Assembly: GCF_030704535.1 (NCBI RefSeq)
Contig: NC_081811.1
Coordinates: forward strand, 2,806,501 to 2,870,500
DNA length: 64,000 nucleotides
From: Vitis vinifera
Lineage: Eukaryota > Streptophyta > Magnoliopsida > Vitales > Vitaceae
Direction of reading: 5' to 3'
Part shown: in pieces, positions 1 to 64,000 of the stretch
Position numbering within the stretch: the first letter of the stretch is position 1
How the letters are laid out: each line of letters begins with the position of its first letter
Program-made: the position numbers and the translations under genes
Notes under the pieces: model-generated
The model's database searches: none
Told to the model about the DNA's origin: nothing
What the model saw: only the letters and a program-made list of their open reading frames with translations

Positions 1-36
1 TGGCTAGCATAGGAGGCATGGGGCCTTCATCAACAT

Positions 37-151
37 GCTTGGGTTGGGCTCCAACTCAAGCCCAAACCCGTCACCAAGAGCTTAGGTCTGGGCTCCAACT
101 TAAGCCCAAGGCACCATCACCATCAAAGCTTGGGCCTAGGCTCCAACTTAT
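37..151. repeat. three imperfect tandem copies of a ~45-bp unit
   Basis: Three diverged copies start at about 37, 80 and 128. Each begins with GCTTGGG or GCTTAGG and contains GGCTCCAACT; the first two continue into AAGCCCA. The GC content is well above the AT-rich DNA that follows from 225. The block ends near 220 with GGGGTCTACA, which resembles the terminal CA of an LTR, so this may be the edge of an LTR element that lies mostly outside the window. That last point is inference. Confidence 0.6.
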
Positions 152-589
152 TTCAAAAAAGAAATGCAAAGAAGAGAGAAAAAAAAACTCTCTCCCGGGG
201 CCCCCCACAAAAGGGGTCTACAATTAGATATAAAAATTATTTTTAAAAAATATTAAAAGTGAATTAAAAATATTTTAACATTTCAAACAATCTTTTGTTC
301 TATAAAATATTAAAAAATAGTTTTTAAAAACTATTATAAAAAAACTGTTTTGGAAAACAGTTACTAAATACGCCTTCAACTCCATTTGAACTTGAACTTG
401 AAGTTGAGGTGATTTTTTCATCAGCTCAAGACATCCGAATTGCAGAATTAAAGATTTAAGTCCACTCAGAGCCCACGAGTAAAATTTGGGCCGGCCCAGG
501 CTCAGCCCATTATCACCTGTCTAACGCTGAACTCAAGTTGTACATCGCTTTAGGGTTTGGTTGCAGTACCAGAAGCCCCGATGTATATT
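152..589. other. intergenic sequence upstream of the OTU gene
   Basis: This AT-rich stretch has no convincing reading frame. The run from 300 to 370 holds a small inverted repeat built on AAACTGTTTT and AAAACAGTT. The OTU gene promoter should lie in the last 150 bases, but I cannot place a clear TATA box. Confidence 0.5.
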
Positions 590-656
590 TACGCCAAATG
601 ATTCCATCATAGTTTCTTCTCCAAACGCTGCGTTTCTGTTGATCTTTGAGTTCAAG

Positions 657-2694
657 GTACTGCTCCAATCTCTTTTCCCCATTCAATCAATTGATTTGTA
701 GCTTGATACATGTTTGGATGCTGAGAAAGTTCTAAGTTTGATACGATCGTTTGGATGCTGGCAAAATAATGAGAAACTGAAAGAAAATTTTCCTTCGTAA
801 TTTTTTAAGCGTATAGGGGTCGAGAATACAGAATATGGTACTTTACCTAAAACTCGACACTTCGGCTTAGTTGATCTGAGGGGTTTTTTTTTTTTTTTTT
901 TTTGAATTCTAGGGTTTCCGTTTGAACAGTCGCGGAGATATTACAAATTTGAATTACAGATCAGACTGGAATTTTCGTTGGTTTGACGGTCTTTGCTATT
1001 CGGGAATGTTTTCTTGTATAGAAATAGATTTAGAAAAAAAAAAAAAAAAAAAAGAACAGAAGAGAAAAGTAATAACAAAATGAATAAAATGGTAATTTAT
1101 TATGATCTTTAAGGTGAATTTGTTATGATTGTTAGAGCTAATAATAAAAGTGTGGAATACGGGGGGAAATAAGTGACATGGTAGGGATAGTTTGGGAAGG
1201 AAAAAGTCTACAAATAACATTTGGTGATTTCTGCATGTGCTTGTAGTATTAGGGCATTGTGTATGCACTTGCATTGGCAAAATTGGGAAAAAGTTATGTA
1301 CGCTATCTTGCTAAGATTATGGATGCAAAAAATCTAGCCAGGATGATATTGATTATGCCAAGTTCTGCCTGCTTGCATGGTTGAATGGCCTATCGACATA
1401 TATATGAATGTAGATACATGTATTATCCTTGCTGAATGTAGATATGTCCGGTTTCTTGCATGTAATTGGTGAAAACTGATCATTGTCTGAGATGCAGGTT
1501 TAATTTTCGGAGTGTTTATATAAATGCTGCGGATTTTTCGTTATGTAGTTAATTTGAAGGATTTAACTGTCAACAACTTTTGTGTGTCATTTTTAGATAC
1601 TGTGAACCTACAAATTTTGCTAAGTATGGTCCGAGTTGACTTTAGGTGGATATAAATGGTCCTTTTTCCTGCCTTTTCTTTTTGGAGCTTGCAATATTAA
1701 CTTCACATTATGATCCTTTTCAATTTTTCTTTCTTTTAGACGCACTCAAAAGTTTGATTTTCAGCCTACAGTTCTCTGTTTGATGTTTGGTGCCTGAAAA
1801 ATTTAGGTTCATATACGTTTTAGATATCAGTCTTACCATTTTAGCATTCTAATACCCACACTTGGATTAAAGGGCTGACTACTCATCTTTTTCCTATTAT
1901 GGTGACCAGTAACTTAAGAGTGAGAAGGATGTGGGTTAATTTCTGTATCACAGATTTAAGCAATAACTAATATCATTTGTCTGCTTATCTAGCGTAGAAA
2001 CATGCTAGAGTAGGAAATGTCCTTTTGTATGTTTGTTTGATGAAATGTGTTTAATCTTCTTACTTTCTTTAGGAGGTTTGCTTACCCCCCCCCCCCCCCC
2101 CCCCCCCCCTTTTTTTTTTTTTACTGTTAGAAGTCTCCCACAACCCTGTTTTAATGGTTTAGACTGCTTCCATTTCACTGGCTGGTACTTGGGGCTAATC
2201 TTTCTGTTGATCTCTGTGCTATTATTACCAAAGTTTTAGTAATATGACCCACCAGAGGCCCCATTATGTTTTCACCAATGTTTTATTCTATACTTATGAG
2301 TGATAAAACCTGCAAGAATGGAAAAATTCAGACTTGAAAAACCTAAAGGGATCAATCCCAGGGCTGCTGTATATTTATTAGTGTATTATTCCAATTAAAT
2401 GCCTCTATTCACGATTGTCATGTATTTTAGGAAATTTATATAGAAATAAATACGTTTTAAAGACAGGTCATGATTAATAATATCAGTGAAGAAACTAAAA
2501 TTTAGGAGATTGTTATAGCATTTAGGAGCTTGCTTGTACCGGAGAAAGTAGCTTGTTATCATTTTTAGTTCCTCGTTAATTTTTTCAGATGCCTTCTTGT
2601 CATATTCTTTGTAGTGTCCTCTTTTGTTACCCTCTTTCACATGCCTTCTAGTCTATGCTCTGCTTTGTGGTTCACATTGATTTTTTGATTTCAG
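657..2694 (+). other. 5' UTR intron of the OTU gene
   Basis: A likely leader exon ends at 656 with TTCAAG followed by GT, and the next exon starts at 2695 after TTTCAG, ten bases before the ATG. The intron is about 2 kb, has no credible coding frame, and contains homopolymer runs (T near 882-903, A near 1036-1053, and a C25-T13 run at 2085-2122). Long leader introns are common in plant housekeeping genes. The donor position is inferred from consensus only. Confidence 0.55.
2085..2122. repeat. C25-T13 homopolymer tract
   Basis: Twenty-five C residues (2085-2109) are followed directly by thirteen T residues (2110-2122), inside the leader intron of the OTU gene. The complementary strand is a G25 run. 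Exact counts in such tracts are often unreliable in assemblies. Confidence 0.9.
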
Positions 2695-2704
2695 GATTGT
2701 TGAA

Positions 2705-4289
2705 ATGGAAGACACCCAAGAAAAAGATGGCAAGCCACCTGAAGAATTTCCAGAAGACACACATGAAAAGAAAAGGGAAACTCTTGATGAAATGCTTTCC
2801 AGGCACAGGTGATGTATCCATTTCTAATCTGTATTAACAACTTCTTGCTTATTTTCCTTGATGGATTTGGTCTTATTTTATGCCTTGGTACAATGATTGG
2901 GTATTGCTTGTCAGTTCAAATTTGAGTCAATTTATTGTATTTTCATAGCATGTCGGCACTCAAGGTAGTAGTGCAATATGAAGACATAACAATAAAATAT
3001 AATGGAAATGACTTTGCTGGAAACCTATAATACTGGTACTTAAAAGAATTGTTGAGGAAAAAAATGGAAAAAATTTGTTCAATGACATGAATTTCTGATT
3101 CCAGGAAGTTGATAAATTTTAAAACCTGGATAAAATACTTTGAGAGCTGCCTGAAGTCCATGGACGTTTGGACAGCAAATTAGTGTTTTCTGAACCTCGG
3201 CTAGCTTGTCAAATGAGACTCTGTTATTGTAGGAAAACTATATCTGATAATAGCATGCGCAAACTGTCCTGTTCTTGCTCAAGCAGTGTTGTGGTCAGAC
3301 TCATTTACATACATATTATTCATTTATTAGGCTTCATGGTACAGAATTGTTGGTTTTTATGTTTACGGCCATGTTAGATGTTCACATTATTTCAACGCTT
3401 TCAATGCATATGCAGGAAAGAGATATCCCAGCTGCAGAACAAGGAAGCTGCAATGAAAAAGGCAGCTGCCAAAGGAAGCAAGGCTGAACAGAAAGCTAAG
3501 AAGAAGCAGGTGGAGGATGAGATCTCTCAACTTTCCTCTGATCTCAAAGAAAAACAGGCAGCAGAGCTGGCTTCAATAGGCTATAGTAGTGGCAGTGGAA
3601 AGGAGAAATCCAATCTTGACAATTTGGTGAAAGCTATAGCAGGAGTTTCTGTTACCAGCCAAGCTGAGCATTCAAGACCCAGCAAGAGTGCCAAGAGGCG
3701 TGAGAAAAGAGCTCAACAAGAAGCAGCAAGAGAGCAAAGGATCCAGGAAGAGCAGAGCAATATTGTTAGTGATCGAATGATTGAAAATGAAATATTGGAA
3801 AAGAAGCTTGAACCCCTTGGATTGGCTGTGAATGACATAAAGCCAGATGGGCACTGCCTCTATCGAGCAGTTGAGGATCAGCTGGCCCTTCTCTCAGGAG
3901 GTTCTTCTCCTTACACGTATCAAGAGCTTCGAGAAATGGTGGCTGCTTATATGAGAAAACATGCATCTGATTTCCTCCCATTTTTCCTGTCAGAGACTGA
4001 AGGAGACTCTGATATTTCACTTGCAGAGAGATTTGAGAATTACTGCAAAGAAATTGAATCAACAGCAGCGTGGGGAGGACAACTAGAGCTGGGTGCCCTA
4101 ACTCACTGTCTGAAAAAACACATTATGATATTTTCAGGATCATTCCCTGATGTGGAGATGGGGAAGGAATATAAATCTGACGTTGGGAGGACTGATACAT
4201 CCAACCAGAGCATTATGCTGTCATACCACAAGCATGCCTTTGGACTCGGCGAGCATTACAATTCTGTGATCCCTGGCTTGGTGAGATAG
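2705..4289 (+). CDS. OTU-domain deubiquitinase, OTUD6-like
   Basis: The coding exons are 2705-2808 and 3416-4289, joined through an AGG codon, giving 325 residues. The product should be a cysteine protease that removes ubiquitin from proteins. The N-terminal half (about residues 20-160) is highly charged, rich in Lys, Glu and Ala, and probably coiled-coil, as in OTUD6 proteins. The OTU domain follows from about residue 165: DGHC places the catalytic Cys near 182 and the nearby Asp at 179, and GEHYNSV near the C terminus supplies the catalytic His near 315. The start was chosen because exon 2 opens with ATG ten bases after a good acceptor and the next exon continues in frame. The length and acidic-coil-plus-OTU layout match the plant OTUD6-type gene known in Arabidopsis as OTU5 (At3g62940, from memory). 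All key catalytic residues are present, so it should be active. Confidence 0.9.
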
Positions 4290-7200
4290 GTACCATTATT
4301 CATATGTGAAAAGATACATTAGGTGTGCAAATTATTTTTATTTTGTGTATTATCTCTGTGAGAGCATAACCCATATTCGAGCCTTCGAATTAAAAACATA
4401 GAACTACAGTTTTGTTATCTCATCAAACTGGTTAAACATTTTTATCTCCAATTATTAGCCAGCATGATCGCTGCATCCAGATTCTACCCATTTTATTTAA
4501 ACCTGTTTCAGGTCTTCCCTTTAGTATGTAAAAGTGCTGAATTATAATGAAAAGGAGCTAGGATTGGCTTTTTACTATGTTGTTTTCCTTGTTTATATAA
4601 TCTAGATCATTTCCCTCCTCCTAGTGAAGAGGGCAAATATTCATAAACTTAACTTGTATGCAACCAAAAAGAAAAGGGTCAGTACACCTGGTTTTTTGGC
4701 TTTTTTGTTTTGTGGTAAGTGGTTTTGTGCCCATTTAGTCGAATAATGCTTTATAGCAAGAAAAGTTTCTCTGAAATGCTTTAGCATGTGATATATATGG
4801 CATGGTATCTGAATATTTGAAACAATCTTCGTTTACCAACCTCTTTTTGCTGGGGATTCTATGCGTACCCCTGGTTTTGTCTTCATACATTCCTTTTTTT
4901 TTTCTTTAATCTCTTTTATCTTTTCTTTTCCTTTTCTTCTTTTTAAAAAATTAAAAAGATATGCAAAAAGGTTGTGGCACTTTCTATTTTCTTTGTTATT
5001 TTGTGGATTCTCTCTTACTTGATGAATGACTTGTTAAGTGGTTGACATGAGAGTTTTATGGACAAGTAGAGAAAAAAGGCTTGAAGAATAGTTCCTCTTT
5101 GCTTTTTTTTTCTTTCTTTTTGAACCAATCAAGAACCTTTAAAAGGGTTTTAACACAAACCCATCTTTTAAAGAATTTGTCACATCTATTAAAGAACCTT
5201 GACGCCTTTACCATTTTCCTTTTCTCGATCTTCCCTTCTCCTCCTCCTCCGTCTCTCCCACCTGAAGAAAGTAGGAATAAAAAAGGGGGAAGTGGTAGCA
5301 ACCATCTCCTCCTCTGTATTTTTCTTTTCCTTTTCAGACCAGCTCTCACTATTCTTTTTGGAGCAGCTTTGTAATACCATGGGCCAGACGTCACCTCAAT
5401 TCTGGGACTGGCCGGCTTGCATTACGGGGCGACGATGGGTGGTGTGGTCAAGTTCTTTGGTGTAATTAGCCAATAACTAACCTTATCAACATGGGTGCCA
5501 CCACTTGCCTAAGTTGTCCAACACGTAGGTTGGATTGAATTTATATCCCTAACATAACTACCAATTTATTAACACCATTTTAATTTGTTTTCCTTATCAA
5601 CACAATTTTAAACATTTTTAAAATTTTAAAATAATATAATCATTTTGATCGATTTTGCATTTTAATTTTTAAGTTTTAACTAATTTGACATTTGGATGCA
5701 TTTCTTATTTTTTATTTTTGAAAAAAAAAATTATACAAACTATGCACACAAAAAAATAAAAATTTAGCTTACACTCTTAAAAGAAATTTTCAAAATTTTG
5801 AAGTGAAAACTTTTTACTTCTAAATATGCTATGTCCTTTTTATATAAAAATTCATGCGTCTTGTATGGTGTTTTTTTTTTTTTTGAAAATAAAAACATAT
5901 CCAAGGTTAAAAAATAAGAAATATATCCGAAACATTAAACAATTTTATTTGATAACTATTTTCAAAGATAGTTTTCGATTTTCTAGAACAAAAATAATAT
6001 AAAACACATTTGACAACCAAAAAATTATTTTCTGTTTTTCATTCTTGAAAACAAAAAATAAAGTATTTTCAAAAAACATCTTTTAATTATTTTCAATTAT
6101 TTTCAAAGCCATGTTTTAAAAAATAATTATACATTCTTTAAAGTTATTTTCACTTGTTTTCTAATGTATGTTTCAATAAATAATTATACAAACATAAAGT
6201 ATAATTAAAAATAAAGTACTAGATACAAAAAAAAAATTAAATGTATTTAAGAATATTAAAAATAAGCTAAAATTATTTCAATTCTTAAAAAACTTTTATT
6301 TTATAAAATATCATAAACTATTTTTTAAAACTTATCAGACCTTAAAGTGTTTTTGATAATGATTTTAGAAGGTATTTCTAACATTTTTAATGCTCCATGA
6401 TAAAAATTTTCAAATATTTAAAAAATCATAAACACTTTCTAAAATCATTATCAAACACTTTTGATCATGAAATGGGCGTTCACGTATTCAACATGTGTTC
6501 TATGAAGAATCTCATAGATGCTAAAATGAAACAGACAAAGACAAGGAAAAAGGGAATAGTAAGCCACGTGATCAACTTTAAAAGGAGAAAACAACAGCCA
6601 TTTAAAGAAGAAAACAACAGCAGCACCCGCACCCCCGCCCGTACGAAGATGCCCACATCAATCCAGGCATCCACCCTCACGAATCATGGTGACACTAGTA
6701 AAATTCATCTCATTGAAATTTCACGCTCAGTCTCAATGCCAAGATATTGAGAATAACTAAGATCTCAAAAGAGGAAAAAGAATAAAATTAGGCAGAAAAT
6801 CATCTCTTCACGAATTATGTAGATCTTGTTCTATGATTCTATCCTCCAATCTGTTGCCCAGAACTTTCTCTGTTTCGCATCTCTAAAAGCACTAAAGCCA
6901 ATCCATGCAAATTGTTGTGATCAAGAAAGAAAGAAAGAGAATGCGTGTGTATGAATGCGTGTATGCGTGTGCATGTATCGTCTGCGATGCTAGGAACCGA
7001 CCTCGCCTTCCTATTTACCCTGGATGCAAACAAGAGAAATGTCAGAGTCAAGTGACCTAATAACATAAGCGACCCTTGGCTTTGTTTTGAGCCGATTATG
7101 CAATCTGGAAAACCTTTGGACCACAAGGCCTGCCCTTTCTGTGGCTACACGTACGTGGCGATATCTGGAACCTGAAAACTACATAGTATAGCTTTTATAT

Positions 7201-8960
7201 ATACGCATAATCTTTGACATTATCCAAAAGGTGAAAGCAGATAAAAGGAGATGCGTATGATTCCAAGTTGGGACCAAAAAGTAAGAAAAGTAATGGGTGT
7301 GAGATGGTTGATAAGGCGTTGGCATTATGCTGGCTTTACACAAACAGGTAATGCTACACCATGTGCTTGCCTTGTGCAACCACGGCCCTTCGCTAAATGA
7401 CTAGATCTAGATTAGCCCATTATCCATACAAAATTTGGAACATCTCAAGAAGACTAATGGCATACAAAAGCCGATATCGCAAAGGTGATGTGATCAAGGA
7501 TGAACGGAGTATAATCACCTGGGAATATTACGGAAACATTTGGTAAGCCACTAATTAAGTCAATAGAGAACTTCAGAGATTAGTCCTTTTCCTGTTCCAA
7601 ACCATACCAAACACCAAATCAGATTAAAATCTTCCTCTAACCCAAATGAAGATACAGAAATATTGGCATAAAAACCAAATAATCTACTTCTAAGGCCAGG
7701 AGTACATCATTATAGCTGATTCAGACAGGATGGGCTGAAGTGTTCTACAGAGGAAAAGAGGGGAGACAAACTTTTTACTGTTCTTAAATAATGGATCACT
7801 GAAAGCACATTTTATACTAAGACTAGCTAAGCAAGACATGGCATTAAAAATTAATAGAAGCTTCTCACATCACACTCTTGAAAAAGTTCTAATAATTTTT
7901 TGGTTGCACAAGTCAAATTATAGGTAATCCAATCTCAAAATCAACTAAACTTTTGTGCTGTAAATGTAAGAAGTTAGTCAAAGTCTAGGGGAACGACATG
8001 TTTCTGCTTCAGCCTGTCACAAGCTAATGCTTTTGATTCAATGGTGGCATAATTCTAGTGTACTGATCCACCACTATTGGATGCCTGAATAAAAAAACTT
8101 GTAAGAGAACATAGAGAATGAGGATAATAGTAATTATATAGCCTGTTCAATAGTTATGATGCACTAATCATGAGTTTTATTTGTAGAATATTGAGAACAT
8201 TTGTTTCTAATCAGTGCAACACGTAGGAATTGATAGTGTGGTGGGTCCTTTTCACATCTTCTATTTGTTACCATACGACGGTGTCAATGGATTTTGTTTC
8301 TCTTCCATTGATGTTAAGGGCAGATTGCCCTTTGATAAGCATCTTCGTCCTTCAAATTCGCACTTTCCAGTTTTTCTGTTGTCTTTCGGTTTTCTTGAAT
8401 TAAAATGGATGCAAATCTTGTTATGGAAGGAAAAAAAGTGTCACCCAATTGGATAAACCCAAATTCATCCTCCAACTCAGCAGATGCTCCAAGATAGAGA
8501 GAGGAAAACCCTAGAAATTACTAAGACATCCTCACTTAGGGTTTCTAACATGAAACTTGGCCTAGCCTATTTCAGAACCTTGTGGTCATGTGGACCTAAT
8601 TGAACTTAAACATACTCTACATCAGCAGAGAGACCAAGTAATGTTCATACGCTAAGTCATATAAGTGAATGCATCCCCATCCTTCATAATCACTCCCTTC
8701 TTACTAAAACCTAGGTTTCAAGTGGATTAAGTTATCCAACCATCAGACAGGTTAGTCAAGGTTAGTGTTGTCATTTGGTAAAGAAGATCTCCACAATTAT
8801 CACATTTTGCATACTAATCCATGGTATCTTGTGCAATTAGCTTATTCCATGCTCAGTAAGACACAGCAGGTCGTTATCAATCAATGATCAAGGGCAATCT
8901 GGGAAATGAAAATCTTAACCGTAATATTCCTTAATGCAGCCCACCAATCTTTATCTGGCC
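4290..8960. other. long intergenic region, OTU gene to glutaredoxin
   Basis: The OTU 3' UTR probably occupies the first few hundred bases. A pyrimidine-rich block with short open frames lies at 5080-5465, but its peptides are low-complexity Ser/Phe/Leu and match no family I know. From 5560 to 6460 the DNA is extremely AT-rich with many short inverted repeats, typical of decayed MITEs. A moderately GC-rich patch at 6590-7150 has open frames on both strands without recognisable domains. I see nothing supportable from 7150 to 8940. Confidence 0.5.
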
Positions 8961-8971
8961 TTATAAATATA
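8961..8971 (+). promoter_or_regulatory. TATA box of the glutaredoxin gene
   Basis: TTATAAATATA lies about 175 bases before the glutaredoxin ATG. A transcription start about 30 bases downstream would give a leader of roughly 150 bases that is rich in CT repeats (9041-9062), a usual feature of plant 5' UTRs. Confidence 0.65.
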
Positions 8972-9144
8972 CACCTAGGGAGAGCTCAAGTTCCTCACAG
9001 CAAAACCCACTCTCTAACCAAACTTTCGTAGCCTACACTTCCACTCTCTCTCTCCCTCTCTTCGCTTGCCCTCATTTTCGTTGAGTGCATTTTGCCACCT
9101 TCCAACCTTCAGTAAAAGTATCTTCTTCCTCTTCCATTGCAGCA

Positions 9145-9465
9145 ATGGATTCGGTGATGGCATTGGGGACTGCAAAGCCAGTGGTGATCTTTACCAAGAA
9201 CTCATTATGTTGCATGAGCCACAGCATTAAGACACTCATAAGCAGCTATGGGGCCAGTCCTACGGTCTATGAGCTTGATGAAATGCCAAACGGAGAGCAA
9301 ATGGAAAAGGCCCTACCAATACTAGGGTGTCCGAATTTACCAGCGGTATTCATAGGTAAAAAGCTGGTGGGTGGGGCTCGTGAGATAATGAGCCTGCAAG
9401 TCAGGGGCGAGCTCTCTGATCTGCTCATAGAGGCAAAAGCTATATTTTTTTGGAACAAAAAATAG
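9145..9465 (+). CDS. CC-type (class III, ROXY-like) glutaredoxin
   Basis: This is a single exon encoding 106 residues, the usual size and structure of plant CC-type glutaredoxins. The active site CCMS (residues 22-25) is diagnostic of this land-plant class. The later segments LPAVFIG and LVGGAREIMSL correspond to the glutathione-binding and C-terminal helix region. Family members bind TGA bZIP transcription factors and act in development, nitrogen signalling or stress responses rather than bulk reduction. Two points differ from the textbook pattern: the glutathione loop reads NLP rather than the more usual VP, and the tail ends in FFWNKK with no ALWL-like motif, which in some members recruits TOPLESS co-repressors. 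The start at 9145 is the first ATG; an upstream GTG-led extension is leader sequence. Confidence 0.93.
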   Translation: MDSVMALGTAKPVVIFTKNSLCCMSHSIKTLISSYGASPTVYELDEMPNGEQMEKALPILGCPNLPAVFIGKKLVGGAREIMSLQVRGELSDLLIEAKAIFFWNKK

Positions 9466-10619
9466 CGTCTGCACCATGATGATATGCCGTAGAGAACAAA
9501 GTATGGGGAATGTATTAGAATCATAAGTAACGGCTGTAGTAGTATAAAATGAGAACTAATATTGTAAACTAGCTTGTCGAGCCTTTTTCATGGCACCTTT
9601 TCTTTGTTGGTCGTGTCTTTGGTTTTGGTTGCTGGGAAAGATTACAATCTTTTCCTTAAACTAGGTTCAAGGAAAACCCATGTTTTAGCATGCTACACAT
9701 TCCCCTTTTTATGGTAAATAAAGTTACATTTTTACTATTTACTATATCCTAATGGTTTGAACCTTAATTATCATTTTCATGTCTGCAAGGTCATCTTCAC
9801 ACTTGTATACATTCTAAGAAAACATGTACAGAAATGCATATGTATATACACATACACATAGCAAGAAGGAAGAAAAAAATAAGGAGCATGGTAATGGGAA
9901 GTTTGTGAATTGTGGGTAATTAGAAATATAGATGCCTATACAACTCTCATAATCTATTCCGGAAGTCAAGAGAATTTTGTGAAGATGGAACCTGTCTTAA
10001 CATGATGGTAAAGGTATAGGGTGTTATCAGAGTATTGACCATAAAAATGGAGGCATTAAACAAAGCTATGACTGCAAAAGGAGCTGGGCAGAGAAAGAAG
10101 TACACCCAAACTGGGCTAGTGCAGTTCAGAAAGATGCATTATCCAAGCATCTATTCAGTCAGAATCCAAATCAGGAAAAAACTAAAAAATGTTGCATCTA
10201 GCACAAATTTGAGGCCGAAAGCCCAAATCATAAGTCATTAATTGAACCATACAAACATGGCTGCCTGTTTTGTAGTGGATGAAGTTAAACTTTGTGCAGG
10301 TAGGTTGGGTGAAAGACCAATACAAAGCCCATCTCTAGGGGTTGAGCAAGTTGACCATAGTACATCTAACTATAACTTGGCTGTTGCCAAGCCAATCTCG
10401 TTGAATTGGGCTAGGCCAGGTTGTTTGGATTGTTCTAGTTGGAATAGACTGATTACCTTCTTAGGAAGGTCTTTTGTTTAATAGGTAAATATCCATTGTA
10501 TCAATAGCTCCTAAGAAGGACAATCTCCTATGAACACTCCAATCTAATAAAAAACATTAAACATAAATAGTAGTTTTGAAAGTTTGACTTAACTTTTTAG
10601 TATTCTCAAACGCTCACCA
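9466..10619. other. intergenic sequence downstream of glutaredoxin
   Basis: The glutaredoxin 3' UTR probably ends near 9740. The rest contains only short open frames without recognisable features. Confidence 0.5.
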
Positions 10620-11011
10620 TAGTTTTAAAAGGCATGCTTTAAGTACGTCTGGCTCCCTTTTGGGCTCCCTTTTAAGTACGTCTGGGCTCAAGGCACAACT
10701 ACTCCCTGGTTATAGCACCTCGCTTGCCAAGACATGCACTTTATTGTAGAGAAGCACCTTGTTGACTTTACTCTTCCTTTTCAAACACTTTTATTCTTGA
10801 AATTTCTGATTGTACATTGAAATTTATATAATTTCATTGAATGTTTCTTTTAAATGTTTGGAATCTTAAATTTTTTAGTCATTGGATTAGATTTTAAATC
10901 ATATTTTATGAAATTGATATACATCTCATGTAGCATTTCATCATGTTGTGTTTTGCCCTAAGCTGTAGGCGACTTTTACTCCTTAGGTGCGCCTTGCGCC
11001 TTTGAAAACTA
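10620..11011. mobile_element. degenerate MITE-like element with ~18-bp inverted ends
   Basis: The left end reads TAGTTTTAAAAGGCATGC and the right end, read on the other strand, is TAGTTTTCAAAGGCGCAAG, so the two ends are imperfect inverted repeats. The interior has no coding capacity and holds a short local duplication of CTTTTAAGTACGTCTGG-like sequence at 10628-10690. A similar CTCACC sits outside both ends, but it is not a clean target-site duplication. The superfamily is not assignable. Confidence 0.5.
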
Positions 11012-11767
11012 GGCCCTCACCTTTTTCTCTCCTTCCATATGGTCAAGAATAGCGATAAGAGAGTAGCTCTCCAAGCTCTCTCTCTTTTTCCAACAAAGAA
11101 TCCATGCCAACTCAGGAGGGCATTCTTCGCTAAGAAGTGCATTACCCACTCTATTCCAAATAGAGCAAAAATCAACTCCACAGGAATACTGGTGTCAAGT
11201 GGTCAACAAAGATATGATCAACTGAAGTTTTGAGACTTACCAGCAGAAATGCCATATTGTTAATACAAGGTCCATAGGCCGCATTATAAAAGAATTCTGT
11301 GGACTAAGAAGAGCCACTGAAGTTTTGAGACAGCCTCATTGGCAAAGTGCCTGAAGCCTCCCTTCTATACATCCTTGTCAGGTTCAAGGCACCACTTTTG
11401 TGACACCATTTTGTCCAGCTAACTTATACCTCAAAGAAACTCACCCATGCATATGGTCTCTGAGAATGGAGTCCACATTTTTCAACACCCACAAAGCCTA
11501 CTACTTCAGTCTTTCCAGTGTCTCCCTACCCTTATACCTGCTTGGAGTTAAAACTATTTAGAAATGTTATGGGGTTCAAATTCAGATATAATTCTTGGTC
11601 TTGTGTAGCTTAGATTTTTTGTTAACCCAGTTGATTCCAGGCATCAGAGGGAGGTTCTCCAAACAGACTAAGTAAAGATTTCTCTACCACATTTCAACAA
11701 CTAACACACAAAATATACAGAGTTCAGTGAAATCTGGCATTCTTTCTTTCACTATTTTATTAGCAAC
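11012..11767. other. intergenic sequence
   Basis: No credible gene is present. The open frame at 11039-11233 has no family resemblance that I recognise. Confidence 0.4.
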
Positions 11768-12415
11768 AAGAAATTTCAACCATCAACCATCCCTTCCCAG
11801 TCAGTACTATCTGGAAGTCCTGGGCTCCAACCAGGGCTAGTTTCTTTGGTTGGGAGGCGGCTTGGAACAGACTACTCACCACTGATCGCCTAAAGAGATT
11901 TGGTTGGAACATCCCCAACAGGTGCTTCTTGTGTAAAAATGAGGAGGAGTCTATTGATCACCTTCTCCTGTTTTGTGAGAAGGCCAGAATGTTATGGTAT
12001 CTAACCTTCTCCCTTTTTGGGGTGCAATGGGTGATGCACTCCTCTGTGAAAAGGAATCTCCTAGGATGGTATGGATCTTTTGTGGGCAAGAAAAGGGAGA
12101 AAGCATGGAAAACTGCCCCCCTTTGCCTAATGTGGACTATTTGGAAAGAAAGGAATAGAAGAGCCTTCGATGATGTGGAAAGAAACGATCAAGATATCAA
12201 ATCCATTTTTTTGTACACTTTTGTGAATTGGGCTAGGGTATATATTAAGGATCATACTTTATCGTTGTTTGATTTTGTAAACTGGTTAGCCACCAAGTAA
12301 GGGTCAGAACCTTTTGTTTCTTGATCCTTTGTATCTTGGTATACTTCGTGTATACTCTCTTTAGCCTTTTGGCTTTTAATGAATTTCCTTTATCTATCAA
12401 AAAAAGAAATTTCAA
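11768..12415 (+). mobile_element. 5'-truncated LINE retrotransposon with target-site duplication
   Basis: The insertion (11780-12403) is flanked by the perfect 12-bp direct repeat AAGAAATTTCAA at 11768-11779 and 12404-12415. Inside, an uninterrupted frame from about 11806 to 12300 encodes the C-terminal zinc-binding region of a plant non-LTR reverse transcriptase polyprotein. Recognisable pieces are SFFGWEAAWNRLLTTDRL, the Cys/His pattern RCFLCKNEEESIDHLLLFC, and MWTIWKERNRRAF. After the stop comes a 3' UTR ending in CTATCAAAAAAA, a short A-tail as expected for a LINE. The bulk of the element (endonuclease and polymerase) is missing, as in abortive target-primed reverse transcription. Intact duplications and an unbroken frame suggest a fairly young insertion. 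It cannot move by itself. Confidence 0.88.
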
Positions 12416-14839
12416 GTAGGCCATCAACTTAAGACCACTGAAGTCACTTGATCAAAAAAAGGTCTTATTTGAGTTCAAAGCAAGTGGTGAGAGACAGATT
12501 GCCATTGCAAAAGCCAACTCTTAAGAAGCAGCTTTACTTTAAAGTGACAGTTTTTTTCCCTTATAAAGCTCCATCATGTAGGCATGCCCTTGGTTGCCTT
12601 GAGAACTAATGATTTGTTTGAAGATTGATGTACTAACCAAGGATGAAAATTGTTGTGCTAATAGAAGCTTTAATGCAAACAATGTTAGTTCAAAACACAA
12701 AGATAAAACAATCCACACAAAGATACACAAGGTTTTAACATGGTTTGGCCAACCATGTCTACATTCATAGGCGAAAGGGAATCATTCCACTATACCATAA
12801 AGAATATTACAATGAATAGAACTAGATACAACTATTAGGTTTTCAAAATATCTCATGTTTCCCCACTCCTTGTATCGACACCCTACTTTACCCACTCATT
12901 GTATCGACACCCTGCACCACGAGCCCCCTCGCTTCACCAAGTGTCTCTCATTCTTCCTCACATCTTTATCTACCTTGTATTGTCATTATAACTCTATCTT
13001 TATCTCATAACCTTTTTTCTTCTTGACCTAGAATATTTATGGAGATATTCTTAATAACTTACCTTATTCTATAGGGAAATCTAATATTACAATAACATAT
13101 CACCTTAGGAAATATTTTATACAATATTCTTTATAAAACGGAATCTATACCAATTAAGAATTTGGGACACTTTCCAACAAAAATAAATATATCAATTACT
13201 TCCTACAATAAGTTCGCATAAAACATTGACAAGTGACAGCAGAAGTTCTATTATCAAGATATGAATGGTTTGAGTAAGTCCAGTTACTCTTGATGACCAG
13301 ATAATTGATAGTGATCATTGTTGAATATTGAGTATATCTATTGCTTCCTACAAATTATATACATCACTATAACTTAGATGGGTAATCAGAGGAGCTCAAC
13401 CTCATTCAAATCTGAGGGATGCTTTGAAACTAATCTCGTCCCTCCCTTTTCTCACAATTCCCTCTCCTCTTCTCCTCGTCACTCACATACTCAAAACTTT
13501 GTTTCAACTATGCACTTTGAAATGTGCCCAAGACCCAGCTCACTTGGGCCTGTCTTATCATCATATCATATCCGCACAGAAGGAAAGAAGAATGTATATG
13601 ACTGAGCAAGGAAAATAAAACATGGAAAAGAGGAAAAGCGAAAATGGCTTTTAGTTTTACTGATGCAATCATATAAGTTCCTTGAAGTAAATAATATTTC
13701 TGAATAAAAAGAGAAATATATAGAGCAGAATTCAAATAGATACCCATTCAGTAGGAAAAGAAAGCAATAATTTAACAGCAGAAATTAGGTACACTTGGGT
13801 CCTGCTTTGCTCAGTTAAGATGCCTTTTTTTCTTTTTCCTTTGAGGCCATTAAGGCTATCTGTCTAGTTGGCAGAGTAGTTCCATTGGTGCAAGGAGGAA
13901 GGTGATAAGGAGAATGGCCCCATGGGCTTCTTTTGGTGCCTCTACAAGGAGCAGAATCAGAGAGTTTTTTATCATGTAGAACATTTAGACCTAATGCTTA
14001 AAACAAATTTCCATAAATCCCAGTTTTTATGGTTGAGGAACTCTTAGGAAGAAGTGATCTTCTATTTCTCAGATTTCATCAAGAGTTTGGGAATGAGTTA
14101 AAGCATTCTCAATGCCAGATCTCATTCTTTGCTTTTCTCTTTTCCTTGGTTTACAAGGTTCCTTGTGTACTTCCCTTTTTTTTTCTTCTTTCTGATAGGC
14201 AAACAAAATTATATTAATAGAGCCTCCTTACTTCATATGTCCTAGGGGTTGTACCCTCTCTTTCTTGGCACCTTAAATACATGTTTGTGTGTTTGTGTAT
14301 GTGTATGTGTATATTCCTTATTTTCCTACAAGAAACAGCTTTACTGATGAAAAGAATGACAATGTGACAATATGTACATCCCTCAAAGTGCCCTTTTAAA
14401 ATTAAGAAGGGTGGGATTATCCTCAATGTTTAAAGCTCTCAACTGATAAAATTAAAACATGAAATATAGGATCTAAATCAATCAAATTTTTTTTCCAGGA
14501 AATCATACGTTTATTCACCAAACAATTGATATTCACATCCAACGGTAGTTTATCCGCAATAATTTCATCCATCAAGCAGAAAAGTCAGGATCTTCCCACA
14601 AATCCATCCTTCGTTACTGGAAACTTTAGTAGAAACTAAAACTAGTACAAAATCAAGTATTCCATCATAATATAACAAAATAAACTCATGCACCACCTCT
14701 AAAACAAGTGAATTTTGTTATAGAATTTAAAGGCAATGATCACCTACTACTATATAATGAAGCACTAAGAAAATCTTACATGAAATACAGAATAGTTCTT
14801 ATCCAAATTATTCATGAAAATGAAGTAATGGAAGATCCA
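12416..14839. other. intergenic region with LTR-like relics
   Basis: At 12700-12950 the motif AACATGGTTTGGCCAACCATG followed by a CTACATTCATAGG stretch resembles a repeat common in plant Copia-type elements; a related GTGGTTCGATGATC motif recurs near 40812. A short direct duplication built on TTGTATCGACACCCT lies at 12877-12913. At 14170-14216 a T-rich run followed by CTGATAGGCAAAC looks like an antisense retroelement tail. No gene is supportable. Confidence 0.45.
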
Positions 14840-15379
14840 TCATTTATGAATATAACTTTTCAAAATGTCGCTTCCCTGTTCTAGGTTTGCATTCCTCCGC
14901 CAATTTGCCACTGCTCTATTAACAGTAGCCTCCGCTTCACGAATTTCCTCAGTAGAGAACTTGTGTTCTATGATTCCCAACGGCCCTGGCTGGAGTACCT
15001 TAACCACAGTTTCAATCTCTTGCTCTAACTGCCTGGGAAAAACAAGAATCAGAATGTGAGCAGTGATGAAATGAAAAGCATCATCAAACACGAAACTTCA
15101 TTTCAGTTGCAAGGAACGGAGAGAAACTTCATTTCAATTGAAATCTTTCATTTCTTCAGAATGAGTAACCATTGTACGAAAATACCTCACATGCAATTAG
15201 ATGTGAGTTAAATTGATTTGTTTATCAAGAAACTGAAATTTTGATGAGTGATGGATCAAAATCAACCTCAAAAACCCTAGTGCAATTCAGCAACTCTAAT
15301 GAAAAGAGGAAGAAGAAGAGAACCTGAAGAGGCCGGAAAAGGGCAGAGACTTGCCGAGTCGTGAAAAAGAAACTGGCAT
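14840..15379 (-). CDS. small conserved plant protein of unknown function (82 aa)
   Basis: Two coding exons on the minus strand, 15379-15324 and 15032-14840, join through an AGG codon to give 82 residues. The donor is AG|GTTCTC and the acceptor TTTTTCCCAG. The N terminus (MPVSFSRLGKSLPFSGLFR) has Arg, Ser and hydrophobic residues but no acidic ones, so it could be a mitochondrial or plastid presequence. The body carries a highly ordered-looking segment, QLEQEIETVVKVLQPGPLG then IIEHKFSTEEIREAEATVNR and WRRNANLEQ, probably two amphipathic helices. I recall very similar uncharacterised proteins across flowering plants (Arabidopsis At5g51510 by memory), which makes this a real gene despite its size. 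No enzymatic motif is visible. Confidence 0.8.
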
Positions 15380-15462
15380 CGCTGTTGCGAAACCCTCTGC
15401 TTCGATTTTCCCTGGAAACAGCCACTGTCCAAGGGCCAAGGCAAATGAAACTTATCACTCTT

Positions 15463-15539
15463 CAAAACGCACCGTTTTGATTGTCCTTCGTTTCACTTCC
15501 ACCGTTTGCCAAAGAATATGTCAAAACGCAGCGTTTTGA
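15463..15539. promoter_or_regulatory. pair of CAAAACGC...GCGTTTTG palindromes
   Basis: CAAAACGCAGCGTTTTG at 15522-15538 is a perfect palindrome around a single central base. CAAAACGCACCGTTTTG at 15463-15479 is the same with one mismatch. They are 59 bp apart and lie about 85-160 bp before the start codon of the minus-strand small gene, in its promoter or leader. They resemble the AAACG-CGTTT palindromes enriched near plant transcription starts. A function is inferred only. Confidence 0.55.
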
Positions 15540-17096
15540 GGGCTTCACTTCCCATTCAGCCTTTATTAGGGTCCTGCACACTGAAATTGATGCCTACCAA
15601 AACCTGAGACCGATCACAATATGTCACATATACAATTTAATTTCATTGCTTTTTACCTTCTTTACATCGCATTCCTTTGAATGTTAATTCGATTCTTTTT
15701 TATTTTGATCTCATTTGTTTGTATTCAGTTTCATTTGTTTGTACCGCCATTAAATAAACTAAATTTCATCATACACTTTCAATGATCGGGATTATAAGCT
15801 CCGTGAGTACCGAATCGGTATCCTAACATTTTCTAAATTATTAAAATGGATTTATAGTTTGTTTCTTCCACACATCTAATAACAGAGAGGGTGCAAAAAT
15901 TCAGTAAGGTACCTCTTTTGTAGCTCTATGAAAAGAAGATGGTTGTATTCCAATCACTAATCAGTAAGCTGAAATTTATAGAAAAATAACTAAGTAAAAA
16001 AAAACCCCTAATAAGTATTCGAATGGACCCGCATTATGATATTCAATGATATTAATTGTGAGTGGCAGGCACCCAACTGCATTGTGCCCGCCACAGTTCT
16101 ATGCTTGGCACCCCCACCAATCTGTAGGCACTCATAGTGAAGGCCCCATTCTGATTAGGGGCAAGGCATGCCTAAACACTCTTGAGTAATTGCCCCCTTA
16201 ATCTCATCATTCAGGTTCAACAGTTTTCACACTTGAACAGTTATGATCCATCATTTGGCACACTACATGCATGATGCAACATAATTATAGCAGGTTGCCA
16301 GATAGATTTTGTCACAATCCGCTTCCAATCGTGTAAGTATTATTGTTTCTGTGCCTAAAAGATCCTTTTAAACTGTCTGTTGTGTTGTCTAATACTGCCA
16401 GGAAATATTACTTATAGCCCCTTTGAATTATTCCCAAACTATAAGTCCCCGACCCTCTAAAAGTCAATCTGCCACTATGTCCAATATAAATGTTGCATAA
16501 GAGGCTTTCTGCTTCTTAGAATTTTTCATGGCATCAAAGAATTTCTCAATAAGATAATTGTTTTAGTTATTTGCACTTTAAGTCTCGGGGGCTTTAGATG
16601 TGAAATGATTGTCATGCCCTTATAATGGGTCTTGGGGTGTGACAGATTTGGTGGGATTTTTCCTGAAATTTGTGCAGAAACAAAGCAAACTTAAAGGGTG
16701 TTTGAGAATTGGAATGAGAAGGCTGACTTAGTAACTTCAAACCATATGCTTAGGAGACGCCTAAGTCCGTGACATGATGCAACATGCTTCAGAAGTGTAG
16801 ATGAGAGGAAGAATGACTAAAAATCAGCTGAAAAATATTATGCTTGAATGGCTGTGTGTATCTACTTCAAAGTTCTAAAAATTTCTCACATACTTCACAC
16901 ACACCTTTAGAATACAACTCTGATTGAGTGCCTGCCTTCAAGTCTCTCCATAAAAAGTGAAAGGGAGTGTTGTCACTCAGCACACAGCAACACAATCAAC
17001 TCTCAAAACTATCAATCTGGCATTAGACACCATCACACTAGCTATGCTTTACACTCTTTTTTACTTATCAACACATACATGGTCATGAATCATGAA
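15540..17096. other. intergenic sequence
   Basis: No gene is visible. A CTTAGTAACTTC...CGCCTAAGTCCGTGACATG stretch at 16729-16777 resembles a segment near 46290-46375, so both may be relics of the same repeat family. Confidence 0.4.
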
Positions 17097-20000
17097 TCAT
17101 GATACAGAGTGACGCCTTCTCTTTGGGAATAAAAACCGAGTTTCTGAATTAGCCTTGCCACCTATGGGCTTAATGTCTCTGATCCTGAATAAGGTATTCA
17201 GCTTGCATAACTTTTTGGTGAATGATTTGAATATCTTATTGGCAGGATGTGATCTTACAAGCTCTTGTTTCATAGAGACATGGTCTTTTTCTAAGTCGGT
17301 TAGCCTCATCCTCATTCTTGCAACTTCAAGCTTCAGCTCTCTGTTCTCTCTCCTCACTGATGCATAGTTGTCTCTTGGGGAGATGGCGCCGCTCCCTGCT
17401 CCGCTGCTTGACCGTTGAGGGAACTGGCCATTGACTGAGCCAAAGAAGAACTGGTTATGGCCGCCGTTCATCGCATTGCGAAGCCTGATTTGCTCAAAGT
17501 ACAGAACCTGCACTGCCATCTGGACAGGTAGCCTTTCATTCTGAGCTGCATGGCTGCAGGCCTCTTGAGATAGTTTCTGGCTGTCAATGGTTTTGCAAAG
17601 GCGGTAGCGTTCAGAATCTTTGATATTTGGGTGAACCTGTAAGTACAAACATAAATATTTGTTTTGAAAAAACTATGAAACTAAGGAAAATTCTGAGCAA
17701 ATCATAGTATGCTGTGGAAATGCTTACCTTGAGGAAGATATCCGCAGCTCTGTACAATCCATCGTTCACTATTCGAGCATGGTCTGGAAGTAGTTCTGAT
17801 AGTGCTATGAATTTTGATGGAGTCAGGTTGGAATCTAGAGCAACTTCTGCAAGATAGTTGTCCAGTAGTTTTGATACCTTAATAATCGAACTCTGTTTGG
17901 GAGATCCAGGGCTGTCAAAATCATAAACCATTTCACTTTCATCCCTCAGGTGATTATCTTCATCGTCATCCTCATCCAAGTTCAAGAAAATGGAGAAGAT
18001 CCTCAAGATTGAATCTGTATCATAGATTGGGCCGTGGTTGTTTCCATGTGAGTTTGCAGGAATGAGGATGTCTTCAAGAATTGCCTGGTCCAGCTGCAGG
18101 CCTATCCGCCTCTCTAAATCTGATCTGCAAGCAGTAGATGCAGAGGCTGATATTGCAGTCTTCAACAAACTTGAAAGAAATGCCATTGGAACTGAGCTCT
18201 TCCTGGATTGGGTTGGTAGTAAACTGACTATGGCTTCAACAATAACCCTTTGCTTCTTCTGCAGTTCCAAGTCCAAGAAACTTCCCTTAACCAATTGGGG
18301 GTCCCTGACAGCAAGACCCTGAAGAGAATTATGAGCATAGTTTATCAAAATCTTGCTGATCAGGTCCTGTTTCAAACCCTTTGATTTCACAGCAGATAGG
18401 ACACGCTGAAAGAAATCAAGATTAAGCACTGTAAGGGATTTACCCCACCAGTCTGAGGGTGTTTCCGGCTCCACGGTTGGGATAGGCTTTGAAGGGAAGT
18501 TGTGGTCAAGTTTAGATAGGCCAGAGGTGAGCTGCTCTTTACATGCATTATTTGCAATTGCAGTGATGATCCTGCTAACAAGATTGACCTCTTCTGGAAT
18601 GGGCAGAAGGGTTTCACATTGGTGAAGAACAGATATGGAGCTTGATATGTTTGGAAACACCGTTTCCTTAAGATATCCTTCGGTTCGGGTTTCCAAATTC
18701 TTCTCTGCAAACTCCTCTGTCATTTCCAGAAAATGGGCTACACAGCGAAGCATGGCAACATTTGATAATGTGATCTCAATGTTCACTCCATAACAGAACT
18801 TTGCAGCTAGCTCAAATGCCTCTGGTCCACCAGGAACACTGGGGATGGCTATTCTTGAAACCTTTGAATCTTTTGCTTCCAGCAGTAGTTTCCTAATTCT
18901 TCCACTCCGAGAAACTAGAGGAAACTGCAAAGGAAAACCAACCACATAATTAAAGGTTCCATTGAAGTTCTTTCCTTACTTCATTCTCTACTCTAAATCA
19001 AAGCCAAAAAAAAAAAAAAGTTCCGATCATCGTCTTTTTTGCAGTTCTTGACTAAGAAAACAAAGTAAACGACACAGCAAATATTATTCACTTCTGCCAG
19101 CCAATTTTCATTTATAGTTTACAACCACTAAAAGAAATTCTTCTCCTTTCTCAACATGAACTGCTGGACTCAGAGATATAAGACTGATATGGTGGATCTT
19201 TGGATTGGGAAGAAAATTACTCAATTCTTCTCAGAAGGGACTCAAATGCAGGATCCACATTTTTAAGGTCTTATTTTACTTAATTTCTTCTGCTCTAAAG
19301 TAGAAGAGTACATAACAAGATTTTAACAAAAATTTTCCAGACAGATTAATGTAAAAAATGAGCAAAATTCCTGATTGAAAGAATGACAAGAATCAAGCAA
19401 AACCCGAAATATAAAAAGCATTCTGAGCCAAACTAGATGCTCCTGACCTTGTGAAGTGCAAAACTTGATGCTCCCACTTCAATAGTAAGATCACTAGAAA
19501 CATCAGATATTGGCCTGCAACATGAAAAACCAGCACAATTGGTTTTGCAGAGAGACCAGAAAACGTCAAAAACAGATAAATAATAGCATACATACATGTT
19601 TGTTAACACTAAGGAACTTCTCCTATTCACCTGCATCCCCATGTTTGAACCCTTGATACCTTAAAAGATTCCGTACAATACCGAATTCAACTCATATGCA
19701 GTAGCAAACATCTCAAACCTATGGCCAGTTTAATCTGTCTAAACATATGATTTGACATGCTTGGCCCATTCTAAAGCCATGACTCAATAATAACAGAATG
19801 AGTGAGACTTCACACTAGAGGAAAAGATAAGGGCAAGAGTTACTAATGGTAAAAGGCTAAGCTAAAGATTGCAGGAGCCTTTGTGCTCACTGACCTGCAT
19901 TGATATGATGGGAGCCACACAGGATTCTTCATTTTTGGTTAGAATGATGTGTTTGTTTGTTGTACACAAAGACTTGTCATGGTAAAGCGACAACAATACA

Positions 20001-21239
20001 AATTCCCTGTTCTTATTTGAGGACTCTAGCTGGTAGAAACATAAAAATTATTGATTGGGAAATATTAATGGCAGCACAAACTTGATAGCAGCAGGTTGGA
20101 ATAAGGACATTCAGTGGCCCAGCCAGGCCTCGTGCCACTGTCTTGCCAATCCAATCAAGAGTTTCAGGCCGTGGTCACATATTGGTTGTCACTCTCTGTT
20201 TTTAATGTTTCAGGACCAAGTCTTCGTGCTATTGTGCTGTTTTTTTTGGTTAATCTCTACAACCTTTGACATGTTTAGCACCTACTAGGAAGATTATATG
20301 ATGAAAACTCAAGCCCTTCATACTCCTTACCATAATTTACCTTACAAGTCCTGTTTTTGGCCTTGGAAACAAATTTGATATGATAGATTCTACCCTGTGT
20401 TTTAAAGCCAGAAACAAGCTTAATGATTAAGCTTGATGAAATGCAAGTCAGATAATGAATCAGTGTATGAAGTTTGGATTTTAGCTGTTGAGAGAATTGA
20501 TTTATCATTTGTTCTTTTGCCAAATTGAAAGGGCTATAGTTTGATGGCTGAGTTTCACCACACTCACTGCTGTCCGGCCTGCAAGGTTCCAATTGGGATC
20601 CACCCGAGTTTGGATTGGTATGAAAACAGACCATAGAGGAAAAAGTAGGGGAAAAGGGTCATTTTTCAAGTGAAAAAGGCAAAGGTTTTGTGGGATTCCC
20701 TTTGGATCTCCATGCTGTCCGGCTCCTCCATTAGCTGTATGCCTTTTTAAAATACAAAATTTCTTATGCCAATGCCACTTCAAAATACAGAGTTTCACAA
20801 ATTACTTAGTAAAAAACTATGAATCAGATTATACTCAGATTTGGATGTCATCTGGCATTCAAGACTAATTCCTAGACAAAACCTTTTGGATATCATCTAT
20901 TTCTCTTATGCCCAATTGGGTTAACAGCCATACCCCAAACCAACCCAAATAGCTGTAGAAAAAGAAGTCTCTTTCAATCACCATCTTCTCTGTAATCAAG
21001 CATTGAAATGCCCAAAATTTAATGTAGAATGCAGAATAAATGACAGTAACTAGACTGGAATATAAGGGTACACATGGAAACTAGTCTGCAGAAGACAGAT
21101 CACCAAGCTAGGAAGAAGAAGAAGGAGGAGGAGGAGGAGAAGATTACCATTCAGTGGCATGCCTTGTGCTAGAACTTGGACGAAATGACCTCTTTCCTGA
21201 GATGCTAGGCTTCAATTCTCCAACAGTAACAACACCCAT
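17097..21239 (-). CDS. SETH6: BTB/POZ-NPH3 family protein, SETH6-like
   Basis: Four minus-strand coding exons (21239-21148, 19514-19448, 18924-17728, 17636-17097) keep frame throughout and give 631 residues. The order is an N-terminal stretch rich in Ser and Arg, a BTB/POZ domain (about 35-130, ending in AFELAAKFCYGVNIEIT), the NPH3 domain (about 200-480, with DWWGKSL, LPTQSRKSSVPMAFL, SKLLDNYLAEVA and SERYRLCKTIDSQKLS), and a C-terminal coiled coil (NRELKLEVARMRMRLTDLEK) ending in a basic RRRHSVS tail. NPH3 proteins are thought to be substrate adaptors of CUL3 ubiquitin ligases. The VV.VGELKPS N terminus and HSVS tail fit the At3g08570/SETH6 (At2g47860) clade; SETH6 is linked to pollen germination and tube growth. 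The choice of SETH6 leans partly on gene neighbours, so treat the symbol as clade level. Intron 1 is 1.6 kb, and its first bases are a CTT/CTC repeat right after the donor. Confidence 0.88.
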
Positions 21240-24200
21240 CTTCTCAAAAACACTGACAAAGATTCAGCCAATTCAGCAAGTTCAGCCTTAGTACTCTTAC
21301 ACTAAAGGACCTGCACCATCCCCATCAATCCCACCAACAATGTAGCTTCTCTGTTCCAAGAAAATTAAACTGTTCTCAACAACCGATCTCATGTCAGGTA
21401 CAGACCAAAACATTGATTTATTCTTCTGCTGCTTTATCTCTGAAAAAAAAAGAGAGAGAAGGAGAGAAAGCTGGAGTGAGGTGAAAGCCACATGAAACCA
21501 TGCAGGATTAAAGGGTCTTGATGTGTACTTTAATTGAGTGTTTATTATTTGCTTGGGCTAAAGTCAAGGGAATGTAGGTGTGCTTGCGCTTTTCGGTGAA
21601 AGGTAGTGAGGAAAATGGCTTTTCTACATGGTTTTTGTTTTGAGAAATCGCAGGATTTCTGAAGTGTTGCAGTGCTTTTAGGGGTCCGTAATCATGGCTA
21701 GTGAAAGCTACCCACTTAAAGATTACTCTAAAATAACTCTATATTATGTGTAAAGCTAACTAAAGCAGAAGCTAATAGAATGATCATCATGAGAACCCCC
21801 CACGAAAAAAAAAAAAAAAAAAAAAACCAAGAAAAACAGTTTGCCATATGTGTTTCTTTATGTTACAGATGTTGAATGAATCATGGCCTAGGATTTCATG
21901 GATCAGATAGTAATGATGGCCCCATCAACTCCTGCTTTTGGGTGGTTAAACAACAGGAGATAAGAAGAAAAGCTCATTCATCTCAACACAAAAACTTTGG
22001 TGCTTAGTAGACCGCATATTTTTATGGTGGTCTGGGTTTGGGCTCTGGACATGGAATAATAAACAATAAACCCCAATGCCAGCCATGGCCATATGCTACC
22101 TGTAAAAGTAAGCATACTTCATCAAAATCTACATTTTTCAAGCTTTGAATTTCATGAAGATTCATTTGGACAGTGAGACTGAAACTTGAAGAATGAATTA
22201 TGAGATGTGCCTCATGAAAGGTGGCATAGTACTAGTACTAGAAGGAAAGTTAATGTTGGCTTCCTCAACAACCCCATCTCTTCCCCTGTTCCCTACCATA
22301 ATTTGTGGACCCAGATGGTGGGCTATACTTCTTTTTTTCTTTTTTCTGTTTTTTTTTTTTTTATTTTCAGCATTTCATAGAAGATGTAGAACTATATAGT
22401 ACATATAATATATGAGGGAGTGTGAAGAGTGTTTTTTTCTTCTCTTTTTGGCCAAGCATATATACCATGTAGATGTGTCCACATATTTTGTGACATCAAA
22501 TCCAAAATCTAGGTGTGATTGACAAAAAATGGGAGTGACAAAAAGTAAAGCAATAGGCAAAAGGTGTATTTTTTTTCCTCACGAGGGTTAAAGCCTTAAA
22601 GGATATGGAATCTTTAATGGAGGTAAGCAAAGCAGGAGGGCACAATTATGGTGTAGAGGGACCAGGTGAGCCCACCCTTTTGAAGGGTATTCCATAGAAA
22701 CGTGACACTATGAGCTCCAATGCATTGTATCTACTGTGCAATGCCCAGATCAAATGCTTGGGTGCAGCACCTCTGCTGATCTGTTGCGACTGCAAGCCCT
22801 GCAACAAGCATGAACTGAGAAAGGGGTTGTGTATTATGGTTATGGTTCTTATTCAAAACCTGAGGCCCCGTTTAGCAAAGATTTTTATAAAAAAAAAAAG
22901 AAAATAGGAAAACACTTTGGATAACCAGAAAATAGAAAACATTTTATAGGGTTAGAAAATAAGTTGAGGGAGGCAAGAATACTAATTTATTTTGGGGGGA
23001 ATGGGAAGAAGGGGGAGAGGAATAGAGCAAAAAATCAATTGGATAATTGTGTGGTACTTACGATTTCCTCCAAAACCAAAAGTAAAGGTTGATACGCTCG
23101 TAAAAGAAGATTTTCAAAGAACAGTTGTTTGAGTTGTTTAAGTTGTTTTCACCTATTTTCTAAAAACAGTTTTAAAAAATAATTATATAAATATGGATAA
23201 TAATTAAAAACAAAACACTACATATAAAATTACTTTTAAAATATAGAAAAAAAAATAAAAATAGTTTAGGTTTTGAACAAATTTTTGTTTTAAATAAATG
23301 TTTTAAAAAATAGTCACAAGCAAAACCTAAAAATGAAGAAAATTTTGAAGCAAATGGAGGCTTATTAGAAGCTCATGACTAACCTAAATGGGCATGGACA
23401 AACTAAAAATCCATTTCACCGTAAATTCTATTGACAATTCTCATAAAACTATTTTTTGTCAAAAATTACAAAATAAACTTTTAAGTCTCAAAAAAACTGA
23501 TCGAAAAAGACTCTTTATCTCATTTACCCTATTTATAATCATCATAAGTTTGTTTTATTAGGGACAGCTTTTATTAGTGATAACTTTGTGACACTCTTTC
23601 CACAAAGAAATAAAAGCATAAAAAAGTCGTCGTACTATAAATAAACTTATATCCACATTCAATAAAAGTTTATTTTATAAAAGAAAACAAAGAACCTATT
23701 TAACCGACACCCAAATTTTTACATTAAATGATAATTTAGCATGGTATCAGATCCTTACACGACTTAGGTGCTAAAAAATTTTACAACGAATTAATCACAT
23801 TAATGAATAGGGAAATTAACTTACCAAACAAAGAACATTTCTTTCTAAAAGATTGAAAATGAACATTGATACAAAAGTTGTAACACTATGGATGATAAAT
23901 GGGTTAAGGTAGATTTAGTCATTTAGTGAATGAGCATTGTTTCTTGGTTCAAATTTGAAATAGTATTCAATGTTAATGATGGCAATTTTTAGTTGTAACT
24001 ACCATTTTTCAAGTGAGGTAAAAGTGATTCCAAGGTGAATTGCATTTGTTTTGGATTTTCATACTTTGACTGCCCCCTCCCCATGGAGTTTTGGAAAAAA
24101 GTTACTTTTGAAATCTCAATGAAATCCTTAATTCTCTCACATAAGGCTACATTGGTAGTTATTTTCCTTTTATGAACCCCAGGCATAAAGTTTGATGTTG

Positions 24201-25910
24201 TCAATAATCATACTAGTCCATGATAAAAATTTAAATAAATAAATAAAATAAAATTTCTCAAACCAAATAATTTCAAGAAAGCTATCAAAATGGTTTGACA
24301 TCATACTTAATTAAGAGTGATTCTCGTAAAAATGTTTTTAACAGAGAAAATACATAATTTTTGTGAAAAAAAAAATATTTTAAACATTAGAAAACAGTTG
24401 AAACCCATTAAAAAATAATTTTCAAATAAATTATTAGTTTCAAAATTTTAATTCTCAAACCTAAACTTTTTTTCATTTTGGGTTCATTATTTTCATTCAT
24501 TATATCAAATGTGCAATTTTTGCTTTTACCATCCCTAATTTTAAAGTACATTATTTTAGGGTTAAAAAACCTAGACTACAAATAGACTTGTACTTGAAAA
24601 GAAGAGAAGAAAGTGTTTTCCTTTTCAAAATATTTATACCTAAGGAAAACTGTATTTAATCCTAAAAATCATATCTAGTCTTGAGATGTCATTGGAGCCT
24701 ATTAAATGGAGTCTCAATGAGTAGAAGTTCACGTGACAATGATGAAGGATGGATTTATAGAAGAAGCATGTAGATATATAGGGAGGAAGGAATTCATCTT
24801 TCATTATCTAGCTACAATCATTAAAAGTAGTCTCGCTAGGGCCAAGTAAGCAAGTGACACTCGTGATTATAGAAGTCTCTGTCGGCCACACTAGTACATA
24901 AACGCACGCCTCCTCAAGCCCACAAATTGCAAACATTTTTAAATTTGAAAATATGAAATTGTTGGTAGAAAATACAAGGAAAATTCCGGTGGTACTTGGT
25001 AGGATTCCATATCAAACGGAACTTTCATTTTCGATTCCTTGAATAAGGGTTCTGTCGAGGCGTAATAATGTAGGTTTTAAATCCGGTGATGAATTATCGT
25101 AATAATGACTTTTAGAACAAATCTATGAGATATGATGTCAAATATTATAAAAAGTTTGACTTATTGTTATTGGCTTATTGGATATCTATTGGTTTTTAAA
25201 TAAGATGATCAAAACTCGATCTACAAATTATATATTGAAGTCAAAAGTTACAGGTACAAGTCACAAGAGCATCACGTCAAATAAAGGATTATTGTGGTAA
25301 AAAAATATTCACTCTTAAACCTAGGTTCTAGTGATGAATTAGCCGAATGATGAATTTTATAGTAGATCCGTTAGACATGATATCAAATGTCCTTGAATAT
25401 AAATCAGTGAGATCGAAATGGGATAGGATTACACATGTGACACTACAAAAAAAAAAAAAAAATCATTCCACATCATAGTTTTACCCGAAACTTTAATAGA
25501 TATGGTGGGAGAATTTGAATACTAGTGACATAGGATGCTAATGGAATCAAGGCATGAAAGAAGTAGGATTTGTTTTACTTTCAAAGAGGGAAAGATTTGG
25601 TCGTTTATGGTGAAAGAGGGAAGTCTTGGTTCAAAGGTGCAATAGTAGTAAATGTCAGGCTCCCTAGGCCTTTTCTAATGTTAATGATGGCAATTTGCAT
25701 AATCAAGTGAAGTTAAATAAACTCAAAAATGATTTTAAGATGCATCGCATTTGGTTTGAATTTCATATTTGACTAAGCATTAGGCAAGGCCCTTGAAAGA
25801 AGGAGAGTGCTTGAAAAGTCACCTTTACAATTTCATGGCTTTTGTACTCCTTTTTGGACCCTGATAGATTGGTTTTTCAAGGGTTGAAATCCCACTCTTT
25901 CAACTTTCAC
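21240..25910. other. intergenic region, AT-rich
   Basis: The first 250 bases are probably the leader and promoter of the SETH6-like gene (minus strand). A GCCCCGTTTAGC end at 22864 followed by A/T-rich sequence with internal AAAACAGTTTT-like inverted repeats up to about 23330 looks like a decayed MITE. No reading frame in this interval resembles a known protein. Confidence 0.45.
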
Positions 25911-26013
25911 TATATATATATATATATATTTGCCTTTTCTTCTACCTTAAAAAAACAAATAAATAAATAAATAAATAAAATTGTTTAGATAAATGTATTT
26001 AATCATTCTCATT

Positions 26014-26052
<39 letters not shown>

Positions 26053-26089
26053 GTATTTAATCATTCTCATTAAAATATATATATATATC
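25911..26089. repeat. AT and AAAT microsatellites with a 58-bp tandem duplication
   Basis: A TA run (25911-25929), an AAAT run (about 25956-25979) and two further AT runs lie close together. The unit beginning TAAATGTATTTAATCATTCT starts at 25990 and again at 26048, each copy followed by an AT run, so a 58-bp tandem duplication has occurred. Confidence 0.85.
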
Positions 26090-26154
26090 CATACAAACAC
26101 TAAAATGTTAACATAATGTTTGGAACTATTTTGATAGGAATTTAAAAGCTTTTC

Positions 26155-26206
26155 AAACAGTAAAAATTAATTTTTTTTTTTTGATAGAAAAACAGTAAAA
26201 ATTAAT
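26155..26206 (-). mobile_element. 18-bp retroelement-tail insertion with 17-bp target-site duplication
   Basis: AAACAGTAAAAATTAAT occurs at 26155-26171 and again, perfectly, at 26190-26206. Between them are only 18 bases, eleven T then GATAGAA. On the minus strand the insert reads TTCTATC plus an A run, the same CTATCAAAA tail that ends the LINE at 12403. It therefore looks like a target-primed insertion that copied almost nothing except the poly(A) tail. Confidence 0.7.
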
Positions 26207-28396
26207 ATTTAAAAGTCAAATCAAATATTTAAAAATGTTTAAATGAAATTTTCAAATATGAACCTTACCCAAGTAAAGTGATTTTTCCACATTTAAAAAA
26301 AAAATATATTTAGTTAAAATGGATAAAATAATCCCCAAATTATAAATCTAAACATTTTCATGTTTTTTTAATAGCTTATTTTTTAACATAAATTTTATTT
26401 ACCATTTTAAGTATTTACATGTAAATTTTCAAACAAAAAGTTATTTTTATAAGAAAATAATAAAGACATTTTTGTTAAAATGAAACCAAAAAAAGACAAA
26501 TAATTAAATTTCTAAAATTGGGCTTTCATTAACCATTTTAATCAAATAACCCTTTTAAAAAAATAATAATATTATATAATTAAAATATTAAAACAATCCT
26601 TAATTTTAATAAAATATTTATAAAATACACTTTCAAACACAAAATCTGACTGCACCCAAATAATAATTACCTCTATTTCTAGTCCTTCAAGGACAAAACA
26701 TGTAAATTAAACTCTGTCCTACATAGGCACTTAATCCTCCTCAGTTTTCTACCCTTCTTATCTGTCAATTATAAAAGGAAATGAGAAATTAAAGAAGGAA
26801 AAAAAAAATATAAGGAAAAAGGGAAAAGGAAGCACCCTTTTATGTCTTTCTCATTTTTCATAGACTTCCCACTTATCAGAAAGTTCTACACCTTCAAAAC
26901 CATCTATATCCTTCTTCAACATCTTCAAACCTAATTTCCCCAATTTTGAAACAGAATCAAGTATTGGCAATGGGTAATGGGTAATGGGTAATGGATCCTA
27001 CCCCCGTCTTTAGGTTTAAAAGAGAAATGGTTAGTATTATATTTTTAAAAATTAAGGAATGGAAATATAGGTAAATAGTTAGGAGGAGTTGGAACCTTGC
27101 ACCCTGTGAATAGTTGCTTCTCCAACGTGTGGTCCAATCATTAATCTCCGATTCACCTGGATCAGGACATGCCTCTCAGGTGATGTAGCCTTCAATCCAT
27201 TAACCCTTTAGCCTTTATTAATCAACTCTGAATAAGCATATCAGAATAAAATGTTGATACAGATGGCCTTCCATTTTGTGATAGATATGTACAATACTTC
27301 AGAGTAAAAATAGATGTTAGATGTTCAATTTATTTGATACCTCAACCAACTAAGCAGCAAACGGCCATTGCCTCTGAAAATATGGAAATGAATTTCTCCA
27401 AACAATCTTACATAACATTCTCACACATTTCAGTTCTGAATCTCCTAAATTTCACAAAAACCTAAAAGTATTTCACAGATTTAACATTGCAAACCAAATT
27501 CCCATAAAACAATTCTTGTATGTAGTAATATAATCTGTTTGTTAATAGAAAGAATAAAATAAAAACGAAAATTTACTTAGGCTGCATACAAAAAGTAATT
27601 TTCAGGTGAAAAGTAAATTTGGCTACCCCACGTACAAACTTAACTTGGTCTTGCAGAGGTACTTGTAATTCTACTTCTACACCAACCCCGCCCAAAAACA
27701 AAGAGCTTCTCAGGGTTCAACAATATCTCATACATTAGAAATAAAAAAAAGAAATAGACAGAACTTATACATAAGAGTCAAGGGGCTTTCTTTGCCTTCA
27801 CCCCTCCAGACAGTCACATCTTGTATCATTCAAGCATATTAAGAATGTGTTCTACATAAGGGCCCAAAAAAGGGCCAAGATGAACCAACACCATTCAGAC
27901 CCTCTGACACTAAGCTGATAAGCTCAAATATTACAAAACTGGAAGCTTGCTCCCAAATGTAAAGAGGATTAATAGAGGAAAAGGAAGCCCTAGAGAGACA
28001 GACAGCTGGATAAAAGACAAAAGACCCTGGAATCAGGCGATCCTCTCTTGTTCTCGAAATGCTCAGAAATCAATATTCACAAGGTTCCAAAGTTGAAGGC
28101 TTACCTGTTGGAAATAAATTTCTTTTCTTCTGATTATTGGGAAGGGAGGAGGGCTCATATGCGGGGCTTGCCAGCCACTGTAGCTTCTTATTTGAGTTGA
28201 AATAGATGGCATATAAAGATTATATGAGCATAAAACATGATCAATCCTAATGTGGGCTATACCAAATTGGTTGATAAACCTTGACAACAAGAAATGAAAC
28301 TTTGCACAACTGACTATAATTAAGTTTACGGACATCTAACAACAGAAAATATATTGAGGGTGATGAAACCCCTTGAAGAATTGCTTTTAAATTTTA
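26207..28396. other. intergenic region and 3' UTR of the CCCH gene
   Basis: Very AT-rich to about 26660, then mixed. At 26972-26994 there are three GGGTAAT units followed by GG. The segment from about 27750 to 28396 is probably the 3' UTR of the minus-strand CCCH gene. No coding frame is convincing. Confidence 0.45.
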
Positions 28397-31300
28397 CTAG
28401 TTTGAACGACGAACCTCACCACCTTGTCTTGTGCTTCTGCTACTGCTTAAAGGGGCTGAACTCTGACCTGACAGTTGGACGTCCGAAAGCGAAACAGATC
28501 CAGTCTGGGAGAAAATCAAACCAACTGAACTACTGGTGGTATTTCCAGATGAAGGCATTCTGGTTGAGTGTGAATCCTTTTTTGACCCTGAAATGAAGTC
28601 AGGCCGCAGATCTGAAGATGAAAATGAAGGGGCCAGAGTAGCCAGTGAAGACCCCACAGGGTATGGAGCAACTGGCATATCAGTGAGAGAAGAAGCTGAT
28701 GGACTGTATCTCATGTTCCCCAGTGGATGATCGAATTTACATGTGGACCCAAACTTGCAGTACCCATTTTGCAGATAGAAAGTGCAAGGTTGCACCCCCT
28801 GTTCATTAAAGATATGAAGATCAGATAAAGCATTAAAAACAGCATTCTTAGCTAAATAGACAGAACATTGAAATATTACATATATGAGTATAGGGACAAG
28901 GCAGAAACAAAGCAATTCATCATTTAGGTTTATGATATGCTATTAGCAATTAAAATTAGCTCAAACAATATACTTATCAGATAAATTCAATGGATATTGT
29001 TAAGCTACCAACTTTCCAAAGAGCTTAAGTTGTTAGGATATTGGCCCAAAATGTATATCATGCTAAGACCCTCCATCACATACAAGTATGCAGACAAACC
29101 TAAAGCTTAAGCTGTTAAGACATGGACTGAATGAATATTAGGCTAACAAATATAAATTCCCTAAGATAAAGAATACAAAAGGCCAGAAGAACACAAAAAA
29201 AGGGCTAGAAAAACAAAAATAAATAAACAAATAAATAAATGGGATTGACAATTTAACTGTCTCTTTTACTATTTATATTTATATCATCGCCACATTGATA
29301 CTATTTGCATTGAACTAAGTAGACTTGGGTACATGTATTCTTCACAAAAATTGGATTTCCTATATAAATAATATAATTGATATGATAATATGAGGTTAAT
29401 GAAGGTATGATAACACCATGTAACAGATAAAGTTCCTGGACATGAAGTGATACAAAATCAAATTCCATTTGCATCTAAGCACCTCAGTTAACTCCACAGC
29501 ATAAGCAACCACATATCCATACAGAACAGCCTTATCATGTCAAGCCACTACAAAAAATACATTTGACCTACATGAGATCAGTTAAATGCACTGAAAGATG
29601 CATTACATGTATTTTCCTAATGTGGATCAAATTTCTTCAATGTTATGATGACCCCATGTGGAGGTGTAGCTGATTCCACACCAAATTTGTACTTGTACCA
29701 AAATAACTTAACACAATAAAATTAAAGTCTCAAGTCCTAGGTGTTTATGGTTGGACATGAATCCGTTTTTGTCATTACACTCTATTTAAGGTCATAGCTT
29801 TCATTAAATCATAAGCCATTTTGTCCTTTATGCAGTCCCAACTCCCATTCCTTTTGGTCTTTCATTGTCCTTGTCCCTGCAGCACATTTGACAGTTTAAA
29901 AAGTACAGTATTATCCCTATGTCCTAACTAGTAGAATTAATGGGCTTTGTTGTACACAACCCCAAGCAAGCTTTATTTCCGATTTCGTTCTTTCTAAGGG
30001 AACTCATTCCATCTCAACATCTTGGTTATATCCCCCTATTCTATGCTTACCTTATAATTTTTTCATTGATAGCCAACACTTTTTACCAGAAGCATGGCAA
30101 GCTTTATGTCTTGCCATGAATTCTATTTTAGAAAGTTGCCTCCAAAAATTATCCTCTGGACTTCACAGCACAAAAATATTAAAACATGCCCATTCATTGC
30201 ACCAGTCAGCTGCATTTGTTGGAGAAGAGTTAGAAAACCTGGTAACTAGGTAAGGGCAGGAGCTTCATTCCAATGGAATCATTTTAGGATCACAGCCAAG
30301 ACGCTCAAGTAAGAAAAGTAGCACACAGGTTAACCATTCTTCCATAAAAAAATGAAGCTTGACAAGAAACAATATTCCAAAAACAGGTCCTTTCATCCAA
30401 AATAGAATATAAACATCCCTTTCAAAAGAGAGGGGGAAAAATCTAAAATGACTTGGCTAGTTGTAGAGCATAATGTTAGCATTGTCATCCATGAAAGGGG
30501 AGACATTCAAGAGAACATCGTGAATATAGCAAATTTTAATTAAAATAATGTGATCATTTTTTTTCAATCAGTATATAACATGTTATTCTGTAGAAATTAT
30601 TTTACCAAAATACTAAATAATTATGAATTGACTCATCATGTGTATCATCATTGTTGAATTTTAGTGTTTAACAGACTAGTGGCTAGTGATAGGTAGGGGG
30701 AGAATGAGAGGTGGGAGAGGAAAAGGGTTTTATTAATGTTGATGTTACACCGATACTAATGCCCTTACGATATACATGAATACTAAAGGAATAGTTAGGC
30801 TTATGGCCAATGCATGTAGAGGTGCCCAGAACTTTGGCTTCTAAGATGTTGATGGAAATATAGCTCCATACTTATTCAAGTGAATGAAGTATGGAAAGCC
30901 AAAAGCCTCAATCTGATATCCAGATGAGATAAATTTTGAGCCTATATGTGTAGTCTTTGGACCACCACAGAACATTTATCTATACTGGATGAGGATCGTT
31001 TCCAAACATTAGATGCATAGTACTTCCCCCAGATCTCCCATGCCAGCATGGCAGCACCAGATATATAATCAAATATTTAATGGGCCTAAATGTTGATATG
31101 ATGTACTGGGAAGTGTCCTAGTTCCTCCACAAACAAACTTCACAGATTCAAACCTTAAAATTTGAATCCATTAATAGAAACCTCAAGGGAAAATCCATGA
31201 ATCAAGATTTAATGAGAAAATGGTTTCTTCAATGAACAAAGAATCATATAATGAGTTGACAATGATAAAAGATTTAGTCCCCTTGATGCAGCCTTGTGCA

Positions 31301-33900
31301 TGAAGAGTTCTTGTGGCATATATTTCGCAGGCATCAAAAGTTCTTGCAGTATTGGAACTGATATCCAACTTGGATTAATTTCATTGAATAATTTCCAAGA
31401 TCAGGTCAGGGTCCAGCAAAAGGATCCTAAAGTGCTTCATATACATAATCTGCAGAGCTAAAATCCCCCAGAACAGGTTGGGATCAATCCAATGGATCTG
31501 AATGTGCCCTATACCCCGAGGATGCTGAATAATAAGCAGAGGATATGACACCATCTGAGGAGCAACTTCATATTCAAAATAGGTTTTCATAGACCACATA
31601 AAAGAGGTATCATGTTCATCTCTTAGAACTCTTATCCAGATGCTAGTCATCTGAGACAGGAAGGGGTACACTAAATGCAGCTATTCTAGTCTGGATATCA
31701 GCTTGCAGGACTGTAGGACAAATTTTATGGCACATATGTGCACAGATTGTGCTTTCATATAGGATGTGGGAGAAATGGATCCTGCAAGATCAAAGAACAA
31801 CGGTACATCAACCCATTCTTGCTGAGTGTAGTTTACAGTTCAAATGCCTGGAGATGCAAAAAATGGCTGCTCAAGTAAAGGATAGTTAAAGCAGACTGCA
31901 TCAGAAAGGTGCTAGCAAAGGCAATGTCGATGACTTCAGATGGATCTTCCACTCTCAAAGCCACATGTAGTGTTGCAAGGCAGAGTAAGATGGCTGTGAA
32001 AAATTCTGAACCCAAAAGGATATGGAAAAGCTTGATCACCACTGGTTGCAAAAGAAAAAAGAACTTTTTTTCCATGCTTGTAACTTGGGTTGTCTAATCA
32101 CAAAGCATGATCCTAAAACCATGTGGAACCTTTCAAGTTTCATTGACTTGATTTTCATTCCTGGAAAAGAATCATACCACTTCAAGCACAAAGATTAAAT
32201 CCATTCATACAATATCTAGTCAAGATATTTTTCCTTATAGGAAAGAATGGGAAGGCATTCATGCTTCAAAAGGAAACCTAACCCAAGTATTGTTACAACC
32301 TCAAACAAAGTTCACAAACTAGAGTAGCTGATCTCATCACTAGGATCAAATTATTCTTGATTCTCATCAAAAACCATTTTTTATAGGCTTTAGCTCCCAA
32401 ATTTTCCAAACTAAGATCTGATCCTATCAAAATCTGTTATCATGAACATTCATCAACAGAAATTTGAAGCCAACCAAAAACATATCCAGATTCCATAGTG
32501 CATCAACCATCACAACAGCTCACACAAGGAGCCTTGTTTTCAGAAAGGGAAAAAAAGGATAGCATTTGAATTACCATTCATAATGAAGAATTGAAACTAT
32601 TGCTAAGTAACTGTGCATAAATTATAAACATACTCCTCATAAAAGCAGGCATAAAAACAAAGAGTGAAAAACATTAAATAAGGGGGGAAGGGGGGAAGAC
32701 ACCATCAAATTATTGGTCCTCTGCCCAATCATTCACTAAAGATGTTTCAATAATCCATCAAATAAACAATAGCTGTTTGTTTCCCCTGAACACCAACAGC
32801 ATTAAAAATGCAGCCATTAAAAAAAATTAAAATTACAATTTCAGATAAATAAATAATTGTGATTGCTTTAGTTATAACTTATATGTCTCATGCATGAGAC
32901 AGAAATTAACTGTGGCATCCACCTCAATCCATGAGTCAAACACACCAGACAAGGCATATGCCCATAAAACACTTTGCTGCATTCACACATCCATCTCCAA
33001 CAACACCTTAAAGCCTAGTCTGTGAATCTTCACCCAATTAAAAAGGTCACTATATTTGCACCTTTCATGTGAACAGACAAGAAAGTGAGGTGATTAAAAT
33101 GGGAAATGTTAGCAAAACATGGTGATATTACTCTAGAGTTGGAATGTTCATTCTGCTGGATTCCTCATGCAGCTAACCATGTGGCAGATATGTTTAGTAA
33201 AACAGGGAGCCAATCGGTTGATTTCTTTTGTAGGGGATTTTCTACCCTCATAAGTTTTCAAGTTCATATATATAACCATTTTTCGATGCGTATTTCCATT
33301 AATATTTAGAGTAGATAATTTTTTCTTTTTTTCTTTTTATTTTTTTTCAGAGTCATGTAGTTGGTTCTAATTGGGAGGAAGAATTTTTCATCCATCTTAC
33401 AAAGGATAGAAATAAAAAAGAAAAAAGGAGAAAACTTCCTCAAGGAAACTTTGCTTGTGCTTCATCTCTAATTGATCTTTTTTTGTTTATTACATCATAA
33501 CCTATCTGTTATTGAGATCCTTTCTAGGAGAGTCCGCATTTGGAGGGAGAACTATCTTTAGGAGAGCTTTTGATGATAGTGAATTCATGGACCAAGCAAT
33601 TAAACATTCCTGCTTGTATCTCTTTTGGGATTGGGTTAGAGTGTCTCTTGGGGATTGCTCCTTGTCGTTGTTAGACTTTGTCAATGGGTTAGACTCTATG
33701 TAGGGCGCAGTTGCTAGTTTTTGTGCCTTTGCGCTGTTTTTTTGTGGCCTTTTGGCTGCTACTTTGTATGCATCATCTATGCTTTCTTGGTTTGTTTTTT
33801 TTTTTTTTTTTGATAGGCACATGAGAGAATATATTAAAAAGTGCTAGCAAAAACTTTCTTGTTTTTCCTTTCACTGATAATATAATTTTTACTTACCTAT

Positions 33901-33946
<46 letters not shown>

Positions 33947-36449
33947 GTATCCTAAATTTCAGTGTGTGACAAATTAAAGAAGTAGACATATAACCACATC
34001 TAACACCCACACCCAAACTTATGCAATAGAGCTTGAAACCATGACTTTGATATAACTCTGTTGTTCCTATCAAAAAAATATAACTCTGTTGTACTTTAAC
34101 AATTGAGCTAACAGCATCTTCCACTCTACTCGCATTTTCTCTTAAAAATGACCACTTCTTTAAATATAAAAGGCAAATCAATTTGGTCGGGTCATTAAAA
34201 GAATGGTAATTTAAAAACATCAAATCTCAATAGCTTCAGCAATACATTAAAATGGTTAGAAAGATACAGTATAAAACTAGCTTCCACATAGAGTAATCTG
34301 TCCTCAATACTGAAGACCATGTTATACAATTTAGTGTCTAGAAATGAAAACGAAAAAAAAAAAAAAACAAACAGCAGGAGCATATTTGTACTTTTTGAGC
34401 AGTTTTGGACTAAGAAAAATCAAAATTGAAGCCAAATTATAAAATAAAGTAACAAAATGAGTGAATAAGCATACCGGACGTAGAGGTAAACCCAAGGGGC
34501 TGAGGACACAATTTGTTTTTGGGACAACCCACTCCCGAGGGTGATGATACCTGCAAGATGATCCAAATTTACAGTCTCCTGTTCTCAAGTAGTACTGACA
34601 TTCTTGTTGGCCTGGTCTCTCTGGAAACACTTGTTCCTTCTGGTTACTGCTTGAAGGGCCAGCAGAAGAGGGAAGCGATGCATAGGGTCCTGCAAGTGTA
34701 TGTGTTGAAGGTAGCTGCGTGACTCCATACACAGAACCAGCGCCTACCGTGGGTTGAGCACCAGGAGAGAGTACAGGGCTTACAGGTGTCTGCAACATAT
34801 AAACTAACATTATGAGAAACATATGCATCTTTTACAACTCAATATGAAAAAGAAAATTGTGTAACATACCGAATAAGGACTCCAACCCGGAATAGGAACC
34901 ACTCCTGGGGGGAACAGAACAGGACCATAAGGGCCTTGCACATATGAACCAGGTAATACTGGAGGCCTTGGCACCCTCCAGCTAGTAGATGTACCCCCAT
35001 ATTGTGTAGGTGTAGGAACAGAAGGAGATTGCACCGTCGGATAAAATGTAGGTGCAGATGCTGGCAATGATGTGCCAGCTGGTTGAGGATGATGGAATTT
35101 ACATGTTATACCAAACTTGCACTGCCCCGTTTTCAAATAGTAGGAGCATTCTTTCTCACCCTGTTGCAAAATTTCCAATTCATAAACATAAGCTAAATGG
35201 AAGTGTCCATTCCCAAATTACAACCATGCTGATTTAGTAAAACGAATTTGATTAGAAAAGGTGAAGAATAAACCAAATCCCAACCAGTCTTAGTGGGTAT
35301 CCGTAAATATTTAGTGACACATGGCTCATGGATCCACCACCATTTCTTGGATGGTGAAACCTGCAGGACGCACCAAATTTACAGGTCCCAGTCTTCAAAT
35401 AAAACTGCATATTTAAGGAATAACTATACGATTAATAAGTATAGGATAATAAGCCTTAATAATAATGCATAATACAAGTAGATGAAAACAATTCTAGCAG
35501 ATCCAAGGAATCTATATTGGTAGAGATCAAGCATTCCATCCCCATCCAGTATTTTATATTCAGTCAACAAACAACAACATACCTGGCATGCTGGCTCCCC
35601 AATTCGCTCTGGATACTCTCCTCCTCCGGATCTTAGTGTAGAAACCTGAGTAGTATTGCATCCAAATTACATTGGGAAAACTCCATTTTCACTTAACGTC
35701 TGTTTGGTTTTCCGAATTGGTCGGGAAAATAAAGACCATGCTTAAGAACAAAGCCATTCCGGCATTTTCTTTTCCATTCTCTAGTTTCCGCTAGAACCAA
35801 GCAGATTGCATTATGAATTACAAATATCTTGTTTCTAACAAAATGACATGAAGATTGGGACCTCTCATGAAGACACAGCCTACTTAAAACACTCAAATTG
35901 TTGTCAAGACCCCCATAAATCCCACATCTAATTACACCATAATCTGCTAAAGCTGAAAGATTCAGCTGAATTTAACACCCGAAATCAAACAGCAGCCTCA
36001 AAAAACAGGCGTCAAGACCTACTCTATTGATTCTAATGCAAATGATTTGTACAAATAATTGATGATCAAGGGTTTACCGAGCTGCGATCGCGAGGATGGT
36101 TGTACCGGCACCTACTACCAAACCCGCAAAACCCGGTTTTCATATAGTAGACACAGTCAGCCACACCAGGCCGCTCTGGGTAGGATTCCCTGCTGCTCAA
36201 CCCCAACCGCCACATCGACTCTATATTTCAGAACAAAATCAAAGAAAACCCCAATCAAAGCTCCGCATTCTCACAAACCCTAGAAAAAATATCACCTCAC
36301 AACACAAAGCCAAATGAAATGAAATGAAATTCAAATGCAAAACAAATCAACCCACCTTCGAGCCCCGACACCGCCCTGACCGGACTCCATTCCACCGAAG
36401 GATCCGATTGGGACCCATCCCTCGCCGGAGCCCGCCCGTACAACTCCAT
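28397..36449 (-). CDS. ZFN-type protein with five CCCH zinc fingers
   Basis: Seven minus-strand coding exons (36449-36356, 36220-36078, 35645-35583, 35404-35285, 35160-34870, 34789-34475, 28798-28397) stay in frame and give 475 residues. Five fingers of the form C-X8-C-X5-C-X3-H are complete: C54-H73, C99-H118, C145-H164, C301-H320 and C347-H366. The three-plus-two grouping with a Pro/Ser/Gly-rich spacer (about 165-295) is typical of the plant ZFN1 group, which bind nucleic acids (RNA or DNA) and regulate gene expression. The second finger is split by an intron just after its first Cys. The Ser-rich C terminus has no further domain. The last intron is 5.7 kb and has collected retroelement fragments. 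The start is the ATG beginning [13 protein letters not shown], after which exon 2 continues with MWRLGL, a family signature. The closest Arabidopsis relative is probably At2g47850 (from memory). Confidence 0.92.
28799..33050. other. large last intron of the CCCH gene, first part
   Basis: This lies inside the 34474-28799 intron. No exon is needed here, because exon 6 joins exon 7 in frame to complete the fifth finger region. Open frames at 31183-32097 on both strands are short, biased and match no family I recognise. Confidence 0.5.
33090..33250 (+). mobile_element. LINE RNase H-like fragment
   Basis: A short frame encodes [19 protein letters not shown] followed by SKTG. It matches the C-terminal pattern of the RNase H-like domain of plant non-LTR elements, where a WIP(R/H)xxNxVAD motif is usual. 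Only this piece is recognisable. It lies opposite in orientation to the host CCCH gene, within its intron. Confidence 0.6.
33520..33790 (+). mobile_element. 3' fragment of a second LINE
   Basis: The frame ending at 33703 encodes [16 protein letters not shown] and [10 protein letters not shown], parallel to RRAFDDVERNDQDIKS and LSLFDFVNWL in the LINE at 11768-12415. The 3' UTRs also share a GCCTTTTGGCT segment. This is a diverged relative, truncated further at the 5' side. I see no clear target-site duplication. Confidence 0.7.
33782..33861 (-). mobile_element. possible short antisense retroelement tail
   Basis: A long T run followed by TGATAGGCACATGAGAG is flanked by CTTTCTTG at 33782-33789 and 33854-33861. 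On the minus strand the insert would end in GTGCCTATCA plus an A run, like a LINE 3' end. The duplication is only 8 bp, so support is weaker than for the other two small insertions. Confidence 0.45.
33903..33946. repeat. (AC)n(AT)n compound microsatellite
   Basis: Fifteen AC units are followed by about seven AT units, in the last intron of the CCCH gene. Confidence 0.95.
34050..34092 (+). mobile_element. 13-bp retroelement-tail insertion with 15-bp target-site duplication
   Basis: ATATAACTCTGTTGT occurs at 34050-34064 and again, perfectly, at 34078-34092. The 13 bases between them are TCCTATCAAAAAA, that is the CTATC plus A-run terminus seen at the 3' end of the LINE at 12403. It sits in the last intron of the CCCH gene. 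Confidence 0.7.
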
Positions 36450-36545
36450 AAAGACAAGGCCTTTAGGTGTGTGTATAACTTTACAGAAATGAATCTAGAA
36501 AGAGGATAGAAGAGAAAGGGCAAGCGTAAGTCTCCGTCTAGACGG

Positions 36546-36573
36546 TTCTAGAATGTTCTACACTATTCTGGAA
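36546..36573. promoter_or_regulatory. phased heat shock element ahead of the CCCH gene
   Basis: The 5-bp units TTC (36546), GAA (36551), TTC (36556), a degenerate unit (36561), TTC (36566) and GAA (36571) follow the nTTCnnGAAnnTTCn rule with five of six positions matched. It lies 97-124 bp before the ATG of the minus-strand CCCH gene, in its promoter or leader. A perfect 12-bp palindrome, CCGTCTAGACGG (36534-36545), abuts it. Heat-shock-factor binding is an inference. Confidence 0.55.
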
Positions 36574-36627
36574 AGATCGGAGAGAGCTCGATCGAATAGA
36601 CGGCGAAGCAGAGAGATGGAGAATGGT

Positions 36628-36709
36628 GTCTCTCTCACTCTCTCACTCCCTCACTTTCTCTCTCTAAACAAAACTCTCACTCATTCACACACACTCTCTC
36701 TCTCTCTAT
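36628..36709. repeat. CT-rich stretch upstream of the CCCH gene
   Basis: TCTC/CACT-rich sequence ending in a clean CT run (36692-36707). On the CCCH gene strand it is GA-rich, a frequent feature of plant core promoters and leaders. Confidence 0.8.
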
Positions 36710-39700
36710 AAGACCGTACGGTCTGGTTTTAGCTCGTGTTTTTTTTCCCTGGTTTTTCAAAGCCTTTTTTATTTAAAATAAATAAATTATTTATTTATTT
36801 ATTTATTTTTCTCTTTCGGAGCTCTCTGTGTTTCACACTCTACTTTTTCTGCTTTCGTCTGTTTCCTTCCATACCCGCCAAACTGTAGAGGAAATGCTTC
36901 CATTAAATAATCCGGTAACTTTGGCGGAATTTCTAGCTCCACGGGTAACCGACACTTGCTTTCGCATGAAATGTCCGAAATGCCCTTGGTCACTACCGTC
37001 CGAGATGGGCTCATTGGAGGGGTCACTGTCGGGAGCGTGATCCTGCGGATTCCCACCAACCCCTCCATTTTGAATTACAAGCTACAAAAATATTTATCAT
37101 TAAATGAATTATATTTTTTTTTATTAAATAATAATAATAATAATTTATTTTTAATTAAGTAAATCCACGGTTGACGACCCAAATCTAATGGCTAATTTGG
37201 GGTAAATCGGTTGTGTGTAAGAAAGGTGAATAGGACAAATTTGTCATTGGACTTTCAGGTTAGGTCGCTTCCTAATTGTTCTGTCTTTATTGTTGCGGCA
37301 TTGAAGAAGGGAGGCCATAGAATAGGGGCCTCTTGGGGGAGTGGTCTTAGGCTTTTCTCGTTTGGGATAGTGACCAAAACTTACCATCTGGTCGCCTTTG
37401 GACTCATTTGGACTACCCTTCAAGACCCCTTTTTCAACTTTTAATACACACATAGGAAACCGTTTGCTCGTCCTTTGGTCTCAGAAAAAAATATTAAAAT
37501 TAATAATAATAATTTTCTTATATTTGATTTTTTTAAAACTATTAAAATATAGAAAATAAATATAAAACAACAAATAAAAAATAATTTAGTTATTTTAAAT
37601 CCATTTTATTTTCTAAATATATAAATTTATTTTACATATTTTTTAAAAAATAAATTAAAAATACACACAAAAAGTTATAATTTATTGGGAAAAAAGTAAT
37701 TGTTTATTTCTTTTATGAAAAGGATTGCTATATGCTTTTTTACTAAATAAAGTAATGTGCCGCCATCTAAAACGAACCAAAAGGGGGTAAAGAGAGGTTG
37801 AAACGAGTCCCCTCCTTTGATCAGTTTTAATCGCCACGTGTCACTTACATCGTATTATTGGCTTAGAGACTCTCATAGGTTGAAGTATTCTTGTTTTACC
37901 GAATATTCCCCGTCTTTTTCCTTTTTAATTGAATTTTCTTTTTTAGATTAATTTTAATTCAAAAATACTCTCAACCAGCAGTGAAAGGGTGCTTTTGTAA
38001 AATTCTACAGTGGCAAATTTGTAATTCACTAATTAGGTTTCGTGAAATAATAAGAAAATCCTGCGAGTAGATCCGAGAGTCGGCGGTCTGGAACGGCTGC
38101 TGGTGGACCAATGGGAAAGTGCCAGCTATGCCTTTGCCACAAGCTTGGGCCCCACTACTGCACGCTCTCGTACGTTAGTACTAGGCCACGTATTTCAGTG
38201 TTCTTTTTATTTATTTTTTGTTTTTATATGCAATTAATATTAAGTTGGGATTTTTTTAAATTTTATTATACACATTTATTTTTAATCATATGTTTTTAAT
38301 TTTAAATTTAAAAAAAAAATTAATTATATTTAATTTTTTATACTTATTATAATAGATCAAATATAAAAACAAATATTTTTTTTAACATTATTTTTCTTTC
38401 CTTCTAAAACCAAACATAATTATTTGATTTCACAAAAATATTAAAAGAAATGAAGCAATGATAGGAAAAATGATTTTCTTATATATTATATGATTTATGA
38501 TGAGAAATAAAAAGAAAAGAAAATTAAAATTAATTAAAATCTTATATGCTTTAAAAATAACTAATATTTATGTAAATAATATATAGGATAATTTATTAAT
38601 ATCATTTTTTTTCTTTTTCTTCAAATTTTGCAATATCAAAAGATTGGGTAAATGTTTTGAAACCTCTAAAATATAAATGAAAATCATTTACCAAGACATT
38701 AAAAAATAAAAATAAAAAGCTTTAAAAAAAAACAAAAATGAACAAAAAAATTATTTCCCAAATCCCAACCACATCAATCATTTTCTTTTTTGTTTCTATA
38801 CTTTAAAAAGGAGAAATTCATATCTTCCATGTGAATGATGGTGATGTTTATAAACCTAATACAAAAATATATGCTTGATCACAATGATTAATCACATGAA
38901 TCTGTTCTAATAATTTCATTTCTTTTCACAATGTAAAGCAATAAGAGAGGGTGAGTGCCTAGATAATCACCAACCCCACCATGGAAAGCTTATGGCATGG
39001 CATCTATGAAGCCACCTTTTGCCACTTGTTGCTCTCTCTTTTTAAAATGCTACTTTTTTGGCCCATTTTATTATTTCTTTTCGACTATGTGATGCCATGC
39101 TTGTTGACACTAAATCCTTATGTCATGCATGATGTTGGGTGCCTTTTTTGTCACTCATTTTTAGACACAACGACTAGTTAAGAATTCATTCATTCCAATA
39201 TCACAAATGGTGGGTCTATGGTCAAATTTAGTGGCTTTTGCTTATGCTTGAGTTAAGTTAGAGCATTGGCAAAGCTCGATATGATTTCTCGATATCATTT
39301 AAAATAAGTTGGTTTTTGTCAAACTAAGTAGTTCGAAATTGGTTTGAATTGACTTATTCAATAATTATATTAATCAATTTAATTATAATTAATAACTTGC
39401 TTATCTCGAAGGTACATAAAATTAGATAGAGACCATCCACCCAACCTAATAACTTGGTCCAAAAGAAATAAAGTTCGATAGACAAAAACCGAGTCTACTA
39501 AACCTAGGATAAAGAAAAATGTTTGTAGAATGAACTATAGAAACATAAAAAAATAAAATAAAATAATGGTTATAATATAAAAGATCCAATATTTAAAAGT
39601 TTGTAGCAAAAATTTCCAATTTTTCAATAGAAGTAAAAGGTTTTTTACATTTTTATATCTCGTATATGATTTATTTAAAATTTGACTTTAAATAAATAAG

Positions 39701-42700
39701 TCAATCAAACTAAAAATATGTCAAGTTTAAAAGTTAATTATGTTGTCTAAAAAAAAATTCAACTTGACCTAATTATTAAATGGGTTATATGTTTCACATC
39801 ATGCTACTTGTTTATTAATTAAATCATATCGAACTTTTTTTAAATTTGATTAATATTTGTATCGTATTTAAATTGACCTATTTAATTGAGTATTGAGTTT
39901 TAGAGGAACACTAACATCAACCGCTACCCTAGCTTAGTGTGCTTTGAACTTATGTGTTTAGTAGGTGGATGTTTTTTCACTTTTCAAAATCATTCTAAAA
40001 TATTATAAATTTAAAACTTTATGACTATTTTCAAATAATTTGTAAAGGATGCTTCGGATGCCTTTTCATTAAAATAAACTAATAAAAAGGGGTTACTTCT
40101 AAAGTTGACCAAGTCAACTTAGTGGATTGAAGAAAGTGGAGTGGAAAACTTTATGCTAAGAAAAAGCTATGCAGAAATTCCCCATAACTAAAGGGAGTTT
40201 CACTCAATTCCTATCCTTTGGCATGGCAAATGTGTTCATAGCTATTTAAGTTGTGTTGGAAAAAAACTTTTGCTTTTAGATTTCTTATGTGTTTCACCGT
40301 GATTTTATAAAGTATTTTTAATTTTTTTAATACTTAAGATTTTTTATCTAAAAAAAAATTAAAAACACTTTCTAAAATTACCACAAAATGTATTTTTAGG
40401 TAAAAATTAATGTAAACTACAAAATCTTATTTTTTAAAGGATTTATCAACATTTTGAAAGTGTTGGTAAATATACAATAACTTCTTATATCAATTAAAAT
40501 GTAATTTTTATAAAAAATAATATTTTTTTCTACCTTTCATATTAAATTATTTTTTAAGTGAAAATTTCTGTTAATAAAAATAATATATAAACTTTTATTT
40601 AGTTTTTATTTGGTTTTAATATATATTGCTTTTTTAAAAAATTAACCCATACACAAGGTTGAGGTGGTATTTCATTTGTGAGAAAGTAGAGATGGGCAAA
40701 AAATATACATATGTTTTTTTAAATATTTTTGGAGTAACCCACTGACATTGTTAACCAAGCCTCACATGAGTATAAAATAAAAAAATAAAAAATAAAAATA
40801 AATTTTTAATGTGGTTCGATGATCAATATGATCTTCATGTCCACGAAGTGCATCAACACTCAACAGTCCACTAATAAAAAAGAATCGGAATAGTTATAAT
40901 AGTGAAACTTAAAAAAAAAAAAAAATCATCTCAATTGCGATCACACTTTAACAATAAACAAAACTCTAAACATAAAAAGGTAAAATATATAATAGGGACA
41001 AATTTGTCAATCATCATATAAAAAAATAAATAAATAATCTCTATCGATATCCTGAGTGAAGCAAATTGATTAAGACTTCACAATCCAACAAACATGACCC
41101 ATAACCATGGATTCAACCTAATGATCTATAACCTATAAACACTCTCTCATACATTGTTTTTAAAAATTTTATTATTAATTATATAGTTAAAATATTAATT
41201 ATGAAAATGCCAATGTATATATCAAATTTTGGTAAATTAAATGAACCAAATTGGGCAAATGTTGATTGACTTAGATCATAAACATATTGGTTGTAATTAA
41301 TTTTAATTTTAATTTTAATTAAAACTTATCAACCTAAATTGATTTGATTTTTAGATTCATAAAAGATCTACATATTTGGTTTTTTGAAAAAAAAAATCAA
41401 GCAAAAAATAGAGAAAAAATAAAAAATATATTTAAAATTAATAAGTTAATTTTATATTATACTTTAAGTTCATTTAATTTATTTTAACATTTGCATTTGT
41501 GAAAATTTGAATAATTTGAAAATACATTGTTTTGAACTAATTTTTAATTATATTTAATTTTAAATATTTTTTATAATATAATCAATTACGAAAAAAAACT
41601 ATTTTAGCATTGTAATTGTAATTGAGTTTTGGAAAATGGTTTTCAAATTTGCCAATTTCCTAAGCATAGCACTACCTTGCACTAAAAATACCTTCCAAAA
41701 TCCAAACTTTCTTCTAGCTAAAAAGGTGATTGGCTAACATTATCAATGACCATTACTCAAAATTTGGACCAAAATGACTTGTTTTGACAAAAAGATACAT
41801 AATATGGATTTTTTTTTTCAAACTTGCATTTAATCTAACATGTTTATGGTCATGTTGACTTTTGTAATTTTTTTTTTAAAGTGAAATCACGTTTTGAAAA
41901 TGCGGTTTCTTAGAAGATATTTATCTCTCATCTCATTTTTTTTTTTTTTGGTTTTCACTTTCCAATGTGTTTCTTCTCATTCCTTATGTTTCTTTCTAAA
42001 CCTTATCTTTATCTCTTTCTTCCTAAACCCTAACCCTAGCCTTTCACATTTCCATTTATGTTCATCACATCTCAAGTGATTGGAAGGTTATTTTAGCAAT
42101 TTTTTAGTAATTTTTTTTTGAACATCCAACCATTCTACGCGTGTTAAAGAAAAAGTATAAGAAAAGTAGAGGCACGACTTAATAAATAAATAAATTGTTT
42201 GAAAATTATGTTGTGCTAAATAATTTTATCACTGTTTGGTTCAAAGTCGATTTCTTATTTCTTTTTTAGGATTTTGTTCTATAGGTTTTACTGATTTCTA
42301 ATTTATAAATGTAAGTATTGAGTTTAGTAGTCATATTTTTTTTCCCCTTAAATCTATTTAATTTTTTTGCTTTATGGGTTGTTGTACGTGTTCTTGGTTC
42401 AAAGCATTGATTTTTTGTTTCTATTTTAGGATTTTTGCTCATTTCTAATTTTGAATGTGGGTGTATGGTTTAGTAGTAAATTTATTTTTTTTTTTATTAT
42501 TTTTTAAATATTATATATATATATATATACTATTTATTTTTCCAAATAATCATATACTGTTTATGTGATAGATTGAGACTGGAATATTGATCATATCTCG
42601 AATATGTTAGGCATTGGATGATTCTATTAGTGATGCATGTCATATTAGTATTATTGATATTTTTCGTATGTCTATTGATTTTGTGCATTATTAAAGAGGA

Positions 42701-42806
42701 TTATCGTAGTTAAAAATTGCTTAATCATAGTTAATAATTGTTTTATTATCACCATTTTAGATGTCGGGATAAATATTTTTTACCTTTTAAGTATTTATAT
42801 GTAGAT
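36710..42806. other. long AT-rich intergenic region
   Basis: No gene is supportable. Promoter-like GC-richer sequence occurs at 36840-37070, including GGGCATTTCGGACATTTC on the minus strand, a phrase common in plant intergenic DNA. An AAT repeat lies at 37121-37144. From 37480 to 42780 the DNA is mostly A/T with many small inverted repeats, and a GTGGTTCGATGATC...TCCACGAAG stretch at 40812-40850 looks like an LTR relic. Confidence 0.5.
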
Positions 42807-43543
42807 TAAGAGCCCGTTTGGCAGTGATTTTTAAAAGTGTTTCTATCCTTAAAAACACTTTTAAGTATTTTTGGGATGAAAATAAAGTGTTTGACAAATT
42901 TTAAAAAACACTTTTGAAAATCTGAAAAAGCACTTGAAGTGATTTTTAGAGAATCACTTGACAGGTGTTTTTTAAAAAAAAACACTTCAATTTTTTTGAA
43001 ATATTCCAAAAATGCCCCCAGTGATAAATCAATTAGAAAAATCTTTTTTTTTTTAGAAATTAACAGGTAATCATATATTGTTTTACTTTTAAAATTATCT
43101 TTTATTCAATGTTCTTTTTTTTATTTATTGATTTAGATGTTTTTTGTAAATATTTTTTAAAATTTTAGTATAGTGATAAAAAAATTATTATTTTTAATTA
43201 GAAAAGTCTTTTTTTTTTTTTTAGAAATTAATAGGTAATCATATATTGTTTTAATTTTAAAATTATCTTTTATTCAATGTTATTTTTTTAGTGATTTAGA
43301 TGTTTTTTCATTAATAAAAAGTTTTTTTTGTTTATCATACCATTTTTTTTAATTAAAATTGTATGTCCTTTTTGGTAATTTATTAATATTAAAAGTGTTT
43401 TTATATTTATACAATATATTATCAAAAACATTTTAGAATCATTTTTTCTGATTATCATAAAAGTGTTTTTCACATAAATACTATAGCAGAAAACACTTCA
43501 AATAAAAACACTTCCACTAGAATCACTACCAAACGGGCTCTAA
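42807..43543. mobile_element. Tourist-like MITE, 731 bp, TAA target duplication
   Basis: The element runs from GAGCCCGTTTGGCAGTGATT at 42810 to the inverse AATCACTACCAAACGGGCTC ending at 43540, with one mismatch in 20 bp, and is flanked by TAA on both sides (42807-42809 and 43541-43543). A 3-bp TAA/TTA duplication and this type of end fit the PIF/Harbinger group (Tourist-like). There is no coding capacity. An internal segment is duplicated (see the separate entry), which explains its unusual length. Confidence 0.85.
43031..43310. repeat. internal duplication within the MITE
   Basis: The segment starting AATTAGAAAAATC, a T run, then AGAAATTAACAGGTAATCAT is repeated from about 43197 with few changes, both copies continuing through TATTGTTTTA and TTATCTTTTATTCAATGTT. 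The shift between copies is about 166 bp. Confidence 0.85.
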
Positions 43544-44053
43544 AAAAAGAAGAGAAAATATTTTTATCAAAACAAGGTTAAAAAATAATATATAATTAAA
43601 TTTATAAAATTGAGTTTTCAACCATCCTTTTAATTACAAACCCTTTTCAATAACACTTTTTAAAATTATTTTTATTTTTTAAGATCTATCTTAAAAAGTA
43701 ATTATATAAATGTAAAGTACAATTGAAAATAAAATATTACATGTAAAAATTATTTTTAAAATATATTTAAAAATATAAAATAAATTAATAATATTATCAA
43801 AATTTCAAAAGAGCAAATTTTTTCAAAATCCTTATTAAAAATTAAATTGTAGAATTATTTTTGAAAACACAATGGACCAAAAGATATTTTTAACATAAGT
43901 TCGTGAAAATACTTTTTTTTTTTTCATTCAAGTGGCATATTTTGGCCCAAAACTCTCATTACTCGCCACAGCCTCATTCTCTGTTCTCTTATCCAGTCTC
44001 CCAGTCTCCAGTTCGTGTCCTCTTCACAACTCTGCCGTACCAAATCCAAAGCA

Positions 44054-53282
<9,229 letters not shown>

Positions 53283-54445
53283 TCTTATAGCATCTTGACC
53301 ACAATCTTTTTGGAAGCTTTAGGCGGTTGATCAAGCGATGGGGGCTAACTTTCTTAGATTATTGGGACAAAGAAACGAAACGATGTGTGGGCTTTTCTGG
53401 GTATACCATTTTTTTCAGGACATTCTCTCAGGAAAATGGGTGATTATGTTTTACCATTTGTAACAAGAGACGCAGTGGGTATAGGGCTCAATTCTATCAC
53501 AATGGAATTATCATCTTGTCGATTGAACCCTTAAAGTTAATAATAGGACATAGAAAAGAACATGGGAAAGTTTAAAATGGGGAGGTTAAGCCCCGTTGAG
53601 CAACTGTTTTTTAGAATAATTTTTTGTTTTCCACTATAAAAGAAATGGAAAATACATTAGATAATTAAATAATTGATTTTTATTTTCTGTTCTTAACAAC
53701 ATAAAATAAAATATTTTTAAATAATATATTTTAATTATTTTTATCTATTTTCATCTTTTTTCGAAAATAGTTACCAAACATGGTTTAAGATTGTTTGAAA
53801 AGTATTTTAAAAAATAGTTCTAAAAAATGGTTTTTAAAAACCCTTTTTAAAACTTCCTTTTGGTAATTTATAAAATAAAAAGTCTATTTAGAATCTTAAA
53901 TATTTTTATTTTATTTTTTTATATTTTAAATATGTTTTAAAAATAATTTTTGTATTGGTATTTACTTTTAATAATTTTTTATTTTAAGATATTTTTAAAA
54001 AATGAAAATAATTTAAACATGTTTTATGAAAATATTTTGTTTTTTTATTTAAGAACAAAAAATTATTTTTTTATTTTATTTTTTGTTTGTCAAACATTTT
54101 TTTTTTGTTTTTTAAAGAATAGAAAATTATTTTTAAAAACTGGGCCAGACCTTAACTAAGCTCGCATGCCAGAAATGGGCTTGGTTCTGAGGGCCCAAGT
54201 AATGTGAGAGTCGGCCCAGCTCAAGGTCGTTTTCCAACCCATCTGTGAGACTCGTCCAGTTGCATCACCAACGTCCAAAAGCTAATTCAACGGTCCAAAG
54301 GCAATCCTCCAACGAAATCATCCCTAACCTACGTGGCAACGTTTTAGCTTTCCCAACTGTCGACCTATCGTCCGCACCACATGGCAGCGAGGACTCGCCA
54401 CCACCGGACCGCTCCTCCAATCCCCCCTCCTCCTCCAAAATTTCA
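53283..54445. other. intergenic region between the release factor and SPATA20-like genes
   Basis: The release factor 3' UTR probably ends by about 53550. From 53590 to 54150 an AT-rich block starting GCCCCGTTGAGC and ending AACTGGGCCAGACC may be a decayed MITE, as its ends are weakly inverse. The SPATA20-like promoter lies after 54150. Confidence 0.45.
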
Positions 54446-56970
54446 ATGGCAGTACGCTTCAAATCTTCTCTCTCCACAGCCCTCCTCTCTTCTTCTTCTC
54501 TCAATTACTTTCTCTCTGCTTCACGCAAACCTTCGTTTCGATTTTTCCATCTCCGCTTTTCCTCACTTTCTCGTACTTTACCGCTCTTTCCTCGCCGCCA
54601 CGTTCACACACTCAAGGTCCTCGCCATGGCTGAACGGAGCATGAAGACAGCATCGCATTCTCACAAGTACACCAATCGTCTCGCTGCCGAGCACAGTCCC
54701 TATCTTCTTCAGCACGCCCATAACCCTGTGAGTAAAACTCCTATCTTTCTCTCTTTTGTTTGGTTGCTGAGAAATGATAGGACAAGCAAAGAAATTCTTG
54801 AATTTCGGATGTTTTAGGAATTAGTGGGACTGTTTGGAAATTGGAAGGAGATAAACACAGGATTTTTCTTTTTCTTTTTTTCTCAGCTACCAAACTGGGA
54901 GGATTTGATTTTTGATTGGGATACAATTTGTGATTTTTTTTGTTTTAATTTAATTTGAAGGTTGATTGGTATCCATGGGGTGAAGAAGCTTTTTCTGAAT
55001 CACGAAAAAGAGACGTGCCAATATTCTTATCAAGTAGATTTTCTTTCCTTTTTCTCTTCTATTTACTTTCCCTATTGCCTGTTTGGTTTTTTCTAATGTA
55101 TCAGGAACTTATTTCTGATGTATTCGGTTATGGTTTTGTCTGAAGTTGGATACAGCACCTGCCACTGGTAAGAATTTTTGCTCCATGTGAATTGCTTAGT
55201 TTTGGTTTTTTGTTTTTTGGTCTTTTAAACTCTGTGCAGCATTTCATGGTGAGTGATGGGTGGAAACCATTGGTTAGGTGTCATGTGATGGAGGTGGAGT
55301 CTTTTGAGAATGAAGGGGTTGCAAAATTGCTCAATGATTGGTTTGTTAGTATTAAGGTGATCATCAGATTTAGTTGTTTCATATATGTTCTTGTGTGTGA
55401 TCTCATTTGAAAAAGCTTATGCAGTATTTGATTCTTTCTTCTATTATAACATCTACCTGTTACAGGTGGATCGAGAGGAGCGGCCTGATGTTGATAAGGT
55501 AAAGTAGTAAAATAGTGATACCAATAATATGAACTATGAAGATGTCTTCAGCATTTGTTCTACTGGTTTTTTCTCTAACTTTCTGTTGGGTTTTATTCAG
55601 AAAAAGAAAAAGATACAAGTTAAGCCAAAAAAGTTTAAAATATTAAAAAGGACAATCATTCTTTACATCATTTGTCTACTTTCCTGACTCTATCCATGAC
55701 CCAAAATAAGAAATATTTTTAATTCGGAGAACTCTCCTTGTATATTTTGATTACAATTGTGCAGTAATTAGTAGATTGTTTTGACTTGTTTGAAGCTGCT
55801 AATAAGAGAGAAGGTAGGATTCTCTAGTTTAAATGCTGCTAAACTGATTCATGATGTAGATTGAGTTGTTCTTCAGAGGGGCACCTGAGTTTGTCTTAAA
55901 TATAGTTTTTAAAGTTGAAGTTGAATCCAGTTTAAATCAATCAAACAAGGAAATAATGAAGATCTGTTTTGTTTCGTTTCTTTTGTCACTCTTCAGTTTG
56001 CTAACTTTCAAAATTGTTAACTGCTAACTGTTTTCAAGTAAGGCTGAGAAAATTGTTTCATCTCTCCAGGTATACATGACATATGTGCAGGCTTTATATG
56101 GTGGAGGGGGTTGGCCATTGAGTGTCTTCCTTTCACCTGATTTGAAACCTTTGATGGGTGGAACTTACTTTCCCCCGGATGATAAGTATGGAAGACCTGG
56201 GTTTAAGACTGTTCTTAGGTGAGGACATTTTCGTCCCTAAACTTTAATTTCTATGGTTTTGAAATTTTAGTGACAGTGGATATTCCTTGATTGTTATGTG
56301 AGATTTGTAACTTTGTAGAATGTCAATTTTTGTGTTTGTCTTGGCCATTCTCTTATACCTGTATTCTTTCAGAAAGGTGAAGGATGCTTGGGAAAATAAG
56401 AGGGATGTTCTTGTTAAGAGTGGAGCCTTTGCCATTGAACAGCTGTCAGAAGCATTGTCTGCAACTGCAAGTTCAAATAAATTGGCGGATGGGATACCAC
56501 AGCAAGCATTGCATCTATGTGCAGAGCAGGTGGGGTTTTACTGCAGTTCACAAGTACTGCAGTTCAGTTGTTCTCTGTCTCTGGTGTTAAATTTTTTTTA
56601 TTAATTGAATGTGAATATGTTTCAAGAGACATACAAGAAAATGATGTATAGGACAGAAAAAACAACTGTCTTGATCCCCATCAGAAAGAAATATTAGCTT
56701 TCTTCAGTTTTGAGGTACTTATCTAAAATGCTTTATAGAACTGTTGTTTTAAATGCAAGTCAGAGCCTTAATAGAACTGTTGTCTGCTGGTTGCTACGAT
56801 CTTGAATATGCTCTTGTGCTGGAATAGCTCGGCTTACTTACCTTTGGGTGAAAATCTTTGAGTAGGCCAGGCTCAAATTTATTCTGCACATTCATACTGT
56901 TCCCAGATCAAAGTTCCATGTTCTTCCCACATGCATGCTATGTGAGCTTTGTTTTTTCCCAAGCATGTGT

Positions 56971-57013
<43 letters not shown>

Positions 57014-59869
57014 GTTCTCTATTTGGTTATTTTGGGGATTCAAGATGGATTATAGCTACTGAGATTCTTCCATAAAGGTCTTCTGGAGCTCCAAAGGATA
57101 ATCTAGCTTGGGAACCATCCCATTACTTGAGTGAGTTCTAGCTGATCCCCTGTTGGATGGTGGTCATGGTGTCTAAACATGCTGAGATAAAATATATTGT
57201 AGCATGACGAAGACAGTTTTATGAGCTTATGTTTCAAATACAAGAATATTTTTGGCTGATGTGTAAAAATGGAACTTTGGTTGATCTTCTTAATCCATAC
57301 TGTTGCTCTTGTGGTGCCATCAGTTTTCATCCACTTTTTGTGTTGTCATGGACTTCCGTTTCACTTTTTGTTGATAATTTGGTTGTTAATGCTTTCCGTA
57401 ATTTCCATCTTCTTAATTGTCCTTTTTCATTTCTCTTATAGCTGGCTGGGAACTATGATCCTGAGTATGGTGGGTTTGGATCTGCACCAAAGTTTCCTAG
57501 GCCAGTTGAGATTCAACTAATGCTTTATCATTATAAAAAGTTGGAAGAATCTGGGAAATCAGGTGAAGCAAATGAAGTTTTGAAGATGGTGGCTTTTAGC
57601 TTGCAATGCATGGCAAGGGGGGGTGTTCATGATCACATTGGAGGTGGTTTTCACAGATATAGCGTGGATGAGTGTTGGCATGGTCAGTTTCTTTGAAAAT
57701 AGTTATCTCCTGAAGAATCTTTTTGATATTAAAACAATGTTACATCTCTTCTACTGCATCCAATTATTTATAGATCATGTTAGCTACAATTTGGTATTAT
57801 CTCTCTCAGTCTCTCTCCTCAATGCCCTCCTCCACTCTCCTCCTTTCTCCCCAATGAACTTGGTCTAATAGAGTATAGGATTTTGTTGTTGGGAGCCTGT
57901 TGCTGAATTGCTTCATTATAGTTTCTTAGGTCTTAACAATTTAGGCATTATTCAGTTAAAGATGTTACAACTCAAGTGGGTTGCCAATATTTTAGCCTCA
58001 AGATATAGATCGTGACATCTTATTTTGAGGAAGTTGGTCCTACATTTATATTTTTGTGCTGCATTGCTGTTGAAATTAAGAAGCATCAGCCCTTTTCTCT
58101 TCTCCTTGCAGTCTTTCATGATGTATATGAGAATATTCTTCTTACCTGCTGTATGCTCACTAATCTTGTTGAACTTGTAGTTTGTCCTTCCTTTCTCATT
58201 TTTGTTGGATAACTGGCTTTGCTCTGTAGCATTTATCTATGGTTATTGTTTTGTGATAATAGCTAAAGGTTGGTGTTCTGTTGCAGTTCCACATTTTGAG
58301 AAAATGTTATATGACCAGGGGCAGCTCGCTAATGCTTATCTAGATGTTTTTTCCATCACAAAAGATGTCTTCTATTCATGTGTGTCTCGGGATATCCTTG
58401 ATTATTTGAGGAGAGACATGATAGGACCAGAAGGTGAAATATTTTCAGCTGAGGATGCTGACAGTGCTGAATCTGAAGATGCTGCAAGAAAAAAGGAAGG
58501 AGCCTTCTACATATGGACCAGTAAAGAGGTTTGTTCCAGTTAGGTACACTGCATTGCGGACACTATATGAGGAGAGAAATTTCAAACTTTAATTTGATTT
58601 GTAATCATGTTAGTAATGATGTGACTTCCGATGATTTTTCTGGCAAGAAATCATGGTTTCTTCTTATCTTAATAGTTAGGTTTTTCAAAAATTCCATTCA
58701 AGTTGTACACATACAGACACATGCAAATATTATTGAAGAAGATTTGCTGCCAACTTTTGGCAGTTGTGTCATGCTGAAAACAAGAAAAAGAAAAAAGGAA
58801 AGGATACAGTGGCATCCTCAGCTGTAAACTCTTATTATTGAGGAGTTAGGTTTTCCAAAATTTCCAGTCTAGTTGTACATACACAAAAACATACAGGCAT
58901 TATTGAAGAGAGTTTGCTGTCTAACTTCTAGTGGTTGGGTCAGATTTGTTGAAGTGCTGAAAAGAAAAAGAAATAGAAGAAAATAAAGAAAGAATGCCAA
59001 TGCTGAAACTTTCTAATGATACTTTCTATGATAATTTTAATCATGAGCTGGGAAATCAAAATTTAGAATATTGTTTTTGGGAAATTATTTGTTTTTCTAT
59101 TAGCTATTACTGTTGTCTAACTCTGATTTTTGTCTTTTAAGGTTGAAGATGTCATTGGGGAGCATGCATCTCTTTTTAAGGATCATTATTATATAAAACC
59201 TTCAGGAAACTGTGACCTTTCTCGAATGAGTGATCCTCACAATGAATTTAAAGGAAAAAATGTGCTCATAGAGAGAAATTGTGCGTCTGCTATGGCATCA
59301 AAACTTGGTATGCCTGTTGAAAAATATCTTGATATTTTGGGTACATGTAGGCGAAAGCTTTTTGATGTCAGATTGAATCGTCCAAGACCGCATTTGGATG
59401 ATAAGGTAACATCTTAAACAACCATCTTTTCTGAAGAACTTACCTGATACTCAACCTTCCTCTTACCTGTCATGCACATTTTAAAGATCAGGTGCTTGCT
59501 AGGTAATTGTATCATGGAATGGACTTGCTATTTCATCTTTTGCAAGAGCTTCTAAAATTCTCAAAAGTGAAGCTGAGGGGACTAAATTCCGCTTTCCTGT
59601 TGTGGGTTGTGATGTAAGATTCCAAATCTTTTGATTTCTTGCATGGATAAATTTTAGAATGCCCAAGGTATTTATGCTGCCTCTACCATTCCACAATCTT
59701 TGTATCTCTCCATGCATTCTATATCTTGTTGTCATAAGGGCTTGTTACAGTGCTCTACTAATGTAGAAACACTTGGATGAAGGCCAATGAGCTGGAATGT
59801 GCACATCGAATCATTGTAATTGTCAGTTTGCTACATCTTACATAGTGGTTACCTTTTTTTTTTTTTTAA

Positions 59870-59900
<31 letters not shown>

Positions 59901-61226
59901 TTTTCTGGTTTGCACATATTTGCATTTTTTGCCGTAATCATTCTAAAAAACATTATTATTTTCTTGATTGGATGGCAATGCTTTGTTTAGACTAAATAAC
60001 CTAGCAATTTAAGTTGCTTCTGCCACAAGTACATGGGTCTAGATAGGAAGGTAACAAGTCTATTTTAATTATGTCATAACGTTTTATTATACTTTTGTTT
60101 TGATCTTTTTTCACATGATGTTTCATAAATTCTAGCCCAAGGAGTACATGGAAGTTGCAGAGAAGGCAGCATCTTTTATCAGGAAGTGGCTTTATGATGA
60201 GCAGACACGCAGGTTGCGACATAGCTTTAGGAATGGCCCATCTAAAGCCCCTGGCTTTTTAGATGATTATGCTTTCCTAATCTCTGGATTGCTAGATATT
60301 TATGAGTTTGGTGGCAACACCAATTGGCTGGTTTGGGCAATCGAACTTCAAGACACCCAGGCATGGACTTTATATCCTGTTCCTTCTCCAATATTGGGAG
60401 GTCATCAATGGCTCTCTTGTGATTGTGCCAATTTACTTGAATAATTTTCCAGGATGAACTGTTTCTTGATAAAGAGGGAGGTGGCTATTTTAATACTCCA
60501 GGGGAAGATCCCTCAGTTCTCCTCCGCGTGAAAGAAGATCATGATGGGGCAGAGCCCTCAGGGAACTCGGTGTCTGTGATCAATCTTGTAAGATTGACCT
60601 CCATGGTTGCTGGCAGTTGGTTTGAGCGGCACAGGAGGAATGCAGAGCATCTTCTGGTGTGTTTTGTTTCACTGAAAGTGTTAATCTGTCAAATTGAATC
60701 TGAATTTGCAAGAATCCTTGACTTGTCCCCAATTTCTAATGATGGTACAGGCCGTTTTTGAGACGAGATTGAAAGATATGGCTATGGCAGTACCTCTGAT
60801 GTGTTGTGGAGCAGACATGTTCTCTGTTCCTTCCAGAAAGCAAGTTGTCCTAGTTGGTCATAAATCTTCTGTAGAGTTTGAAGATATGCTTGCTGCTGCT
60901 CATGCACAATATGATCCTAACAGAACTGTGAGTTCAAGACTCCTATCTCGAGCCCATAGAACTGTCTGTTCTTTATCTTTTCTGCTAATCCATATGTTTC
61001 TCTTTTGTGCTGCTAATAATGACAGGTGATTCACATAGACCCCACCGAAACCGAGCAGATGGAATTTTGGGAAGCAATGAATAGCAACATAGCCCTTATG
61101 GCAAAGAATAATTTTGCACCAGACAAGGTGGTGGCGCTTGTTTGTCAAAATTTCACATGCAGCTCTCCTGTCACAGACTCCACCTCACTCAAAGCTCTGC
61201 TCTGCCTGAAGCCCTCTTCTGCTTGA
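54446..61226 (+). CDS. thioredoxin-fold DUF255 protein, SPATA20/YyaL-like
   Basis: Fifteen coding exons (54446-54727, 54961-55033, 55146-55167, 55278-55356, 55466-55498, 56070-56218, 56373-56529, 57442-57682, 58287-58528, 59142-59405, 59503-59613, 60136-60360, 60453-60656, 60751-60927, 61026-61226) stay in frame and give 819 residues. The N terminus (Ser/Arg/Phe-rich, about 60 residues) looks like an organellar transit peptide; a second in-frame ATG ([11 protein letters not shown]) could give a shorter cytosolic form. Then comes the family start, [21 protein letters not shown], a thioredoxin-like domain with CHWC (124-127), and a long C-terminal part resembling six-hairpin glycosidases ([61 protein letters not shown]). 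Function in plants is unknown; the Arabidopsis relative is At4g03200 (from memory). Intron 12 has a GC donor. Confidence 0.92.
56974..57010. repeat. (CT)n microsatellite
   Basis: About eighteen CT units in intron 7 of the SPATA20-like gene. Confidence 0.95.
58675..58985. repeat. ~170-bp tandem duplication in an intron
   Basis: A unit starting GTTAGGTTTTTCAAAAATTCC at 58675 recurs at 58845 as GTTAGGTTTTCCAAAATTTCC, and the copies share TTGTACA(C)ATACA, ATTATTGAAGA and GTGCTGAAAA-type segments ending in A/G-rich runs. It lies in intron 9 of the SPATA20-like gene and is well diverged. Confidence 0.75.
59857..59905. repeat. T-run, (AT)n, T-run tract
   Basis: Thirteen or so T, then about eleven AT units, then another T run, in intron 11 of the SPATA20-like gene. 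The AT core can form a hairpin. Confidence 0.9.
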
Positions 61227-62630
61227 ATCATGACACAGAAATTGTACTCATGTACATGGAGTTAATATCTGCTCTTCATATACAGGTTGGTGACTTGATG
61301 TGTAATAGTATTTGGTGCTTTTGTATTTAATAGAGAGTAGTGATCCTTCGGTACTGGACTTTCAGAAGCTCATGGGCTGTCTATGAAGTTGTGCATTAGT
61401 TGTTGGAATGAATGTCAGTTTTGAGTTAGTGGTTCAGATTCTATGCAAGTACCTGAAACGCGCGCACACACACACCCTGTGATTTTAACTGCAGTAATTT
61501 AAAACCCAGTGCCTCTTCATGAGAGGTATTTAAGGGGCGAGGAAACTCTTTGATTGTCATGGGAAAGGGAAGGGAACGTGTTGAACCACCACCGCATCAT
61601 CTGTTTGCCTTCTGTATGTACCCATACACTCTCCATGCCTCAAATCCATCACAGTAATAGATGAATTCAACCCACTTGCAACTCCTCTTTGGTTCTCCAT
61701 CTCAACTCTGTAACTTTCAATTTTGGAGTGTGTCAAGAGAGTTTGATTATATAATCAATTCTCAACTCTTGAAAATCTTCCTGGAAATTAGTTTCTTTTC
61801 CTATCCTGTCCTTTTTCTAGACATTCAGACATTCCATATTCTCTTCTCCAGCCTTTTTATGTTTCTCCTCTCCTTACATCCCTTTAATCAATAATGCGGG
61901 GCATCCCATTCAGTTTCCAAACCCATCTATGTAATCCCACCAAAATCCATATTCATTTATGCTCATCTCATAATTTCATCCTATTCAAAGAAGTAGGCAC
62001 CCTTTTAGGATATTGGGGTGTTAGTTCTTTACCCCAAGGCTATGATGGAATTTATACTAAAATTGTCGATGAAGTTAATGAAATGGAATTAGATCTCATG
62101 AAGCATATTGGCAATATATGCCATTGCAGGTAAGAGTCATAAGTTGATTGTATTGGAGGTGGGGTTGGTTCAAGAAGAATATTGTACTGGTAATTTGGTA
62201 TCAAGGAAGCAAGCACACATTGTATTGACTATCAGAGAAGAAAATAATACAAGACCCCATGACCCAAAAATTGAGTGCTATTCTAGTGAAATTACTCAGG
62301 AGCAAGGGAAGTAGTGTTTGTTTGGATACTTACTACTTTCTATTTTTAAAATAATAAATAATAATAATTTCTATAAAAAGCTTGATAATTGGGAAAAATA
62401 TGCCGCTCCCTTTGAATAGTAAGAAAGAAAAAATAAAGAAAAATTAAAAATAAACAAGGGAAAAAAAGAAAAGAAAAAAAAAAAAGGAAATTTGTAAAAT
62501 TAATTTTTTGGATTGCGGCGTTCTGGTAGGAAATAGGGTTTTAAGAGTGGCTTCCAGTTTTGCAAATCTTCAGGGCCATTTGAAGTTTGTCGGTCAAGTC
62601 CTGTGATTTAGTTCCAAAAATTCACTCAAG
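61227..62630. other. intergenic region
   Basis: The SPATA20-like 3' UTR occupies the first part. A CGCGCGCACACACACAC run lies near 61459. Short open frames at 61661-62314 have no recognisable domains. From 62330 to 62510 the sequence is A-rich. The leader of the mTERF-like frame probably begins after 62520. Confidence 0.45.
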
Positions 62631-63832
62631 ATGTTTGATTTCCTCAGTAGAACACTTCGTCGCTCGGCTCCGAATATTCAGAATTCGTCCTGTTTTCGTG
62701 AAAATGTGTCTCTGGTTCTCGTCAGAGGCTTATCATCGTCCTCAAACAAGATATCAAAAGCGGCGGACCAACAGAAACAACACTCTTTTACAGTGTCTTA
62801 CCTTGTAAATAGATGTGGGTTGCCTCTCAAAACTGCTACCTCTGCATCTCAAATGGTACATTTTGAATCCTCAGAAGGGCCGACTCGGTCCTGGCCTTTC
62901 TGAAAAACCATGGATTCTCAGATATCCAGATCGCCAAACTCATCACGAGGCTCCCCAGGTTGGTTTGTTCTGACCCTGAGGAAACCCTTCTCCCCAAAAT
63001 TGAGTTTTTCAGTTCTATAGGCATTTCAGGCCATGATTTCACTAGGATTGTCACTCAGAATCCAAATATCTGGTTCCGGAGTGTAGAGAAACGATTCGTT
63101 CCTTGTTATGATTTTATCAAGAGTATGGTTCTCTCGGAGGATAAAGTGGTTACAACTTTGAAGAGAGCACCTAGGATGCTCATGTGTGATATGCAGACAA
63201 GTATTGCTCCCAATATTGCATCGTTGAGGAAGTTTGGAGTGACTCAATCGACTGTGTTGTTTTTGGTGACTGATTATCCCAATATACTGCTGCGGACAAG
63301 CGCCAAGTTTGAACAACATGTCAGGGAAGTTGTTGACATGGGATTCGACCCGAAGAAATCAGAATTTGTCCATGCACTGAGAGTGTTTGCTGGGATGAGT
63401 GAGTTGAGTCGAGAACGTAAAATGGCGATTTTAGGTGGTTTGGTTGGTCGGAAGAGGAGATTCTGTCGGTCTTAAAAACGCATCCCATGTGTGATATTAT
63501 CGGAAAAGAAAATAATGGATGGGTTGGATTTCCTGATGAATAAAATGGGTTGGCAGCGGGAGGCTGTTGCAAGAGTTCCTTTGGTTCTTTGTTATAGTTT
63601 GAATAAGAGGGTAATTCCGAGGTGTTCAATTGTGCAAGTTCTGCAGTCCAAGGGTTTGTTAAAGGAGGCAGATTTTTATTTATCTAGTGTGTTGATACCT
63701 CCTGAGAAGGTCATCTTGGCCAGGTTTGTCATCAAATATGAAGAACAAGTTCCTCAGCTGTTGAGTGTCTATAAAGGGAAATTGGGTCTTCCGGAGCTAG
63801 GCTTTGGGTCTGAGGGAATGAAACAGTTGTAG
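62631..63832 (+). pseudogene. mTERF-family gene with about three frameshifts
   Basis: Reading across frames gives an almost complete intronless mTERF protein of about 400 residues, normal for this family. It begins MFDFLSRTLRRSAPNI (mitochondria-like presequence), then SYLVNRCGLPLKTA and helical mTERF repeats (ITRLPRLVCSDPEETLLPKI, LRKFGVTQSTVLFLVTDYPN, FLMNKMGWQREAVARVPLVL), and ends GMKQL. Frame changes are needed near 62878 (likely a one-base loss just after VHFESSE), near 63434 (before RWFGWSEEEILSVLKTHP) and near 63490 (likely a two-base loss before MILSEKKIMDGLDF). Family members regulate organellar transcription or RNA. Angiosperms often carry tandem arrays of this clade, where damaged copies are common. 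Assembly error is the alternative, but three independent shifts make decay more likely. Confidence 0.85.
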
Positions 63833-64000
63833 TGTATTTTTGACTGCTACAATACAATGACTTCAACCTGGCTCTTTTGTAAGTAATCGTGATTATTTAA
63901 TGAAGGGGTGTGTGGATCAGTAGCAATACTCTTTCAGAGTTTCTTACTCTATCGACCCATGAGGCTTGTCCCAGAAAATGCTAAATTATGCATGTGAAAT
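63833..64000. other. sequence downstream of the mTERF-like frame
   Basis: Probable former 3' UTR. Nothing else is visible before the window ends. Confidence 0.5.

Follow-up and report, generated by a model that had tools for sequence, protein, structure and literature searches.

A probable 13-bp LINE tail between direct repeats and a class of probable tail-only L1 insertions in Vitis vinifera

What kind of event leaves 13 bp between two perfect copies of a 15-bp sequence? The window, by which we mean the whole 64,000-nucleotide stretch of Vitis vinifera DNA analysed here, carries such an arrangement inside a gene. A sequence-only reading had proposed that it results from abortive target-primed reverse transcription at the 3′ terminus of a LINE and had pointed to another site with the same CTATC-A(n) terminus in the opposite orientation.

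Anatomy of the site and its relatives in the window

The local structure is exactly as it had been described, with 15/15 identity between the two copies of the target-site duplication (TSD):

34050-34064, + strand: first TSD copy, ATATAACTCTGTTGT
34065-34077, + strand (orientation of the L1 3′ end), antisense to the host gene: probable tail-only L1 insert TCCTATCAAAAAA, that is TCCTATC plus poly(A)
34078-34092, + strand: second TSD copy, ATATAACTCTGTTGT, identical to the first
28799-34474, − strand: putative intron of about 5.7 kb in a CCCH zinc-finger gene, splice sites placed by eye, holding the insertion

The poly(A) of TCCTATCAAAAAA abuts the second TSD copy, and the insert boundary is uncertain by one A, giving a run of 6 or 7. 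Its TCCTATC is identical to the last 7 nt of nine tails sampled elsewhere in the genome (L055, L057, L060, L066, L082, L094, L101, L102 and L106) and fits the L1 subfamily ending in ..TTTCCTATC-An. The proposed location in a gene intron is borne out by zf-CCCH-coding stretches on both sides of 28799-34474. Slippage or a simple tandem duplication does not describe the site, as a 13-bp spacer separates complex 15-mers; consistent with this, TRF at a score of at least 40 does not report 34050-34092 as a tandem repeat. L1 copies in this genome end in exactly this terminus, the TSD falls in the range of about 10-20 bp and the poly(A) is at the 3′ end. The 28-bp unit, made of the 13-bp insert and the duplicated 15-mer, is very probably an L1-type LINE insertion of which only the terminal 7 nt and the poly(A) are present.

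The 43-bp string 34050-34092 has a single occurrence in the 495.6-Mb assembly. A genome search with its joined flanks for an empty version of the site found two partial paralogues only, both ending short of the insertion. L023 (C7:22950162-22950243) and L024 (C14:4277465-4277535) are 76-77% identical to window positions ~33948-34035 on the minus strand, and the repeat common to them is about 70-90 bp long and ends TTTAGGATAC. The flanks also contain A-box-like and B-box-like words on the minus strand, with tRNA-like spacing only when the 28-bp unit is taken out. We did not use this tRNA/SINE reading because the box scan is unspecific, with dozens of matches across the window, and Rfam and ARAGORN give no tRNA match.

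Four further insertions in the window bear on the question:

26155-26206, − strand: sister tail-only insertion (TSD 26155-26171, insert 26172-26189, TSD 26190-26206)
11768-12415, + strand: 5′-truncated L1 LINE of about 624 bp that ends TATCTATC-A(n) and keeps a C-terminal ORF2 fragment (zf-RVT)
33782-33865, − strand: 60-bp L1 3′-end insertion (insert 33794-33853) with an 11/12 TSD (33782-33793 and 33854-33865)
14166-14383, − strand: likely 196-bp retroposon ending in GCCTATC and an A-rich tail, with a 10/11 TSD, on weaker evidence

At the sister site, the other of the two that had been mentioned, 17-bp repeats enclose an 18-bp spacer reading TTCTATC-A11 on the minus strand, in L1 orientation. 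The LINE at 11768-12415 has a zf-RVT domain (E 3.5e-22) and a perfect 12-bp TSD, AAGAAATTTCAA, at 11768-11779 and 12404-12415, 636 bp apart; judging from the poly(A) end and the zf-RVT fragment, the parent element of the tail-only inserts probably belongs to the L1 clade. The 60-bp L1 3′ end lies about 200 bp from the site at 34050-34092 and sits inside an older LINE 3′ region on the + strand at ~33540-33905, the extent of which was set by eye and by alignment. Coordinates of this insertion and of the retroposon at 14166-14383 were converted by hand from reverse-complement output. Thus, a single window contains four inserts that share this terminus and measure about 624, 60, 18 and 13 bp.

Tail-only insertions among genomic CTATC-A10 tails

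The sequence-only reading had suggested a genome-wide scan for the motif between direct repeats, and had taken the two sites in 64 kb as a sign that such events are frequent. The assembly that we searched has 21 contigs and totals 495,616,077 bases; CTATC-A10 occurs in it 2109 times, against 246 for the reversed, non-complemented pattern. We then sampled 133 tails, namely the first 100 of the 2109 matches (all on contig C1) followed by 20 and 13 more; they come mostly from one contig, are not a random draw and include all 35 places of CTATC-A10-C. The added 20 all lie outside C1, the added 13 comprise three more non-C1 places, C1:27689522 and nine others, and 2 of the 35 CTATC-A10-C places were among the first 100. 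The insert at 34065-34077, with its A-run of 6-7, lies outside this A10 set. Direct repeats were scored by comparing what follows the A-run with 240 bp of upstream sequence, and a score of at least 11 was taken as a TSD. The calling and the rule for extending TSD ends were made for this analysis, and a boundary may shift by a few nucleotides.

Among the first 100 tails, 34 reached a score of 11 or more, compared with 3/500 shuffled controls. In the whole sample, 47/133 tails had a TSD within about 240 bp. In 22 of these 47 the TSD ended 0-6 nt before CTATC, an arrangement that we call tail-only; the remaining 25 were longer. Two more tails look tail-only but score under the cut-off (L137, score 10; L075, score 9) and were left out of the counts. 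In the first 120 tails, tail-only and longer insertions had similar duplications, with a median TSD length of 17 (n = 18, range 12-23 bp) versus 19 (n = 21) and 15/313 versus 16/370 mismatches; A-run length was 14 versus 13. One tail-only member, L157 (C18:3692965-3693299), has a 23-bp perfect duplication and an A-tail broken by CAAG and C; it looks young and could be polymorphic.

Could such structures arise by chance next to any A-run? We examined 264 kb, made up of the window and twenty 10-kb stretches of contigs C1-C3. There were 6606 A-runs of at least 4; with low-complexity repeats dropped, an exact direct repeat (13 bp or longer) stopped 0-3 nt ahead of the pentamer next to the run in four cases. 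The two CTATC sites make up half of these, yet CTATC precedes only 18/6606 runs. Longer A-runs (at least 10) not preceded by CTATC reached the score upstream in 31/120 cases, 25 of the 31 lying in one repetitive stretch, L004, and in 0/120 did the repeat end within 6 nt. When 305 A-runs of at least 8 were taken from 270 kb irrespective of the preceding bases, a single one had a TSD ending within 30 nt, and this was the sister CTATC site. Within the window, 20 perfect direct repeats of at least 11 bp with spacers of 4-60 bp passed the complexity filter; the tail motif was present at both window sites, and the other spacers were unrelated. Some of the window's repeats, perfect over 12-15 bp with unrelated spacers of 4-18 bp (at 1405, 6586, 10638, 15092, 15711 and 56539), resemble break-repair duplications with filler.

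In the 200-kb sample from contigs C1-C3, 0/162 spaced repeats were tail-only; low-complexity repeats were filtered here as in the scans of spaced repeats and of the 305 A-runs. Two sites in 64 kb are therefore not typical, and the claim of high frequency holds relative to LINE tails (22/133) but not per kilobase.

An empty site was found for one class member. L064 is a tail-only insertion lying antisense within an L1 3′ end of the same type, and L062 and L112 align through its site with a 36-bp gap at the insert, while the alignments of L037 and L029 are more broken. A query made by joining the L064 flanks matched at least 20 other places genome-wide. Each of the 20 returned runs across the junction at query position 57 with the length expected of an empty site, to within 2 bp; among the returned places the extra 38 bp are present only at the locus of L064 itself. 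This comparison shows insertion for L064; when the flanks of the tail-only members were compared with the sampled sequences by local BLAST, a useful host repeat emerged for this member only. Abortive target-primed reverse transcription of a LINE 3′ terminus, as had been proposed, is supported by the terminal motif, the poly(A) stretch, the flanking TSD and the 22/133 tail-only tails.

The clustered endpoint and competing explanations

Where do the 5′ ends of these insertions fall? On C1, the number of 5′ ends per nucleotide was 2.25 at 0-3 nt upstream of CTATC, 1.5 at 4-7 nt and 0.25 at 8-15 nt, then 0.19 (16-31 nt), 0.125 (32-63 nt), 0.078 (64-127 nt) and 0.047 (128-233 nt). Over the 133 tails, 22 ends at 0-6 nt compare with 1.4 expected from the density at 8-63 nt (Poisson P ~3e-19). 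Exactly 2 nt before CTATC, we counted 10 of the 22 tail-only ends (12 after mismatch extension) against 0.2 expected, and both 34050-34092 and its sister end at this position. The 0-6 nt bin was picked after the first 100 tails; the later 33 repeat the excess, with 7 tail-only among 13 with a TSD, 3 of the 7 at exactly 2 nt (L132, L133 and L134). In the last 13 tails, the 4 tail-only members had raw gaps of 1, 1, 4 and 5, which became 1, 1, 1 and 3 after extension. None of these is at 2 nt, so the first 120 tails give too sharp a picture of the exact endpoint. Cases at 0-1 nt (L090, L109, L153 and L157) are compatible with the same point, since their final TSD base or bases equal the L1 bases there. 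Given this clustering of 5′ ends, extreme truncation at random seems a poor description of the tail-only insertions.

As a rule, a tail-only insert keeps RYCTATC and A(n) from the element. Among the first 120 tails, 94 without a tail-only call (L1 for the most part, some SINE, some unclear) had T at position −3 in 91 cases, so that the join lies at the 3′ edge of a T-tract. Position −2 of the same tails was A, G or T in 60, 19 and 14, and position −1 was C or T in 61 and 29. Tail-only members have AC, AT, GC or GT at −2/−1, and because these bases differ, several L1 subfamilies seem to produce them. The earlier attribution to one LINE family thus stands as regards a LINE origin but probably not as regards a single family. 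An RNA hairpin between the A-tail and the U-tract was considered as the cause of the endpoint and found no support, as minimum-free-energy folds pair both in only 10/94 tails.

What is the mechanism of such insertions? L1 copies are inserted through a nick and priming at the poly(A), after which the RNA is copied in the direction of its 5′ end. We infer the enzymology at 34050-34092, and the reason for the endpoint, along the same lines. At the 5′ boundary of ATATAACTC, the L1 endonuclease would have nicked the bottom strand, and an L1 RNA from the ..TTTCCTATC-An subfamily would have primed there through its poly(A). Reverse transcriptase would then have copied A(n) and UCCUAUC and halted on meeting the U-tract immediately upstream. 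After a nick 15 bp away, the top strand would have been joined to this stub, with one T as possible microhomology, and gap filling would have yielded the 15-bp TSD. In human LINE-1, passages of PMC7617806 describe that nicking of the top strand can take place while the first strand is being made and propose a premature switch to second-strand synthesis as the origin of 5′-truncated copies; at 34050-34092, this switch would have come after A(n) and 7 nt. Most likely, the endpoint would reflect a complex that fails early, on leaving the conserved 3′ terminal motif and meeting the U-tract.

Two alternatives would do without an abortive event. A staggered double-strand break with fill-in, that is a patch-mediated duplication, could have left a filler that resembles an L1 tail by chance: the window does hold other 12-15 bp spaced repeats with unrelated spacers (1405, 6586, 10638, 15092 and 15711), and part of PMC8355091 links break repair to small duplications, with hints in humans and plants. 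Nevertheless, this is very unlikely here, because CTATC-A(n) recurs with its A(n) against the second repeat (2/4 qualifying A-runs in 264 kb), because tail-only structures mark 22/133 CTATC tails versus 0/120 other A-runs, and because a filler would have no reason to stop near one L1 position. The spacer at 34065-34077, far from being unrelated to any recurrent mobile-element terminus, matches one. Break-repair tandem duplication may account for some of the other spaced repeats here, not for the CTATC sites. Still less credible is that an L1 insertion, longer at first, lost its body in a later deletion and kept the tail alone between its TSDs. Longer TSD-flanked insertions with the same terminus do exist (25/47), but independent loci share similar ends (22/47 at 0-6 nt, 10 at exactly 2 nt), whereas random deletions would not converge on one endpoint, and the TSDs of tail-only members have diverged no differently from those of longer insertions, by the mismatch counts given above. 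The empty L064 site in 20/20 returned paralogues shows an insertion, not a length that was short throughout.

The other two alternatives accept an L1 insertion and differ on what fixes its end. Copying may simply have run to the end of an RNA stub of 7 nt plus poly(A), protected by LINE protein or cut there, with no abort on a full-length RNA. We regard this template limit as a possibility, though clearly not the favoured one: it accommodates the clustered endpoint, and a few members (most clearly L100) carry, ahead of RYCTATC, additional bases other than the TTT that L1 usually has there, as might be expected at a template end. A portion of PMC2912911 treats 5′ extranucleotides at full-length L1. 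However, some of the extra bases turn into partial TSD on extension (L051 and L117). Alternatively, T-ending top strands could anneal to the cDNA A-tract copied from the U-tract upstream of RYCTATC and so fix the join by microhomology, in keeping with the T at −3 in 91/94 non-tail-only tails and with 10/16 of the short-gap TSDs listed that end in T. This seems rather unlikely: TSDs that do not end in T also join exactly at −2 (L032, L034, L132 and L133), which disfavours microhomology alone, and T-ending TSDs are found in 10/19 of the longer insertions listed as well.

Returning to early failure of the copying complex, we consider it an even call whether plant L1 has a discrete abortive outcome in which, often, only RYCUAUC and the poly(A) are copied, synthesis stops near a fixed point and the product is resolved with a normal flanking TSD. 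Such an outcome would leave hundreds of micro-retroposons of 15-30 bp per genome, missed by repeat annotation, and would mark the 5′ edge of an RNA element recognised by the LINE protein.

Relation to known systems and significance

5′ truncation of LINEs is textbook knowledge. Work on LINE insertion sizes normally starts at a few tens of bp, because shorter remnants are hard to recognise. Tail-only inserts resemble 5′-truncated LINEs of the L1 clade in plants and mammals in having poly(A) against the 3′ TSD, a conserved 3′ terminus and loss of the 5′ part, and their TSDs of 12-23 bp are as in 5′-truncated L1-clade insertions made by target-primed reverse transcription. Unlike usual 5′-truncated L1, they keep about 7 element nucleotides, and their independent truncation points cluster rather than spread. 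Patch-mediated duplications with filler, reportedly described by Vaughn and Bennetzen in 2014, share the short direct repeat and sometimes a spacer, but the filler is not a recurrent, oriented L1 terminus.

In the human LINE-1 model of premature second-strand switching (PMC7617806), early top-strand nicking and second-strand synthesis likewise lead to 5′ truncation; as set out in passages of that paper, the model predicts truncation in general, and a discrete tail-only class or a fixed endpoint was not encountered in them. SINEs that share a LINE tail, as covered in sections of PMC3747384, similarly let LINE machinery use a shared 3′ terminus, whereas tail-only inserts have no SINE body. The same sections put the SINE/LINE tail pairs known in flowering plants at only three. 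In our sample, L030, L058, L080, L099 and L107 (C1) contain a tRNA-derived-looking SINE of about 90-100 bp with ..CCTAGCTCAAGTGGTAAAGG..GGTTCCAAGTTCAAGTCCC.., which ends in TTTTGCCTATC-An or similar, the shared L1 terminus.

Titles and abstract beginnings in the open-licence literature yielded nothing on tail-only LINE insertions with a fixed endpoint, a search of that literature for the motif CTATCAAAAAA gave nothing relevant, and the word stem 'abort' is absent from the available portions of PMC10830416 and PMC7617806. The clustered endpoint is the new part. A 7-nt signature exposes the shortest insertion outcomes, and about half of the TSD-bearing tails (22/47) end within 6 nt of the motif, unlike a smooth truncation curve. 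Tail-only inserts would preserve in the genome the cases in which target-primed reverse transcription failed at its outset; they account for a set of short direct repeats and are potential insertion markers. Extrapolating 22/133 to the 2109 tails suggests about 350 such insertions with A10 or longer, from a sample that is mostly one contig and not random.

Tandem repeats of other kinds were also seen. L010 at 1-10000 (C1:17700001-17710000) is a satellite-like array with many copies of TTTTTCGGTACTCG, some 107 bp apart, and the window carries an 81-bp unit in 2.9 tandem copies at 49781-50017.

What the first reader, a model, noticed from the sequence alone, without database searches (positions are those of the whole stretch)
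34050..34092. Second tail-only insertion: 13 bp (TCCTATCAAAAAA) with a perfect 15-bp duplication
This is an independent site, in the opposite orientation relative to the window and in a gene intron, with the same anatomy and the same CTATC-A(n) terminus. Two in 64 kb suggest that extreme abortive target-primed reverse transcription by this LINE family is frequent and may be a notable source of short direct repeats in the genome.
Basis: partly seen in the sequence, partly recalled or inferred. Interest (0 to 1): 0.72.

Follow-up and report, generated by a model that had tools for sequence, protein, structure and literature searches.

The report
Tail-only LINE insertion in grape intron
In what is predicted to be an intron of a grape gene, a 13-base scrap that reads like the last few letters and A-tail of a LINE jumping gene sits between two identical 15-base repeats, likely because the element's copying stopped almost as soon as it started; this is probably an extreme but ordinary case of a known process.

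Summary
The companion site also holds: a 17-bp repeat around TTCTATC-A11, minus strand, 26206-26155. The genome is Vitis. A donor-type element lies in the window: a 624-bp, 5'-truncated L1-type LINE fragment (11780-12403) with a zf-RVT domain, 12-bp flanking repeats and the same CTATC-A(n) end. Perfect repeats of 12 bp or more around inserts of 60 bp or less flank 2 of 4 CTATC-A(6+) runs but 2 of 262 other A-runs, and those two are one AT-rich place. The spacer does not resemble its neighbours, so a decayed tandem duplication is unlikely. A possible third short tail insertion (33816, minus) has a repeat no better than many A-runs show. The site is 397 bp from the predicted donor splice site of a 5.7-kb CCCH zinc-finger intron, inside a weakly tRNA-like stretch. 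Best reading: target-primed reverse transcription that stopped after about 13 nt. That this is frequent genome-wide is untested: the genome search did not complete. New member of a known kind.

The parts
34050..34064 (+). first copy of the 15-bp direct repeat (target-site duplication, 5' copy)
   Evidence: sequence
34065..34077 (+). 13-nt insert TCCTATCAAAAAA: LINE 3' terminus plus A6
   Evidence: same CTATC-A(n) end as the LINE at 12394
34078..34092 (+). second copy of the 15-bp direct repeat (target-site duplication, 3' copy)
33951..34113 (-). candidate tRNA-derived SINE-like stretch that received the insert; box A to box B spacing is 42-43 without the 28 bp and 70-71 with it; its ends are my estimate
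   Evidence: weak: one other place in the window matches the (recalled) boxes as well, and no flanking duplication of its own was found
28799..34474 (-). predicted 5.7-kb intron of a CCCH zinc-finger gene that contains the insertion
   Evidence: splice sites inferred from reading frames, no transcript data
26155..26206 (-). companion tail-only insertion: 17-bp perfect repeats around TTCTATC-A11
11768..12415 (+). 5'-truncated L1-type LINE fragment (zf-RVT): 624-bp insert 11780-12403 ending TTTATCTATC-A(n), flanked by AAGAAATTTCAA at 11768-11779 and 12404-12415; donor-type family
33782..33865 (-). possible third short insertion: 60 bp ending CTATC-A17-C, flanked by a 12-bp repeat with one mismatch, next to or inside a + strand L1 3' fragment (from about 33560)
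   Evidence: the repeat is not better than chance for A-runs in this window

Best explanation
The 13-base insert at 34065-34077 has the same CTATC-A(n) end as a LINE fragment in this window and is flanked by a perfect 15-bp direct repeat, and it most likely arose when a Vitis L1-type LINE began target-primed reverse transcription and stopped after about 13 bases. Inferred steps: the LINE endonuclease nicked the minus strand at 5'-TTATAT/CAAAG-3'; the free end annealed to the poly(A) tail of LINE RNA; reverse transcriptase copied the A-tail plus about seven bases; the second strand was cut 15 bases away; the short cDNA was joined and both strands filled in, duplicating the 15 bases. Shown: the anatomy, the shared terminus, a second site with an 18-nt insert of the same make-up, and a 624-bp LINE copy with the same end. 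Not shown: the RNA origin, the empty ancestral site, and the age.
For: Perfect 15-bp repeat directly abutting the A-tract. The 624-bp LINE fragment with zf-RVT (E 3.5e-22) ends in CTATC-A7 and has 12-bp flanking repeats. Independent site at 26206-26155 with the same order of motif, A-run and repeat. Control: perfect flanking repeats of 12 bp or more, insert up to 60 bp, at 2 of 4 CTATC-A(6+) runs against 2 of 262 other runs, Fisher p 0.001; at 9 bp or more it is 2 of 4 against 4 of 262, p 0.0025. Label permutation gives 0.0014 for CTATC and 0.037 for any 5-mer. The spacer matches its upstream and downstream neighbours at only 4 of 13 bases each. A maize survey says LINEs appear more numerous and/or active in grapevine than in most plants studied (PMC2774510, passages), and LINE insertions are described in grape introns (PMC3058033, passages).
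Against: Only five to six non-A bases tie the insert to the LINE, and the base before CTATC varies between tails (C or T). The nick site does not match the human L1 TTTT/AA consensus (recalled). Other short-gap direct repeats in the window have spacers unrelated to LINEs, so another repeat-forming process acts here too. The 12-bp repeat around the 624-bp LINE is not strong by itself: of 647 A(5+) runs, the scan with inserts up to 3 kb lists 12 rows with repeats of 12 bp or more, 8 of them unrelated to CTATC. Of 8 CTATC-A(4+) places, only 3 have such a repeat. The repeat at the possible third insertion (33816) is matched or bettered by 61 of 262 other A-runs within 400 bp, 15 of them with inserts up to 60 bp. 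No empty allele or outgroup was seen. Two of the four CTATC-A(6+) runs are the sites that prompted the finding, so the p-values are partly post hoc.
Confidence: 0.77

Rival explanations
1. Staggered double-strand break repair: two offset nicks left 15-base overhangs, fill-in duplicated them, and a 13-base filler, by chance or copied from LINE tail DNA, was added at the joint (patch-mediated repair).
For: The window has other short-gap direct repeats with spacers unrelated to LINE ends at 10638, 15092, 15711 and 56735. One paper says that analyses of natural insertions in humans and plants hint that small tandem duplications arise by error-prone repair of breaks made by nearby nicks (PMC8355091, passages, which cites a rice study not read here).
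Against: Filler would have to be the LINE terminus with its A-run against the 3' repeat at two independent places; 2 of 4 CTATC-A runs against 2 of 262 other A-runs are so flanked.
Confidence: 0.15
2. Decayed simple tandem duplication or slippage of a 28-bp unit.
For: The repeat-spacer-repeat arrangement equals about 1.5 copies of a 28-bp unit; a likely case of decay exists at 12870 (10 of 14 spacer bases match the upstream flank).
Against: The spacer matches the upstream and downstream flanks at only 4 of 13 bases while both 15-mers are identical.
Confidence: 0.03
3. Trans-mobilised RNA: the tail of a SINE or other transcript that shares the CTATC-A end was inserted by the LINE machinery, rather than the LINE's own RNA.
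For: Thirteen bases cannot tell a LINE tail from a SINE tail with the same end; LINE machinery is known to move SINE RNA (recalled).
Against: The one CTATC-A(6+) end with an identified coding body in the window is a LINE; no SINE with this end was recognised, though none was searched for outside the window.
Confidence: 0.05

Closest known systems
Tail-like human retro-insertion: poly(T) stretch in NF1 exon 25 (PMC3219598, passages seen)
   Same: A retro-insertion reduced to little more than its A-tail; the authors suggest a severely truncated Alu, L1 or a processed pseudogene
   Different: About 120 bp of poly(T) and human; here 13 bp that still carry a terminal LINE motif, in grape
5'-truncated plant L1-type LINE copies (the 624-bp copy at 11780-12403 in this window; grape intron LINEs, PMC3058033, passages seen)
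   Same: CTATC-A(n) end and flanking repeats in the window copy; LINEs in grape introns in the paper
   Different: Truncated within the last 7 or so bases of the element rather than in ORF2
Patch-mediated break-repair duplications in rice (Vaughn and Bennetzen 2014, seen only as a reference in PMC8355091)
   Same: Short direct repeats made at staggered breaks (content of the rice paper recalled)
   Different: No requirement for a LINE terminus and A-run in the spacer

Membership tests
L1-type LINE insertion by target-primed reverse transcription | target-site duplication of about 7-20 bp (range as given in PMC3219598) | tested here: met
   15 bp perfect
L1-type LINE insertion by target-primed reverse transcription | A-tail directly abutting the 3' copy of the duplication | tested here: met
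   A6-A7 then repeat
L1-type LINE insertion by target-primed reverse transcription | 3' terminal sequence shared with an identified LINE | tested here: met
   CTATC-A(n) as at 12394 with zf-RVT; only five to six informative bases
L1-type LINE insertion by target-primed reverse transcription | endonuclease-type nick site rich in T before the nick | tested here: inconclusive
   5'-TTATAT/CAAAG-3' read; the Vitis consensus is not known here
L1-type LINE insertion by target-primed reverse transcription | empty site in a relative or another allele | not tested
   The genome search unanswered in 11 tries (last)
L1-type LINE insertion by target-primed reverse transcription | RNA intermediate | not testable with these tools
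   needs a retrotransposition assay
Tandem duplication of a 28-bp unit | spacer resembles the sequence next to the repeats | tested here: not met
   4 of 13 on each side
Patch-mediated break repair with filler | spacer not confined to a retroelement terminus plus A-run | tested here: inconclusive
   at these two sites the spacer is the LINE terminus plus A-run, which argues against it but does not exclude copied filler
tRNA-derived SINE (target sequence) | A and B boxes at tRNA spacing | tested here: inconclusive
   spacing 42-43 when the 28 bp are removed, but 4 mismatches in 23 and one other window place as good

The most novel reading that the evidence does not exclude
Grape L1-type LINEs often abort within the first 20 or so bases of reverse transcription, leaving a hidden class of 25-35-bp insertions (tail plus duplication) that repeat-masking would miss and that seed short direct repeats and length variation in introns.
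Probability: 0.25. Interest if true: 0.6.

Novelty: new member of a known kind. Interest (0 to 1): 0.35.

Why it matters
If common, tail-only insertions would be an uncounted output of LINE activity: too short for repeat annotation, yet each adds a 10-20-bp direct repeat. They would give a direct read-out of how early reverse transcription fails, and a ready source of presence/absence markers in grape introns. As a single site it is an extreme but expected product of 5' truncation.

Tried and rejected
Tandem duplication: disfavoured by flank comparison. Chance: disfavoured by simulation and the A-run control. Known RNA family at 33700-34300: Rfam gave 3 matches, all in or across the (TG)n stretch and far below their gathering scores. 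tRNA gene: ARAGORN found none in the window; with relaxed thresholds it gave low-scoring, inconsistent calls on both the joined empty piece and the filled piece, so I do not lean on it. Other copies of the SINE-like stretch in the window: the self-comparison gave only short or simple-repeat matches. DNA relatives in viral contigs: none for the flank pattern and none confirmed for the LINE protein. The 33816 tail as a third proven insertion: I first counted it as support; a check showed its repeat is not better than chance for A-runs, so it is now only a possible case, and my confidence went from 0.80 to 0.77.

Literature, open-access library only: for very short or tail-only LINE insertions, searches returned 0 papers, one search returned 1 (a mouse provirus paper), one search returned 11 (listing seen; passages of one, PMC2912911) and one search returned 7 (listing; passages of PMC3219598). 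I saw no plant report of tail-only insertions in those listings, but no claim of absence from print is made. Searches were broader; only their listings and the passages cited were seen.

Full report
Observation. At 34050-34092 the window reads ATATAACTCTGTTGT, then TCCTATCAAAAAA, then ATATAACTCTGTTGT, with no mismatch between the copies. One A at the boundary can belong to either tail or repeat. The companion site is on the minus strand, 26206-26155: a 17-bp perfect repeat around TTCTATC-A11.

Host and setting. A conserved NPH3 exon in the window is 100% identical, over the 88% of the query that aligns, to Vitis vinifera and V. piasezkii proteins, so the genome is Vitis. Exons with CCCH zinc fingers lie on the minus strand; reading frames and splice signals predict an intron from 34474 to 28799 (5,676 bp; the script printed 5677, counting one exon base), with the insert 397 bp inside.

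Donor-type family. An open frame at 11764-12297 carries zf-RVT, a zinc-binding domain of reverse transcriptases (E 3.5e-22); among the 120 relatives listed of 146, most are unnamed and several are named Vitis proteins. This copy ends TTTATCTATC-A7 and has AAGAAATTTCAA at 11768-11779 and 12404-12415 around a 624-bp insert: it looks like an ordinary 5'-truncated L1-type insertion with the terminus seen at the two short sites. The 12-bp repeat alone is modest evidence: among 647 A(5+) runs, 12 rows with such repeats and inserts up to 3 kb were listed, 8 of them unrelated to CTATC.

A possible third case. A second L1 3' fragment begins near 33560 on the plus strand (56% amino-acid identity over 46 residues). 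Next to or inside it lies a minus-strand CTATC-A17 tail; a 12-bp repeat with one mismatch would bracket a 60-bp insert. A check of the same search on other A-runs found repeats as good or better at 61 of 262, 15 of them with inserts up to 60 bp (no complexity filter), so this one is not established. A degenerate tail (CCTATCA-GAAAGAAGA9) at 14199 has only a weak repeat (13 bp, two mismatches, 194-bp insert).

Chance and control. Complex direct repeats of 15 bp or more with 5-40-bp gaps number 5 in the window and average 0.02 in 100 order-3 Markov simulations. Because three of the 5 have non-LINE spacers, I used the A-runs as an internal control: of 266 runs of six or more A's on both strands, 4 follow CTATC; perfect flanking repeats of 12 bp or more with inserts up to 60 bp occur at 2 of these 4 and at 2 of the other 262, and those two are one AT-rich place read on both strands. 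Fisher p is 0.001 (0.0025 at 9 bp or more: 2 of 4 against 4 of 262); permuting the labels gives 0.0014 for CTATC and 0.037 for any 5-mer. The motif was drawn from the sites, so these values are partly post hoc; the LINE at 12394 defines the same motif independently. Of 8 CTATC-A(4+) places in all, 3 have an exact repeat of 12 bp or more.

Against duplication. The spacer agrees with the 13 bases upstream and the 13 downstream at 4 positions each, unlike the repeat at 12870 (10 of 14). Removing the 28 bp leaves a minus-strand stretch in which a box-A-like and a box-B-like element lie 42-43 bases apart instead of 70-71, as in a tRNA-derived SINE (box strings recalled). That would make the short form ancestral, but the boxes have 4 mismatches in 23 and one other place in the window does as well, so this is a hint only.

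Mechanism. The order repeat, LINE end, A-tail, repeat is what target-primed reverse transcription leaves. The inferred primer strand ends 5'-TTATAT at the nick; copying stopped after the A-tail and about seven bases. A precedent for an insertion reduced to a tail is the poly(T) stretch of about 120 bp in human NF1, read by its authors as possibly a severely truncated Alu, L1 or a processed pseudogene (PMC3219598, passages). A maize survey took care to tell SINEs from severely truncated LINEs and says LINEs appear more numerous and/or active in grapevine than in most plants studied (PMC2774510, passages); LINE insertions in grape introns are known (PMC3058033, passages).

What is not shown. Frequency in the genome, an empty allele, and age: the genome search did not complete in 11 tries (last). 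The rival of break repair with filler stays open at low weight, since the window holds other short-gap repeats with unrelated spacers.

Verdict. It is a very short member of a known kind.

Noticed in passing
window 33782-33865 (-), beside or within a + strand L1 fragment from about 33560: A LINE-like tail (CTATC-A17) lies antisense at the 3' end of another L1 fragment; the bracketing 12-bp repeat (one mismatch) is not better than chance. The (CA)n array at 33903 follows a CTATT-AA sequence and may have grown from an old A-tail.
   Followed up: partly
window 14176-14199 (-): A degenerate LINE-like tail CCTATCA-GAAAGAAGA9 lies antisense just after a + strand LINE-like coding remnant (13892-14092), a second case of tail next to tail.
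   Followed up: partly
window 10638-10685, 15092-15136, 15711-15743, 56735-56783: Perfect 13-15-bp direct repeats with 7-23-bp spacers unrelated to LINE ends; candidates for break-repair duplications.
   Followed up: partly
window 49781-50017: 81-bp unit tandem array, 2.9 copies, 87% matches.
   Followed up: no
window 23969-25696 (-): A 20-bp perfect repeat (AAATTGCCATCATTAACATT on the minus strand) whose copies lie 1,688 bp apart, with an A5 run at one copy: possible larger insertion.
   Followed up: no
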